Positions 1-54,583 of a stretch of DNA of 54,583 nt are shown here, in pieces. The DNA lies in the IMG/VR virus record IMGVR_UViG_3300030116_001444, positions 539 to 55,121 of that record. One strand, written 5' to 3'. Within the stretch, counting starts at the first letter, position 1. Each line of letters begins with the position of its first letter. Source of the DNA: a virus. The notes beneath the pieces were generated by a model. That model worked only from the letters and a program-made list of their open reading frames with translations. It was not told the DNA's origin and ran no database searches. The translations under genes were made by a program, and so were the position numbers.

Positions 1-1229
1 CCACCTATTTTTAAAAAATCCTTATCTTCTTCAGAAAGATTATCTAATATTCCACTTCCAAAAAACTTTTCTAGCCTTTGTTGAAAACTCTCGCTCTCAG
101 CATCTCCACCATTTTCTAATCTAGCGATAGCATCAGTGACAGAACCACCCTCTTTCATACCTAATAGATCTAATTTATCATTTATGCTACTAGATAACTT
201 ATCACTTAAACCCATCCTTTGTAAATTCTGAAGTAAACTTTGAATTTTCTCACTAAGACCCAATGGCTTTACACCTCCCGTAAGACCTGCAGGTAAATTA
301 GGTTGCTGATTAGATATATTCATCAAAGCATTTAATTGAGCTTCTATGGGTTCTACACCACTAGAAAGTATAGTATTCTTTTCAATTGGAAACACCGCAC
401 TTACCATTGAATCTAAATAGTTTTTTTCTGCATCTTTAGCAAATGTTTCAACATTTGGAGCATCAGCGCCAGCTGCCATTTGAAACTCATCACCTTGGTT
501 TACTTGTGGTGGAACAGGTCTACCTCCTGGTGGAACTTTTGGGTCAAAACCAGTAAACCTAGCTTTAGTTGATGTAAAAGGAGGCTGGCCATCAGCTTCA
601 GCCATCCTAAAAAGATTGTTTACTCTTCCTCTTAATCTTTCAATATCTTCAGTTATACCATCTAAATTTGATGATTTACCACTTTGATTTTGAACATCAA
701 ACTCATCACCCATCGGAGGTGTGGATGACATAATCTCATCATAAGGATCTTCCATCGCAGGAACAGTAGGACCAGTATATCTTCTTGCTTTACGACTATC
801 TTCCTCCTCTTGCGCTATCCTAGCATCTTCTTCCTCTTTAATCTCTGTCGTGTACATTTTGCCGTTATATTCAAAAACTTTTTTTCCTTCCCTACGGGCT
901 TTAGCAAACGCATCACCAAAACTCATACCTCTAGAAGGTTCCTGACCACCGCCAAAGCCAAGTAAACGACCTATTCCCTGTATTAACGCCATCAAAGGGT
1001 TTACAGAGCCACCCTCGTTCATACGCATCGGCATCGGTGGAATCATCGACTGACTTTGTATGCCACTCATCAGATTATTAAAATTTTGCCTAGCCATAGG
1101 ATCTAAATTCATCTCCATTGGTGGCATTTTACCCATCGGGGGCATCGGAGGCATCATATTCATCGGGGGAGTGGTATTCATGGGTGCCATACCTCCTATT
1201 GGAGGTGTTTGCATAGGATTTGGGAGCAT
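1..1229 (-). CDS. Virion-type protein with MNEGGSV motifs (3' end cut by window edge)
   Basis: An open frame runs leftwards from an ATG at 1227-1229 to the window edge with no stop, so about 409 residues are visible. A good ribosome binding site (AAGGATG) precedes the start. The N-terminus is rich in Met, Pro and Gly (many MPPM-type steps). It is followed by 'MNEGGSVNPLMALIQGIG' and a Gly-rich stretch near residue 70, and a second 'MKEGGSVTDAIARL' near the visible end. The same EGGSV signature occurs in the protein at 23373-24125. I recognise this motif from uncharacterised virion-region proteins of marine phages; a structural or tail role is inference. Confidence 0.75.
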   Translation of the reverse strand, partial: MLPNPMQTPPIGGMAPMNTTPPMNMMPPMPPMGKMPPMEMNLDPMARQNFNNLMSGIQSQSMIPPMPMRMNEGGSVNPLMALIQGIGRLLGFGGGQEPSRGMSFGDAFAKARREGKKVFEYNGKMYTTEIKEEEDARIAQEEEDSRKARRYTGPTVPAMEDPYDEIMSSTPPMGDEFDVQNQSGKSSNLDGITEDIERLRGRVNNLFRMAEADGQPPFTSTKARFTGFDPKVPPGGRPVPPQVNQGDEFQMAAGADAPNVETFAKDAEKNYLDSMVSAVFPIEKNTILSSGVEPIEAQLNALMNISNQQPNLPAGLTGGVKPLGLSEKIQSLLQNLQRMGLSDKLSSSINDKLDLLGMKEGGSVTDAIARLENGGDAESESFQQRLEKFFGSGILDNLSEEDKDFLKIG

Positions 1230-1273
1230 ATTAACATCCTTTTTTAAAAAAATTGTCTTATGTTAGTACAGAT

Positions 1274-1627
1274 TTAGTATTTTGACAACATATTATCAAA
1301 TTCTTTTGAAGATTGTTTTAAAATTTTCTCCAATCGGTCTATATCTACGCTACCAATACCCAATATATCATCAATTTCTTTCCTCAAAGCCTTGATTCTA
1401 TTCAAATCAAACATCGAAAACCCGTCTAAAGGCTCTTTCGCTCCCAAATTAGCCTTTACACTTTGCTCAATCGCTAAAGGAATAGGTTTTTCTCCCTTTT
1501 CATAGTAGCAATACATACGCATACCCACACCTAGCTGGTCAGCCATCTGCTGCAACGTCAATCCCAAGCTCTTACGAGCCGATTTCAGCTCCTCACCACT
1601 CATCATACTGTTGTATTTACGCTTCAT
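1274..1627 (-). CDS. XRE-family HTH transcriptional regulator
   Basis: The protein of about 117 residues carries a classic helix-turn-helix near its N-terminus: 'EELKSARKSLGLTLQQMADQLGV' followed by 'YYEKGEKPIPLA', the usual XRE/Cro recognition-helix layout. The start chosen is the ATG at 1627, because AGGGAGAG precedes it and it overlaps the upstream stop as ATGA; a longer reading to 1660 has no advantage. It is the second gene of a two-gene unit with the small secreted protein. It probably represses its own operon through the 17-bp palindrome at 1850-1866 (inference). No integrase is seen, so a lysogeny role is not shown. Confidence 0.8.
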   Translation of the reverse strand: MKRKYNSMMSGEELKSARKSLGLTLQQMADQLGVGMRMYCYYEKGEKPIPLAIEQSVKANLGAKEPLDGFSMFDLNRIKALRKEIDDILGIGSVDIDRLEKILKQSSKEFDNMLSKY

Positions 1628-1827
1628 ATCTCTCTCCCTTCCAATTTTATCTCCTGACATAGCGCCTTTACATGGTAAACAGATGGCTCCTCAAACAAAA
1701 TCAACGCTTTTTCTTGTGAAATAGCCAAACAATCGTCCCAATTGTCGTAGAACTCCCAATTTCTAGTGACAACCATGCAACTTTCGGCAAAAACACTCGA
1801 ACATATCAGTATAATCGGCATAAACAT
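1624..1827 (-). CDS. Small secreted/periplasmic protein with signal peptide
   Basis: From the ATG at 1827 the protein starts MFMPIILICSSVFAESC. This is a hydrophobic core ending in the AxA-like cleavage motif VFA, so a signal peptide of about 15 residues is likely. The remaining mature part, about 50 residues, has two further Cys residues and several aromatics. The frame also stays open to a TTG at 1842, but the predicted -10 box lies there, so the ATG at 1827 or the one at 1821 is preferred. Its stop overlaps the XRE start. Function is unknown; co-transcription with a regulator suggests early expression, perhaps in superinfection control (speculative). Confidence 0.55.
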   Translation of the reverse strand: MFMPIILICSSVFAESCMVVTRNWEFYDNWDDCLAISQEKALILFEEPSVYHVKALCQEIKLEGREI

Positions 1828-1832
1828 AATTA

Positions 1833-1866
1833 AAAGTAGCAATGATTACAACATTTGTCAAATGTT
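1833..1866 (-). promoter_or_regulatory. Promoter with overlapping palindromic operator for the XRE operon
   Basis: On the minus strand TTGACA (1861-1856) is followed by a 17-bp spacer and TACTTT (1838-1833). The -35 box lies inside a perfect 8+1+8 palindrome, AACATTTGTCAAATGTT, at 1850-1866. Such a site is what a Cro-like autorepressor would use. Transcription would start almost at the ATG at 1827, so the message may be nearly leaderless. Confidence 0.55.
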
Positions 1867-2030
1867 TTGTGATTGTTTGTAAAAAAGTTGGTATAGAGCC
1901 TGCTTGCTAAACTTGTGTCTTGTGGGGGGTGCCTAGGATCCATTTTGCCCGACCTTTTTTTAGTCCGGTGGTTTAGGGTACCTTCGAACAATTGTTCGGC
2001 TGTACGGCTAAATTTACCTGAATACAGCGC
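1867..2030. other. Non-coding spacer with one dispersed palindrome
   Basis: No convincing ORF lies here. The stretch holds an exact CGAACAATTGTTCG palindrome at 1985-1998, one of the dispersed repeats of this phage, and a G-run at about 1923-1928. It separates the XRE promoter from the terminator of the amidoligase gene. I see no other structure. Confidence 0.6.
1986..1997. repeat. Dispersed palindrome GAACAATTGTTC, exact copy
   Basis: Exact 12-bp palindrome, extended to 14 bp as CGAACAATTGTTCG. It lies between the amidoligase terminator and the XRE promoter. Confidence 0.85.
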
Positions 2031-2057
2031 AAAAAAAAGGCCGTTTTGAAACGGCCT
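2031..2057 (-). terminator. Rho-independent terminator after amidoligase
   Basis: Read on the minus strand, AGGCCGTTT and AAACGGCCT form a 9-bp GC-rich stem (2038-2057) with a two-base loop, followed at once by eight T residues (2038-2031). It lies 24 bp beyond the amidoligase stop. Confidence 0.9.
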
Positions 2058-2080
2058 CTTCTAATTATATTAATTATAGG

Positions 2081-3244
2081 TCATGAAAACCTATTAATTA
2101 ATCTATTATATACATCATGATCTAAACCATAGTGTACATGAGCAGAACCAATTATATTTGGTGGCAAGAATTGTTCGTTTGGTTGGTTTGTTGTTTCAAT
2201 TTTAGTATATGTCTCAGGTATTCTATAACCGCCTAGATCATATAATCCATTACTAGAACCGTATTGATTATTAAATTCTTGTTGCGGAATATTAGTACAA
2301 GCTTGCTGACTTCCTAAAATACGTCTTATTTCATTCGCTCTAGCACGCACAGAGTTTGGTGTGTTTAAACCTACTTCTTGCATGATTTCTCTTGTAGATG
2401 CGCTACCACCATTCCTAATAATAAAAGATGCCATTCTAGTAGCTTGACTATTACCAAATTGCATAACACCAGTATCTGATGGTCTTGTCAGAACAATTGT
2501 TTGTTCTGTTGTTCCAGAACCTAAAGCAATTCTATTTTTAATAGTATGATCAATCATATTAAGTAAGAATGTACACCAATCAATAATCTTCTCAGCTATA
2601 AAAGATCCATCACGTTGCCTAAACTCAATAGTTTCTTTTGATGATCTTAAAGGATTATAATTCACAGCATAAAACTTATTACCACCTTGTATTCTTGCCA
2701 ATTCATCAATGGTATTCGCATTCATTATTCTATCATAATAATTACTCATTTTTTTTGCATAATAGTTATTGTGTCTGCTAGGCGCTAGAGTAGTACATAT
2801 TTCAGCAAAGTGATCATAATATCTGATACCAATGTCTTTAAGCGCTAGTAATGACATTTGATTAGTATAATCTAGCATTGTTAAAACTTCAGCTTTATTA
2901 GTTGAGAATTTATCCCACGATAGATGATTAAATGAAACGGGATCTACTGTATATGATAATTGTCTAGATGATACGTGTACGTGTAAACCGCACTTAGAAT
3001 TTATTTTAGCGCCAATATTAGTTAATTTATTTTCTATTAACTTATATTTTTCTATAGCAAATTCATTTAATATCATTGGTGGCATATTAATTTCAAAAAT
3101 TTGCTCAGAATTTGGCGTGGCATCTTCTTTTAAAACTACATAATCTGTAATTTCAGGACCTAAAAGATTAAATACATCACCTAATATGTTAGTATTTTCT
3201 ACTGTAAATTCTATTTCTACACTGAATAAATAATTGTAAGTCAT
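2081..3244 (-). CDS. Amidoligase-family (COOH-NH2 ligase) enzyme
   Basis: This 387-residue protein has the hallmarks of the Amidoligase_2 family, a glutamine-synthetase-fold group predicted to join a carboxyl to an amine at the cost of ATP. They are VEIEFT at 9-14 (metal/ATP acids), EIN near 51-53, CGLHVHV at 85-91, and ETIEFRQRDGS at 204-214. After about residue 250 comes an extension with a region near 280-312 (STREIMQEVGLNTPNSVRARA) that looks like a helix-turn-helix. Family knowledge: phage amidoligases are often found near gamma-glutamylcyclotransferase genes, and one lies at 5528-6028. Its promoter element is shared with that gene. The substrate is unknown. Confidence 0.75.
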   Translation of the reverse strand: MTYNYLFSVEIEFTVENTNILGDVFNLLGPEITDYVVLKEDATPNSEQIFEINMPPMILNEFAIEKYKLIENKLTNIGAKINSKCGLHVHVSSRQLSYTVDPVSFNHLSWDKFSTNKAEVLTMLDYTNQMSLLALKDIGIRYYDHFAEICTTLAPSRHNNYYAKKMSNYYDRIMNANTIDELARIQGGNKFYAVNYNPLRSSKETIEFRQRDGSFIAEKIIDWCTFLLNMIDHTIKNRIALGSGTTEQTIVLTRPSDTGVMQFGNSQATRMASFIIRNGGSASTREIMQEVGLNTPNSVRARANEIRRILGSQQACTNIPQQEFNNQYGSSNGLYDLGGYRIPETYTKIETTNQPNEQFLPPNIIGSAHVHYGLDHDVYNRLINRFS

Positions 3245-3307
3245 TGTTTTTATTACCTTTTCTTTGTTTCACTAGATAGGCACAACCAAGCGCCTATATT
3301 CATTATG

Positions 3308-3336
3308 CATATATATGCAATCATTGCAACACTTAA
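3308..3336 (-). promoter_or_regulatory. Amidoligase promoter with TGCAATCATTGCA operator
   Basis: Minus strand: a weak -35 TTAAGT (3336-3331), 17-bp spacer, -10 TATATG (3313-3308). The spacer contains a perfect inverted repeat, TGCAATCATTGCA (3316-3328). The 21 bp at 3309-3329 match 6054-6074, upstream of the cyclotransferase gene, at 20 of 21 positions and in the same promoter register. Confidence 0.6.
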
Positions 3337-3402
3337 ATAACAATTGTTCGGATTTTTTTTATTGGATATCCAGCCAGCTTTTTTTTATCAGCTGGTAAAC
3401 TC

Positions 3403-3414
3403 GAACAATTGTTC
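3403..3414. repeat. Dispersed palindrome GAACAATTGTTC, exact copy
   Basis: Exact copy, flanked to CGAACAATTGTTCG (3402-3415). A one-mismatch copy (TAACAATTGTTC) lies 65 bp to the left at 3338-3349. Both sit between the amidoligase promoter and a bidirectional terminator. Confidence 0.85.
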
Positions 3415-3423
3415 GGATTATTT

Positions 3424-3460
3424 AAAAAAAAATAGCTGGGAAAAAATCCAGCTTTTTTTG
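3424..3460. terminator. Bidirectional rho-independent terminator
   Basis: AGCTGG (3434-3439) and CCAGCT (3448-3453) form a stem. It is followed by T residues on the plus strand, and on the minus strand the A-run at 3424-3432 gives a T-run. For the minus strand it ends the small-gene operon that starts near 4174. Confidence 0.7.
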
Positions 3461-3520
3461 TTTTTTTTGTGTGTGTTTTTTTGTTGTGTTTTTTGGGCTG
3501 AGGTTCGGATCTATTTAAGA

Positions 3521-3555
3521 CCCGATAAAACCCGAACCCCGAACCCCGACCCGAC
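3521..3555. repeat. Short tandem CCCGAAC-type repeats
   Basis: Five CCCGA-type units follow one another in 35 bp: CCCGATAAAA, CCCGAAC, CCCGAAC, CCCGA, CCCGA. The same word is very frequent between 3.5 and 10.3 kb. The tract lies directly after the stop of the small membrane peptide gene. Confidence 0.6.
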
Positions 3556-3639
3556 TTACAAGGCCAGCCCGATTGCTATAATCATATAAATCATAGCTAA
3601 TAAAAACACCGATTGTAACAAGGCTAATACTTTTAACAT
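3556..3639 (-). CDS. 27-residue single-span membrane peptide
   Basis: A strong ribosome binding site (GGAGGAAA) precedes the ATG at 3639. The product is almost entirely hydrophobic (MLKVLALLQSVFLLAMIYMI and then AIGLAL), one membrane segment with a single N-terminal Lys. The start overlaps the end of the upstream zinc-finger gene by 7 bp, which supports coupling. Function is unknown; a holin-like or regulatory membrane peptide is possible but not shown. Confidence 0.45.
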   Translation of the reverse strand: MLKVLALLQSVFLLAMIYMIIAIGLAL

Positions 3640-3875
3640 TGTTTTTCCTCCCATTTAATTTTTCCCTCCATGTCTTGTTGGTTGAAACAACGACCACATA
3701 GGCAATTGTAATCACCCATGTCGTATTTCTCCTTAATGTCGCCATGCCAATAGAAGTAGATGTTTGGGTTGTAATGAGGGCTTTCTTCCATAGCTTTATC
3801 TTGAGCGTCATCACCTTCTGACATGTTGTCTATTTCATCGTCATTGTAGTCGTTACAAATTTCACACTTTGCCAT
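3633..3875 (-). CDS. Small acidic protein with CxxC zinc-binding pairs
   Basis: Eighty residues starting MAKCEICND, with a second Cys cluster near residue 60 (CLCGRCF). CxxC plus CxxC spacing suggests one zinc-ribbon-like site. The middle is very acidic. The ATG at 3875 overlaps the previous stop as TAATG and has AAGGTGG upstream, so it is preferred over an in-frame GTG at 3884. Likely a small early regulatory or interaction protein; no family recognised. Confidence 0.6.
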   Translation of the reverse strand: MAKCEICNDYNDDEIDNMSEGDDAQDKAMEESPHYNPNIYFYWHGDIKEKYDMGDYNCLCGRCFNQQDMEGKIKWEEKQC

Positions 3876-4174
3876 TATAGCCACCTTTGTTTAATTGCGT
3901 ACCCGTCCCCGTACAGTTCCGAAGATAAATGATGTACTAAGTGAAAACCCATATCCATACCGCAACCCGATATTCCGATCGAATTCGTCTTATCTTTATA
4001 AGTATAGCCCAGAAGTTTGGCAATATTATAAGATTGATTGAGAAGGCTATCACCCGATTGAACAATAATTGAAATGTGTCTATACATTCCTGACGGCGAT
4101 ACTTTTCTTATTATTGTGTGAACAGTGTCACCCTTTTTGATTTGGCTTTTTAAAGTTTCTTTAATTTCATTCAT
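3875..4174 (-). CDS. Conserved phage/plasmid-type protein with VSPSGMYR motif
   Basis: Ninety-nine residues starting MNEIKETLKSQIKKGDTVHT. The core 'TIIRKVSPSGMYRHISI' resembles a family common in phages and plasmids ('VyTilRhVSrSGMsR'), whose function is unknown to me. A conserved 'GCGMDMGFHLVHHLS' follows near residue 75. The start at 4174 is preferred: AAAGGAG lies at the right distance, whereas the longer reading to 4207 would begin inside the promoter. It heads a short operon with the zinc-ribbon gene and the membrane peptide. Confidence 0.65.
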   Translation of the reverse strand: MNEIKETLKSQIKKGDTVHTIIRKVSPSGMYRHISIIVQSGDSLLNQSYNIAKLLGYTYKDKTNSIGISGCGMDMGFHLVHHLSSELYGDGYAIKQRWL

Positions 4175-4207
4175 AGCTGTTAAGCTCCTTTGTTTTGCTA
4201 ATACCAC

Positions 4208-4236
4208 AAATTACCATATATATTATATAGTGTCAA
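4208..4236 (-). promoter_or_regulatory. Promoter of the 4174-3556 small-gene operon
   Basis: Minus strand TTGACA (4236-4231), 17-bp spacer, TAATTT (4213-4208). The spacer ends with ATATGG, so it carries half of the TATGGTAT element seen at other promoters. Confidence 0.55.
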
Positions 4237-4635
4237 CAACTTTTTTTCAAAGTGTGGCGTGTCGATAAAGAATTTGCTGCCTGGAAGCGCCCGGGAAAAA
4301 TTACGAACAATTGTTCGACTGTCCTCCTGGAGGTCCTCGGGATCGCTGCCTGGGAACTGCTGCCAGGACTAACCTGCTGCCTGGGGTGTAATCCCGAACA
4401 ATTGTTCGACTGTCTTCTGCTGCAGGTCCGAAGTGCTGTTGCTGCCTGGGGCAGCGACCCAGTTCCCTGGCTGCCAGGGCTGCCGTAAGCCCGAATCCCG
4501 AACAATTGTGCGGTGCTGCAAATGTCCCGAGTTGTCCCGATGTCCCGATTCTGGTAACTTTGGCATTGGAACAACACCCTTCACCAGCCCGATTCTGCTC
4601 CGTCCTGCTGGGAAACCCAAGTTATCCCGAACAAT
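4237..4635. repeat. GC-rich non-coding island with repeated palindromes and GCTGCCTGG nonamers
   Basis: About 400 bp, much richer in G and C than its surroundings, without a credible gene. CGAACAATTGTTCGACTGTC occurs exactly twice (4304-4323, 4395-4414) and a decayed copy begins at 4499. GCTGCCTGG occurs at 4276, 4345, 4376 and 4441; GCTGCCAGG at 4359 and 4470. Units of roughly 91-104 bp can be drawn. Short ORFs in both strands are low-complexity reading of the repeats. Origin, packaging site or transcribed RNA are all possible; none is shown. Confidence 0.65.
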
Positions 4636-5145
4636 TTACTGAACTGTGTTATCTTCTACTATCAGAGGCTCGGATTCTTGCGCTGGCGTAATATCCTTCA
4701 TACGTTGCTGGGCTATTTTCATAAAATCGCCAAGTTTTTCTAACAATTGTTCTCGAGTCATAGCGTCAACATTCTCATGTTTTACATGGCTTTTATTAAT
4801 TAGTAGTCCAGTGGCCTTCAATCTTAGCTCTTCAGCCCGTATTGCATCACCGAACTTCCCGACCATCATGGCTTGATCCCGTATGTGCTGCAAATCCCGA
4901 ACAGATTTAGCTACAGTCACCCCGAACTTGCTCTCTAGCTCCTGTCGCATCTCCTCCAGTCGTTCCTGTATGATCGGCCTTCTGAGAAGGCGAACAGCGT
5001 CTACTGTTGGATTAGCGTATCCTGCTGATCTCGCAGAGGCTGTCTGAGTCATGTCTTTATGAACATAGTTATCCAGAAACTCCTGCTGTTGTTTTGTTAT
5101 TCTCCTGTTGTCTTTATGTTTTGAAGGTTCACCGAACTTTGACAT
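4636..5145 (-). CDS. Terminase_2-like small terminase subunit homologue
   Basis: The protein of 169 residues from MSKFGEPSKH contains 'ITKQQQEFLDNYVHKDMTQT', then 'ASARSAGY', a proline and 'LLRRPIIQERL'. This is the usual N-terminal helix-turn-helix of Terminase_2 proteins (K-Q..F...Y..d...T.A...AGY......LL..P.i). A helical middle and C-terminus follow. The start at 5145 has AGGAG 11 bp upstream; the frame opens further to 5184 without a ribosome site. It lies far from terL, which has its own TerS-like partner at 53863-54255, so this copy may instead be a DNA-binding regulator or second recognition subunit (inference). Confidence 0.6.
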   Translation of the reverse strand: MSKFGEPSKHKDNRRITKQQQEFLDNYVHKDMTQTASARSAGYANPTVDAVRLLRRPIIQERLEEMRQELESKFGVTVAKSVRDLQHIRDQAMMVGKFGDAIRAEELRLKATGLLINKSHVKHENVDAMTREQLLEKLGDFMKIAQQRMKDITPAQESEPLIVEDNTVQ

Positions 5146-5470
5146 TCCGAACAATTCTCCTGTTATTACTGCTGGTCCTATCATACAGCTACAGATGAAG
5201 TTATCAAGTCTTTTGGTATGGTGGTGGTGGGGGACTTACTACAGTCCCCACCATACCCCTGTAAGGGGTGTACCACACTGTAGTAAATAGTTTGTTTAAA
5301 ATCAATAACTTACACCGAAAACTTAACTGTAGTCTAGCCCGAACTGTACAACTGTAGTAAACCCCCGAACCCCTTACAAATAAGGTGTTTGCGAACTACA
5401 GTGTGACGAACTACAGTGTACTGCAGTTTGTAGTTGTAGTTCACCCGAACAATTATACGGAAGCAGCAGC
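5146..5470. repeat. Non-coding region with six ACTGTAGT/ACTACAGT copies and hairpins
   Basis: No gene here. The 8-mer ACTGTAGT occurs at 5277, 5326 and 5351, and its reverse complement ACTACAGT at 5238, 5395 and 5410. The last two belong to a direct repeat GAACTACAGTGT (5393-5404, 5408-5419). Two strong hairpins, GGGGACT/AGTCCCC (5230-5249) and CCCCT/AGGGG (about 5255-5267), sit at the left side. A decayed GAACAATTGTTC copy is at 5447-5458. It lies upstream of the Terminase_2-like gene and looks like an iteron or multi-site operator. Confidence 0.6.
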
Positions 5471-5500
5471 AAAAAAAAAGCCCCGCAAAAACGAGGCTTT
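5471..5500 (-). terminator. Rho-independent terminator after the cyclotransferase gene
   Basis: On the minus strand AGCCTCG pairs with CGGGGCT (one G-U) around a short T-rich loop, followed by nine T residues (5479-5471). Confidence 0.85.
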
Positions 5501-5527
5501 CAGTTATGGAGAAAATACATGAATATT

Positions 5528-6028
5528 TTACTTAGTCTTGACATCGTACCACCAATCACCCTTTCTGTAACCAAAAAAATCATAGTCAGTAACAGTTTTT
5601 TCTCTGGCCTCTGCCAAAGCCTTGCGAAGGTGCTTGTCGTCAAGTCCGAAGTCAGCATAACCCTCTTTGATGACATTGTAGTAGAAACTACTTGGCTCTG
5701 AGATACCTTTGTGGTTCATCATGTATGTCATCACTGTGCGATCATGAAAGATGTTATCTCTGAAATAATGTCTTCTGTATAGACCATTACCTATTTTAGA
5801 TACACCCTCATAGCGATCAAGAGCGATCAAACATTTGTCAGTAATCTCCCATAATCCAATAGGTAGATAGCTACCCTTGGATGGCTCAATGTCAGCTACA
5901 CCCCTGAACACCAGCTTGAAATCTGGTAAGATAAAGCCGTGTATAGGTCTTGCATCTGGACAACGATTAGCCATTTGACCAATGTTCATATTAGAACCAT
6001 AGGCCATATATAATGTTTTGTTTGTCAT
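5528..6028 (-). CDS. Gamma-glutamylcyclotransferase-like enzyme (GGCT/AIG2 fold)
   Basis: The 166-residue protein closely follows the GGCT layout: YMAYGSNMN at 7-15 (substrate-binding loop), RCPDA at 22-26, and a strand 'LPIGLWEITDKCLIALDRYEG', where E74 corresponds to the catalytic glutamate of the 'LDxxEGV' motif. 'GLYRRHYF' and 'YMMN' follow, as in animal GGCT. Family activity: removal of gamma-glutamyl groups as 5-oxoproline. A strong site (AAGGAGGAC) precedes the ATG. It has its own promoter and terminator and shares an operator-like element with the amidoligase gene. A role in trimming gamma-glutamyl-type links is inference. Confidence 0.8.
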   Translation of the reverse strand: MTNKTLYMAYGSNMNIGQMANRCPDARPIHGFILPDFKLVFRGVADIEPSKGSYLPIGLWEITDKCLIALDRYEGVSKIGNGLYRRHYFRDNIFHDRTVMTYMMNHKGISEPSSFYYNVIKEGYADFGLDDKHLRKALAEAREKTVTDYDFFGYRKGDWWYDVKTK

Positions 6029-6052
6029 ATTGTCCTCCTTGTTGAATACCTA

Positions 6053-6081
6053 TATATATATGCAATCAATGCAAATGTCAA
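6053..6081 (-). promoter_or_regulatory. Promoter of the cyclotransferase gene, with shared operator
   Basis: Minus strand TTGACA (6081-6076), 17-bp spacer, TATATA (6058-6053). The spacer holds TGCAATCAATGCA (6061-6073), one mismatch from the palindrome in the amidoligase promoter. It is divergent to the plus-strand promoter at 6096, with 14 bp between the two -35 boxes. Confidence 0.75.
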
Positions 6082-6095
6082 GCCAAATAAGGCTG

Positions 6096-6137
6096 TTGAC
6101 AATGTATGCTGTCTATGGTATTATATGGTATTGTCAA
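6096..6137 (+). promoter_or_regulatory. Promoter of the plus-strand micro-gene operon, with TATGGTAT element
   Basis: TTGACA (6096-6101), 17-bp spacer, TATTAT (6119-6124). TGGTATTATATGGTATT (6116-6132) covers the -10 box and is repeated exactly at 16963-16979. TTGACAAT (6096-6103) and ATTGTCAA (6130-6137) form an outer 8-bp inverted repeat. Confidence 0.75.
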
Positions 6138-6153
6138 TAAATAGGAGCAAATA

Positions 6154-6321
6154 ATGAAACTTTCTGAAAAACAAATTACAGAAATAATTAAGAACAACCC
6201 TTTTAATTCTTCTTTTGATATTTGCAGTGTTTGTGATGGTGTAGAAAACTATGGTCAAATGTCAGATATTAATGAAGTAGATTTTGATTTGATTTGCAAT
6301 GATTGTAAAGGAGCAAAATAA
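6154..6321 (+). CDS. 55-residue protein with two CxxC pairs
   Basis: First gene after the plus-strand promoter, preceded by AGGAG. The product starts MKLSEKQITEIIKNNPF and has CSVC near residue 24 and CNDC near residue 48, spacing that suits one zinc ribbon. Its stop TAA overlaps the next ATG by one base. Function is unknown; its place at the head of an early-type operon suggests a host- or transcription-directed peptide (inference). Confidence 0.65.
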   Translation: MKLSEKQITEIIKNNPFNSSFDICSVCDGVENYGQMSDINEVDFDLICNDCKGAK

Positions 6322-6518
6322 TGAAAACTTCTGAGCAAGAATTACAAAAATTTATTTATAAAACTATTAAAGATTGGGTAGATGAAGAAGCCGAATTAAA
6401 CGATCATAGTGATGATACTAGACAAGTTAATTTTGAAAATATCTGCAAACAGTTAAGCAGATGGGCTATAGAGATTAAAGACGATTATAAAAAATATGTT
6501 GATAGGTCAATGGAATAG
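6321..6518 (+). CDS. Small acidic hypothetical protein, 65 residues
   Basis: Preceded by AAAGGAG. The protein is helical and acidic (KDWVDEEAELNDHSDDT in the N-terminal half), with an amphipathic C-terminal helix (QLSRWAIEIKDDYKKYV). It overlaps the previous stop by one base and is followed after 10 bp by the next gene. A charged small protein of this kind could be a DNA mimic or an inhibitor of a host enzyme, but nothing in the sequence proves it. Confidence 0.65.
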   Translation: MKTSEQELQKFIYKTIKDWVDEEAELNDHSDDTRQVNFENICKQLSRWAIEIKDDYKKYVDRSME

Positions 6519-6528
6519 GAGCTAAATA

Positions 6529-6903
6529 ATGATTAGTACAAATAAATTAATAGATATTTATAACGCATGGGGTGAGAAGAATGATTTGCACCCTATGTCC
6601 GATCCAAGAGATATGAAACACGATGCAAGACTAAATAAAAAAGAAGTATCTTGGATAGATAAGTTTTTGAAAGTATTTGAAAAAGCTGATAAGATTGAGC
6701 AATCAATTAGTAAATTATTTATGTTTAACGAAAGAACATCAAGATATATTTTAAAGTCAGATGCTCACTTTGTTATCGATGTTTATAAAGGCACAAAGAA
6801 AAAACCTAGGCCAACTTTTAAAGTAAACATTGATGGCGAAATTTTTGAGACAACTCATAATCTTTACGATGCTATGAAAAGTTTATTGAAGAGGAGAATA
6901 TAA
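6529..6903 (+). CDS. Hypothetical protein, 124 residues
   Basis: AGGAG precedes the start. The N-terminal third (LIDIYNAWGEKNDLHPMSDP) and the C-terminal part (a beta-rich 'FVIDVYKGTKKKPRPTFKVN' with charged flanks) suggest a compact alpha/beta protein. It is the largest gene of the plus-strand operon. Its stop overlaps the next ATG in TAATG. No family recognised. Confidence 0.65.
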   Translation: MISTNKLIDIYNAWGEKNDLHPMSDPRDMKHDARLNKKEVSWIDKFLKVFEKADKIEQSISKLFMFNERTSRYILKSDAHFVIDVYKGTKKKPRPTFKVNIDGEIFETTHNLYDAMKSLLKRRI

Positions 6904-7064
6904 TGAGTATAGCAGAAGAGTTTAAATTAAAGCCTATTAAAAAAGCTAATTATTTTGGTAGTTTTAGAAATGGTAAAAAGAATAAATCAATAGCTTTACA
7001 AGAAGCTATTGGTTATAGAAAAAAATCACGTAAAAAAAAGAGAAAGGTAGGCAATAATGAGTAA
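6903..7064 (+). CDS. 53-residue very basic peptide
   Basis: Start ATG overlaps the upstream stop (TAATG) and has GAGGAG upstream. The product ends in a Lys/Arg-rich tail (YRKKSRKKKRKVGNNE), so RNA or DNA binding is likely by composition. The next gene starts 8 bp before its end, in another frame. Too short for the usual ORF cut-off, but context and ribosome site support it. Confidence 0.55.
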   Translation: MSIAEEFKLKPIKKANYFGSFRNGKKNKSIALQEAIGYRKKSRKKKRKVGNNE

Positions 7065-7233
7065 TCCACATAACGATATTGTTCGGGAATCTCTGTCAAA
7101 AGATGTAGAAGATATGAAAGTCAAAGAGATATTTGATTTAATAAACTCTAATCCATCGCTCGGAGATCACTCTGATTTTGCAAAAATGATAGCTAATATT
7201 ATCGAACATAAGTTTGAACACATGAACGATTAA
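7057..7233 (+). CDS. 58-residue acidic hypothetical peptide
   Basis: Starts MSNPHNDIVRESLSKDVEDM inside the end of the previous gene, preceded by AAAGGTAGG. It is helical and acidic, with 'FAKMIANIIEHKFEHMND' at the end. Its TAA overlaps the ATG of the following 26-residue frame. No family recognised. Confidence 0.55.
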   Translation: MSNPHNDIVRESLSKDVEDMKVKEIFDLINSNPSLGDHSDFAKMIANIIEHKFEHMND

Positions 7234-7313
7234 TGGAAATATTCTTAATTATAATTATCTATATAGCGCTTACACTCATACTGTCAGCGCTTTTTTTTAT
7301 CTTCTTCAACTAA
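7233..7313 (+). CDS. Possible 26-residue membrane peptide
   Basis: The ATG overlaps the previous stop as TAATGG, as in the other genes of this operon. The frame encodes a nearly pure hydrophobic segment (MEIFLIIIIYIALTLILSAL and then FFIFFN). However, its 3' half coincides with the operon terminator, and no clear ribosome site is present. So it may be chance, or a terminator overlapping a gene end. Confidence 0.3.
   Translation: MEIFLIIIIYIALTLILSALFFIFFN
7265..7298 (+). terminator. Rho-independent terminator of the plus-strand operon
   Basis: AGCGCT at 7265-7270 and again at 7286-7291 can pair (the hexamer is self-complementary), followed by eight T residues to 7298. It overlaps the 3' end of the convergent gene 7284-7496. 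Confidence 0.65.
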
Positions 7314-7496
7314 TATTTCTGGTCTTGGCAAAGGCATAGAAATCTTTTCATATATATCTTTGTACGATATAAAACATTTCGTATCGTCATTATAAATCTC
7401 TTGGTGTACTTTTGTACACTCTTCTAGAGTGGGAAAGTTTAGCATGATAAACGTGCTATAAACCTTTACTGTACCTACTAATAAACTACCTGTCAT
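7284..7496 (-). CDS. Small hypothetical protein, 70 residues
   Basis: A strong AAGGAGGACAA leader, the same as that of the cyclotransferase gene, precedes the ATG at 7496. The protein starts MTGSLLVGTVKVYSTFIML and ends in EEDKKKR, whose codons are formed by the convergent terminator. The middle has two Cys residues (EECTKVH, TKCFISY). It lies 11 bp downstream of the primase-helicase stop, so the two are probably co-transcribed. No family recognised. Confidence 0.6.
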   Translation of the reverse strand: MTGSLLVGTVKVYSTFIMLNFPTLEECTKVHQEIYNDDTKCFISYKDIYEKISMPLPRPEILVEEDKKKR

Positions 7497-7507
7497 TTTG
7501 TCCTCCT

Positions 7508-9691
7508 TTATGCATTATCTCTTGCTGTTGTTGGCATATATTCGCCCCTGCTCAGTGATCCTCCCTCAACACCTAGCCACACTCTTCTACCTTGTCCAGA
7601 TAGATTATACTTAGCTATTCTACCATTTCTCTGTAGTATCTGGCAGTAAGTATTAAGTGTCGATTGCTCTAAATTACGCAGAACTTCTGGGGCATTTTGC
7701 TCCTCAAGCCGAACAATTATAGAGTTAGTATCACCCATTTGTGTAAGTGCTTTACCTTCCTCCTCACATTCTTCAATCCAGCTGTAAAGTGTTTCAACAC
7801 GATGATCCATCTCAGAACCTGAATGTATCGCAGACAATTGTTCGGATTTATCCTCCAGTAATCCTGTATATAAGTCCCTAATAAAGTGCTTTATGTTACG
7901 ATCTGCAGGTCCGTTTGACTTCACAACAGCCCCGTCAAAAAACCGATTCCTATGATATTCTATGTTTAAACTGTCAGCCATCTTCTTCCCGATCTTTGAG
8001 CTTACATTCCATACAGCATAGGCAAAACGAACACCATCTACCAAGGCCGAAGTACCCCGAATAAGATTCCTAGCCTCTTCTGGCGTTTTTGGTGGCTCTG
8101 AGTCCTTTACCTTAGCCATGTGATGACACAGAAGAACTGTCGCCCCAGTTTCAGAGGCTATCTTGGCAACCAGTGACATCAGTGCTGCACCAGCTGCAGG
8201 GTCTGCATTCACATCTGCATGAACGAAGGAAGCCAGTGGGTCAAACACAATGAGCTTCAGGTCCTTCATCTGCAACAATTGTTCGTAATATTTCTCGAAC
8301 TGTTCACCAGTGTAATAGCTTTTATCCGAACCCTGTTGCATAATTGGGAACACGCCCCCGTAGTTTGGCAGTGGTACAATACGCATATCATACTCATAAT
8401 TAAACCTATCCCCGTTTGGATCCAGCCTTGTGATACGCCTGTGTATCTCAGCTTCATCGTCCTCTGCTGTGAATATAACTGTATTCCCGAACTCACTCAC
8501 AACACCCCCGAAGCTCTGTTGCATACCTTTGCCCGAAGCAATCTTCATAGCTAAGTCCAGTGTCATCATACCCTTGCCCGAATCACCAGCTGCTGCAAAT
8601 AATGCTGGTACTCCCAGGGGCATGATGTTGGAAACTACGAACTTTTGTTCGGGTGCTAGGCTATCGAATCGAGTAATGAGCAGCGAATCATCCAGTAAAT
8701 TGACAGACTTTTGCACCTGTTTAGCTGCTTCATTTAAAAACTCCCGAACATTAAACCCTTCTGCTATGGCATCAACAGCGTCCCATTTCTCAGGTTTACC
8801 CTGTGGAGGCGTAAGCATCGTTACAGATTTAGCGTTTGCCTGTAGTGCCAGTTGCTGCACCAGTTCTGCAACCTTCTTGCCCGACTTGTCATTATCAGGC
8901 CATATAACGACTTCTTTGCCATTCAGGGGCGAAAAATCATACGCTGAAGACGAATTTCTGGATAGCATACCTGCACCACCCATATGACAGGTAGCTGTGA
9001 ACCCGACTTCATTCAGTGCATCAGCACATTTCTCACCCTCTACATAAATAATTTTATCCGATGATACGATGTTTGGTATATTATAAAGTGGCCTGATGTC
9101 AGGCATCTTTGGATATAAACTGTTTGGCGTGAACTGCCTGAAGTCTTTTTTAGGTTTGCCAGTGGTATCCATAACGATGTTACCTTGAGCGTCCCGTACA
9201 TTATATCTCCGAACAATTGCTAGGACCTCACCTTCAGCAGACAGATACTGGTGTTCTCCATCATGTGCTGTATTGATATCAAAACGATTTGATACCTGTG
9301 TTTGGAATGGATTGGAAGCTTCATACTGGTCAATATCCCGAACAATAGTTCGCTCATCACCTAGATATCCAGCGAAATATTCCCGTATTTCAGACATATT
9401 CATACCCTTTCCTTCCATCATGATCTTCACAATACCCCCGACACCTTCACCCCCGTTGAAATCAGTGCCTTGCATGAAGTGTGGCCCTGGCGTTATATCT
9501 ATTTTTAGAGAGTTGCCAGGCTCACCTCTGAGTGAACCCAGTAAGAATTGATTACCCCGAATACGGCCTTGTGGATAAGTTTCTTTTAGTATCTCAATCT
9601 GTACCGATGCAGGCACAGTTGAGCTTATTTTATGGACTAATTCATTAGCTGATATACTATATTTAGTCTTGTCAAATGATAGAACACGCAT
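7508..9691 (-). CDS. Bifunctional primase-helicase (TOPRIM plus RepA-type AAA ATPase)
   Basis: The 727-residue protein combines an N-terminal primase-like part without an obvious zinc finger and a TOPRIM segment with IIYVEGEK (214-221) and WPDNDKSG (264-271). A RepA/AAA_25 helicase core follows, with P-loop AAAGDSGKG (366-374), Walker B LKLIVFDP (478-485) and LLCHHMAK (520-527). The P-loop ends in Gly rather than Ser/Thr, a variant I believe occurs in phage RepA-like ATPases. It should unwind DNA and prime lagging-strand synthesis. The DNA is dense in CCCGAA words. Downstream lies the exonuclease; the leader AGAGGTAAATA resembles that of the SF2 helicase gene. Confidence 0.85.
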   Translation of the reverse strand: MRVLSFDKTKYSISANELVHKISSTVPASVQIEILKETYPQGRIRGNQFLLGSLRGEPGNSLKIDITPGPHFMQGTDFNGGEGVGGIVKIMMEGKGMNMSEIREYFAGYLGDERTIVRDIDQYEASNPFQTQVSNRFDINTAHDGEHQYLSAEGEVLAIVRRYNVRDAQGNIVMDTTGKPKKDFRQFTPNSLYPKMPDIRPLYNIPNIVSSDKIIYVEGEKCADALNEVGFTATCHMGGAGMLSRNSSSAYDFSPLNGKEVVIWPDNDKSGKKVAELVQQLALQANAKSVTMLTPPQGKPEKWDAVDAIAEGFNVREFLNEAAKQVQKSVNLLDDSLLITRFDSLAPEQKFVVSNIMPLGVPALFAAAGDSGKGMMTLDLAMKIASGKGMQQSFGGVVSEFGNTVIFTAEDDEAEIHRRITRLDPNGDRFNYEYDMRIVPLPNYGGVFPIMQQGSDKSYYTGEQFEKYYEQLLQMKDLKLIVFDPLASFVHADVNADPAAGAALMSLVAKIASETGATVLLCHHMAKVKDSEPPKTPEEARNLIRGTSALVDGVRFAYAVWNVSSKIGKKMADSLNIEYHRNRFFDGAVVKSNGPADRNIKHFIRDLYTGLLEDKSEQLSAIHSGSEMDHRVETLYSWIEECEEEGKALTQMGDTNSIIVRLEEQNAPEVLRNLEQSTLNTYCQILQRNGRIAKYNLSGQGRRVWLGVEGGSLSRGEYMPTTARDNA

Positions 9692-9719
9692 TATATTGTA
9701 TTTACCTCTTTATTGATGT

Positions 9720-9753
9720 GGGTGGAAACTTGCTCCGTTTTCACCCTTTTTTT
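9720..9753 (+). terminator. Hairpin with plus-strand T-run between exonuclease and primase genes
   Basis: GGGTGGAAAC (9720-9729) pairs with GTTTTCACCC (9737-9746, one G-U), and seven T residues follow on the plus strand. Genes here run on the minus strand, so it would stop antisense transcription or act as an intercistronic hairpin in the minus-strand message. Confidence 0.5.
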
Positions 9754-10552
9754 ATTGCCAACAAGTCATATGAAATTCACACATCTTGCAAGTAAAGTAG
9801 TCGTTATTGTGGGCTATTCTCGGCATCATTGTCGATGATTCAACAGCCTTGATGATATCAACAGCCCGATCACTAATCTTCTGAGCCAGTGATTTATCAA
9901 ACTCTACCAGTTCATAATAAATATCTGATGTATTCTTGTTAATAACTGTAAATAGAGCTGGATGTTCAGTTAGGTCCATATATGCTTGATACAAAGCGAC
10001 TTGCGCTGCATATACTGGATTAGTTCTTGCCATACCATCCCGAACAAATTCCTTAAACTTCCGGTCATTTGCTGATTTACACTCCCACAGCATAGGATAT
10101 TGTAGTCCAGCTGCTTCAGGACCCGAACAAATTACCCCGTCTATATGTCCCTTGATTTGATCATCTGCGATAGAAAACCCGAACTGTTTACCTTCCTTGT
10201 TTTCTGTACGTAAATCAAACCCACTTTGTCTAAGCCATAAAGCCATTTGATCCTCTATGATATGCCCGAACTCAAAAATACGTAAGGTACGGGCTGAGAA
10301 CTCTTTATCATGATCGGATTCTGTACCCATAAACCTATACTGTATGCGCCTTGCACATTCTTCTCCTAGTGATGACCCACCCAAATAGGTACGTCTTGGT
10401 TTCTTTTTATTCTCACCAACAATGCATTCATCAATAACCTTTTTTAATTTAAAGGATTGATCAAAAAGGTATTCCTTGCGAGGGAGATGCTCTTCCCGTC
10501 CATTGTTGATAATTTCTCTCCATTTTTCTAATTTCTTCGATATTTGATCCAT
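9752..10552 (-). CDS. PD-(D/E)XK exonuclease with probable Fe-S cluster (Cas4/RecB-like)
   Basis: 266 residues. Nuclease motifs are in order: GHIDG (135-139, acid D138), WECK (156-159, E157-x-K159) and Q184 with a tyrosine four residues later. C66, in 'GEECARR', and the C-terminal C255, C258 and C264 match the four-Cys 4Fe-4S arrangement of Cas4/AddB-type nucleases. Expected role: processing DNA ends for recombination together with the Sak4-like ATPase and the DUF669-like protein. The small frame 10461-10709 overlaps its first 92 bases. Confidence 0.8.
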   Translation of the reverse strand: MDQISKKLEKWREIINNGREEHLPRKEYLFDQSFKLKKVIDECIVGENKKKPRRTYLGGSSLGEECARRIQYRFMGTESDHDKEFSARTLRIFEFGHIIEDQMALWLRQSGFDLRTENKEGKQFGFSIADDQIKGHIDGVICSGPEAAGLQYPMLWECKSANDRKFKEFVRDGMARTNPVYAAQVALYQAYMDLTEHPALFTVINKNTSDIYYELVEFDKSLAQKISDRAVDIIKAVESSTMMPRIAHNNDYFTCKMCEFHMTCWQ

Positions 10553-10709
10553 GTTTTATATAGCCTGCCTCTTGAATTAAATAAATTAAAGTTGTTACTT
10601 CTTGTTCTGATAAATCACCTAGTTTCTTGCCCCATCCTATCTTATCACACGCTTTTGCAAACGCTGATACAGGATTCAGTACAGGTCCATAGGTTTCTTC
10701 ATATTCCAT
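10461..10709 (-). CDS. Small hypothetical protein, 82 residues
   Basis: Starts MEYEETYGPVLNPVSAFAKA, contains 'LSEQEVTTLIYLIQEAGY' and runs 92 bp into the start of the exonuclease gene in another frame. The codon content up to about residue 50 looks protein-like. The overlapped tail is probably less constrained, or the exonuclease starts later. AGGGAGA lies before its ATG. No function recognised. Confidence 0.5.
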   Translation of the reverse strand: MEYEETYGPVLNPVSAFAKACDKIGWGKKLGDLSEQEVTTLIYLIQEAGYIKHGSNIEEIRKMERNYQQWTGRASPSQGIPF

Positions 10710-10719
10710 TTTCTCTCCC

Positions 10720-11013
10720 TTAATGTATCGTTACATTATTTTCTTTTAAATCTTTGACGGCTTTATGCTCCACAGTACAATCCATAATTAAAAGATTATT
10801 TTTATATACTTGAACAACTCCATAAGCACAGGTTCCACCAATCTCTTTCTCTGATTTTGTAATAAAATCTGATATAGCATCATTAATATCTTCTGGTTGC
10901 ATACTTTTTATTTTAATTGATTTATTAAAATTATATTCTTGTAGATTAGGTAAACCATTATCTATAGGATCTATAATGCCTAATATAGCTCTAACTTCTA
11001 CTTTGTTCTTCAT
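10720..11013 (-). CDS. Hypothetical protein, 97 residues
   Basis: Alpha/beta protein starting MKNKVEVRAILGIIDPIDNG. It has a beta-like C-terminal segment ('CAYGVVQVYKNNLLIMDCTV') that resembles a small globular domain. It overlaps the upstream DUF6378-like gene by 23 bp and precedes the 82-residue gene by 10 bp, so it belongs to the replication operon. No family recognised. Confidence 0.6.
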   Translation of the reverse strand: MKNKVEVRAILGIIDPIDNGLPNLQEYNFNKSIKIKSMQPEDINDAISDFITKSEKEIGGTCAYGVVQVYKNNLLIMDCTVEHKAVKDLKENNVTIH

Positions 11014-11266
11014 CTATTTCTCCTGCTATAGCTGAGTATCCACATATATCCACCCACGAATCAGTTTTGGTGTTATGCACAAGTCTAGCCATTTTTACGG
11101 CAATCATGCAAAGAATAACTTGACGTACTGTTACCTCTTTACCAAAGATAACAGACCATATATCAGCGATTCGCTTATGATTGATATATGCATCTCCATA
11201 ATCTTTTGCCCGATTACCATTTACTAATCGTTCTGCCTCTTCTAATATTTCTTCCCTTTTTGGCAT
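10991..11266 (-). CDS. DUF6378-like phage protein
   Basis: 91 residues. The pattern 'EAERLVNGNRAKDYGDAYIN', then 'IADIWSVIFG', 'VTVRQVILCMIAVKMARL' and 'DSWVDICGYSAIAGE' matches a small helical phage family I know as DUF6378. It is common beside replication genes; its function is not known. It sits 1 bp downstream of the helicase stop, so translation is probably coupled. Confidence 0.7.
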   Translation of the reverse strand: MPKREEILEEAERLVNGNRAKDYGDAYINHKRIADIWSVIFGKEVTVRQVILCMIAVKMARLVHNTKTDSWVDICGYSAIAGEIDEEQSRS

Positions 11267-11267
11267 T

Positions 11268-12935
11268 TTATGCTCCCATTTTATACACTATGCTATCAAT
11301 CATAGGTTTATTCCAGAAATAATTTAACCAGCAGTTAGCTTTGTATCTGTTCCAAGATAGATCAAAAGCTGTAATGTTTACGTTAAAATTAGATAAATGA
11401 TTGATTTGTTTCTCTGAAACCAAACTATTTAACCACCTCTTGCTCTTGTTAGCAGAGTCCGATGTTTCAATCTCCCTCATGAAATCATCAGCTGAAGCAA
11501 TTGCCTGGTTCTTGCTGCCAATAGCAATTGTTCGGATTTTACCCCTGGATTTCTTTACAATCGCTATAGATGTATCATTAACAGTAGCAATAAGACCAAA
11601 GCCCTCAAAACCACAAGCCATCATCATAGATCCATTCCCACACATATCAATCCAACGAAATGGAGATCTATCGATTAGCTCCACTTCTGTCATTTGAAAC
11701 GTAGTCATGATCTCTTCATTGCTCTCAGAGCCAAATTCAAAGCCACACATAGGGCATTCTCTGACATTGAGTGGTACTGTAGCCTGACAAGAGGGACAAG
11801 TCTTCTGTGGAGCTTCTCCTATCTCTGATGGATCCCTACCATCTAGGTCCACTGTTTCATCAATAGATCCATGTGTTAATATGCTTGTGCCAAAATCCAG
11901 AACAATACAATCTTTTTTGATGATGTTCGGATATAACTCTGGATCTATAGTTCTTAGACCCCGTCCGATCATCTGAACCATCGTTGATTTGTATGAACAA
12001 GGTCTTGTTAAAACAATACAAGACACTGGTGGTGCATCAAAGCCTTCTGTTAACACAGCCACATTAACAACAACTTGCGTATCCCCGAACTCTAAATCTT
12101 TCAGTATTCGCTTTCGATTATCTCTTGGTGTTTCAGAAGTTACGATATTCGCTTTAATTCCTCTATTGACAAACTCCTCAAGCAAATCTTCTGCATGAAT
12201 AATTGTAGAACAAAACACAACTGTTTTTCTGTCTGATGCCTTACTCATCCATTCTTCAACAACTTTCTGATTGATGATCTTCTTATTCATAATGCTTTCA
12301 ACAGCTGACATATCAAAGTCATCAACTGTTTTACGCACATCATTTAACTCATTTTGCACACCGACATCGACAACATAAGCCTTTACAGGAACCAAAAACC
12401 CCTCACGTATCAGTGTAGCTACCTCAATCTGGTGACAACAATTCGTAAATATATCTCTTAATCCTTGCCTATCACCTCTGTTAGGAGTAGCTGTAAACCC
12501 GACAATCTCCGAGTTTGGATTGTCAGATCTTACTTTTCTAATAACTTTTTTATAAGTTCTTGCAGCTGCATGATGACTTTCATCTATGACAAGCATATCA
12601 ATAGAACGTAGCTTATCTAAGTTTTTATCTCTAGATATAGTTTGTACCATAGAGAAGATGACATCACCTCTCCAATTCTTTTGTGTACCATCAACAATAG
12701 ATGTCTTGATTGAAGGATTAACTTTCAAAAACTTCTTTTTATTCTGTGAAACAAGTTCATCTCTATGCTGTAGAACAAGAACCTTTTTATTTTTATTATG
12801 CCTTTGACCCACAAGTGCAGATAACATAATAGTTTTACCTGCGCCTGTTGGGGCAACAACAATAGTATTCGAGTGTTTATCTAAAGCATTATAAGCTGAA
12901 GATACTGCAACCTCTTGATAAGGTCTTAACATCAT
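11268..12935 (-). CDS. SF2 DEAD/DEAH-type helicase with C-terminal zinc ribbon
   Basis: 555 residues. Motif I APTGAGKT near residue 30, motif II VIDESHHAA near 118, motif III GFTATPNRGDR, and motif VI QMIGRGLRT, a standard superfamily 2 core of the type found in phage UvsW and bacterial RadD-like helicases. Near residue 380 is a four-Cys zinc ribbon (CPSCQ...CPMCGFEF). Expected role: remodelling of recombination or replication intermediates. Its 5' leader is unusual, because the nested AACNN array lies directly upstream. The ribosome site AAAGAGGTAAATA repeats that of the primase gene. Confidence 0.85.
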   Translation of the reverse strand: MMLRPYQEVAVSSAYNALDKHSNTIVVAPTGAGKTIMLSALVGQRHNKNKKVLVLQHRDELVSQNKKKFLKVNPSIKTSIVDGTQKNWRGDVIFSMVQTISRDKNLDKLRSIDMLVIDESHHAAARTYKKVIRKVRSDNPNSEIVGFTATPNRGDRQGLRDIFTNCCHQIEVATLIREGFLVPVKAYVVDVGVQNELNDVRKTVDDFDMSAVESIMNKKIINQKVVEEWMSKASDRKTVVFCSTIIHAEDLLEEFVNRGIKANIVTSETPRDNRKRILKDLEFGDTQVVVNVAVLTEGFDAPPVSCIVLTRPCSYKSTMVQMIGRGLRTIDPELYPNIIKKDCIVLDFGTSILTHGSIDETVDLDGRDPSEIGEAPQKTCPSCQATVPLNVRECPMCGFEFGSESNEEIMTTFQMTEVELIDRSPFRWIDMCGNGSMMMACGFEGFGLIATVNDTSIAIVKKSRGKIRTIAIGSKNQAIASADDFMREIETSDSANKSKRWLNSLVSEKQINHLSNFNVNITAFDLSWNRYKANCWLNYFWNKPMIDSIVYKMGA

Positions 12936-12967
12936 ATTTACCTCTTTATTTCTTTATTTTTTTATTT

Positions 12968-13251
12968 AATTGACTTAACAGAACCAAACAGTACGCAACT
13001 GAACCCAACTTTACATAACATAACCGCCTCAACAAAACATAACGAGACTGAACGCAACCTAACCTAACGGAACATAACCGCCTTAACTAAACTCAACGAA
13101 ACTAACCTAAATGAAACTCAATTAAACGTAACCGCCTTTGCTCAACATAACAAAACCTAACTTAAAACAACGTAACCTAACTCAACCGACTTAACAGAAC
13201 CCAACCCAACGAAACAAAACGCAACTTAACAGAAATAAACATAACCGACTT
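12968..13251. repeat. Nested pentamer array: (AACNN)9 blocks with 9-bp linkers, 54-bp period
   Basis: Linkers start at 12968 (AATTGACTT), 13022 (AACCGCCTC), 13076 and 13130 (AACCGCCTT), 13184 and 13243 (AACCGACTT). The spacing is 54, 54, 54, 54 and 59 bp. Between linkers lie 9, 9, 9, 9 and 10 pentamers; by my count 37 of 46 read exactly AACNN, while the last two bases vary freely. It fills the gap between two minus-strand genes and overlaps only the stop codon of the upstream one. In the message each unit reads AAGKCGGTT followed by nine NNGTT. No ORF crosses it. See findings. Confidence 0.9.
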
Positions 13252-13768
13252 ACGCTGCTTCTTCCTTAACTGTTTTCGCTTTTAGTTCCTCAAGGATTCT
13301 ATCTATTTCACTGACATCGACATTTAATAAAGAACAAGTTCCTAAATATCTTTTTTGCCAAGATTTTAAATCACGCAAAGCTTGTAAAGCTAATTCTGTC
13401 ATTGTATCTGTTTCTTTAACATCAACCGATACGTAACCACCACCATTGGCTCTATTATTAATAGGAGAAATAAGTGATGGTACATCAACGACTTCAACTT
13501 TTAAGTTTTCTATTTTAGATGGTTCAGGTATTTCAGATATATTAATTTTAATTCTAAGACCTGTAACAAACTGTCTAGCCATACTTTCTCTATGTTTGTC
13601 TGCCATTTCTTCATCAGACGCACCAAAAAAAAGATTGTAAACTTTATGATCTGTTTGATTTCTTAACCAATCTACAAATTCGGAAGGAACATAGATGTTC
13701 CTCCCTGTTTTATTTAGATAGTCATCAATAATATCTTGCCTATCTTGCTTTGTAAAACGAAGTGACAT
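13250..13768 (-). CDS. Hypothetical protein of the recombination block, 172 residues
   Basis: The protein begins MSLRFTKQDRQDIIDDYLNK and has a middle part with 'ARQFVTGLRIKINISEIPEP' and a helical C-terminus (LALQALRDLKSWQKRYLG ... VSEIDRILEELKAKTVKEEAA) that may form a coiled coil. Its ATG shares one base with the stop of the RAMP-like gene, so the two are translationally coupled and could work together. No domain recognised. Directly after its stop begins the AACNN array. Confidence 0.7.
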   Translation of the reverse strand: MSLRFTKQDRQDIIDDYLNKTGRNIYVPSEFVDWLRNQTDHKVYNLFFGASDEEMADKHRESMARQFVTGLRIKINISEIPEPSKIENLKVEVVDVPSLISPINNRANGGGYVSVDVKETDTMTELALQALRDLKSWQKRYLGTCSLLNVDVSEIDRILEELKAKTVKEEAA

Positions 13769-14523
13769 TATGCAGCCCTCCTTATAACTTCTTCTTTATA
13801 AAAGTCATAAAGTTCTTGAGTTTCTGCATCATTTATAATGATGTCTTTCATCGCTTTTTCTTGAGCTTTTCTACCAATCTTAGTTCTAGTTTCCCAAATA
13901 TCTTTGAATTGGTCATTACCTTCAAAATCAACAAACCAAGATCCAAAGTTTCCTTTACCTTTTTCTTGCCTGTTATCGCCAATACCGCAAATCATCCCTG
14001 CATTTTGCAACAAAGCTACAATAGAATGCTGAGAAAGTGTTGGAGTAACAAATGCAATGTCAACTTCTGCACACCATTCATTGACAATAGCTCTTGTACG
14101 AATGTCAGGTGTTTTATTCATATCACTAGATCTTACAACATCCATATAAAGTTTGGGTGTTCCCCATATAGATATTTTCTGTTGAGGTAAAAAAATCAAA
14201 CGATTTACGGATGTTTTGTTTACACCACTTGTTTCAAGGGCAGCCGTTGCCATAGCTCCTTTTACACCAGGAGCAGGAAAACCTAATAGGGTATCTCCAT
14301 CTGCCATCTTATGAATAGATGATCTAAACTCTAATTCTGGATTATGCTTTATATCTTTCTTCTGTGCAGCTGTCTTACGACCAGCACCAATAAGCAAATC
14401 TCTCTTAGCTTTTTCAGCCATACGATTAAAAATAATAGGCGTATGTCCTATCATCCTTAAAGTAATTCTACCTTGCTTTAGTGCATCAATAGTGACACTT
14501 GTATTTGTAGTTTTCTTAATCAT
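13768..14523 (-). CDS. RAMP-like (Cas7/Csm3-resembling) phage protein, tentative
   Basis: 251 residues. Two motifs recall the RAMP superfamily RNA-binding proteins of type III CRISPR systems. They are FPAPGVKGAM at 82-91 (compare 'IPGSSLKGALR') and a glycine-rich loop GIGDNRQEKGKGNFG at 180-194 (compare 'GLGxRxxRGFG'), in the order and spacing seen in Csm3-type proteins. No other CRISPR gene or array is present. Neighbours are DUF669-like and Sak4-like recombination genes, so a nucleic-acid annealing or binding role is plausible. The resemblance is by eye only; without a profile search it may be coincidence. Confidence 0.6.
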   Translation of the reverse strand: MIKKTTNTSVTIDALKQGRITLRMIGHTPIIFNRMAEKAKRDLLIGAGRKTAAQKKDIKHNPELEFRSSIHKMADGDTLLGFPAPGVKGAMATAALETSGVNKTSVNRLIFLPQQKISIWGTPKLYMDVVRSSDMNKTPDIRTRAIVNEWCAEVDIAFVTPTLSQHSIVALLQNAGMICGIGDNRQEKGKGNFGSWFVDFEGNDQFKDIWETRTKIGRKAQEKAMKDIIINDAETQELYDFYKEEVIRRAA

Positions 14524-14624
14524 TTTACTCTCCTTTAATGATTATAATTGATGGTGAGGGGGTTATACGCCCCACGCCCCCTCATCGTGGTTCTAGCAGG
14601 CACAAAGATAGCCTTGGCGCTAGA
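14524..14624 (-). other. Intercistronic gap with a strong hairpin
   Basis: GGTGAGGGGG (14553-14562) can pair with CCCCCTCATC (14577-14586, one G-U) around a 14-base loop. There is no T-run after it on the minus strand, so processing or attenuation is more likely than termination. A ribosome site (AAAGGAGAG) for the RAMP-like gene follows. Confidence 0.55.
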
Positions 14625-15248
14625 TTACTTATTAGCCCAACTAGGTGCATAGCTAGTATTCGTACCTTGTTGTGGTGCTTGTTGTGGTTGTTGCACCGAT
14701 GGCTGTTGCGTTGGTGGAGCCATTGCAGGCTGACCACCAGAGATATAATCTTTGTGATCCTTAGTCAATGGAGCAGATAAAACATTCTTATCCTCATAAC
14801 CATTTGTACCTTTTTGTATTCTAATACGAACACAAAGCTCCATACCATTTAGATCACCAATACCCGTGATACTGTTACGTACATTAACAGCTTGCTCACT
14901 CATATCACTTATCGATAAACCTTTTGCACTATCAACTATAGCACGAATAGTTCTCATGCCAATCTCTTGTGCCTCTGGTACGTTTCTCTCTGTCATTTTA
15001 TCTCCATCAACAAAGATACGATCCCAAAACTTACGTTTATCATACTGACCACCTATGATAGTAAACTCAACATCAGCCCATTTAGCCTTTGTGTCTTTGC
15101 TAAATGTAAACCAATTACCTCTACCATACATAGCTAACTCATGATTACCACCTTGTAGTTTAAGTATGACTCTGCATACTGTACCATTAGGAATAAGTTG
15201 AAAGTCGCCACGTTTATCGTCTGGCTGAACGTCATTTAAATTAAACAT
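14625..15248 (-). CDS. DUF669-like, putative single-strand DNA-binding protein
   Basis: 207 residues. An N-terminal beta-rich domain ('FNLNDVQPDDKRGDFQLIPN' onward, then 'VEFTIIGGQYDKRKFWDRIF') resembles DUF669-type proteins, usually found in phage recombination operons. From about residue 170 the tail is disordered and rich in Pro and Gln, ending PSWANK. An ordered domain plus flexible tail is also the layout of phage SSB proteins. It overlaps the ATPase gene by 8 bp, in keeping with a shared complex. Confidence 0.6.
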   Translation of the reverse strand: MFNLNDVQPDDKRGDFQLIPNGTVCRVILKLQGGNHELAMYGRGNWFTFSKDTKAKWADVEFTIIGGQYDKRKFWDRIFVDGDKMTERNVPEAQEIGMRTIRAIVDSAKGLSISDMSEQAVNVRNSITGIGDLNGMELCVRIRIQKGTNGYEDKNVLSAPLTKDHKDYISGGQPAMAPPTQQPSVQQPQQAPQQGTNTSYAPSWANK

Positions 15249-16119
15249 TAGTTGTTACCTCTTCTTTCTTATTTGCAATTTTAGGATCAATAAAATCCAA
15301 CTCCTTATCATGATTTGAATGATCACTGCTTAGTTTAGCGAGTAGCTTACCTAAGTGTGGCTCTTCCAAAGTATCTAATCTGCCCGATCTATCTTTGGCA
15401 GGATAGCCCCATTCATTAAGTGTTTGACACACGAATGATCGGTAGGTTCCTGTTTTTTCATCACCTGTCATGATTGCCATAGTTATGACTTCATCAACGA
15501 TTCCAGGCAGTTCTCTTCCTGTCTTAGAACCCTCTATCTGAAGTTCATAGATGGTACGAGAATATTCATCTATTCTCTCATCAAGTATGCCGACAAAGAC
15601 CACATTCTTATCACGAATATGCTGTAAGTGTGTTAGCCAACTCATCATTTCTCTCCCGTGCATACCATAAGCTGCTCTAGTGTCTAGTTTACCAGACCTG
15701 TCAGACTTATTCTCTGGTTGTTGTAAGCAATACTGAAAGCATAGTCTACCTGCTACAGTAATACTATCAACAAAAATAGTGTCGTACTTAGATAAAAACT
15801 GACTTGGATCGCCTAATGTAGCCAATACACTTTCATAATGTGCTTGGCTGTAGGCACTGTCATTACCTAAAGATGGATTAGCGCCACCTAAAAAACAGGC
15901 AAAATCACGACATTCTCCCCAAGTTCTAGGACGAATCACATCGATAGGCCAACCCTCAATGGCTGCATCGCCTGCCTCTAGATCCATAAATAATGTTTTG
16001 TCAGAGTCTAGTGTCCTAGCAAGAGTGGTTTTACCCACCCCACTAGGTCCCATGATGACGATCTTATGTCCTCTTTTCTCTGCCATGCGTTGCTCCGCTG
16101 ATATAATTTGTAGTCCCAT
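15241..16119 (-). CDS. Sak4-like / AAA_24 RecA-type ATPase
   Basis: 292 residues. P-loop IMGPSGVGKTT near 21-31, then 'TLFMDLEAGDAAIEGWPIDV', and Walker B 'YDTIFVDSITVAG' near 115-127. A later 'NVVFVGILDER' and 'GRELPGIVDEVITM' complete the AAA_24 pattern. Related phage proteins (Sak4 group) are RecA-like annealing/recombination ATPases that work with an SSB. The gene lies between the DUF669-like gene and a small partner gene (1-bp overlap). The N-terminal start at 16119 follows a good ribosome site (AGGAGAGAAC). Confidence 0.75.
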   Translation of the reverse strand: MGLQIISAEQRMAEKRGHKIVIMGPSGVGKTTLARTLDSDKTLFMDLEAGDAAIEGWPIDVIRPRTWGECRDFACFLGGANPSLGNDSAYSQAHYESVLATLGDPSQFLSKYDTIFVDSITVAGRLCFQYCLQQPENKSDRSGKLDTRAAYGMHGREMMSWLTHLQHIRDKNVVFVGILDERIDEYSRTIYELQIEGSKTGRELPGIVDEVITMAIMTGDEKTGTYRSFVCQTLNEWGYPAKDRSGRLDTLEEPHLGKLLAKLSSDHSNHDKELDFIDPKIANKKEEVTTNV

Positions 16120-16526
16120 TATGTTCTCTCCTCATCGACTTCAATAATAACACCACTTGTAGATACAGTTCGAGCCGTACTAAACATCTCCAATAGTTCT
16201 GGTGGTGCCTCTTTATATCTTTGCTCACGAATAGAAAGCTTTTTCTCTATGTAATGCTTGGATAAATCAGGACCTAACCTTGTGGATATGTCCTCTAACG
16301 CTGGTGTATCCCACACAACATTCTTCTTAAATACACACTTAATCTTCATATCATCTTCAAAGATGCTAGTGGTACCAAAGTCTTTACCATCTTCATAAAG
16401 CTTTTGTTTAGCCTTAGCCGAATAACGATCATAGATCTTGTCATTCAGTATTTTAAGTAAGGCCTTATCTTTTTCTATACGTGACCTGATTTCTTCACGT
16501 TGTTCAAATAAACTGTCTTTTATCAT
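16119..16526 (-). CDS. Hypothetical recombination-operon protein, 135 residues
   Basis: The N-terminus is a long charged helix (EQREEIRSRIEKDKALLKILND), followed by 'GTTSIFEDDMKIKCVFKKNV', a beta-like stretch, and a helical C-terminal half. It shares one base with the ATPase start and heads this operon, 37 bp downstream of a clear promoter. AAGGAGAAATC precedes its ATG. No family recognised with certainty; proteins of this shape often accompany Sak4-like ATPases (inference). Confidence 0.65.
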   Translation of the reverse strand: MIKDSLFEQREEIRSRIEKDKALLKILNDKIYDRYSAKAKQKLYEDGKDFGTTSIFEDDMKIKCVFKKNVVWDTPALEDISTRLGPDLSKHYIEKKLSIREQRYKEAPPELLEMFSTARTVSTSGVIIEVDEERT

Positions 16527-16562
16527 GATTTCTCCTTGTTTTAATAAAAGCTAGATATGAAC

Positions 16563-16591
16563 AATATGGTATTGTATGGAATAAATGTCAA
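16563..16591 (-). promoter_or_regulatory. Promoter of the 16526-leftward operon, with TATGGTAT-like element
   Basis: Minus strand TTGACA (16591-16586), 17-bp spacer, CATATT (16568-16563). The plus strand here reads TATGGTATTGTATGGAAT (16565-16582), a diverged copy of the element at 6114-6131 and 16962-16979. Confidence 0.65.
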
Positions 16592-16600
16592 CAAGAAAAT

Positions 16601-16990
16601 TTATTTTTTTTTCTTATTTACGTAAATGTCTATATTATAAAGGGCTTTCATGAGTTTCTTTTTTAGTTTGAACTCCTGTGTTTCAAACCCTTTTGTATCC
16701 TCAACGACCTCAACATAGTATTCATCATTCGTTATTGTATGATTTGATTCTTTCTTATAACGAAAGTCTGCGATGTATCTACATATCTTAACATTATTAA
16801 CTATGAGATCATATGGAACTTGAAGTTCTAAATCACGTATAAACATAGCTTTTTCCATAGCTTTTAACTGTCCATATCGTTCAGCTTCCCACTTGGAGTC
16901 AAACTTCTTTCCATCGACAATAGTCTTCTTTGCCCCATACTTAGATCTTGACGAAAAGTATTTGGTATTATATGGTATTTTTAGTGCCAT
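16601..16990 (-). CDS. DUF1064-like PD-(D/E)XK endonuclease
   Basis: 129 residues. 'SKYGAKKTIVDGKKFDSKWE', then 'AERYGQLKAMEKAMFIRDLELQ', a pair 'ICRYIADFRYKK' and 'YYVEVVEDTKG' give the DUF1064 pattern. The E of 'FDSKWEAERY', the D of 'IADF' and E-x-x-D near 'VEVVEDTKG' are the likely nuclease residues. Family proteins are small phage nucleases, sometimes annotated as Holliday-junction-type resolvases. It is divergent from the ribbon-helix-helix gene with only 19 bp between start codons, so their control must be linked. Confidence 0.75.
   Translation of the reverse strand: MALKIPYNTKYFSSRSKYGAKKTIVDGKKFDSKWEAERYGQLKAMEKAMFIRDLELQVPYDLIVNNVKICRYIADFRYKKESNHTITNDEYYVEVVEDTKGFETQEFKLKKKLMKALYNIDIYVNKKKK
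16948..16979 (+). promoter_or_regulatory. Promoter and direct-repeat operator of the ribbon-helix-helix gene
   Basis: TTGACG (16948-16953), 17-bp spacer, TATGGT (16971-16976). TGGTATTATATGGTATT (16963-16979) is identical to 6116-6132. It contains two TATGGTAT-type half-sites (the left one TTTGGTAT here) 10 bp apart, one helical turn. It lies inside the 5' end of the DUF1064 gene. Confidence 0.55.
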
Positions 16991-17009
16991 TTATAAGAAG
17001 GATACAATA

Positions 17010-17204
17010 ATGTCGGATACAAGTAAATATAAAAGTATCGCCCTATCAGTTGATACATATAAAAAATTACAGTTTATCTGCCAAAAGGAACACAGGCATT
17101 TGAATCAACAAATGTCAAAGTTCGTTGATGATTACTATAATGCTAATTATGCAGATGAAAAAAAAGACCTTGCTAATCGTGGCGTTGGATCAATAGCGCA
17201 CTAA
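17010..17204 (+). CDS. Ribbon-helix-helix-like DNA-binding protein, 64 residues
   Basis: The ATG at 17010 has AGAAGGA upstream; a longer in-frame reading to 16893 lies inside the opposite gene and is rejected. 'SKYKSIALSVDTYKKLQFIC' followed by 'KEHRHLNQQMSKFVDDYY' fits the strand-helix-helix pattern of small MetJ/Arc-type repressors. It is one of few plus-strand genes and overlaps the convergent virion gene by 4 bp. The direct-repeat operator just upstream suggests autoregulation and control of two other promoters with the same element (inference). Confidence 0.65.
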   Translation: MSDTSKYKSIALSVDTYKKLQFICQKEHRHLNQQMSKFVDDYYNANYADEKKDLANRGVGSIAH

Positions 17205-20200
17205 TCTAATAAACTTGCGCTACCTAATCCACCCAATAAGGAAGCAGCTACTGCTGGATTTGTAGCTGCTCTTTGTCTTATATTGTTCTGTCTTATTTCT
17301 TGTGCTTGATTTAAAACTCTGTCAATTAAACCTGATGGTTGTGTTACTGATGGTTGTGTTGGTTGATTAAGAATATTTCTATTTTGTGTTGTAGCTACGT
17401 TTACTTGATTTGCTAAATTATTAATAGCAGTATTTTGTTGATTTTGTTGATTTTGCAATGCTTCATTAAAAGTATTTTTAACTAAACTTGTGGTTTGATC
17501 AACAGTTTCACTAACACCAGTGTCTAGTGTCTGTGCAGCTGACTGTCTAACAAATGCACCTATTGCTGTAGCCATTAATTCACCTCTCTTTTGTTTAGGT
17601 AAACCTTTAGTTGCATTATCTAAATCTTTTATTTGTTGTATGGCCCGTTTGTTGGTAAATAAATTACCAATAATCCCTATTCTTGCTATTTTACCTATAG
17701 CCCCCATAAAGTTTGCTGTGATACTATTAGCTACAAGATCACTGTTACCCACATCCTTAGATATAAAACCTAACACTTTTCCAAAATCACGCATACCTTG
17801 TGCTGTTTCAGCATCAAATACAATATTAAGTTTCTTAAAATCTCCATCAAATTTTTGTACAGTTTTTGACATATCAGATAAAGTTTTAGCGTTAACTGTA
17901 GCTCCAAGACCATCGAACATTTGTTGTGTGTAATATTTTCTTACTGAATTTAATCCCTCTACATCATTTTTTTTCAAATAATCTATTATATATTTTAATT
18001 CATTTACAGTTACACCGGGCGCAGCTACCACTTTAGATGCTTCATCAGGTGTTAAATTTTTATTACGAATTTTTCTTAAAACACTATTTTTTTGTGCTTC
18101 ACCTAAATCTTTAGCAAGTCTAATACTGTTTTTTAAGGCACCCTCTATTGATTGATCTAATCCAGCTGCAACTGCTTTTGATATTAATTCTTCATTTATT
18201 TCAGATGTGGCTACTTCATCAAAACCTTTTGCTATATTCTTATATTTAGCATAATTAGCTGCACCAAAAAGTTCATCACCTGTTTCACCTAATTCATCAA
18301 GAGCTTTTACAAATGCAGATGGTTTAAATAATTTTGAATCAACACTATCAAAACCAGAAGTTTTTAATGTTGTTCTTATCCACTCATCTCCCATCTCTTT
18401 TTTAAGTGAATTATATGTATCATCATTTTTAAGGGCTGCTTTAAGATTTAGTAAAGGTTGTGCTTTGTTATTTTTAATCATATTCATTGCAAATCCAGAC
18501 ATATTTTCTGGTCTAACACCATTACGTATGCTTTCCAATATGCCTTTAGAACCCATGCTTGCTGCCACTGATTCAAATTCTTTGATGCCTTCTCTATAAA
18601 AATTTCTAGCAGGACCCAATTGTTTAGCTGCTTTTGATATTTTTTCAAAGCCTTCTTTACCTACTACACTAGTAATATCATCAGTCAGTGAAGTTATTTT
18701 AGAATCACTTAAAATATTATCTACACTTTCTAAAGCATCATCATACAATCTTGTTAGTGTACCTGTACCATTTATTGCTTTTACTACAGCTTCGTCTAGA
18801 TTTCTAGCGTCACCATTTCGGATGTTAAATAGTTTTTTTCTTACTTCATAAAGTTTAGAGAAACTGGCTTTTTTTCCCATATTTTTTGTATTAAAAGAAT
18901 CAACTAAAAACCTAACAGCTGTATCTTGTAAACTGTCTCCTAAATTATTTATGTTATTGTCTGCGAACTTATTTAAAGCAGATTGCCTAAATACACTTAA
19001 AGAATCTGTTGGAAGTATTTTTCTTGTACCAATGCTGCTTTCAATAACAGCATCAATATCTTTAAATGCATTACTTGTTTTTTCATCAAAGGCTTTAAAT
19101 ACGTCTGATACTGCATTGTAAAGATCATCATTAATAGAAGAGTTTGTTCTTAAAGAACCTGCTAAAGATTCAGAAGAATCTTTCATAGCTTTTATGATTG
19201 CATTTTGTGCATCAAGGTTTGCTCTATTCAAAGCTGCTAAATTTTGTTTTGAAAGATTTACAAATATTTCACCTGCATCTTTAGCTCCACTTTGTGAAGT
19301 AAATTCTGCTAATTTAGTTTTGTATTTATCTATTTGTTTGTTCATAGCTACTCTATTAGCTGACAATCTAGGTGAGGAACCTAACACAGATTCGACCAAA
19401 CTTTCTGTTTTAGCTCTAATAGGAGATACACCTAATTGCCTACCACTAGGGGCAAAATCCATATCTACAGCTTTTTTAACTGTTTCTACGGCTTCACTGT
19501 CACCTTCTTTTAAAATACCTGCTTTAGGTCTTAAAGCTCTAAAAGCTAAGAAAGGCGCTCCGAACAATAGTTCGGCACCACCTGCAATGAGAGCTTCTTT
19601 ACCAGCATCTTTAGCTATCTCTCCTGCTGTTTGTTCTGAAACACCAGCAAGTCCTTCTATAGCTTCCTCTGCTAATGAACCGCCACCTCCACCCAAAGCA
19701 GCTCCTGCAGCACCAAATAAAAGTGTTCCTATGCCAGGAGCAACTGCTGTACCAACGGCAGCTCCTTTTAAGGCACCACCAACTGCACCAGTAAGTTCAG
19801 GTAGAATACCTGCTAAATCAGCAAAATCATATCTGCTAAAACCAGACTCATCTATTAGGACGTTTTTATCTGTTTCAACTCCAAATTTTTTAGCTCCTGT
19901 TGGAGTCAAAGCAAGTCTATTTCTTTTATCTCTAGTAAAGTCTATAGAATCCAAACCAAAATTATTTAATATATTTTCTTGTTCTTTATTATTCTCAGCA
20001 GCTGACAATGCAGCTCTAAGTCCTGCATCCTTTATACCTGTAGTAGTGTCGAACAATTGTTCTGGTTCTTGTTTTTGTTCTGTTAAACCACTCTGTTGAT
20101 CTAATAAATCTTGAAAACTACTAGAAGTTCTTTTCTGAGGTTGAGAAAAAAGTTCTTGTCTTATAATATTAAGTTCTTCTTCAGTTGGTTTATCACCAGC

Positions 20201-20251
20201 AATCTCCACTTCAACTAGACCCTTTGGTGTTTCTACTTCAATAATAGCCAT
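17201..20251 (-). CDS. Large virion/ejection-type protein, 1016 residues
   Basis: The N-terminus (MAIIEVETPKGLVEVEIAGD) resembles the short beta start of several marine podovirus virion proteins. Residues about 140-200 form a Gly/Ala-rich hydrophobic zone (GAVGGALKGAAVGTAVAPGI and GAAGAALGGGGG), typical of membrane-inserting ejection proteins. The rest is long helical sequence with a Gln/Asn-rich end. A GAACAATTGTTC copy (20051) and a one-mismatch copy (19562) lie in frame. It is the last gene of the minus-strand virion series. Internal or ejected protein is inference. Confidence 0.65.
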   Translation of the reverse strand: MAIIEVETPKGLVEVEIAGDKPTEEELNIIRQELFSQPQKRTSSSFQDLLDQQSGLTEQKQEPEQLFDTTTGIKDAGLRAALSAAENNKEQENILNNFGLDSIDFTRDKRNRLALTPTGAKKFGVETDKNVLIDESGFSRYDFADLAGILPELTGAVGGALKGAAVGTAVAPGIGTLLFGAAGAALGGGGGSLAEEAIEGLAGVSEQTAGEIAKDAGKEALIAGGAELLFGAPFLAFRALRPKAGILKEGDSEAVETVKKAVDMDFAPSGRQLGVSPIRAKTESLVESVLGSSPRLSANRVAMNKQIDKYKTKLAEFTSQSGAKDAGEIFVNLSKQNLAALNRANLDAQNAIIKAMKDSSESLAGSLRTNSSINDDLYNAVSDVFKAFDEKTSNAFKDIDAVIESSIGTRKILPTDSLSVFRQSALNKFADNNINNLGDSLQDTAVRFLVDSFNTKNMGKKASFSKLYEVRKKLFNIRNGDARNLDEAVVKAINGTGTLTRLYDDALESVDNILSDSKITSLTDDITSVVGKEGFEKISKAAKQLGPARNFYREGIKEFESVAASMGSKGILESIRNGVRPENMSGFAMNMIKNNKAQPLLNLKAALKNDDTYNSLKKEMGDEWIRTTLKTSGFDSVDSKLFKPSAFVKALDELGETGDELFGAANYAKYKNIAKGFDEVATSEINEELISKAVAAGLDQSIEGALKNSIRLAKDLGEAQKNSVLRKIRNKNLTPDEASKVVAAPGVTVNELKYIIDYLKKNDVEGLNSVRKYYTQQMFDGLGATVNAKTLSDMSKTVQKFDGDFKKLNIVFDAETAQGMRDFGKVLGFISKDVGNSDLVANSITANFMGAIGKIARIGIIGNLFTNKRAIQQIKDLDNATKGLPKQKRGELMATAIGAFVRQSAAQTLDTGVSETVDQTTSLVKNTFNEALQNQQNQQNTAINNLANQVNVATTQNRNILNQPTQPSVTQPSGLIDRVLNQAQEIRQNNIRQRAATNPAVAASLLGGLGSASLLD
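19562..19573. repeat. Dispersed palindrome, one mismatch (GAACAATAGTTC)
   Basis: Flanks CC and GG are also complementary, giving CCGAACAATAGTTCGG. It lies inside a coding region. Confidence 0.6.
20051..20062. repeat. Dispersed palindrome GAACAATTGTTC, exact copy
   Basis: Inside the coding region of the 1016-residue virion protein, where it encodes EQLFD. Confidence 0.8.
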
Positions 20252-20253
20252 TT

Positions 20254-22179
20254 TTAATTACCTATCAAACTTAACCTTAATCTTCCATTTGGCATCGTTG
20301 TGTATGTAAAATTCGGACTTGTAGATGTAGCAGAAACACCGAAAGCAGCAGAATCAGGATCAATAAATTCAGCTGCACCTGTAACACCATAACTATACAA
20401 AGCTTGCGCTCCTTGCTGTAAATTTCTTCTTTTAGCTCCAACTATTCTTCCGTAAAGATTTGAAATTTTTTGAACCAACAACTCTTTATCAGCACTTGCA
20501 AAGTCAATAGAACCCACTATTAGTTTTACCATTTCTCTGTCTTTATCTGATAAAGTTTTGCCTGCTTCTTGTAGAATATTAGAAGCCTCTTCTGCTTGCA
20601 ATTTAGTTAACATATAATCTAGTTGTTTTATTGGTGCAGTTTCACCTCCAGTATCTTTAATACCAAAACCTCTTAAAATTTGTATTCCAACTTGTGCTAT
20701 TTGATCTTGAAAACGTATATCAGTTCTATTTAATTGTTCGGCTATATCTTTAAATTGTTTTTCGCTTCTATCTGCTGATGATTTAAGTTCTTGTAATTTG
20801 TTTAGTGCATTTTTTTCAGAACCAGCAAATTTTGGTGAAGCAGTCTGACCTTCAGGAACTGTATTTTGATCTACGTATTGAATAGGAATATTAAAATAAT
20901 CACCCTCGGCACCTGCAAACATAGGTACGTTAGTTACTTTTTCTAAATACTTAATTCCACCTTTTTGTTGAGCTTCAATACTTTCTTTTACAATATCACC
21001 CCACATTTCTCCAGGTAACACGCTAAAGTTTTGATTAAATTCAGGGTTAGCCTCTAACTGTGCTATTTGTGCATTTGAAAGCTTCATGTATCTTCCATTT
21101 TCTGCGTTGCCTAAATATTCTCCTGCAGATAAACCCGCTTTACCACCAGTAGGCACAATAAAGTATCCTTTAGTTTCATTAAGTTTTTTCTGAGCTGCAG
21201 CTGCCGTAGCTGCATCTTTTGCTTTTGCTTGAATTGCATATTTACCAGCAGCCAATTTGTTAGCTGCATATTGTTTTTGAGCCTCCTCTAATTTAGGCAT
21301 CGCTTTTTCTGTGGCTTCACCTACGGATGTTAATATCTTACTGATATCAAAGCCTTTACCAGCTCTATTCTGCATCAAGCCTAAACCTAAAGCCATAAGA
21401 AAATTACTTTTATCTGGACCACCTTCTATATTTATACCCGTTGCCTTAGCAAATTCTTTTTTATAATCCTCTAAACTTCTTCCACCACCTGCGCCAGCGC
21501 CTTTTGTTGCTTTACCTTTACCAGCTTTGTTCATGAAGTCTTCCATAGCACTTTTGAATGCATCTTCATTAATTTGATCTATATTTTCAGGAGTTGTTGG
21601 GGTTCCTTGCAGACGACCTTCTTCTTCTTTTCTAAAAGCTTCTTTCTCTCTTCCGAACAATTGTTCATCAGCTTTTACTTCCTCCTGTAAGTCAGCTACA
21701 GATTCTTCTTTTTCTTCAGGTATTGTCTGTGGCCTACCTTCTGGTGGCACTTTTGGAGATGTAGCAGATAAATTACCGAGTCTACTTAATCTTTCTCCTA
21801 AGTCTGATACTGGATCAGGTGGTTCAAATAACATCATTTTATCAGGATCAACTAATTTACCTTCATTAAAAATTCTTTCTAATGTATTTAATCTTTTTTC
21901 TCTATCTAACCTTTCTGCTGTTTCAAATATGTTATCACCACGTAAAAACTCTCCTCCTAAATTATAAAGATTTTGAGCGTTAGCCCTTAATTTTCTTGCA
22001 AGTTCATCCTGACCTATATTTTCTGACAAAATACCTAATATGTCAGTACCTCCACCTAATATATTTGCACCTAATGAAGCAGGATATTTAGGTAAAGTAT
22101 CTGCTAAAAATGGTAGAACCTTACCTAAGCCACCATATACATCTCCAAAACTTCCGTATATATTATCTTTTTCAGCCAT
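20254..22179 (-). CDS. Virion-region protein, 641 residues
   Basis: Starts MAEKDNIYGSFGDVYGGLGK with a helical N-terminus and a Pro/Glu-rich linker (about 130-190, PEGRPQTIPEEKEESVADLQ). A Gly-rich turn follows near 225, then long helices and a beta-like C-terminus ending RLRLSLIGN. It lies 2 bp upstream of the 1016-residue gene and 9 bp downstream of the 394-residue gene, so all are co-transcribed. An exact palindrome copy lies at 21655-21666. No family recognised; virion role from context. Confidence 0.6.
   Translation of the reverse strand: MAEKDNIYGSFGDVYGGLGKVLPFLADTLPKYPASLGANILGGGTDILGILSENIGQDELARKLRANAQNLYNLGGEFLRGDNIFETAERLDREKRLNTLERIFNEGKLVDPDKMMLFEPPDPVSDLGERLSRLGNLSATSPKVPPEGRPQTIPEEKEESVADLQEEVKADEQLFGREKEAFRKEEEGRLQGTPTTPENIDQINEDAFKSAMEDFMNKAGKGKATKGAGAGGGRSLEDYKKEFAKATGINIEGGPDKSNFLMALGLGLMQNRAGKGFDISKILTSVGEATEKAMPKLEEAQKQYAANKLAAGKYAIQAKAKDAATAAAAQKKLNETKGYFIVPTGGKAGLSAGEYLGNAENGRYMKLSNAQIAQLEANPEFNQNFSVLPGEMWGDIVKESIEAQQKGGIKYLEKVTNVPMFAGAEGDYFNIPIQYVDQNTVPEGQTASPKFAGSEKNALNKLQELKSSADRSEKQFKDIAEQLNRTDIRFQDQIAQVGIQILRGFGIKDTGGETAPIKQLDYMLTKLQAEEASNILQEAGKTLSDKDREMVKLIVGSIDFASADKELLVQKISNLYGRIVGAKRRNLQQGAQALYSYGVTGAAEFIDPDSAAFGVSATSTSPNFTYTTMPNGRLRLSLIGN
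21655..21666. repeat. Dispersed palindrome GAACAATTGTTC, exact copy
   Basis: Inside the 641-residue gene. It again encodes the dipeptide context EQLF, the same reading frame as the copy at 20051. Confidence 0.8.
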
Positions 22180-22188
22180 ACTTATCTC

Positions 22189-23373
22189 CTACTGATAATA
22201 ACTATTGAAGGCTGTTGCAGCTCCTACACCTTGTAAAAACGGATTTGGACTTGGTTGATAAGCTGTTTGATAGGCAGAAGTTGTTCCTGCTGTTGGTGAT
22301 CCTGATAAGAACTGTTGACCTATGGATAACGGCATTAAAGCACTTTTTAATGGTGCGAACTGATTTGCTCTGAAAGCGTCTAAAACAGCCTGATCATAGC
22401 TCTGTTTCTGAGCGCCTGCTGTTGCCATAGCATTTAGATCATTGGCTGTCAGTGCGCCATATGTCTTACCTACGTCCCCCATGATACCACCAAGTTGACC
22501 GAATCCCTGACCTATGCCACCTGCTATACCACCAAGCTTACCTATACCTGCACCTAATTGTCCTCTACCTAGACCAAGGTTGCCTAAACTAGCACCAAGG
22601 CCACCCATTAGCCTACCAGATTCTAAATCTCTACGTTTACCTTTTTCAAAGGCATCCATAGAAGATGCTAACGCTGTTTTGTATCCACTTGATAGAAGTT
22701 TGGAAAGAGCGTCTGCCTTTGCATCGTAAAGAGTATTTGCTAGCTCTTGTTTTCCAAGACCTGCTCTACCACTACCAAATGCACCTCTACTAATAGCTTC
22801 TGCGTCTGCTCTTTGTTCTGCTTTTGCACCCTGTTTATCTAACTCTTTCATCGCTACATCGATGACATTCTGTTGATAAGGATCCATAAATGCCTTAATT
22901 TGTTCGGATGGATCAAAAGCCCCTACGCCTTTTTTGACCTGACTGAGTGCTGGATCGAAATATGTCTCAGCATCGCCTATTGTTTCAGTGCCTGTTTCAA
23001 ACGCACTACTTGCATCATCAACTAAACCTAAGCCTTCTTTAAGAGCATCACTACCTGCTGTTCCGAACTGTGAGGCTGATTGAAAGAAAGGTTTAAATCG
23101 ATCCTGATAAGCTGTTGAACCTAATGTGTTAAGCACCTGTGTTTGTAAAGGATCCATTCCTGCAATTTGATACTGGGGTATACCAAACATATATTGAGAA
23201 CTTTTAGGATCTGTATAATCTGTTGAACTTAATAGTCCTTTATCACCAAAGCCAAGAAAAGTTCCTGACTCATCATATTGTGGATCAAATAAAGAATCCA
23301 AAATACCTTTTTCAATATTCTCAATATATGGCGCTTTTTTCTGTAATGTTTCTACATAAGATTGTTCTACCAT
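22189..23373 (-). CDS. Gly-rich virion-region protein, 394 residues
   Basis: N-terminal part 'YVETLQKKAPYIENIEKGIL', 'IPQYQIAGMDPLQTQVLN'. The middle has a helical 'KQGAKAEQRADAEAISRGAF' stretch, followed by a Gly/Leu-rich run near 255-300 (GLGASLGNLGLGRGQLGAGI). It is known to me as a recurring, uncharacterised type in marine phage virion regions. The stop and start codons with the 250-residue gene share one base (23373). Scaffold, tail or ejection role not determined. Confidence 0.6.
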   Translation of the reverse strand: MVEQSYVETLQKKAPYIENIEKGILDSLFDPQYDESGTFLGFGDKGLLSSTDYTDPKSSQYMFGIPQYQIAGMDPLQTQVLNTLGSTAYQDRFKPFFQSASQFGTAGSDALKEGLGLVDDASSAFETGTETIGDAETYFDPALSQVKKGVGAFDPSEQIKAFMDPYQQNVIDVAMKELDKQGAKAEQRADAEAISRGAFGSGRAGLGKQELANTLYDAKADALSKLLSSGYKTALASSMDAFEKGKRRDLESGRLMGGLGASLGNLGLGRGQLGAGIGKLGGIAGGIGQGFGQLGGIMGDVGKTYGALTANDLNAMATAGAQKQSYDQAVLDAFRANQFAPLKSALMPLSIGQQFLSGSPTAGTTSAYQTAYQPSPNPFLQGVGAATAFNSYYQ

Positions 23374-24125
23374 TACGCCATCCTTTCTAAATTGCTCATC
23401 ATATCATAAGCTCTTTGTATGCCTTTGTTTTGATCTCCACCACCTAAACCTTTCACAGCATCTTTTGTTAGTACAAATTCACCTGCTGTCAACATGGCAG
23501 GCACATCATCTACACTACCGCCACCTTCATAAGGCATGATAGCACCATCTCTTCTTGGGAAGATCGTACCACCTCTATTAGCAGTTAAAACTGATCCCTG
23601 TTTACTAAAATCTATTAGGGGTATGCTTTCAAAACCTGCTGCAGAACCAAATTTTCTAAAATCTTGTGCTGGTAGTGGATCATCGTCATCATCACCTGCT
23701 AACAATTGTGCAATTCCACCAGTTAATAAAGCTGCACCTACTGGAGTATTAGCTAATTTGAAAAACATACTATCTTCATTAAGACCTAAAGCCCTTAATG
23801 GTGGACCAAGAAAACTACCACCTTTTGTATCAGTAGTTGTAGAACTTGGTGTAGTTGATATTTTGGGTGATTTTTTACCACCAGTTTGTTGTTGATCTTG
23901 ACCAGTAAAAGAACTGTCTAAACCACCAGTTATGCCACCCATTAAAGCACCTTGAATGGGACTACCACCTGTTAATCCACTTACTAAGGCACCAGTAATT
24001 GCTCTGTTAATAATAGGAGCTGCTGCTGATCCTCCTAAGCCTAACGCATTAGTAATACCACCACCTACCGGACCTAATAAATAAGTGGCTGCTGCTGGAA
24101 GTAATATATCTTTTATGACGCTCAT
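23373..24125 (-). CDS. Virion-region protein with EGGGSVDDVPAMLTAGEFVLTK-type end
   Basis: 250 residues. A Gly/Ala-rich N-terminal half with hydrophobic turns (LLPAAATYLLGPVGGGITNA) suggests membrane contact. The C-terminus carries the motif 'VPAMLTAGEFVLTKDAVKGL', which I recognise from many marine phage proteins of unknown function. It shares the EGGSV part with the gene cut at the left window edge. It lies in the tail/virion operon, after a 63-bp gap that contains an exact palindrome copy. Confidence 0.7.
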   Translation of the reverse strand: MSVIKDILLPAAATYLLGPVGGGITNALGLGGSAAAPIINRAITGALVSGLTGGSPIQGALMGGITGGLDSSFTGQDQQQTGGKKSPKISTTPSSTTTDTKGGSFLGPPLRALGLNEDSMFFKLANTPVGAALLTGGIAQLLAGDDDDDPLPAQDFRKFGSAAGFESIPLIDFSKQGSVLTANRGGTIFPRRDGAIMPYEGGGSVDDVPAMLTAGEFVLTKDAVKGLGGGDQNKGIQRAYDMMSNLERMA

Positions 24126-24177
24126 CTATTATTCCTTTATCATATATTTAAACATAAAGATATTAAATTTTCAATAC

Positions 24178-24189
24178 GAACAATTGTTC
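24178..24189. repeat. Dispersed palindrome GAACAATTGTTC, exact copy
   Basis: Lies in the intergenic gap 24126-24188 and touches the stop codon of the 98-residue gene. Confidence 0.85.
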
Positions 24190-24485
24190 TATGTTGTAAC
24201 ACTAACTGATCCAATACTACTGGTTGACGAAATACCTTCAGGATGTGGCTTATTTAACTCACTAATCTTAATTGTACCACCAAAATTAAACAATCCACCT
24301 GTTTCTAATCCACGATCATGTTTTTGTAAATCAACAAAAGTTAATTTATTATGTCTACCTTCACCAGGATTTTGTATTTGGTTCATGTAAATTGAAAAAG
24401 ATTGAATGATTTGATTGAAATATTCTCTATCATATTCTGTTGGAGGAATAGGAAAGTGAGGTAATATTTGATCTCTTGATGACAT
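24189..24485 (-). CDS. Small virion-region protein, 98 residues
   Basis: Begins MSSRDQILPHFPIPPTEYDR, with 'YFNQIIQSFSIYMNQIQNPG' and a Gly-rich end (GGLFNFGGTIKISELNKPHP). It shares one base with the stop of the 742-residue structural gene. Proteins with this small, Pro- and Gly-rich layout are found beside that structural gene in marine phages (from memory). No function known. Confidence 0.6.
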   Translation of the reverse strand: MSSRDQILPHFPIPPTEYDREYFNQIIQSFSIYMNQIQNPGEGRHNKLTFVDLQKHDRGLETGGLFNFGGTIKISELNKPHPEGISSTSSIGSVSVTT

Positions 24486-26713
24486 TAGCGTTTCCCGTCT
24501 GGTCTTAAATCAACTCTAGGCGTACCTAAACGCCATGTTGTACCTGTTTCAGATGAATCTATTTTTAAAGCAAATGATCTTCCCCTTAGTCTAAAATTTA
24601 TCTCATCTGTAAATTGTTCTACTTGTGCTGAGGCTCCAATTGTACCTGCAGCCGATCTTTGAACACTTCCTGATTGATTTTGTTTATTATCATCACCTGA
24701 AAAGTTTTTAGTTAAAAAAGTTAAAGTTGCTTTAGGGGCGCTATTGGTAGAATCTCTAAATGTTAAATCTGGTAATACTTTAGATAAAAATAAAAATTTA
24801 TCTCCCTCACCTATATCTATTTGACTTGATTGAATGTGAGCATCAATACTAGACACTGGACTTGTGCTACCATCATCAAATCCAACTTCATGATTGTAAA
24901 GATAATGATCTGTGGAAGCAGCTATCGGATTACTCTTAATACCTCTATCCATCCAAGCGTTTCTATTTAAAGTGCCAAAGTACCATATTTTCTGTTCGTA
25001 ATTGTATATAACATATCTATCATTAGCTGTATTTACTGTTGCAGAAGATCCAGATCCTGTTGTAGTTGCTGAAGGATAAAACCACCATATCTCTGCAAAT
25101 GCTGAATTTAATCCTGCCACAACTTTTTCTAATTGTTCAGTGTTAATATCAGAAAATATATAGTCTTTTATAGGGCAAGGTAATCTTTGTACAGATCCTG
25201 CATATATATAAAATTCGTTTTGACCCATCCATACCACACTATTTTCAACTGAAACAGCTGCTAATGGTCCAGCTACAGTAATACCTTCAGCGACTACGTT
25301 AATACCAAATGTAAAAGGTGGTCCTATAAATTGCATTGAATGCAATGACGTATCGGTGAAAACTAATATTTGTTGACGAGTTTCTACAGCCATGATGATT
25401 TCAGATCCAGAACCTAAGCGTAAAAAGCCTGCGGTATTATCTACTTTAGTCTCCCACTCAGCTACGTTTTCCTGATCACTAAATCTAATAAGCAAAGGGT
25501 CTTGCACACCTGCAGCAGTTAAAATGCTTGGATCTCCTCCACTATCACAACCAAAAGCAATTACATGACGATCTCTATCTGATACCATGATTTGTTTAGA
25601 TATCGATGGTGTTTTATTAGCAGCTGTAACAGAACCTAACGAAATAGCTCTTGTATTAGTGCCGTTTGTTTTGTCCCAAAATGCAATTATACCATCTCTT
25701 TCACATATAATTAAATCTTCACCAAAATTGTCATGACTCCATATTCTCATTGTATCTACTGAAGATACAGTCGTGTTCCAAGTTCCTGCGTTCCAAGGAC
25801 CAGCTCCCCAGCCTACTGATGTAATTGAATCTTGAAGACCTGAATTAATCTGGTAAGCACCAACAATACTGCTACCTCCAGTTCCAGAGTCAGCATCAGA
25901 AGTATTACCATCTGAATTAGCATCATTAGTTGAATAAACTAAAGTACCAGCTCCGAAAGTAACAGCTCCATCTACTGTCAAACTTTTAATGCTAGTAGAT
26001 GCTGCTCTTGCATTAATATAGTAAGTATCTGAATTACCTGTCTCTATGACATCTATTTGATATTCTTGATTTAAAACATCAGCTGTAATATTACCACCTA
26101 AAGAAACTGCTCCACTAAATGTAACAAAACTATTTAAAGTTGCACCATGAGCTGTGTCAGTAACTTTTAACGTGGACGTACCTACGGCTGCACCAGAACT
26201 ATGACTTGCAGCTGTTGTTCCATGTACACCTCTAGTACAAGATAATAAATTGTTATTTGTTGTATCTATTGAGTCATATTTAATTTCTTCATTGCCAATC
26301 TTTATAAAACCACTTGGAGCAAAATTAGTTGTACTTGCTAATGATATGGTAGTTGAAGAATCATTGATGTTAGAGTCTATTGTCGTCCTAGGCGCATTTA
26401 TGGCTGAAACATCTCCAGCTGAAGTAGTTACTCTAATAGGAGTAATATCAATTAATGAAAAACCTTCTTCTATATAATATTTTCTACTAGTTCCAATACC
26501 CATGTATTTAGTGCTGTCTAAAGCCATCCATGCTTTTAAAGCCCTACAACTTCCTAAAAAAGACTCTTGAGAGTATTTAACCCATCCACCTATTTTTTCT
26601 GGATAACCAAATCTAAATCTAACTTTGTCTGAATCAAACCAACCACCCTCATTACTAGAAGAAGTAAGTTCTCTATTCACTCCTGGTTTAAATTGTAATT
26701 TAGTTAAGGGCAT
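24485..26713 (-). CDS. Marine-phage structural protein (MPLTKLQFKPGVNRE type), 742 residues
   Basis: The N-terminus 'MPLTKLQFKPGVNRELTSSS', then 'EGGWFDSDKVRFRFGYPEKI' and 'GGWVKY' is a pattern I recognise in structural proteins of marine phages. The rest is beta-rich, with repeated Thr/Ser/Gly runs and 'SIVWMGQNEFYIYAG'-like strands near 500, as in tail or stopper proteins with beta-propeller or beta-helix folds. It lies 1 bp after the S74 fiber gene. A tail-associated role is likely from context. Confidence 0.7.
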   Translation of the reverse strand: MPLTKLQFKPGVNRELTSSSNEGGWFDSDKVRFRFGYPEKIGGWVKYSQESFLGSCRALKAWMALDSTKYMGIGTSRKYYIEEGFSLIDITPIRVTTSAGDVSAINAPRTTIDSNINDSSTTISLASTTNFAPSGFIKIGNEEIKYDSIDTTNNNLLSCTRGVHGTTAASHSSGAAVGTSTLKVTDTAHGATLNSFVTFSGAVSLGGNITADVLNQEYQIDVIETGNSDTYYINARAASTSIKSLTVDGAVTFGAGTLVYSTNDANSDGNTSDADSGTGGSSIVGAYQINSGLQDSITSVGWGAGPWNAGTWNTTVSSVDTMRIWSHDNFGEDLIICERDGIIAFWDKTNGTNTRAISLGSVTAANKTPSISKQIMVSDRDRHVIAFGCDSGGDPSILTAAGVQDPLLIRFSDQENVAEWETKVDNTAGFLRLGSGSEIIMAVETRQQILVFTDTSLHSMQFIGPPFTFGINVVAEGITVAGPLAAVSVENSVVWMGQNEFYIYAGSVQRLPCPIKDYIFSDINTEQLEKVVAGLNSAFAEIWWFYPSATTTGSGSSATVNTANDRYVIYNYEQKIWYFGTLNRNAWMDRGIKSNPIAASTDHYLYNHEVGFDDGSTSPVSSIDAHIQSSQIDIGEGDKFLFLSKVLPDLTFRDSTNSAPKATLTFLTKNFSGDDNKQNQSGSVQRSAAGTIGASAQVEQFTDEINFRLRGRSFALKIDSSETGTTWRLGTPRVDLRPDGKR

Positions 26714-26714
26714 A

Positions 26715-29585
26715 TTATCCTTCTAACAATTTAATTCTAGCTTCCAAAGCATCATTCTTAGCTGATAATTCTTGTAAAGCTTTGACTAAGGCAGGAACAA
26801 ACTTTCCATAAGACATTTCTAGTTTATCGGTATTTTCTTTCATAACTGCCTGCAAATGATCTTCACAATTATGTTTCAGTTGAGCTTCATCTACCTCTTG
26901 AGCTATAAAACCTTGACTTTTTACTTCATTCATAGAGCCATCTCGTCTATCCCATGTAAAATTGACAGGACGTAAATCATTTATAAAACTTAATCCAATA
27001 TCTATATCTTCAATATTTTTTTTATCTCTCTTATCTGAAAGAGTGCTTATTGTTTGAGTATTGCATCGTAGAGTAGATACTTGGTTATTACCTAAAGTAA
27101 TTTCATTGGTAGCTGTGGCAGAAGAAGCATCAGAATCATAACCTACACAAGTTAAATTACTACCTGTAGTTATACTATTACCAGCTAAAGAACCTAATCC
27201 AGTATTATTATCACCTGTTGTGACAATCTCTAAAGCTTGATTACCCACAGCTGTACAATCATCATGATGTTCAGATGTAGTATCACTATTTCCTTCTAAA
27301 GCTTCTGTTCCAATAGATGTGTTTCTAAGTCCAACATTTTTATATTGGGAGTATTTACCAATAGCAACATTATCCTGACAAGTTGCATCAGAGTTCTGAT
27401 AAAAACATCTAATTCCAATTCCGATGTTATAAGCTCCAGTTTTAATAGCACCACTAGAAAAACCACCGCTATTGGCAATCATGATATTATAAGCACCGGT
27501 CGTTATGGTATTTCCAGCATTATATCCTATACAAACATTTGAAGATCCACTAGTGATATTATAACCTGCAGCTTGACCTATGTGTACCCCCAAATCATTA
27601 GCACAACCAGAACCACTATAATCACCTGTGCAAGTTAAGCTATATCCAGCTTGATAACCAATACTTACACTTCTGCCTTGACCACCTTTATAACAAGCTT
27701 GATAACCAATTATTACACTTCTGTTATTTTTTAAATTTTCATTACTTGATAGACCATAACCAGCATAACCTCCTAAAATTACTGAATATTGACCTCCCGC
27801 ATAGTACCCTGCTTCTTGACCAATAATTACATTAGGTCCATAAGATCCCCCAGGTCCACCAGCGTTACCATAAGCTTTGTGTCCAATATGAACACTTCCA
27901 TCAGATCCCCAAGCTTCAGCACCAATAACAACTGTAGATGAATCATAAGCATCAGCTGTTTTAGCATTATAACCTATTAAGGTGTTAGAATCACCTCCAC
28001 TACCACTGACAGCAGCAGTTGATAAATTAGAACCTGCTCCATAACCAAAGGCAGTATTATTATCGCAAGAAGAATCAATATTACTAAAAACATTTGTACC
28101 AATACCAGTATTATTTGAACCAGTTGTTATAATACCACCTGAAATAGTAACTGTTTTAGTAGATCCACTTCCAGAAGCAACAACACCACCACCAGTAAAA
28201 TTAATTGTTCCTGCTCCAGTTGATAGGCTAGATCCTTGATTTTGTATTGTTAAGGTTGATCCACCACCACCAGTTACACTAGCAATATAAGCTTTTACAG
28301 ATTGTTGTGTTGGTACGAGAGTGGCACTATCAGATGCCATATCATCTTCATCAACAAAAGCCGTAATAGTAATGGTTCCATCTGATAAAGATCCAAAATT
28401 AACTGTGCCACTTGTTGTTATCGTGCCACCAGTAATTGTACCTGTTGTTGTAATATTACTGCTTCCATTATCTATGGCTCCAAAACCAGAAGTTATACTG
28501 CCACTATTCAATGCACCAGTTGCCGTTATATTACCTTGTGTTGTTGAACTTAATGAACCAGCTATTGAACCACCAGATACGTTAATACCTGCACTGAATA
28601 CGGGTATCTGGTTCATAGTGACTACACCACCACTTGATATGGAGATTGCATCTGTATCACTTGCAGCACCAATATTTCCACCATCAGGAATAATTAAATT
28701 TTGTGTAAGTGTTACGACACCACTAGAAGATATTGATATAGCATCTGTGTCTCCTACAGAACCAATATTACCTGCATTAGGTATAACAAGATTACCACCT
28801 AATGTTGTTAATCCACCAGTGACTACTGTGCCTGCGAGAGTTACATTTGCTCCACTAAAAGTGGCTGCCGTTGTGGTTCCAGATTTGATTATTAAATTAC
28901 CACTATTGTTATTTAAAGATCCAAAAGTAGCACTATCGTCTTTTAAAAAAATAATTCCATCGTCTGAATTAAGAACAATATCACCTGCTACATCAAGTGT
29001 TAGATCTCCAGAAGATAAGTCAATTTCTGTACCATCAATCGTAATATTATCTATTGATACACCAGCGTTTGCTGTTACAGCTCCTGTTGAAGTAAAAGTA
29101 CCTCCTACTGTGGTATTACCTGCTACAGCAAAGGTTCCTGCTACATCTAAGTCAGTAAAAGCATCAACTACATTTGCACCAGTGCCTCCACCATCTGAAT
29201 AAACTACTTTGACAGATCCATTTGGAATATTTACGGATGATCCTGTGCCTTGTTTTATAGTCAATATTTGACTACCAGACGTAGCATTCTCAATAATCCA
29301 AACTTTACTAACGCTATTAGGACCTAATGTAACAGTACACGTTGCATTAAGTGTACCTGTATATTTTAAATACATCGATCTTGGAGCGCCTGTTTGAGTT
29401 TCATCGGCATCTTCCATATTCGTAGAGTGAGCGGTTGCATTCGTGGTTATAGCTTCAGTTCCAAACGCAAAAGCATCTGTTATTAAAGATATATTAGTAT
29501 TTGTAGCTGTACCCCATGTACCTGATCTCTCTCCAGAAGCTATCTCTTCTAATCTTAGATTGTTTGTAAATACACTATTGCTCAT
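26715..29585 (-). CDS. Tail fiber/spike with YadA-like repeats and S74 chaperone domain
   Basis: 956 residues. The N-terminal half is made of repeated beta strands (TVGGTFTSTGAVTANAG-like). Roughly residues 480-840 contain YadA-head-like repeats (NNTGIGTNVFS, NTAFGYGAGS, NVCIGYNAGNTITTGAYN) that build left-handed trimeric folds. The end, from about residue 845, is a peptidase S74 intramolecular chaperone. It contains 'TLSDKRDKKNIEDIDIGLSF' with the Ser and Lys expected for self-cleavage, then 'RPVNFTWD', 'QGFIAQEV' and a final coiled coil. It should trimerise, cleave off its chaperone and bind a host surface receptor. Confidence 0.85.
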   Translation of the reverse strand: MSNSVFTNNLRLEEIASGERSGTWGTATNTNISLITDAFAFGTEAITTNATAHSTNMEDADETQTGAPRSMYLKYTGTLNATCTVTLGPNSVSKVWIIENATSGSQILTIKQGTGSSVNIPNGSVKVVYSDGGGTGANVVDAFTDLDVAGTFAVAGNTTVGGTFTSTGAVTANAGVSIDNITIDGTEIDLSSGDLTLDVAGDIVLNSDDGIIFLKDDSATFGSLNNNSGNLIIKSGTTTAATFSGANVTLAGTVVTGGLTTLGGNLVIPNAGNIGSVGDTDAISISSSGVVTLTQNLIIPDGGNIGAASDTDAISISSGGVVTMNQIPVFSAGINVSGGSIAGSLSSTTQGNITATGALNSGSITSGFGAIDNGSSNITTTGTITGGTITTSGTVNFGSLSDGTITITAFVDEDDMASDSATLVPTQQSVKAYIASVTGGGGSTLTIQNQGSSLSTGAGTINFTGGGVVASGSGSTKTVTISGGIITTGSNNTGIGTNVFSNIDSSCDNNTAFGYGAGSNLSTAAVSGSGGDSNTLIGYNAKTADAYDSSTVVIGAEAWGSDGSVHIGHKAYGNAGGPGGSYGPNVIIGQEAGYYAGGQYSVILGGYAGYGLSSNENLKNNRSVIIGYQACYKGGQGRSVSIGYQAGYSLTCTGDYSGSGCANDLGVHIGQAAGYNITSGSSNVCIGYNAGNTITTGAYNIMIANSGGFSSGAIKTGAYNIGIGIRCFYQNSDATCQDNVAIGKYSQYKNVGLRNTSIGTEALEGNSDTTSEHHDDCTAVGNQALEIVTTGDNNTGLGSLAGNSITTGSNLTCVGYDSDASSATATNEITLGNNQVSTLRCNTQTISTLSDKRDKKNIEDIDIGLSFINDLRPVNFTWDRRDGSMNEVKSQGFIAQEVDEAQLKHNCEDHLQAVMKENTDKLEMSYGKFVPALVKALQELSAKNDALEARIKLLEG

Positions 29586-29593
29586 ATTTCATC

Positions 29594-30310
29594 CTATGCT
29601 TGTTGTTGGTCCCAAGAAGGACTTTGATTCGGTGTGACCAAAGAATAACTCGGTGTTTGACTTGGAGTTACCTTTGAAAAACTAGGTGTTTGACTCGGTT
29701 GCACTTGTGAATAACTCGCAGTTTGATTTGGTGTTATCTTAGTATAACTCGGATCTTGAGAAATTTCAATATTTCCCCATACAAGAACTTGACCTATTTC
29801 AGTATTGCCAGAAACTCCTTGCATATTAGTAAGTATACCACCACCATTAAGGATTGATACCATATTGCCTAATTCAACAGAAATACCAAATTGCGCTCTA
29901 GCTGCAGATGCACCGGAAGCAGCCTGAGCAGTTGAATCATCAAAGAAATCTGCACTTGCAGAATTGATAGTATCAAAAAATTCTTTTGCTAAAGATGAAA
30001 TAAATATTTGCTCTCCTACAATTACTTGTTGTGCTAACTTTTCTAAAATATCAACTCTCGTAGATTCAACTACTTGAGCAGCAGCTAAGTCTCGTATGTC
30101 TTGTTCTGTGACACTAGATCCAGAAGCATTTCTAAATGTAGAGGTTCCAGTTTCTACAAAGTCTTTTTCAACAACAATACCTGCAGAACCACTTACACCT
30201 ACAGCGCTAGAATTAACTGTTGCTGTAATTGAAACACCAGTTGGTGTAACAAATATTCTAAATAATACTGTTGATAATGGTAGTTCTGAAAATGATTGAT
30301 GTCCGAACAA
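29594..30310 (-). CDS. Virion-region protein with C-terminal 11-residue Pro/Gln repeats
   Basis: The protein (238 residues) begins FGHQSFSELPLSTVLFRIF; the only start in reach is a TTG at 30310, without a clear ribosome site, and the decayed palindrome 30304-30315 covers it. The middle is helical. The end has four units of about 11 residues (SYTKITPNQTA, SYSQVQPSQTP, SFSKVTPSQTP, SYSLVTPNQSP) closing with SWDQQQA. It lies between two fiber genes; a fiber-attachment or tail-tip role is inference. Confidence 0.6.
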   Translation of the reverse strand: MFGHQSFSELPLSTVLFRIFVTPTGVSITATVNSSAVGVSGSAGIVVEKDFVETGTSTFRNASGSSVTEQDIRDLAAAQVVESTRVDILEKLAQQVIVGEQIFISSLAKEFFDTINSASADFFDDSTAQAASGASAARAQFGISVELGNMVSILNGGGILTNMQGVSGNTEIGQVLVWGNIEISQDPSYTKITPNQTASYSQVQPSQTPSFSKVTPSQTPSYSLVTPNQSPSWDQQQA

Positions 30311-30315
30311 TTGTG
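30304..30315. repeat. Dispersed palindrome, one mismatch (GAACAATTGTGC)
   Basis: The rightmost clear copy in the window; it overlaps the start codon region of the gene ending at 29594. No close copy was seen from here to 54.6 kb. Confidence 0.65.
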
Positions 30316-30537
30316 CTAACTAACCTTTTTTTCTTCTTTTTGATTTAAGGACTCTATTAGTTTATTGGTAAAGAAGTTTAATGCTACTTGTTGTTGATCT
30401 AAATGAAACTTAGCCTGGTTTGCTTTAGCTTGTAGATCTCGTATTTGAGCAATGAGATATCTTTGCTCTTCACTCATGTCAGTAGGATTATATTCCTTGC
30501 CATCTATGTTAATAATGTTTTTTGCTTCTTCAGCCAT
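30316..30537 (-). CDS. DUF6447-like small protein
   Basis: Starting at the ATG at 30537 (AAGGAGAATAAC before it), the protein of 73 residues begins MAEEAKNIINIDGKEYNPTD, followed by 'MSEEQRYLIAQIRDLQAKAN' and a helical end (FFTNKLIESLNQKEEKKVS). The 'I-x-I-D-G-K-x-Y' start and following helices match a small family I know as DUF6447, found beside fiber genes in marine phages. A longer frame to 30570 enters the fiber gene and is rejected. Confidence 0.65.
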   Translation of the reverse strand: MAEEAKNIINIDGKEYNPTDMSEEQRYLIAQIRDLQAKANQAKFHLDQQQVALNFFTNKLIESLNQKEEKKVS

Positions 30538-30548
30538 GTTATTCTCCT

Positions 30549-33500
30549 TTATCCACAATATAAAACACAAGATACAAGCTTTACACCTGTATCGCTATTT
30601 CCAATCGTTACTTTACCGATTGTCTTACTCCTAATAATATCATCAGATTGCACTTTGGCTGTGCCATCTCCATTACTTTCAAGTAAATCACCACCCTCAC
30701 AAGCACCTGTAACTCTTATTGAGCCAATACCTACAGAAGCTACTAAAGGTTTATCATTATTATCATATCTTTGAAGCACACCATAAACTCTTTTATCACC
30801 CTCTGTATCTGACACTTTAATTTTAGCATGGTCTGCCCTTGTTTGACCTTTCTTAGGATGATCTTCTGTGCTACCTTTCTCATCTGGTTGAGAATCAGGA
30901 TAAACATCAAGTTCATCTATAGTGCTACAAACAGTTCCAACAGGTATATTACTTGCAATACCAGAACTTTCGTGCAGTCCAGAAAAACCATTGTAAGAAA
31001 CTGTTGAGCCACTAACTGAGATTGTTCCTTCTTCAGAACTAGCTTGCCTTAAACTAACTACATCTCCATCACTACCTAATCTGTTAAAAAGACCGACTAC
31101 CCCATTATTTCTAACAAAAACAGCTAAACCATAACTATATAAATCTGTTCCTACTGCATTTGTATCAACTGCAGTTTTTCCTATAGATACATCACCACCG
31201 GGTGCAATAACAAGACGTTCAGTCATGTTACTATCAGTAGGAACAGCATCACCATCAACAGAATCAGGAGTTATAAAAGAAATTGTACCATAAGAAGAAA
31301 ACATCTGCATTCTTTCTGTTCCACGATGATCATATATTAATCCACCACGAACCAAATTTTGATAACCCCATAACCAACCAAATGCACTATCTGCACCAGA
31401 TGTTCCATCAACCCAGTTTCCATCTAAATTTGAAAATGTTACTATTTGAGAACCCCCAGAGTCATAACTTGTTTGAAATCCAACTATATTTTCATCAACA
31501 CCGTTAGATGGAGCATAATTACTACTACCTTTATTTACATGAAGTTTAAACTGTGGACTATCTGTACCAATCCCAACATTACCACTATTATTAAATGAAG
31601 CAATTTCAGTAATATTTGATGCACTACTACTATTAGAACCATCACCATAAACAATTCCTAATCTTGAGCCATTAGCAACTATAAAGTAATCTTTAGATTG
31701 ACCTGTATCACTAATGGCAATAGCAGGATTTGTAGTATCTTCTATAAATAAAGTAGCTTGTCCATTTGCATAGGAAATAGGATTACCATTTATACCTAAA
31801 TTTCCATTGCTATCTATCCTCATATACTCAACAGAACCATCAGCATTATCAAATGTTTGAACGCCACCTCTAAAGGTAAGATTGGTATTAGCATCAATTA
31901 AAAATGTGCCAGAATTATTTGATAAACTTCCTGTAGTTCCAATATTAACAGCACCATCGAAAGTAGCATTACCAGACGCATCAATAACTAATCTGTTTGC
32001 AGAAGCATCTACATCTCTTATAGTAAAACCACTATTAGCAACTCCTGGTGTGCCTGCTGTTATCTGAAAATTGTCAGCATTTGCATTACTATGACTAAGG
32101 TTTATTGCAGGAAGTCCTGAAGAGCCTGTGTTAATTGTAATATTACCACTAGTTGCTAAAGTACCAGCAAATGTAGCATTAGCACCAGCAAAGGTTACTG
32201 CTGTTGTTGGTGTAGAACCAGATTGTATAACAAGCTCACCAGAACTATTTAACAAACCACCATAGTTTGTACCACCTTGTTTTAAGTAAACAGCACCACC
32301 ACTACCAGAAGATTGCTTAGTATTCAGTAAAATATTATCACCAGCATCTATAGATAAATTACCAGCTGATAAACTTATGGCTGTACCATCAATGTGAAAA
32401 TCATCAACATCAATACCACCATCAGCTGTCACTAATCCACTTACTGTTAAAGAAGATAATGTACCTACAGATGTTATATTGGTTTGTGCTGCTGTTTGCA
32501 GCGTACCTGTGACCTGATTAAAAATAGCATTACCTGTTGTGCCAGAAAACACCTCACTACTATTTGTTGCTGCTGTAAAAACAGTAAACGCACTAGCACT
32601 ATCATCATAACCAAAAAAGCCAACTCTAGCAGAACCATCATTATATTTAAATTCTAAACCTCTATCTTTGTTGTCATCAGTGCTATTAGATCCAATCGTT
32701 AAAATAGGATCGACAACTGTAGTTACTGTACTATTAACTGTTGTGGTTGTGCCATTTACAGTTAGATCACCTGTAACATTAAGATTGTCATTGATCGTTA
32801 CCTCTGACGTAGAATGACCAATGCTAACAGGTACACCACTTGTAGCTGTACCTATGGTAATACCATTGCTTGTATTAGAATTATCAATGTTTAATGTACT
32901 TGTACTATCCAGGCTAATATTCGAGCCATCTACAACCAACGTACCATCTATATCTGTATCATCCAGATTAGTTGTACCAGCAATGTCAGCATCACCAGAA
33001 ATATCTAATGATCCAGCATCTAATTCACCTGTAAGCGTAACATTACGAAAGCCTGTTATATCTTTATTAGTATCAACAATTGCTGCTTTACTAGCAGATA
33101 CTATACCAGCTGTAATATCGTCAATTGCTTCAAGGTCATTTTCATTAATAGCAGCATTACCAATTGTAAAACCTGTAGCTGTAACTGTAGATGCAAAATG
33201 CGCTGTACCTGTATTGGTCATGTATAATCTTGGATTACCATCACCATCAGAAAGCACAATGTAATTACTTGATGTCCTTATGTCTAAGCCACCCTCGTTA
33301 CCATCAAAACCACCAACAACAGTATTTTTACTACCAGACGTAATGTTGTAGCCAGCTGTTACACCCAAAAATGTATTGTAAGTTCCATTACTTAGGCTGT
33401 ACCCAGCACGATTTCCTAAAGCTGTGTTGTTTGCAGCAAAACTTACAGCTGATGCTTCACTACTTGTAAGTCGTAAAGAGTATAATGTTTCGTGTCCAAC

Positions 33501-34691
33501 AGCCGTATTAAGATTTGTTAATTGTTCATTTTGTAATGCGCCATAGCCAATAGCTACATTATTACCACCACCTGTTAAACTCTTACCAGCAACACCACCA
33601 ATTAAAGTATTTACTGAACCTGTTGTCACAGCTTCACCAGCCCTTGCGCCAACAGCAGTATTAAACACATTATTATCAGAACTTGTATTAAGTTGCGCTG
33701 CTAATGCCTTATGACCAACAGCAACTGTCATATTCGTATTGGTTTCTGTCTTTAATGCTTCATTACCTACAGCAACATTATAATCACCTGTCGTAATAGC
33801 CGTACCAGCATCATGTCCTAAAAGCACATTGTAATTACCACCACTTGCAATGCTGTCACCAGCATTTTGACCAGCAATCAAATTATCTGTTCCTGATGTA
33901 GTCGTATTAATAGCACTTGCTGTTATTGTTCCTGTAATTATGCTAGATGCAAAATTTGTGATTGCTGTATATTTAGCACTATTGGCATTAGTCGTTAATG
34001 GCTGCGAACCACTACTTGTATGCGCTGCATTAACAATAAAATGATCAGATGTACTTGTGTCTTTTACAATATCTCTTTCTTGATATGCTGTATCAGCAGC
34101 CCAATTACCTCTAAGCGTACCTATCTCCTGGGTTGCAATCGGTGTACCTGTGCTATCAAACGATAATACTTTGTTTGCTCTAGCTGTTGTATCTTCTTCT
34201 ATTTCTGGATAGGTAGACCCTATTTGCGAACCAGAACTATCAAGAAGATTAGAACGACTAAATTTAAAAGATCTGTCTACAGCTTCTTTAACAGATTGCA
34301 CTTGTAAAACTATTCTATCCAGGCTGCTTTCTAAAGTTTCAGCATCAAATGGATCATTGTTTACCAAGTCTAGTGTTTGAGTAAGAGGTATATTTTGCCT
34401 TAAAATAACCTTAGATCCGTTTGCTGGTCTAAAATCGGTGGAAGAAAAATGTGCGTCTGAACTTGTGCCTGTATTAAATTTAAACAAAATATTTCCACCA
34501 CTAGCATTATCTACAGAACTATCTGGAATAATATATTGTGAATTAAGTGTTTGATCTGTTTCTACACCAGCTGATGATCTAACAATAACTTTTAAATCAC
34601 TTGCAGCAAAAATCTTAAAATTAAATGTAAAGGAGTGTGTGCTACCATCTGCATTTAAGATGACAACATTATTTGTTGATGATACTGACAT
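30549..34691 (-). CDS. T7 gp17-like tail fiber, 1380 residues
   Basis: The N-terminal 160 residues follow the T7 tail-fiber attachment domain: 'LNADGSTHSFTFNFKIFAAS', 'VILRQNIPLTQTLDLVNNDP', and 'AETLESSLDRIVLQVQSVKE'. A shaft of repeated beta units follows. Between about residues 265 and 490 lie YadA-head-like repeats (GGNYNVLLGHDAGTAITTGD). After more beta repeats, the C-terminus (from about 1270) holds 'GTVCSTIDELDVYPDSQPDE' and a compact domain ending VSCVLYCG. It should attach to the tail and contact the host. The composition is Thr/Ser/Gly-rich throughout. Confidence 0.85.
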   Translation of the reverse strand: MSVSSTNNVVILNADGSTHSFTFNFKIFAASDLKVIVRSSAGVETDQTLNSQYIIPDSSVDNASGGNILFKFNTGTSSDAHFSSTDFRPANGSKVILRQNIPLTQTLDLVNNDPFDAETLESSLDRIVLQVQSVKEAVDRSFKFSRSNLLDSSGSQIGSTYPEIEEDTTARANKVLSFDSTGTPIATQEIGTLRGNWAADTAYQERDIVKDTSTSDHFIVNAAHTSSGSQPLTTNANSAKYTAITNFASSIITGTITASAINTTTSGTDNLIAGQNAGDSIASGGNYNVLLGHDAGTAITTGDYNVAVGNEALKTETNTNMTVAVGHKALAAQLNTSSDNNVFNTAVGARAGEAVTTGSVNTLIGGVAGKSLTGGGNNVAIGYGALQNEQLTNLNTAVGHETLYSLRLTSSEASAVSFAANNTALGNRAGYSLSNGTYNTFLGVTAGYNITSGSKNTVVGGFDGNEGGLDIRTSSNYIVLSDGDGNPRLYMTNTGTAHFASTVTATGFTIGNAAINENDLEAIDDITAGIVSASKAAIVDTNKDITGFRNVTLTGELDAGSLDISGDADIAGTTNLDDTDIDGTLVVDGSNISLDSTSTLNIDNSNTSNGITIGTATSGVPVSIGHSTSEVTINDNLNVTGDLTVNGTTTTVNSTVTTVVDPILTIGSNSTDDNKDRGLEFKYNDGSARVGFFGYDDSASAFTVFTAATNSSEVFSGTTGNAIFNQVTGTLQTAAQTNITSVGTLSSLTVSGLVTADGGIDVDDFHIDGTAISLSAGNLSIDAGDNILLNTKQSSGSGGAVYLKQGGTNYGGLLNSSGELVIQSGSTPTTAVTFAGANATFAGTLATSGNITINTGSSGLPAINLSHSNANADNFQITAGTPGVANSGFTIRDVDASANRLVIDASGNATFDGAVNIGTTGSLSNNSGTFLIDANTNLTFRGGVQTFDNADGSVEYMRIDSNGNLGINGNPISYANGQATLFIEDTTNPAIAISDTGQSKDYFIVANGSRLGIVYGDGSNSSSASNITEIASFNNSGNVGIGTDSPQFKLHVNKGSSNYAPSNGVDENIVGFQTSYDSGGSQIVTFSNLDGNWVDGTSGADSAFGWLWGYQNLVRGGLIYDHRGTERMQMFSSYGTISFITPDSVDGDAVPTDSNMTERLVIAPGGDVSIGKTAVDTNAVGTDLYSYGLAVFVRNNGVVGLFNRLGSDGDVVSLRQASSEEGTISVSGSTVSYNGFSGLHESSGIASNIPVGTVCSTIDELDVYPDSQPDEKGSTEDHPKKGQTRADHAKIKVSDTEGDKRVYGVLQRYDNNDKPLVASVGIGSIRVTGACEGGDLLESNGDGTAKVQSDDIIRSKTIGKVTIGNSDTGVKLVSCVLYCG

Positions 34692-34692
34692 T

Positions 34693-37167
34693 TTAATTAC
34701 CTATTGCTGCTTCAAAATTTGGATTTCTATTAGGATTTGTTTTTCCAGGTTTCCACCAATATCTTTGGCCATAATCTTTTCTATATCTTTTTTCTCTTCT
34801 ACTAAATTTTTTTCTTGTTCTTCTAGGATCATTCCACAATCTTAATTGATCAACAACTAACCTTTCCATTGCTAAACGAGAATACCATAATGATGAACCA
34901 GGTAAATATCTTGACACAAAATTAATACCCTCATCTACAGCATTTGTTTTTTTGCCAGCTGTGTATTCTAAAATGTTGCCAAGTGTTAACCTTGAAAAAT
35001 CATCATAAAAAGCACCAACAGGCCCAACAAGTGTTTTACTTATAGAGCTATCAAAACGATTGACGTTACTACTTAAAAAATCACCAAAGATGCCTAATCC
35101 ACCACCTTGCAGCATTGCAGCACCCCAAAACTCTTTAGTAGTCATTTCTCTTGGATCTCTACCTTTTGCTATTTCCTTTAATTGCATAGCTGCTGCACCC
35201 ATTACAGTTGTTCCAATTAAAAAACTAGCAAAATAACCAGCTTTTGATGTTAAACTTGTTTGTGCTAATCCACGCATCATGTGTGTGTATATTAATGTAA
35301 TACCAAAATTTTTATACATTAAAACAGACCTAGACAATTCTCCAATCAATGTTCCAGCTTTTGCTTCGCCACCAACTAACAATCTTCCTTTTAAACTTGC
35401 AGAAGGTACAGCAAAATTTGTTTCTGTATTAATCATTTCTAATACTTGTTTTGCTAAATCTTCTCTTGCATCTTCTGTTAAATCAGAGCGATTAGCTAAA
35501 GCGTTTACATCAAAAAAATCTGCGCCTTCATGTTCATACTTTTTTGTTGCACGAATAATATTCCACTTGCCTTCTTCAATGCCATATTTTTGTAATGTGT
35601 TTTTAAATTTTGGATTCAAATCTTTAAAAGCCACATTTGAATTATCTGCAATAAATCCTAAAAACTCAGTGCCAAAAGCCCATCTTCCTGCTTGTGTCCA
35701 AGGAGAAAGCAAAGATACTTTCATAACAGCGTCAGCAATACGACTTGTAATTTCTGGCCCTGTTACCTCTCCTAACATACGTTGCTGGTGCATAGCTATC
35801 GTTGTTAGACCTTCGCTTATCAAGCCTAATCTTACTGCAACTTTTGATCTTTCTTCTAATTTTAATGGGTTCATGTATTTTAAAACACTATTTATCGTGT
35901 TTATTTGTGGCAAGCCATTCATTGATCTTGTCATACGATTAAAATTTAGATCGCTTACAGCTGATATAAAAGCACCACCTAACTGCGCTGCTGTTAACAA
36001 ACTTCTTAAACCAGCCAAAGAATTACCCCACCAAGTGTTTATTGGTTGATTTAATGTACCATTGAGCATACCATAATACCCATCAATACGATTTGCTATT
36101 TTTTCCGCTTTAGCACTTTCTGCATCAGTGCCTTTTACATTGTATTTATTAATAATTTTATTCTTTAAAAAATTGTGGGTTGCTGTTGGGTTTGGCCCTA
36201 ACCTTTCCATTGTTGCTATATCTTTTGACATTGATTTTATATGTCCAATAGCTATATCAAAAGGATCACCAACGCCAAAGCGTTGATTATATTCTAAGAA
36301 AGCATCAGCATCTTTCCACTGCAAAAATCTATGATCAGACCTTCTATTTGCTATTGATTTACCTTGTACAGCACCACCAAGATTTAACTTGTTATATCCA
36401 TTTGTGCTTATTGTTTCGTACACCTCTCTTAATGCTAATTCCAATGTTTCATCTGTAAAAGGTAATCCAGATTTATTATCAATCATTTTTGTCTTATCAA
36501 CACGCTCTCTTACAAATTCAATCCATTCATCAACATCAGTATTTTTCACCGCATAAGAATTATGAGATACAGGAAAATAACCTCCTTCCATTTTGCCAAT
36601 ATTACCACCTAAACGATTAAATCTTTTTCGCATTTTTTCAAAAACTGTTGATAATGACTTTCCCATTTCTACAGCTGCAACATCGTCAACATTTTCGCCA
36701 AGCATTGATTTAACAATGTTGTTGCTTTGTGCTTTGTTTCTTGCAAATCCACCAACACGTTTTCTATTATTATACAAAAACTCATTTACTTCTGATAAAT
36801 ATAAATTTGTCGTTGCATCAATTCTTTGTTCAAGTGAAGAAATATTACTATAGTTATCTCTTGTATAAACAGCTTCTAAAAAATCAAATTCATCATTTAT
36901 ACCTAAAGCATTTCTATATTTTTTTTCATCAACTAATAATTTTTTAATAGCTTGTATTTGTTGTAGTTTTTGTTTTTTCTTTAACAACTTTTCATATTTA
37001 ATGCTTTCTAAAGTATCTTTTGCAGCTTGTGACATAGCTGCACCAGCTGACATTTTTCCTTGATATTCTGCTTCAAGGCTATCAAACAAATCAGTAATTT
37101 CTTTTGCCTGGTTTTCTGAAAAACTACCATCTGTAACACCTTCAGCAATACACTCTTTAAAACTCAT
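34693..37167 (-). CDS. Internal virion/ejection protein, 824 residues
   Basis: Mostly helical with a charged N-terminal coiled coil (KYEKLLKKKQKLQQIQAIKK). Hydrophobic segments lie in the last third (YFASFLIGTTVMGAAAMQLK, LQGGGLGIFGDFLSS), and the C-terminus is very basic (RRTRKKFSRREKRYRKDYGQ). It overlaps the ParB/zeta protein gene by 4 bp (ATGA). Its position after tail tube and before fiber matches the internal core proteins of T7-like phages, which are ejected into the host with the DNA. No enzymatic motif seen. Confidence 0.7.
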   Translation of the reverse strand: MSFKECIAEGVTDGSFSENQAKEITDLFDSLEAEYQGKMSAGAAMSQAAKDTLESIKYEKLLKKKQKLQQIQAIKKLLVDEKKYRNALGINDEFDFLEAVYTRDNYSNISSLEQRIDATTNLYLSEVNEFLYNNRKRVGGFARNKAQSNNIVKSMLGENVDDVAAVEMGKSLSTVFEKMRKRFNRLGGNIGKMEGGYFPVSHNSYAVKNTDVDEWIEFVRERVDKTKMIDNKSGLPFTDETLELALREVYETISTNGYNKLNLGGAVQGKSIANRRSDHRFLQWKDADAFLEYNQRFGVGDPFDIAIGHIKSMSKDIATMERLGPNPTATHNFLKNKIINKYNVKGTDAESAKAEKIANRIDGYYGMLNGTLNQPINTWWGNSLAGLRSLLTAAQLGGAFISAVSDLNFNRMTRSMNGLPQINTINSVLKYMNPLKLEERSKVAVRLGLISEGLTTIAMHQQRMLGEVTGPEITSRIADAVMKVSLLSPWTQAGRWAFGTEFLGFIADNSNVAFKDLNPKFKNTLQKYGIEEGKWNIIRATKKYEHEGADFFDVNALANRSDLTEDAREDLAKQVLEMINTETNFAVPSASLKGRLLVGGEAKAGTLIGELSRSVLMYKNFGITLIYTHMMRGLAQTSLTSKAGYFASFLIGTTVMGAAAMQLKEIAKGRDPREMTTKEFWGAAMLQGGGLGIFGDFLSSNVNRFDSSISKTLVGPVGAFYDDFSRLTLGNILEYTAGKKTNAVDEGINFVSRYLPGSSLWYSRLAMERLVVDQLRLWNDPRRTRKKFSRREKRYRKDYGQRYWWKPGKTNPNRNPNFEAAIGN

Positions 37168-40100
37168 ATATTACAATACTCCAAACGCTTGATAATTCTT
37201 TTATCAACATCAAGTTCTTCTTTTAAATTAGATAAATTTTGAAATTCAAATATCTCATTCCCTTGTTCATCAGTACGACCAAAAGGAATTTTTAGATCAG
37301 GATCTAGTTCTTCAATTCCGCTAAAATTTTCGACATCATCTTTTTCCCTGCTGGAGATTGGGCCATCTGTATCCCCCTCTCTTCTCCCTGATCGTAATCG
37401 TAAATCAGCCCCTTCGAGGATTTTTGTTGTATCTTCGATGACAGGTTTTGGCTCGTTGATTGCTCCGTTGTTGTCGATTTGCGTATAACCATTTGCTGCA
37501 TTTTCCTGTTTAAGTGTATTATAAGTTTTAGTTGGATTGTTGCCAACAGAACGCACATAATCTGGATTTATAAGTCGGCCTGTTTTTACAAACCTTTTAT
37601 ACATACGATTACGCGCTTCGCTGTAATCAACCTTCATATCCATTAAATTAACATCATAACCACTATCTTTCAACCTATTAATTAAATTTCTAATGCTTTT
37701 TGCATTACCACCTACTTTTGGTATGACAATATTATCACCTTGATTAACAGCTGTTTGTAAAACAAAATCAGCAATAGCACTACTTTCTTCATGTACAGCG
37801 TTTGCACCTATTCCACCTTTATATTCTGGTAATACTTTTTTTGCTTCATCTGCATCAATAACAGCAGCGCGTATATTTCTAGCAACAGGATCTGCAATAG
37901 AACTTTTGCCTGCTGCTGGTGGGCCAAGAACAATTACAGCCTTTTTTTGTTTTAATACATCAGAAAAAGCTTTATCACCATAAGGCAATTTTTTTGCTTG
38001 ATCATATAGTCTTAACACTGCGTCTTTGTAACCAACAACAGTTTCGCCATCAAAATTCATAACACGTTCATTCATAAATTTTTCAGTACCATAATCTTTT
38101 AAAGTAATGGTTTCTGGTAATTTTTGTGCATCTTCAATGGCTTTTGTAACTGCTGGATGTGCATCAACAGTTGCTTCGTCTGCTCCTTCATCTATAATTT
38201 TATTTAAATCATTTCTTAAATCAATATCGCTTTGAAACGACTCAGATTGATTTTGTGGAAAAATTTCTTCTTCTAATTGATTACTTTCTCTTTGTGCAGC
38301 ATTACTAACAGGATCGCTAAATAATTCTAAATCTTCTTCTGTTTTTGCATCAGGTTTGACATTGCTGATTTCTTCTGTAACATTGATAGGCCGTCTAGTG
38401 TAGCTAAGTTCATCGCCAATGAAATCGCCTCTTTCAACTGATTGTCGGAGAGCCTCGACAAAGCTCCTTGCAGCCTCTCCGTATTTGTTTGTTGCTTTTG
38501 CTTCTTTTGCTGCTTGCGTAAGCGCATTACTAAGTTCTCCTTTTTTATCAGCACTAGACATTAGCATTGCTAACATCGTACCATCATCAATTACTTTTTT
38601 TTCGTTTGCTTGCCTTGCAAGCGCATTACCTTCTTGCTCAAATTTAGACGCATTTCTTACTAATGTGTTAAATGCTGATTTTTCTTTTTTAATTATATTT
38701 TTTGCACTATCTAAAACTTTTGCTCTTTCTGCTACTAAACTTTCAACATTTTCCTCAAGGCCAAACAATGTTTCTTGTACGCTCTTATCCATATCTGTTG
38801 ACCGAACTTGTCGAACTATAGCTTCTGCTTGAAATGCATTAGCTGGATTTGTTCTTGATAAAACTTGTATAGCTGCTTTTTGTGCTGCTTCGTCATCAGG
38901 AATTAATCGACCAACAATTGCACCATATTCAGATTTGACAACGCCATTAATAATCATTCGCCAAGGCTCATCACCAAGATTTACAAGCTCGCTTGCCCTT
39001 CTATACATTAAAGATTGTGGCGGTATAACATCACCATACGCTTTTTCTATAACATCTCTACGACCACGTAATAATTTTGCTGCATCAAGTGTAGATCCTG
39101 TACCGCGTATTATGTTTGTAACCGCTGCATTCACCATAGCCATATCTGGCGTAATGCCGTCTGTTTCTCTTAAAACAAAAGCATTTATTTTTATATCTTT
39201 AGATGGATCATCTGCTTTAAGTCTTTTTGCTAAACCTAGTCTTTGATGACCATCAGCAATAAATTTTTGTCCTTGTGCATTTTCATAAATAGTTACTGTA
39301 CCAGCTGCTATAGGATTCCAATCTTTTGTACCTTGTAGTTTTGGCAAAACACCAAACTCATCACCGCCTTCTTTAAATTGAAATGTTTTTGCATCTACCA
39401 AAATATCTTCTGGTTCAAAAGTTTCTATGGAAATATTAGATTTATTTAAAGCGTTAAGTATTTGATCATCTGACAAAGACTCAACAGGTATAGGCTCTAT
39501 TTCTACAGGTTTTTCATCTAATAAAGATTGATTAGCTTTTTCTAAATTTTCTTCGTGTTTTGCAATAATACCTGTAAGTTCACTATTATCTTGCGGATTA
39601 CTATTAACTATATCATCAATACTTGCTTGGAACTCTTCTGAACCATGCAGCAAAGGACTCTTTTTTTTGTTTTGAACACCAAGAACTTTTAAACCTTTTT
39701 TGATCCATTCAGATGACATTTCTACTGATTGACCAGCTATATCAAAAGCTCCTGGTAATACAAAACTAAAAGCACTTGCTGCTGCTACATTTTTTGCAAA
39801 TGTTTCAAATGAATAATCAAGGCCTAATTCATCGTACCATTTCATAACAGCACCGCCTTGAATTAAAGCTTCAGAAGAACCACCAATAATAGCTTCTCTT
39901 AACATTAATCTAAGTAACCCTGTTTGTGGGTTCATTCCTAAAGCCATTGCAGCTACATTGATTGGATCAGTACCAGCCCCAGCCATTGAACCAGCAAATC
40001 TTGCTGTGGAATTAATAAAACCAGGACTATTTTCTGTTATACCTTGTAATTCTAAATGCGATTTTAAAGCTGTTTCTACTGCTTGTTTTTCAATCTGATC

Positions 40101-40553
40101 TTTAGTAAGAACTTTTAGTTCTGGAAAAATATCACTATTTTCTTTTATTGTTTTAAATAAAGCATCTGCTTTAGCATGATATTTATTATCTTTTCCAATA
40201 AAACCACCAAACATCATATCTAAATGTGATGCTGGATTTTTTAACTCTTTATTAACTATACCATAAGATAAAGGTTTATCTGGCCTTATTCCAAGTGGAT
40301 CAACAAAAATATTTGAAAAGTTTAAAGTACCCCTGCCATTTGCTTTCATAACTTTGTCTACGTGTGTCATAACAGGATCGTAAGCGTTTTTAAGTAAAGT
40401 AGACATACTATCTGAACGCTCTAAATTAATCATGTTGTTATAAGCAGCATTAAAATTATCTATAAAACTACCACCTATATCTTCTTCACCATAACCTTCG
40501 TCAAAAGCTATATCTAGTTGAGATGTTTTTTTTCTTTTGTAGAATAAATCCAT
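37164..40553 (-). CDS. Polyvalent ejected protein with ParB-like and zeta-toxin-like kinase domains
   Basis: 1129 residues. Near 390-450 a ParB/Srx-like segment 'KFIADGHQRLGLAKRLKADD' is followed by a helical region of the DdrB-ParB type (AAVTNIIRGTGSTLDAAKLL). Near 870-1010 is a P-loop kinase of the zeta-toxin kind: 'AVIVLGPPAAGKSSIADPVA', 'AAVIDADEAKKVLPEYKGGI', 'HEESS' and 'RMYKRFVKTGRLI'. Family knowledge: such multi-domain 'polyvalent' proteins are packaged and delivered with DNA to act early in the host. It lies within the internal-protein genes. The P-loop Lys-Ser pair looks intact, so activity is plausible. Confidence 0.75.
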   Translation of the reverse strand: MDLFYKRKKTSQLDIAFDEGYGEEDIGGSFIDNFNAAYNNMINLERSDSMSTLLKNAYDPVMTHVDKVMKANGRGTLNFSNIFVDPLGIRPDKPLSYGIVNKELKNPASHLDMMFGGFIGKDNKYHAKADALFKTIKENSDIFPELKVLTKDQIEKQAVETALKSHLELQGITENSPGFINSTARFAGSMAGAGTDPINVAAMALGMNPQTGLLRLMLREAIIGGSSEALIQGGAVMKWYDELGLDYSFETFAKNVAAASAFSFVLPGAFDIAGQSVEMSSEWIKKGLKVLGVQNKKKSPLLHGSEEFQASIDDIVNSNPQDNSELTGIIAKHEENLEKANQSLLDEKPVEIEPIPVESLSDDQILNALNKSNISIETFEPEDILVDAKTFQFKEGGDEFGVLPKLQGTKDWNPIAAGTVTIYENAQGQKFIADGHQRLGLAKRLKADDPSKDIKINAFVLRETDGITPDMAMVNAAVTNIIRGTGSTLDAAKLLRGRRDVIEKAYGDVIPPQSLMYRRASELVNLGDEPWRMIINGVVKSEYGAIVGRLIPDDEAAQKAAIQVLSRTNPANAFQAEAIVRQVRSTDMDKSVQETLFGLEENVESLVAERAKVLDSAKNIIKKEKSAFNTLVRNASKFEQEGNALARQANEKKVIDDGTMLAMLMSSADKKGELSNALTQAAKEAKATNKYGEAARSFVEALRQSVERGDFIGDELSYTRRPINVTEEISNVKPDAKTEEDLELFSDPVSNAAQRESNQLEEEIFPQNQSESFQSDIDLRNDLNKIIDEGADEATVDAHPAVTKAIEDAQKLPETITLKDYGTEKFMNERVMNFDGETVVGYKDAVLRLYDQAKKLPYGDKAFSDVLKQKKAVIVLGPPAAGKSSIADPVARNIRAAVIDADEAKKVLPEYKGGIGANAVHEESSAIADFVLQTAVNQGDNIVIPKVGGNAKSIRNLINRLKDSGYDVNLMDMKVDYSEARNRMYKRFVKTGRLINPDYVRSVGNNPTKTYNTLKQENAANGYTQIDNNGAINEPKPVIEDTTKILEGADLRLRSGRREGDTDGPISSREKDDVENFSGIEELDPDLKIPFGRTDEQGNEIFEFQNLSNLKEELDVDKRIIKRLEYCNI

Positions 40554-43100
40554 TTAATCTATTCCAGCAAGTCTATCAACAAACATTGTTTCTTTCCCAA
40601 ACCTATTAAGATCTAAAAATATAGGATCGCCATTTGCATCTCTTTGATGTGTATATCCTTTTGATGTATTGGCAGAACGCACTAGCATAGATCTACCTTG
40701 CGTATCAGCAAGTAAAAAATATTGATCAGAATTGTCTTTAATATCTTTTAATGCTTTATCTGATAATAATATACCACCTGTTTCATCATGGTACACAAAA
40801 GACCCATCTAATTTTACATTTGATATACTTGATTTTTCTAAATGAAATTTAGTTAAATTATCTAAATTGTTACTTATATTTTCAGCGGAAATTCCATTAG
40901 GCACAAAAATAATTCTATTATTTAAAGTTTGAAACCCACCAGCATCTGCAAAAGGCAAACTATCAATGTCTTGCAAATTTGTTGATGTTGCAATTTCTTC
41001 TGACATAGTAGCATCAAATATTTTACTCATTGAAAATAATATTTGATTTCTGCCTGTTGTTTTTTTATCATCCTCAGTTAATGCTGCATCTTCAAAATTC
41101 TCTAGTGATATATTATCAAAATAACTTGTTGCATGACTTTCTGCTGCATCTAACCAATTTGGCAACATATCATGGCCTGACGGCAAAAATGCTGAACGTA
41201 AAACATGAAGAACGTCATTTTTTACAGAAGGCGTTATAAAAGAATTTTTTTGATTATTAGACCTTCTTTCTGATCCAATCATAATATGATTTGCTGTTTC
41301 TATTGCTGTTTTTGTATTTTCTTGTACTAATCTAGCTGCAACAAACATATTTGGATTAACTCCAATTTGCTCTAACACATCATCAAAATCATTATCAAAA
41401 GCACCAATTAATTTTTTAAGTAATGACATTTTGCCAATAGCAGTTTCATTATGATATTCATTTTTTATATTTGTTGCGCTTTCACTATCTAAAAATTGTA
41501 TTGGCGTATTAGAATTACTAGCGTCAGGATGATATTGAGTGTGAATAAATCTGCCAAAAGTTCTAGCTTTTTTTGCAAAACCTAATAAATTTTGTTCATT
41601 TTCATCTTGCAACATTGACATATTAAACTTTTGATACTCTGCACCCCCAAAACCCATACCCTCTTTTATACGTTTTTTGTTTACAATATGATCAATTAAA
41701 TCACCATCTGTAGCAGCTTTTACTGTAGATTGTAATTCATCAACAAAAAGTTTTTGCACCTTTTGACCAAAACTTGTTTTTGCAAGCTCTTCATTGTTAG
41801 CTGCAACTGTCATTTCATTAAAATTATTAAGAGAATAAAATTGATTATGAGATTGCAATAATGTTTTTTGTTCATTTAGCTGTATTCTTGCTTTTCTTAT
41901 ATTTTGATACAACGTGCTTGATTGAAATGGCTCTCCAAGTGTTTTTTCGTAAACTTCTGCTTTTGCCTGTAATGCTATTAGTGTATCTTCAAATTGTTCA
42001 ATATCATTTTCATTTAGCTCTGTATAATCTGTTGTTAAATTATCAATTTGCAAATTTATGTTTGTGAGTTCTACATTGCTAACTTCTCGCAAATTTTTTG
42101 TTGTTTCTTTTTCTTCTTTTTTTGATTCTTTTTCTAATTTAGCTAATAATTTTGCTTCATTTTCAGCTTCAATTTCTTCAAATGTTGGAGCGTTTACAAC
42201 ACCAGCTAATCTTGATACGTCACTAAAAATTTTAATTTTTTGCTTGGTAGGTAAATCATTTAATAATTTAACGATTTCTTTTCCTTTATTATCCAAATCA
42301 CTAAATTTAACATCGATATTTTCTTTTTGGTTAGCAAATACTACTGTACGCAAATCTTCAATAGGCGTAAGTGGATTATCATTATTAGGATCAAAGGCAT
42401 AATCAGTAAGAGCTAACTCAGCAACATCGTATGTAATTGCCTTTTCTTGATTAGATAAATCTGCTTCATTGTAAACAGTTTTACCATCAATTTTAAATTT
42501 TAACATTGTGTTTCGGTCTGTAGCCAACATTCTACGCTCAAACACAAAATCATTATAATCAATATTTTTATTGCCATGTTTTGTAACTGCATTTTGCAAT
42601 TTCATAGACCTATGTTTTGCAGCAGCAGCTTTTACCTTAGTGTCAATAACACCACGTAATTTAAATTTATTTCTTAATTCACTTTGTGCAAAAAAAGCAT
42701 CAAACTTATTATTGGTATATTTGTCTTTACCAAGCTTTGTTTTCATTTCTTTTTTTATTTTATTCATCCTCTTATTCCAAAGAGGGTCATCACCATCTAA
42801 GACTTTATTAAAGCTTAAACCAGCATACTGTGTATTAGGTGATCCATATTGTTGAAATTCTCTGTAGGCATTAAATATTTGTTCTTCTGCACCAAGTGTC
42901 GCTTCATTTAATAAATTTTCACGCGCCATTTCATAACGCATACGAGAATATTCCCCTATTTGCGTTAATGCTTCTGACACAGGCGCACCTTTATCTAAAG
43001 CTGTTTGCACTGCTAAACTTGAGTTTTTTCTTGATGTAATAGATCGACCTGGAGCTTCGCTCGTTGGTTGTACTCTAGCATTATAAAAAGGTATTCTCAT
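40554..43100 (-). CDS. Internal virion protein (gp15/gp16-like position), 848 residues
   Basis: The N-terminal 'RIPFYNARVQPTSEAPGRSI' is followed by helical, coiled-coil-rich sequence (about 300-420: 'EAENEAKLLAKLEKESKKEE', many Lys and Glu). The C-terminal third has more beta character. No lytic transglycosylase motif was seen. It ends 1 bp before the ParB/zeta gene and overlaps the gp14-like gene by 4 bp. In T7-like phages this place holds core proteins that form the ejection channel; assignment is by context. Confidence 0.65.
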   Translation of the reverse strand: MRIPFYNARVQPTSEAPGRSITSRKNSSLAVQTALDKGAPVSEALTQIGEYSRMRYEMARENLLNEATLGAEEQIFNAYREFQQYGSPNTQYAGLSFNKVLDGDDPLWNKRMNKIKKEMKTKLGKDKYTNNKFDAFFAQSELRNKFKLRGVIDTKVKAAAAKHRSMKLQNAVTKHGNKNIDYNDFVFERRMLATDRNTMLKFKIDGKTVYNEADLSNQEKAITYDVAELALTDYAFDPNNDNPLTPIEDLRTVVFANQKENIDVKFSDLDNKGKEIVKLLNDLPTKQKIKIFSDVSRLAGVVNAPTFEEIEAENEAKLLAKLEKESKKEEKETTKNLREVSNVELTNINLQIDNLTTDYTELNENDIEQFEDTLIALQAKAEVYEKTLGEPFQSSTLYQNIRKARIQLNEQKTLLQSHNQFYSLNNFNEMTVAANNEELAKTSFGQKVQKLFVDELQSTVKAATDGDLIDHIVNKKRIKEGMGFGGAEYQKFNMSMLQDENEQNLLGFAKKARTFGRFIHTQYHPDASNSNTPIQFLDSESATNIKNEYHNETAIGKMSLLKKLIGAFDNDFDDVLEQIGVNPNMFVAARLVQENTKTAIETANHIMIGSERRSNNQKNSFITPSVKNDVLHVLRSAFLPSGHDMLPNWLDAAESHATSYFDNISLENFEDAALTEDDKKTTGRNQILFSMSKIFDATMSEEIATSTNLQDIDSLPFADAGGFQTLNNRIIFVPNGISAENISNNLDNLTKFHLEKSSISNVKLDGSFVYHDETGGILLSDKALKDIKDNSDQYFLLADTQGRSMLVRSANTSKGYTHQRDANGDPIFLDLNRFGKETMFVDRLAGID

Positions 43101-43621
43101 CCAAATAATCCATATTCATCTGCTTGTCTAACTCCTGTGCTTAAACCACGTACAAGCGCGGTTGTACCTTGTGATCTAAGTGATGCTGCTTGCTGACCAC
43201 CTTCCATGCGCGATAACTCCGCTGACAATCTCTTGTCCTCTTTTGCATCTTCAATTTGCATATTTGCAACAGCATTATTAAAATCAGCTGTTGCCATTTC
43301 ATAATCAAATTCACGCGCATTTCTTTCTAGGTTTTCAGCTGTTGTTGTACTTGCTATGTCAATGCCAGCATAAGCTGTTGATGCCTTTACAGAACCTTGT
43401 ACTCTGTCTAAATCAATTTTTCTTCTTGTTTTAAAAATAGAGTGATTGCGATTTACTATGTCTTGTTGCTTTGCTAATAAACCTATATCTCTTTCTATTA
43501 ATTGTGCGTTAAACTCTCCAACTTCTTGCGCTGCATTTGCTGCACTATCATAACGCTTTTTTTGTTGTAATGAGCCTAGAAGTGTTGCACCTAGTGACAA
43601 TGCTTGAAAAAATGTAATCAT
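43097..43621 (-). CDS. Internal virion protein gp14-like, 174 residues
   Basis: The ATG at 43621 is one base after the stop of tail tube B, which is preferred to the TTG at 43633 inside that gene. 'MITFFQALSLGATLLGSLQQ' is a hydrophobic N-terminus. It is followed by long helices with 'KTRRKIDLDRVQGSVKASTA' and 'YAGIDIASTTTAENLERNAR', a typical pattern of the small T7 gp14-type internal protein that crosses the outer membrane on ejection. Length is close to the family. Confidence 0.75.
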   Translation of the reverse strand: MITFFQALSLGATLLGSLQQKKRYDSAANAAQEVGEFNAQLIERDIGLLAKQQDIVNRNHSIFKTRRKIDLDRVQGSVKASTAYAGIDIASTTTAENLERNAREFDYEMATADFNNAVANMQIEDAKEDKRLSAELSRMEGGQQAASLRSQGTTALVRGLSTGVRQADEYGLFG

Positions 43622-43622
43622 A

Positions 43623-45983
43623 CTAAATATCAAAAGTTGTTAATCTTGGGTATATAGCCAATATTGTTGCTGGTAATGCTTGTGTTTGTCTTATGTGAAT
43701 AGTGTCGTTTTCGTAGTATGTGCCTGTAAATTCTACTGTTTTATCACCTGTAAACAAAGGCACAGCTTCACTTGCTGCCATTGAACTATCGCGGAAAGGT
43801 ATGGTTTCTAATGTGTCTGCATCAGGCCCAACATCTAAACCAACAGTATTTAACAATCTTACTGTAACGCCATGTAATCTTTTAGGCTTGCCTTGTGATG
43901 TGCCATCTGCACTACCAGCTTCTAATCTTAATGTTTGCATACTTGAATTATATCCTAAACCCATAACAGCTAATGTGCTTTCAAATGATAATGTTACATC
44001 ACCAGATGACACTGTACGCACAGCATGGGCTGCACCATTAGCCGTTATAGAAATAATCTGACCTTCTAAATGATATAACCCTGTCATGGCTGTTGTTCTT
44101 TCTGTTGAATAATCAGCTGGCGTAGGCCATCCAGATGGAAAGGTTAAAGCACTATCACAAAAGAAAGCTTCTTCTGTTGTATTCCCAAATTCAATTAATT
44201 TTAATCTTTCAATATATCTCTTAGTAGCACTATTGATTGTTCTTTTGACAATCATGTATAATTCATCTTCTGATGTATCTGATGGTAAAGTAGCAATACT
44301 TTCTACAACAGCATTTGTTTGAGATGCACAACGTAAATTATTATCATCTGATGATGTTGCGGTTACTACCTGACCAATAGCAGATTTTATAGTAACTGTT
44401 GTTGTACTTGCCGTAGCTGTAAAATCAGAATGATTATTGATAGTTGTCGCTAGATTTGTGGCTGTTGTATTACTTGCACCACTAACAGGAATAAAATGTA
44501 ATGTTGATGACGCTGACGATGCTCCTAATGCATCAGCTGTAAATGTAACACTTGTACCATCACCTTTTGTTAACGTCACTGTCTTACCAACAAATGATGA
44601 TGTTATGCTTCCTACTGTTACTGTTGTTGTGCCAAACACTCCACCAATAACGTGTTTGTGCCATGCTACAACTTGCTCTTCACGCCTGTATGTCATCCCT
44701 AACAACGTGCCATCTGCTCTTAAACACCATACAACGCTGTCAGGCTCTTGCTGATAAGCTAAATCAGTTATGCCACCATCTGTAATATGCTCAGATAATA
44801 TAGTCATGTCAGGAGCTTGATAACCACTTTGATCTACATCACCTACGTATCTAAATTCTCTTAATTTTCTTTTGTTCCTTTGTAGAAATAAAGTTACATC
44901 AGCAACTTGCACAGGTGGTATTTTTGCTGAACCATAATTACTGTATTTTCTAATTAAGGTTGTTGTTGGCGTAACAGGCCCTTCAGAAGATGTTGCAAGT
45001 ACGTATTCTCCACCAGATGTACCAATAACTAAAACTCTAGTTGCTGACATCCAGCGAATTTCATTAACTGTATTAGACGCAATGGTATAACTTAAAGCAT
45101 CGTCATCATTTGTACCTACAGTAAAATTAGTGTAATCACCATTTTTGCTAAAAAATAATGTTTGTGGATTATTATTAGTTGCAGCAAATACTAATCGCTG
45201 TTCAAAAAAAGTAACAACAGATGGATAATTATCTGTGCTTGCATTTAAATTTAGTGGGGGGCTAGTAAGAGTAGGCGTTGCGAATGTCCAATTGTTGTCT
45301 GCTGATCTTGTAAGTGTGCGAATAGCATGACTAGGATGCACTAAATACATAGTATCAGCACTTTGTGCAAAGTTTACATCTGCTAATTGTGCAGACGTAT
45401 AAGGCGTTGCTACCTCGAATATTTTGTCAACTGTTTGCGTTTCTCCAGCGGAAAATGTACTCATACTAGTTGTATTAATCGCATTACCAAACAAGTCTGT
45501 TAACGTAAAAGTATTTGTTGTTACGTTTGCAATTTTAAAATTTCTATTTTGCAAATCAGCTAAATAAGTAGCACCTAAACCACTTATGTTTAAAAATACT
45601 TCATCACCATTACTTAACCCATGACTACTACTAGTGAAAACGCCTGGATTAGCATTTGTCATAGCTGTAAGAGTTTTGGCAGATCCTGTTAATACTTGCA
45701 GACCACTTCTATACACACGCATGATCTGATCACCAAATTCAAGAATATACGTGTCACTTGTTTTAAACTGAAAAGGAATTAATCTCGTTGTGTCAGCACT
45801 ATCTTTTACTTCGCCTAAAAATTCTGTGCCTGGTCTACGTGTTACACCACCTTGCGGAAGAACAAGGAAATTCGTTAAGTCAGATAATCCTTCTGTATAC
45901 TTGGCTATATTTACTCTTCCTGACAAACGTGGTGAAAGTTCACCGCCTGTAAAGGAAGATAAAGATGGCGCAGATTTTACCAT
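43623..45983 (-). CDS. Tail tubular protein B (T7 gp12-like)
   Basis: 786 residues beginning VKSAPSLSSFTGGELSPRLS with 'SDLTNFLVLPQGGVTRRPGT', the strongly conserved start of podovirus tail tube/nozzle proteins. 'TRLIPFQFKTSDTYILEFGD' follows. The rest is beta-rich, with 'YSNYGSAKIPPVQVADVTLF' near 350 and a 'RRFLREFRY'-like strand. It forms the lower tail tube through which DNA exits. It shares one base with tail tube A's stop, a normal coupling. Confidence 0.9.
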   Translation of the reverse strand: MVKSAPSLSSFTGGELSPRLSGRVNIAKYTEGLSDLTNFLVLPQGGVTRRPGTEFLGEVKDSADTTRLIPFQFKTSDTYILEFGDQIMRVYRSGLQVLTGSAKTLTAMTNANPGVFTSSSHGLSNGDEVFLNISGLGATYLADLQNRNFKIANVTTNTFTLTDLFGNAINTTSMSTFSAGETQTVDKIFEVATPYTSAQLADVNFAQSADTMYLVHPSHAIRTLTRSADNNWTFATPTLTSPPLNLNASTDNYPSVVTFFEQRLVFAATNNNPQTLFFSKNGDYTNFTVGTNDDDALSYTIASNTVNEIRWMSATRVLVIGTSGGEYVLATSSEGPVTPTTTLIRKYSNYGSAKIPPVQVADVTLFLQRNKRKLREFRYVGDVDQSGYQAPDMTILSEHITDGGITDLAYQQEPDSVVWCLRADGTLLGMTYRREEQVVAWHKHVIGGVFGTTTVTVGSITSSFVGKTVTLTKGDGTSVTFTADALGASSASSTLHFIPVSGASNTTATNLATTINNHSDFTATASTTTVTIKSAIGQVVTATSSDDNNLRCASQTNAVVESIATLPSDTSEDELYMIVKRTINSATKRYIERLKLIEFGNTTEEAFFCDSALTFPSGWPTPADYSTERTTAMTGLYHLEGQIISITANGAAHAVRTVSSGDVTLSFESTLAVMGLGYNSSMQTLRLEAGSADGTSQGKPKRLHGVTVRLLNTVGLDVGPDADTLETIPFRDSSMAASEAVPLFTGDKTVEFTGTYYENDTIHIRQTQALPATILAIYPRLTTFDI

Positions 45984-46588
45984 TATAGACGTACCTCAAG
46001 AAAGTCTGAAGCCTCTATACGTTGTGGTTGTCCTTCTGTTGCATCGTCAAAACGTGCAGCACGTAATTTTTCCTGATACAATTGATAAGTCGTATTCATT
46101 AACGTACTGCTGCCTGATAATGCATAAGCAACTTCTGATGCAATTGCTGCTGCTAATGTTTCGACTAAAGTAGAATCATATAATGTTGTATCTGTAACTT
46201 GACCTACATATTTTATTTTCACTGTGCCTTCGTTTGTAAGTAATTTTCTACCTTCAATAACAAAAACAGGTGAACCATCAGTATTAGCCATATTATCGTA
46301 TGGATAGGTTAAAGTTCCATTGCTAAATTCTAAAACTTTTAAACACAATGGATCAGTAGGTAGTATATATTGTTTTTCATAACCGAAAGCTGGTGTAGAA
46401 CTATCTTGCGATAAAGCTGCACGATTAATTAAACAATTCCAAGGATGAGAACGAAAAACCGCATCGCGTATGCTATCAAACCTTTGATTGATTACAATAG
46501 CTGCTTTTACGTTTTCAGTTAAACTAGAAATCGTACTTGCTCCAATAATGTTTAGTGCAAAATTGGCTATATCAACTTTTGATGCCAT
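45983..46588 (-). CDS. Tail tubular protein A / head-tail adaptor (T7 gp11-like)
   Basis: 201 residues from the ATG at 46588 (GTAGGAGTTATT before it); a longer frame to 46657 crosses the TGACA array and is rejected. 'ASKVDIANFALNIIGASTIS', 'AIVINQRFDSIRDAVFRSHP' and 'WNCLINRAALS' are the typical gp11-like signature. It connects portal and nozzle. It heads the tail-protein transcript, directly downstream of the capsid terminator. Confidence 0.9.
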   Translation of the reverse strand: MASKVDIANFALNIIGASTISSLTENVKAAIVINQRFDSIRDAVFRSHPWNCLINRAALSQDSSTPAFGYEKQYILPTDPLCLKVLEFSNGTLTYPYDNMANTDGSPVFVIEGRKLLTNEGTVKIKYVGQVTDTTLYDSTLVETLAAAIASEVAYALSGSSTLMNTTYQLYQEKLRAARFDDATEGQPQRIEASDFLEVRL

Positions 46589-46633
46589 AATAACTCCTAC
46601 AATGTTTTTATAGGCAAAATAATAAAATACCCC

Positions 46634-46685
46634 TGACACAACTGACACAACTGACATATTTCTGTCATTTCTGTCACTTATGTCA
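46634..46685. promoter_or_regulatory. Symmetric TGACA x3 / TGTCA x3 array, 9-bp spacing
   Basis: TGACA at 46634, 46643 and 46652; TGTCA at 46663, 46672 and 46681. Each neighbour within an arm is 9 bp apart, and the two arms are mirror images around about 46659.5. Outer bases extend the end pairs to CCTGACA/TGTCAGG. It lies between the capsid terminator and the tail tube A start. Confidence 0.8.
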
Positions 46686-46690
46686 GGTAC

Positions 46691-46714
46691 AAAAAGCAGG
46701 GGGGTTTCCCCCCC
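46691..46714 (-). terminator. Rho-independent terminator after the capsid operon
   Basis: Six G (46699-46704), three T, then seven C (46708-46714). On the minus strand the G7-AAA-C6 stem is followed by TGC and five T residues (46695-46691). It lies 6 bp beyond the stop of the head-decoration-like gene. Confidence 0.85.
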
Positions 46715-46720
46715 AACTAA

Positions 46721-47182
46721 TTAATCAAGAACGTACTTAATCGTAAGTTCTATAGTGCCTGTGCCAGCTGCACCGCCCATCGTAACAGTAACAGGCATCC
46801 CATCGCCATTAGCATCTATTGTTGTACCTGACCCTAAAGCCAAGGTAGCAAGAATATCTACTTTTTGTGCGGATGTTGACGCTGCTGCTGCTTTATAAGC
46901 TGCTGCTGACGCGCTTACTGTAGTACCAGCTGCATTTTTATGTTCAGCATACCCAACAGATAAAGTTGTTGATGAACCTAACGCATCATGCGCTAATGAT
47001 CCCTCAAGCAACCTTGCATTGTTTGGCATTATAAACATTTCAATAACATCACCACTAGCTAAAGAAGAAGCTTCATACACATCGTGCATAACTCTTATTC
47101 TTCCTTTGTGCTTGTTAACAGGGTTCATAACAGTAGGCGTTGCGCGATTGTTGGTTCGACCAACGGAATAAACTGTAGCCAT
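46721..47182 (-). CDS. Small head protein (decoration-type), 153 residues
   Basis: Directly downstream of the major capsid gene. The middle part 'VYEASSLASGDVIEMFIMPN' and 'DALGSSTTLSVGYAEHKNAA' is beta-rich, with low charge and an Ala-rich loop (ASAAAYKAAAAS). It ends 'TIELTIKYVLD'. A beta-sandwich capsid decoration protein fits by place and composition, but no family was recognised. The terminator follows within 10 bp. Confidence 0.6.
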   Translation of the reverse strand: MATVYSVGRTNNRATPTVMNPVNKHKGRIRVMHDVYEASSLASGDVIEMFIMPNNARLLEGSLAHDALGSSTTLSVGYAEHKNAAGTTVSASAAAYKAAAASTSAQKVDILATLALGSGTTIDANGDGMPVTVTMGGAAGTGTIELTIKYVLD

Positions 47183-47194
47183 TGTCTAACCTCC

Positions 47195-48052
47195 TTATTC
47201 GTTACACGCAATTTGTACTACTTTTTCCTCTTCCATTCTGGTAGAACCAAAAGAAGAACAATAGTAAACTTGCGTTGAATATGATTTATCGGAACGCTCC
47301 TCAATTCTAGCTGTTGGCTCTTTACCAATAGCCAGCTTCATACCATCTTCAGCCCATGCATAACAAAGACGGCTTGTGCCATCATCTGTTAATCTGTTGC
47401 TTGTGATAAATTTGAAGCCCAAGAAAGTGTCAATTTCACCTTGCACAAGTGCTTTTACAGAATTGAAATCTGCACTAGTAACTGTTGTACTATTTAACAA
47501 ATCTTCAATTTGCTCTGGTGAAACAACAATATATCTCGGTATTGATGGATCAACTGATTTTTCATCAAGTTTTTTCTTAGCGGTTACGAGCTTTGCAATA
47601 GTCAAACCAGCACTACCATGAGCAATCTTTTGTGCAGATGGTAAAGCTGTAGATGTGCTACCTGTTACACCTGTAGACGCAGAACCGCCCATAGCTGTAA
47701 TAATAACATCATCCATTGAACGACCAATAGCAGCTGCTGCTGCTTTAGCGTAACTTGATGTTGGATCAATCAGTAATCTAATTTTATCTTGGTCATCGAT
47801 AAGATCAGCGTACTCATAATCAGTTAATGTTACCATGCGTCTTGCATGGGGTGTGTCCATGAGCGGTGTATCAGCATGACGGCTTGTTCTTGCTTGTGCT
47901 GCTGCTTGACCAACTTGCTCAAAGAAAGCCTTGTCACCATTAATCGTTTCAACACTAACAGTATCACGCAAAAGAGAACCCATCTGCTGTGATAACATTT
48001 GTACATTAGACGAATACTGTTGAACAAAGGCTGTCGTGATTTGTGTAGACAT
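47195..48052 (-). CDS. Major capsid protein, 285 residues
   Basis: 'TAFVQQYSSNVQMLSQQMGS', 'FFEQVGQAAAQARTSRHADT', 'YADLIDDQDKIRLLIDPTSS' and 'FKFITSNRLTDDGTSRLCYA' near 215 are typical of the HK97-fold capsid group called phage capsid family 2 in marine podoviruses. Length and the position after the scaffold agree. AAGGAGTG precedes its ATG. It should build the icosahedral head. Confidence 0.9.
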   Translation of the reverse strand: MSTQITTAFVQQYSSNVQMLSQQMGSLLRDTVSVETINGDKAFFEQVGQAAAQARTSRHADTPLMDTPHARRMVTLTDYEYADLIDDQDKIRLLIDPTSSYAKAAAAAIGRSMDDVIITAMGGSASTGVTGSTSTALPSAQKIAHGSAGLTIAKLVTAKKKLDEKSVDPSIPRYIVVSPEQIEDLLNSTTVTSADFNSVKALVQGEIDTFLGFKFITSNRLTDDGTSRLCYAWAEDGMKLAIGKEPTARIEERSDKSYSTQVYYCSSFGSTRMEEEKVVQIACNE

Positions 48053-48176
48053 AAAATCACACTCCTTAGTTAAGTTTCAATTTTGGTTTTTTCGCTAGGT
48101 TGTCCACATGGATCTAACTTGTTCTTTAAAGCCGAACCGAACCTGTTGACTTACAACTTGCAGAAGGGTCTATCGA
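48053..48176. other. 124-bp gap between scaffold and capsid genes
   Basis: No gene or clear terminator. A CCGAACCGAACC doublet lies at 48134-48145, one of few such words in the right half of the window. A promoter for capsid expression may be here, but I cannot place one with confidence. Confidence 0.4.
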
Positions 48177-48986
48177 TTATCCTTCATTATAAATCTGGCG
48201 GTTTATTTCTTGCGCCTGATCTACGTATTTCTCATGCAAAGGATGTTTAGCATCCCAATAAGGCCCATCCTTGCGTGTTATTTCTTCATATTCTTTTTGT
48301 AATTCTTTTGGCGTTGGCAACGATTGATCAACTTCACCTATTAAATTATCTTCTGCTAATTTACCGCCCAGATCTACAAACAATCGTATAATCTCAGGTA
48401 CTTCACCAAGTTTACGACCATCTTGCAAAACTAAATTACTTAACATTTGCTGTGCATCAAGTGTTTTTGCAGCTTGTAAACCAAGTGTTATTTTTTGGTC
48501 ATACGCTTGCCCCCACTCTTTTTCGAGTTCCGCAATCCCTTCGTTAACGAGGGTTTCTGTATGGGTTTGGTATTCTTGATCTGCTTCACTTGTTTTTTCA
48601 GTAAGGCTTTTTGCAATGCCTTCAGCTTGCTTTGCACTAAGACCATTGGCAAAAGCAATATCCCTAAAAAACTCCAGCCCAGCTTCTTCAAAATTTTCCA
48701 CATTTTTAAAATTATAGTCAGCGGATTGAGAAGGCCGACCAAGTTTCGAATATACTTCATTCCATTCCTCTTCTGTTGCTGATTGTCCTGGTATTGGTAT
48801 CTTATCTTTACCAATCATATTCTGCGCGCTAATGTAAGATTTTGCTAATGCAGCAGTATCTGTAAAATTTTTTAAACTTGGTTCTCCTCTAATATCTTCT
48901 GGTAAAGTATCAAGAAAACTAACGGAAGCTGTTTCACTAGCTTCTGGTTGAGATCCAGCCTCTTGCTGGGTTGCCCCTTCACTCAT
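48177..48986 (-). CDS. Scaffolding protein, 269 residues
   Basis: A disordered acidic start (TQQEAGSQPEASETASVSFL) is followed by 'EDIRGEPSLKNFTDTAALAK' and 'IPGQSATEEEWNEVYSKLGR', then helical sequence and a helical end (KYVDQAQEINRQIYNEG). This is the typical low-complexity start, E/K-rich middle and position (between portal and capsid) of podovirus scaffolds. It guides capsid assembly and is removed later. It overlaps the small upstream gene by 8 bp. Confidence 0.8.
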   Translation of the reverse strand: MSEGATQQEAGSQPEASETASVSFLDTLPEDIRGEPSLKNFTDTAALAKSYISAQNMIGKDKIPIPGQSATEEEWNEVYSKLGRPSQSADYNFKNVENFEEAGLEFFRDIAFANGLSAKQAEGIAKSLTEKTSEADQEYQTHTETLVNEGIAELEKEWGQAYDQKITLGLQAAKTLDAQQMLSNLVLQDGRKLGEVPEIIRLFVDLGGKLAEDNLIGEVDQSLPTPKELQKEYEEITRKDGPYWDAKHPLHEKYVDQAQEINRQIYNEG

Positions 48987-49230
48987 TGGTCATTCCTTTT
49001 TTAAATTGATCTTTTGGTTTATCTTCAAGCATTTTAAGTATATTTAAAACAACAAATCGCTGTCCTTCTTGAAAAGCACTTTCATAAGGATCACCTGTTA
49101 CTTGACTTGTTTTATAAAAATTATGGCAAAGTTTTAAATGCTCTAAAAAAACTTGTCCATCTTCGCTGGCAAATATCCTACGATAATAACCAGAAAGCTC
49201 TTCATTTCTTAACTCTGTAATTTTTCTCAT
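48979..49230 (-). CDS. Bbp19-like small protein, 83 residues
   Basis: 'YYRRIFASEDGQVFLEHLKL' and 'DPYESAFQEGQRFVVLNILK' follow the small helical Bbp19-like family often found between portal and scaffold in podoviruses. It overlaps the portal stop by 4 bp. The role is unknown; it probably belongs to head assembly. Confidence 0.65.
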   Translation of the reverse strand: MRKITELRNEELSGYYRRIFASEDGQVFLEHLKLCHNFYKTSQVTGDPYESAFQEGQRFVVLNILKMLEDKPKDQFKKGMTNE

Positions 49231-50840
49231 GCAGCACTTTCAGTTGCTTCTGATTCTGTTAATACTTTCATCATAGGCGCAGCTTTTTGTGCTTGCTCAG
49301 CTGCCATCATTTGCTGCTGTTGCTCTAATTGCATAGCTTGCATTTCTGCTTGCTCCTCACGTATTTCTTCAACCTCACTATCAGAACGTATAATTTCAGC
49401 TGGAATACCAGCAACATCAACAACATATTTAACTAAACCTTGATCATCTATGTAATCCATGACACCAGGTGCTATTTCCCTTAATCCAATAAAGGCTTCT
49501 AAACCACGTAAAACACTTTGTAAATCTGTTGTTTTTTGCGCTTTAGCTAATGGTGATACATATTCAATATCTATATCCCTGCCTTGTAATTCTGGTGGTG
49601 CATCAGGTAATTGTCCATTTCTAAGCATTAATTGAAAAGAACGATTAATTAATGGCTGTAAAAGTTCTGTTTGCAACCTACCCATTACAGGCCCAAGTAA
49701 TCGCATTTTTTCTTCGTTTCTTTGCAATACCTCTGTTGCTGTCATTTGTGGCCCTTGTTGCAGTTGTAGCTGATCAACATAAAACGCTGCACGTATAGCA
49801 TTGCGCCTTTGCTCCTCCATTTGCAAAGGTATTGGCGTTTGCGTACCAGCAACTAAGGGTTCTATACGATCCCTAGTGCCACTACGATAGAAATTCAACG
49901 CCCCTGGTGTGGTACGTATAGGCGCGAAAAATCCATCATCAGGGGCTAATAAGGGAGGGTCTAGTTGCTTTTGCGCGCTTTTTATAGACACTTCAGACAT
50001 TTTGTTTACCATTTTTACATCTGCTAAACAACTCATGGCTGGAGAACGCCCATAAATACTTGTACTATCTAAGTTAAAACGAGGAACACAAAAAGGAAAT
50101 TCATCAAATCCACCACGCTGCAACACAGCTTTGCTATCCTTATGATAATAACAGGAAGCTACAGGCTTCTTAAATACGTTTTGTATAGCGTCAGAACTTG
50201 GATAAACAACGTGAACAACCTCATGTTCATTATAAGGCTCTTTCATTAAATCCTTTTGTACGCGGTCAGGTAGATTTTCCTTGCCAAACTTTTGCGCTAT
50301 TTGTCGTGCGGTCATTTTAAAAGTTCGATATACAGTATCAATCTTATTCTTGCCATTTGCACTTATTGTTATTTCACCAATATGCCTTGCAGAAAACCTT
50401 AATCCCTCTTCGTCATACTCAATAAATAAACAACCTGTACCAAATACAACTAAATCAAAATACAACTCATGTATTTCCTGATTGAAATTTGATCTTTTTA
50501 AGGCCTTATCAAGCAATCTTGTGCATTTTGCCAGCCATTCATTTGCCTTGTCATCTTTAGCAAGCTCAATATCCCTATATTGCATAGAAAACCAAGACAT
50601 CGCTGCATTTGTCAACATACCATGCAAACTAGATGCTAACAATTCTACAGCATGAACCGCTGTACTATCGAAAATTAATTCTGTCCTTTTACCACCTTGT
50701 ATGCGTTTTTTTGTTATTTCCGCTTTTCTAGGTAAAACATAATCGCCTAACTCTTGCCACAGGCTTTCCCAATTACTACGCTTTGTTAGTAATTTAGAAT
50801 ATCTGCGATCTAAATCCGCAACCATCTGATCTATTGCCAT
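49227..50840 (-). CDS. Portal / head-to-tail connector (T7 gp8-like)
   Basis: 537 residues with 'LDRRYSKLLTKRSNWESLWQ', 'LSSLHGMLTNAAMSWFSMQY'-like helices, 'SYMRRGGFDEFPFCVPRFNL'-like central part, and 'MTATEVLQRNEEKMRLLGPV', a widely conserved helix of podovirus connectors. The C-terminal part is helical with many Gln (QAEMQAMQLEQQQQMMAAEQ). It forms the dodecameric ring through which DNA enters and leaves. The order terL, two small genes, portal is normal for T7-like phages. Confidence 0.9.
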   Translation of the reverse strand: MAIDQMVADLDRRYSKLLTKRSNWESLWQELGDYVLPRKAEITKKRIQGGKRTELIFDSTAVHAVELLASSLHGMLTNAAMSWFSMQYRDIELAKDDKANEWLAKCTRLLDKALKRSNFNQEIHELYFDLVVFGTGCLFIEYDEEGLRFSARHIGEITISANGKNKIDTVYRTFKMTARQIAQKFGKENLPDRVQKDLMKEPYNEHEVVHVVYPSSDAIQNVFKKPVASCYYHKDSKAVLQRGGFDEFPFCVPRFNLDSTSIYGRSPAMSCLADVKMVNKMSEVSIKSAQKQLDPPLLAPDDGFFAPIRTTPGALNFYRSGTRDRIEPLVAGTQTPIPLQMEEQRRNAIRAAFYVDQLQLQQGPQMTATEVLQRNEEKMRLLGPVMGRLQTELLQPLINRSFQLMLRNGQLPDAPPELQGRDIDIEYVSPLAKAQKTTDLQSVLRGLEAFIGLREIAPGVMDYIDDQGLVKYVVDVAGIPAEIIRSDSEVEEIREEQAEMQAMQLEQQQQMMAAEQAQKAAPMMKVLTESEATESAA

Positions 50841-50844
50841 GCGT

Positions 50845-51030
50845 TTATCCTAACAATGTCTTTTTCTTTTTTAAACCTGTCAAACCTCGGCCTTGGGTTC
50901 GACCAGCCATGCGCTGATTTAATCTTTCCAATGGGTCAATATTCATAGAAAATCGAAAACCTCTTATCGTTTGGTTACTTTTTGCACCCATATCGCCAGC
51001 AATATTCTTTTTTTTCTTCATTGTGTACAT
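50845..51030 (-). CDS. Small basic protein, 61 residues
   Basis: Starts at 51030 overlapping the upstream stop as TGATG. It begins MYTMKKKKNIAGDMGAKSNQ and contains 'DPLERLNQRMAGRTQGRGLT' with a Lys-rich end. Strongly basic, perhaps binding DNA or the portal. It ends 4 bp before the portal start. No family recognised. Confidence 0.5.
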   Translation of the reverse strand: MYTMKKKKNIAGDMGAKSNQTIRGFRFSMNIDPLERLNQRMAGRTQGRGLTGLKKKKTLLG

Positions 51031-51554
51031 CAGCCAGCCAATAAGCCCCTTCTAGGCCTTAATACAGATGTATCGGTAGATAACAGCCCTCTCGGTGATG
51101 TTGCTATTGTACCGCCCTTTAAACCTTTCTTCTTAGGCTTTTGTGCTTCTGATACAGCTTCTGTAACATTTACAGATTGATTAGTCGTATTAGCAGCAGC
51201 TGCCATTTTATCAGCAGCTAATTCAACATCTGTTTTTTCCGCAGCAGTATCATCATCCCCACTTGTGTCTGTTGTCGCTTGTGTAACAAGTGTCTTTTGT
51301 TGTTGCTTTTTTGCAGCATCACGATCATCACGCCTTTGTTCACCTTCAGATTTAGATATGTCCATAGGCTTTGTGTAAAACATACCTTTTTTAATGTCTT
51401 TATTCATATCATATTCTGCAACAGCAAAACGCTTTTCACTTTCTGGCTTATCTTTTTCAGCTGCACCCATCTCTTGTGCCAATCCAACAGGATCTGAAAA
51501 ATTACGACCAAAATCTTTTATAGCTTTTTCAAGCCTTTCCATAAATGTTGCCAT
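51030..51554 (-). CDS. Hypothetical head-region protein, 174 residues
   Basis: The N-terminus (TFMERLEKAIKDFGRNFSDP) is amphipathic, the middle acidic and disordered (TDTSGDDDTAAEKTDVELAA), and the end basic with a repeated 'RGLLS ... RRGLLAG' (TIATSPRGLLSTDTSVLRPR). The one-base overlap with terL suggests translational coupling. A scaffold- or core-like helper protein is possible; no match known. Confidence 0.6.
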   Translation of the reverse strand: MATFMERLEKAIKDFGRNFSDPVGLAQEMGAAEKDKPESEKRFAVAEYDMNKDIKKGMFYTKPMDISKSEGEQRRDDRDAAKKQQQKTLVTQATTDTSGDDDTAAEKTDVELAADKMAAAANTTNQSVNVTEAVSEAQKPKKKGLKGGTIATSPRGLLSTDTSVLRPRRGLLAG

Positions 51555-52837
51555 TATAATCTCGCTTCAAATGGGTTATAACTCATTTCAGCCCTATGCT
51601 GTCTAGGCCTTGCATCTCCTGTGCCTTCTCGAATACCTACCGCTAAATAACGAAAAGCATCACTTGCATGACTCGAAAAATCGTGAACAGGACTATTTCT
51701 AAATGTTTTCATACGATCATTCCAGGCACGATGATAATGCCGTAAGGCCTCTAAACCAACCTTACAGTTGGATTTGTCAAAATAACAACGCGGTATGAGC
51801 ATCTTAGCTGCATGAATGCCATCTTCTAATGGTAACTTTGGAACAACTCTAAAATGTAAACCTAAATCATAAGCGACTTCTCTTCTCGACTTACCTGATC
51901 CAAGCTCCCTTACCTCAATATCATGTGGTGCATAATGAGAACCATACAAATAATCTTTTTCCTGCAATACTCTTGCGTAATGGGGTAGGCCTTCGTTTCT
52001 CGCTTCATAATAATCAATGATATGTACAGCGTGACCAACCTTTTGCACAAACCAGATTGCCGTACTGTCATTAACACCTAAATCGAAAAATGTATCTACT
52101 TTTACAGTAGGATCATAAGGTACACTTGTTATTTGATCCTTACCATCAATCTTTTCCAACTCCTTGGCATAAATCGCACCTGGTATAGCAGCAACCCAAG
52201 AACATTCATATTCCTGATTATACTGATCCTCAGACATTGATTGTTTTGCACTATCAAGTTCTTCAGCATCCAGAATATTAGTTTCACTTGCTTTGTATCT
52301 TGCGCTAAACCAATCCTTCTGACCTTTTGCAGATTCCCAAACCTCATAAAAAGTATTCTGCATACCATTTGGCGTACCCAAAAATATACAGCCACCTTTA
52401 CGATCCGACAAAGCTGGTCTTACAACTTCTGAAAACAAACTACTGCTTACTTGCGCTGTTTCATCAATAACACATAAATCAATATAAATACCACGTAAGG
52501 CATCAGGCGTTTCACCACCCAGCAAAAATACACGACTACCATTTGGCAAATCACAACGTAATTCTGTTTCATGGTAACGAACCATTGGAATATTTCGCGT
52601 GTATTCCTTTAAATAATCCCAAGCTACTTGCTTGGCCTGTCGGTAGGTAGGTGCAATATACGCCATACGAGGATTAGGTTTGTCGCAAATTATCGCTTCT
52701 CTCAATAAATGATTAATCGCCATAACTGTCTTGCCAAACCTACGATGGCACAAAACAACCGACCAACGATGTTTACTTAATTGCTTATGCAATTCCTTTT
52801 GCAAAGGCCTTGGCGCATAAGGAATAGTAATTTTCAT
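51554..52837 (-). CDS. terL: Terminase large subunit
   Basis: 427 residues. ATPase: Walker A variant CHRRFGKT at 30-37, Walker B LCVIDE at 121-126, motif III 'IFLGTPNG' near 151-158. Nuclease: 'TFFDLGVNDSTAIWF' with D252 as first metal acid, 'HYAPHDIEV', and a final 'HDFSSHASDAFRYLA' near 395-410 with the last acid. This packs DNA into the prohead and cuts it. The start overlaps the stop of a 51-residue micro-gene (TGATG), and the TerS-like gene lies about 1 kb upstream. Confidence 0.95.
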   Translation of the reverse strand: MKITIPYAPRPLQKELHKQLSKHRWSVVLCHRRFGKTVMAINHLLREAIICDKPNPRMAYIAPTYRQAKQVAWDYLKEYTRNIPMVRYHETELRCDLPNGSRVFLLGGETPDALRGIYIDLCVIDETAQVSSSLFSEVVRPALSDRKGGCIFLGTPNGMQNTFYEVWESAKGQKDWFSARYKASETNILDAEELDSAKQSMSEDQYNQEYECSWVAAIPGAIYAKELEKIDGKDQITSVPYDPTVKVDTFFDLGVNDSTAIWFVQKVGHAVHIIDYYEARNEGLPHYARVLQEKDYLYGSHYAPHDIEVRELGSGKSRREVAYDLGLHFRVVPKLPLEDGIHAAKMLIPRCYFDKSNCKVGLEALRHYHRAWNDRMKTFRNSPVHDFSSHASDAFRYLAVGIREGTGDARPRQHRAEMSYNPFEARL

Positions 52838-52992
52838 CAGGCCATCATACGCTTGCGTTTAGCCTTGTTCTTCTTACTATCAGGAAAACCAGCTTGCATA
52901 TTCTTATAAGCCTTATCAGTAATCGTAGACTTCTTTTTACTTCTCGATATACCTAAACGCTTTCTACGATTAATATTCTCATATAAACTCAT
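52837..52992 (-). CDS. 51-residue basic micro-protein (MSLYENINRRKR type)
   Basis: Begins MSLYENINRRKRLGISRSKK, continues 'STITDKAYKNMQAGFPDS' and ends in a Lys/Arg cluster. I recognise this layout as a frequent micro-gene next to terL in marine phages; its function is not known. Stop and terL start overlap in TGATG; its own start overlaps the preceding stop as ATGA. The charge suggests a DNA-binding role in packaging (inference). Confidence 0.65.
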   Translation of the reverse strand: MSLYENINRRKRLGISRSKKKSTITDKAYKNMQAGFPDSKKNKAKRKRMMA

Positions 52993-53120
52993 GCTAACGT
53001 CTTTCTCTTAGGTTTTTGCTTGTTTTGGTTTTTCTTAGCAGCAGCAATAACATCACCCCTCGTTATCTTATTAGGATCACCATACATAGCCGCTAACTTC
53101 TTTTTCTTAGGTGTCATCAT
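52989..53120 (-). CDS. 43-residue basic micro-protein
   Basis: Starts MMTPKKKKLAAMYGDPNKIT, followed by 'RGDVIAAAKKNQNKQKPKRK' and TLA. The start overlaps the preceding stop (TAATG) and its stop overlaps the next ATG (ATGA). It lies in the row of five micro-genes before terL. Function unknown. Confidence 0.55.
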   Translation of the reverse strand: MMTPKKKKLAAMYGDPNKITRGDVIAAAKKNQNKQKPKRKTLA

Positions 53121-53170
53121 TAGTAACCGCCTTTGCCACCTTTGCCTTTACCTTTTTTCTTTCCTGGCAT
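53120..53170 (-). CDS. 16-residue Lys/Gly peptide
   Basis: The complete frame reads MPGKKKGKGKGGKGGY, preceded by AAAGGATAGG. It is overlapped at the stop (TAATG) by the next gene and lies 3 bp after the DUF6321-like gene. Coding status rests on ribosome site, overlap and similar peptides at this place in marine phages (from memory); it may also be a leader that couples translation. Confidence 0.4.
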   Translation of the reverse strand: MPGKKKGKGKGGKGGY

Positions 53171-53173
53171 ATC

Positions 53174-53470
53174 CTATCCTTTCGCTTTGTTTCGTTTCGA
53201 TATATTGGCTGCTTTACTTCTAGCATCCGCTTTACTACTCGCTCCCCATTTCCTCAGAGAAAGTAATAATCTTGTGGGCTTGCCATCCTTATATTCTGGC
53301 CCTGGCATATTACCCATCCTAGCTAAAAAAGACGCTCTACGTGGATTATCACCAGAACGAACAGGCGGTTTTAAATTCATGCCTTGCTTTCTAGCAGATT
53401 CCCTTCCACGCTCATTTAAGCCACCTGTAGGGGATTTACCAGCCTTACGCTGCCAAGCTGGTGTACTCAC
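53174..53470 (-). CDS. DUF6321-like basic protein, 98 residues
   Basis: The start is a GTG overlapping the previous stop (GTGA). 'STPAWQRKAGKSPTGGLNER', 'GRESARKQGMNLKPPVRSGD', 'NPRRASFLARMGNMPGPEYK' and 'LRKWGASSKADARSKAANI' are the pattern of a family I know as DUF6321, common in marine phages near terL. It is strongly basic and probably binds nucleic acid. Role unknown. Confidence 0.7.
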   Translation of the reverse strand: MSTPAWQRKAGKSPTGGLNERGRESARKQGMNLKPPVRSGDNPRRASFLARMGNMPGPEYKDGKPTRLLLSLRKWGASSKADARSKAANISKRNKAKG

Positions 53471-53622
53471 TTGCCTACCTTCCTCATAGCTAAACGATGC
53501 GCTTGTGTAAACGTCAATGGTTTGGTCTTTCTAGTCATTGCCTTTTCCATTTCATCCATGTGTTTCTTACTATGATGATCTTTGTGCTTTGACATAGCTT
53601 GTTTTTGTTTTTTTGTTAACAT
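53467..53622 (-). CDS. 51-residue basic micro-protein (TKKQKQAMSKHKDHHSKKHM type)
   Basis: Begins LTKKQKQAMSKHKDHHSKKH and ends 'TFTQAHRLAMRKVGK'. His/Lys-rich, helical. I recognise this pattern as a recurrent micro-gene in marine phage packaging regions. Its stop overlaps the GTG of the next gene. No ribosome site as strong as elsewhere is seen. Function unknown. Confidence 0.55.
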   Translation of the reverse strand: MLTKKQKQAMSKHKDHHSKKHMDEMEKAMTRKTKPLTFTQAHRLAMRKVGK

Positions 53623-53862
53623 TGTAAATGTGTGTTTTTTTTATATGTGTGTTATAGCATATACGCGCGCCCCAGGTTTTAGGGGGGTAGGGTGCAGTTT
53701 TTTTTGCAAAAATCTACCACAAAAGTTACATAATACTGCAACACCTGTGTAAGTTATTGATTTATAACAATATCCTATTCGCATAATACCTATTATGTAA
53801 CTATTTGCCTATTTTTCTACAAAATGTACGCGTGATCGGCGACAAAGACACAACATAAGAAC
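53623..53862. other. Non-coding gap with 11-bp inverted repeat between TerS and the micro-genes
   Basis: GTTACATAATA (53725-53735) and TATTATGTAAC (53791-53801) form a perfect 11-bp inverted repeat with 55 bp between. A T-run (53699-53705) and a CCCC/GGGG pair near 53672-53688 also lie here. A place between small and large terminase genes could hold a packaging site or promoter; neither is proven. Confidence 0.5.
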
Positions 53863-54255
53863 CTAACCATCCCATTCAAATGTTATCTTAGACGGCACAC
53901 CTTGTGGCACATCTTCTTTCTTGTTTCTTATTCCTCCAAGTGGCTGCAACTGTCGTTTAAGCTTATCAAGATTATCCATCTTAATTCTTCTCCATGTTGC
54001 TTCTGCCATTGCCATCTTAGGATCAGCTGGTAACGGACTCTTTGCAATATCAGCTACTAAATCCTCATAATAATGGCCTTGTATTGCTCTTGCCTTACTA
54101 TGCTCTTCATAAGCTTCTTCATTCCTCTGTATGTGTCTGGCAATCGTTCTACGACAAGGTAAATGACTATCCTTACATATTTGCGTCAAGCTTTCACCAT
54201 CGCAAATGCGATCATTAATTTCACTCATCATTTCTTTTGTAACAATACTTTTCAT
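53863..54255 (-). CDS. terS: Terminase small subunit (Sf6 gp1-like)
   Basis: 130 residues. 'IVTKEMMSEINDRICDGESL' and 'TQICKDSHLPCRRTIARHIQ' give the resolvase-like helix-turn-helix of Sf6 gp1-type small terminases (GESL..IC.....P...T), followed by 'YEEHSKARAIQGHYYEDLVADIA' and 'WRRIKMDNLDKLKRQL', the helical oligomerisation part. It should recognise the packaging start on phage DNA. It is the first gene of the leftward packaging/virion series. TAGGAAC lies before its ATG. Confidence 0.75.
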   Translation of the reverse strand: MKSIVTKEMMSEINDRICDGESLTQICKDSHLPCRRTIARHIQRNEEAYEEHSKARAIQGHYYEDLVADIAKSPLPADPKMAMAEATWRRIKMDNLDKLKRQLQPLGGIRNKKEDVPQGVPSKITFEWDG

Positions 54256-54449
54256 TATGTTCCTACAAATGGCGGTTACTGCTAGATGTTAAAATATAAA
54301 ATAAGATGGAAAAAATACGCAACAGCAACCGCAAGTTATTGTATTTGTGATTTATGAATAGCTGAAGGCAAAATGCAGCTATTATAAACACTATAATTAG
54401 TATTTTAGTTCATTAAGTCAACTAAATATTATTATTTTATGTAAATACC
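54256..54449. other. Divergent intergenic region
   Basis: No gene. A possible minus-strand promoter for TerS has TTGACT (54421-54416) and an AT-rich -10 region near 54398-54392, weak. TAGCTG (54359-54364) and CAGCTA (54376-54381) form a perfect 6-bp inverted repeat. The plus-strand promoter of the right-edge gene follows. Confidence 0.4.
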
Positions 54450-54478
54450 TTGACAAATATTGTCACAGTAATTATATA
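54450..54478 (+). promoter_or_regulatory. Promoter of the right-edge plus-strand gene
   Basis: TTGACA (54450-54455), 17-bp spacer, TATATA (54473-54478). TGACA and TGTCA (54451-54455, 54461-54465) make an inverted repeat over the -35 box. Confidence 0.75.
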
Positions 54479-54512
54479 AGTAATAGATGTTAATAAGAAA
54501 GGAAATAAAAAT

Positions 54513-54583
54513 ATGAGTTTTAACTCTTGGTTAGACACTTTTATCGAAGAAAAAGGTATTGATACACATACTGAATTTGAGTT
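54513..54583 (+). CDS. Small protein starting MSFNSWLDTFIEEKG (cut by window edge)
   Basis: The ATG at 54513 follows AGAAAGGAAAT and the strong promoter at 54450. The visible 23 residues (MSFNSWLDTFIEEKGIDTHT and then EFE) look like a real coding start. The frame runs off the window. I recall similar starts among small marine phage proteins, but function is unknown. Confidence 0.6.
   Translation, partial: MSFNSWLDTFIEEKGIDTHTEFE

Follow-up and report, generated by a model that had tools for sequence, protein, structure and literature searches.

The Viral Interference Programmable Repeat system (VIPR) was described in a 2026 preprint (PMC13142463). As described there, VIPR consists of a phage protein of the RAMP type (Vipr), an accessory vap gene (vap1-6 in the published naming) and vrRNAs of 9-16 YNNGG repeats. 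The NN dinucleotides alone specify the DNA target, one base being skipped between successive pairs. The anchors used in the experiments were GGY, the system repressed both reporters and phages, and its natural targets lie in competing phages (PMC13142463).

Our window, by which we mean the whole stretch of 54,583 nucleotides of viral DNA that was analysed, carries at 12968-13251, on the minus strand, five blocks of GUU-NN repeats running toward lower coordinates. From its anatomy, its neighbours and its code it is close to certain that this tract is a VIPR vrRNA array. In common with the type II system of Escherichia phage SUSP1 (PMC13142463), the locus has a Vipr homologue, a sense-strand array of pentamers in which three bases are anchor and two are hypervariable, decoding of targets with a one-base skip, and the minimal phage layout of vipr plus vap. 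In SUSP1 the anchor is GGY and every guide is followed by a structured 3' tail (PMC13142463), whereas in the window the anchor is GUU, a four-base unit joins the guides head to tail, no tail is predicted, and the accessory protein belongs to a different family. Phages Quico, Ecliptus and UmaThurman share Vipr and the accessory family with the window, and their GGC/GGY-NN arrays likewise have single-base junctions (GGC-A-GGC), but their anchor is GGC or GGT instead of GTT and their junction base is A instead of G.

Two more distant likenesses should be mentioned. The Cas7/Csm3 backbone of Class 1 CRISPR complexes resembles the window system in its predicted fold and in the repetition of a protein along a guide RNA, although Class 1 systems have contiguous spacers flanked by CRISPR repeats and many cas genes, and their pairing is interrupted at every sixth base, whereas the window array sets aside three of every five guide bases. 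TRAP, the trp RNA-binding attenuation protein, similarly reads a triplet followed by a two-base spacer, about 11 times per RNA; the window system, however, has no TRAP homologue and it is the spacers of the array that carry the information.

Results

Anatomy of the array

An earlier note on this DNA had placed 9-bp linkers at 12968, 13022, 13076, 13130, 13184 and 13243, and these positions proved exact. The blocks so delimited measure 54, 54, 54, 54 and 59 bp and contain 46 pentamers in total, 37 of them exact AACNN as had been counted. Over the 46 pentamers the plus-strand anchor bases are A in 42, A in 44 and C in 42, while the final two bases are near random. The autocorrelation that the note had proposed gave peaks at 5 bp (0.55) and 54 bp (0.63). 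The 284 bp contain 30 in-phase AAC-AAC pairs; 200 dinucleotide shuffles of the whole window never gave more than 4, and shuffling the tract 2000 times never more than 8. Between blocks the identity is 0.86 at the anchors and 0.24 at the variable bases, the latter no higher than the 0.26 expected from composition; the blocks are thus not recent copies: they keep a common frame, and the NN bases of each are independent of those of the others, in agreement with the proposal that the pattern itself is selected.

On the RNA strand, which is the gene (minus) strand, each block reads (NNGUU)9-10, and 7 of the 46 units deviate from G[GT]Y. Although correctly placed, the 9-bp linker is not a separate element: it is a normal pentamer, AACCG, followed by the four-base unit MCTT, so that the junction on the RNA strand is GTT-AA-GKC-G-GTT, one unit whose two-base spacer has been cut to a single base. 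It is at this shortened unit (GKC-G-GTT) that one block meets the next, head to tail, and the unit is probably a mark for phasing or processing. The 5' junction, AAGTCGGTT (13243-13251, minus strand), has the four-base unit GKC-G before GTT and overlaps the upstream gene at its stop codon.

All five guide blocks lie on the minus strand, and their NN codes are given here 5' to 3'. B1 (13184-13242), the 59-bp block, reads AT-TA-CT-AA-GC-TT-TC-GG-GG-CT-AA, and B2 (13130-13183), which is common to the related contigs L015 and L019, reads GA-AG-AC-GT-AA-AG-TT-AT-GA-AA. B3 (13076-13129) has three decayed anchors and the code AC-TA-GA-TC-TA-TA-TC-GA-TA-AA. The codes of the last two blocks are AT-CC-AG-AG-GC-CA-TC-AT-TT-GA for B4 (13022-13075) and AT-AT-AA-GG-CA-GC-CT-TG-CT-AA for B5 (12968-13021); relatives carrying B5 differ from the window in 2-3 NN bases and 0-1 anchor bases.

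When the RNA of the array was folded, its structure was no greater than that of shuffles (z-score -0.30), so the conserved structured 3' tail that follows each guide in SUSP1-like type II systems is not predicted between the window blocks. Rfam contained no family matching the array, and no identical direct repeats of CRISPR size were present in the tract. Elsewhere in the window, at 29643-29752, a 33-bp unit occurs in about 3.3 copies (71% matches).

The Vipr protein and the accessory gene

Clustering of the genes beside arrays gave two families, A and B, each with a member in the window. The family A gene (13768-14523, minus strand) encodes a protein of 251 aa (phrog_4652) and is located one gene upstream of the array, 515 bp apart, with the array in sense orientation to it. 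A family A profile, made from the window member and 15 array neighbours, matched the PDB entry 36pp, 'SUSP1 Vipr protein', with an E-value of 2.6e-39; the window protein alone matched the solved SUSP1 Vipr with an E-value of 9e-4. In addition, the AF2 model of the window Vipr (pLDDT 84) was matched by Foldseek to Csm3/Cas7 subunits from CRISPR complexes of types III and VII (E 4e-5). The window Vipr is therefore predicted to be a guide-RNA binding protein of the Cas7/RAMP kind. As a known family, Vipr is absent from Pfam, NCBIfam and PADLOC, and in the Gordonia phages UmaThurman and Ecliptus and the Mycobacterium phage Quico it is annotated as a hypothetical protein.

The family B gene (13250-13768, minus strand) encodes 172 aa and is a probable vap by its linkage to Vipr. 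Of 79 loci, 67 have the family beside Vipr, and the remaining 12 are short contig ends or SUSP1. AF2 gave a poor model of this protein (pTM 0.43), and a structure search with it gave no match. The reading frames of both genes are intact in the window, which has in this way the Vipr homologue, the array (9-10 GUU-NN units and a junction unit per block) and the accessory gene by which VIPR is recognised.

Arrays of the same design in other viruses

In a first broad scan many AACNN matches were plain microsatellites, which were set aside. As the earlier note had recommended, relatives were searched for the tract, and arrays of the same design were found in many independent IMG/VR contigs; the tract is thus not an assembly artefact. 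Their blocks measure 54, 59 or 64 bp, four bases more than a run of 10, 11 or 12 pentamers, most blocks of the GUU clade hold 9-12 units, and block order differs between near relatives. In the mRNA sense the arrays are nearly always (NNGUU)n and begin right after a stop codon. When 84,980 prokaryote genomes were scanned for an 8-unit varied AACNN pattern, only 6 matches were obtained, mostly of low complexity, and the element is therefore essentially viral.

A census was made of 78 Vipr loci, comprising relatives of the window's clade and SUSP1, Quico, Ecliptus and UmaThurman; SUSP1 served as the positive control for array detection and its GGT arrays were found. Arrays of G[GT]Y-NN lay on the vipr strand in 73 of the 78 loci and on the opposite strand in none, and the gene-sense (NNGUU) strand is thus the acting one, as had been suggested. 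The anchors vary among loci, some having GGC and others a mixture, while in the clade of the window GTT predominates. The 5' leader of an SF2 helicase, which had been put forward as the functional context, is incidental: homologues of the window helicase were found in only 6 of 79 Vipr loci and those of its Sak4 in 9 of 79, and the unit therefore does not include the helicase.

Several other arrangements were seen. In three close relatives (L005, L006 and L020) a T-run hairpin and a convergent gene lie 3' of the array in the mRNA sense, and there the array can terminate a transcript. In nine more distant Vipr phages several intergenic gaps contain GUU-NN arrays, whose separators differ from phage to phage (such as ATTTATTTCGTT or TATAATAC) and may be structured tails; a search of Rfam with the separators of six of these phages found no known RNA. 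In L169 (1243-2151) AACNN arrays are reversed, on the strand of the downstream gene and just before its ribosome-binding site, and are possibly unrelated.

Guides of related phages decode into genes of other phages

We compared 397 guides with 3.48 Mb of phage DNA and counted the distinct guide segments that matched at no fewer than 18 read bases. Five segments matched when one base was skipped between the pairs, whereas none did with skips of 0, 2 or 4 or in two scrambled controls; the skip of 3 gave one segment, located in an array remnant. One of the five is the match of window block B4 in contig L255, which was discounted because that contig had been fetched on account of it, and among the other four the segments of L196 and L253 share one target. 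The guide of L242 was left out of the control run by a complexity filter, and its matches come from an earlier run.

The L242 guide matches, in about 18 phage loci, the codons of the Sak4 motif GIVDEVITM. The window is one of these loci (15479-15504, minus strand), with all 18 read bases matched by this guide of a rival phage. The guide of L250 differs at one codon, which changes the motif to GIVDQVITM, and it matches phages with that residue. Similarly, the terminase (TerL) motif EAIETAQGAHD is matched in five loci by the guides of L196 (22/22) and L253 (18/18), and an integrase motif, TMRYAHFAP, by a guide of L011 (18/18). The matches of L250, L253, L196 and L011 are all in codon phase, and Pfam confirmed the identity of the integrase and terminase targets. 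L011 belongs to the window's GUU clade, its Vipr being 93% identical, and the matches that follow the one-base-skip rule thus include one from a phage of the GUU type. Guides of L011, L013 and L014, all of that clade, spell (T)TMRYAH[L/F]AP, and L013 and L014 use other synonymous codons for R and L.

It is clear from these matches that the last two bases of each pentamer, which the earlier note had regarded as free, are information. When substitutions between related guides were examined, 17 of 47 events over all guides were exchanges of codon synonyms, a result equalled in 8 of 8280 alternative sets; for GUU guides alone, 102 of the 8280 sets were as good. The matches also outline a predicted chain of attack, in which guides of L196 and L253 are directed at the terminase of L242 and L250, and guides of L242 and L250 at the Sak4 of other VIPR phages, including that of the window.

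The five guides of the window

For none of blocks B1-B5 did the searches yield a convincing target. For B1 there was no exact (18/18) target in IMG/VR, and 49 related records contained no match to B1 or B5 even when as many as 2 mismatches were allowed. B2 and B3 had no convincing target in the phage DNA collected for this analysis, and when 3.5 Mb of phage DNA were searched by motif, no target in codon phase emerged for the window guides. The one exact IMG/VR match of B4 (L255) lies in a tail gene, is out of codon phase and is about what chance would give. Against the window's own genome no guide matched at 15 of 18 or better, as expected of guides aimed elsewhere. The first codons of B4 read M-P-S/R-S/R-A and guides of L006 and L020 read alike through different synonyms, a resemblance in sequence that may hint at a common target not yet seen.

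The lack of targets, together with the seven deviating units and the degenerate block B3, would fit a decayed VIPR relic in which the anchors and guides of the window phage no longer function. We consider this very unlikely, since the Vipr and vap frames are intact, relatives retain the anchors while the NN bases change and the blocks are reshuffled, and the guides of L011, L013 and L014, close relatives, can be read as an integrase motif; moreover, the targets of marine phages are mostly unsequenced.

Discussion

We conclude that the tract very probably encodes the vrRNA guides of a phage VIPR system, coated by Vipr and read through their NN bases, which silence genes of competing phages or prophages. 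The array would be transcribed with the vipr and vap genes as (NNGUU)n, and each GUU anchor would be held by one subunit of Vipr, a Cas7-like RAMP with a single domain, so that the RNA is coated. The NN dinucleotides, left exposed, may then pair with double-stranded DNA, reading two positions and skipping the next, which is usually the third position of a codon. One block of about 54-59 nt would correspond to one guide of 9-11 NN, that is 18-22 read bases. The complexes would bind genes of these competitors, such as the recombinase, terminase and integrase genes indicated in relatives, and silence them. We infer expression, binding and silencing in the window phage from the preprint (PMC13142463) and from the guide-target matches in relatives, and its own five guides presumably have targets of this kind.

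The earlier note had likened the tract to the sites of a ring-shaped protein such as TRAP. Part of this idea holds, namely triplets with two-base gaps held by a repeating protein, and a TRAP-like ring reading about 11 GUU triplets in the helicase leader to regulate helicase expression would agree with the period of 5, with the 10-12 triplets per block, which is the TRAP geometry, and with the position of the arrays, which come after a stop codon and ahead of the following gene. The protein found beside the arrays is, however, the Cas7-like Vipr, and no TrpBP (PF02081) was present in 30 tract-bearing records; the adjacency of the helicase is not conserved, and the variable bases behave as guides, with full matches to rival genes and exchanges between codon synonyms, unlike spacers. 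A search for literature on TRAP-type arrays found nothing relevant, and we regard a TRAP-like regulator as highly improbable.

A DNA-level element, whether a replication origin (single-strand DNA in the earlier note's version), a primase or helicase loading site or a plus-strand Rho loading site, has next to no credibility: the tract does adjoin replication genes and its plus strand is C-rich and G-poor, but the arrays go with vipr and not with replication genes (Sak4 in 9 and a helicase in 6 of 79 loci), the Sak4 and helicase homologues of L184 are several kb away, and the polarity with vipr transcription is strict, 73 to 0.

The assignment to VIPR thus stands, and the earlier note's remark that no element of this design had been described was correct until 2026 and has been overtaken by the preprint (PMC13142463). 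The system itself is already known; the GUU anchor, and with it the lack of tails at the junctions, looks like a variant form and may even be the 'related consensus' to which PMC13142463 refers. We think it somewhat more probable than not that these two features mark a GUU-anchored, tail-less VIPR subtype of marine phages, in which concatenated guides are punctuated only by a unit shortened by one base (GKY-N-GKY) and which takes part in a network of mutual targeting: the window phage, at its conserved Sak4 motif, is a predicted target of a guide in another VIPR phage, and close relatives aim at the integrases of temperate phages. If this is true, the code extends past GGY anchors and a new rule of processing or phasing is implied.

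VIPR was described only in 2026 and has been proposed as a forerunner of CRISPR. The tract indicates that its code is readable from raw sequence, that an anchor other than GGY is possible and that guides decode into peptide motifs of rival genes. The cultured phages UmaThurman, Ecliptus and Quico would offer tractable laboratory models for Vipr phages. In uncultured communities, conflict between phages becomes predictable down to the attacker, the victim and the gene.
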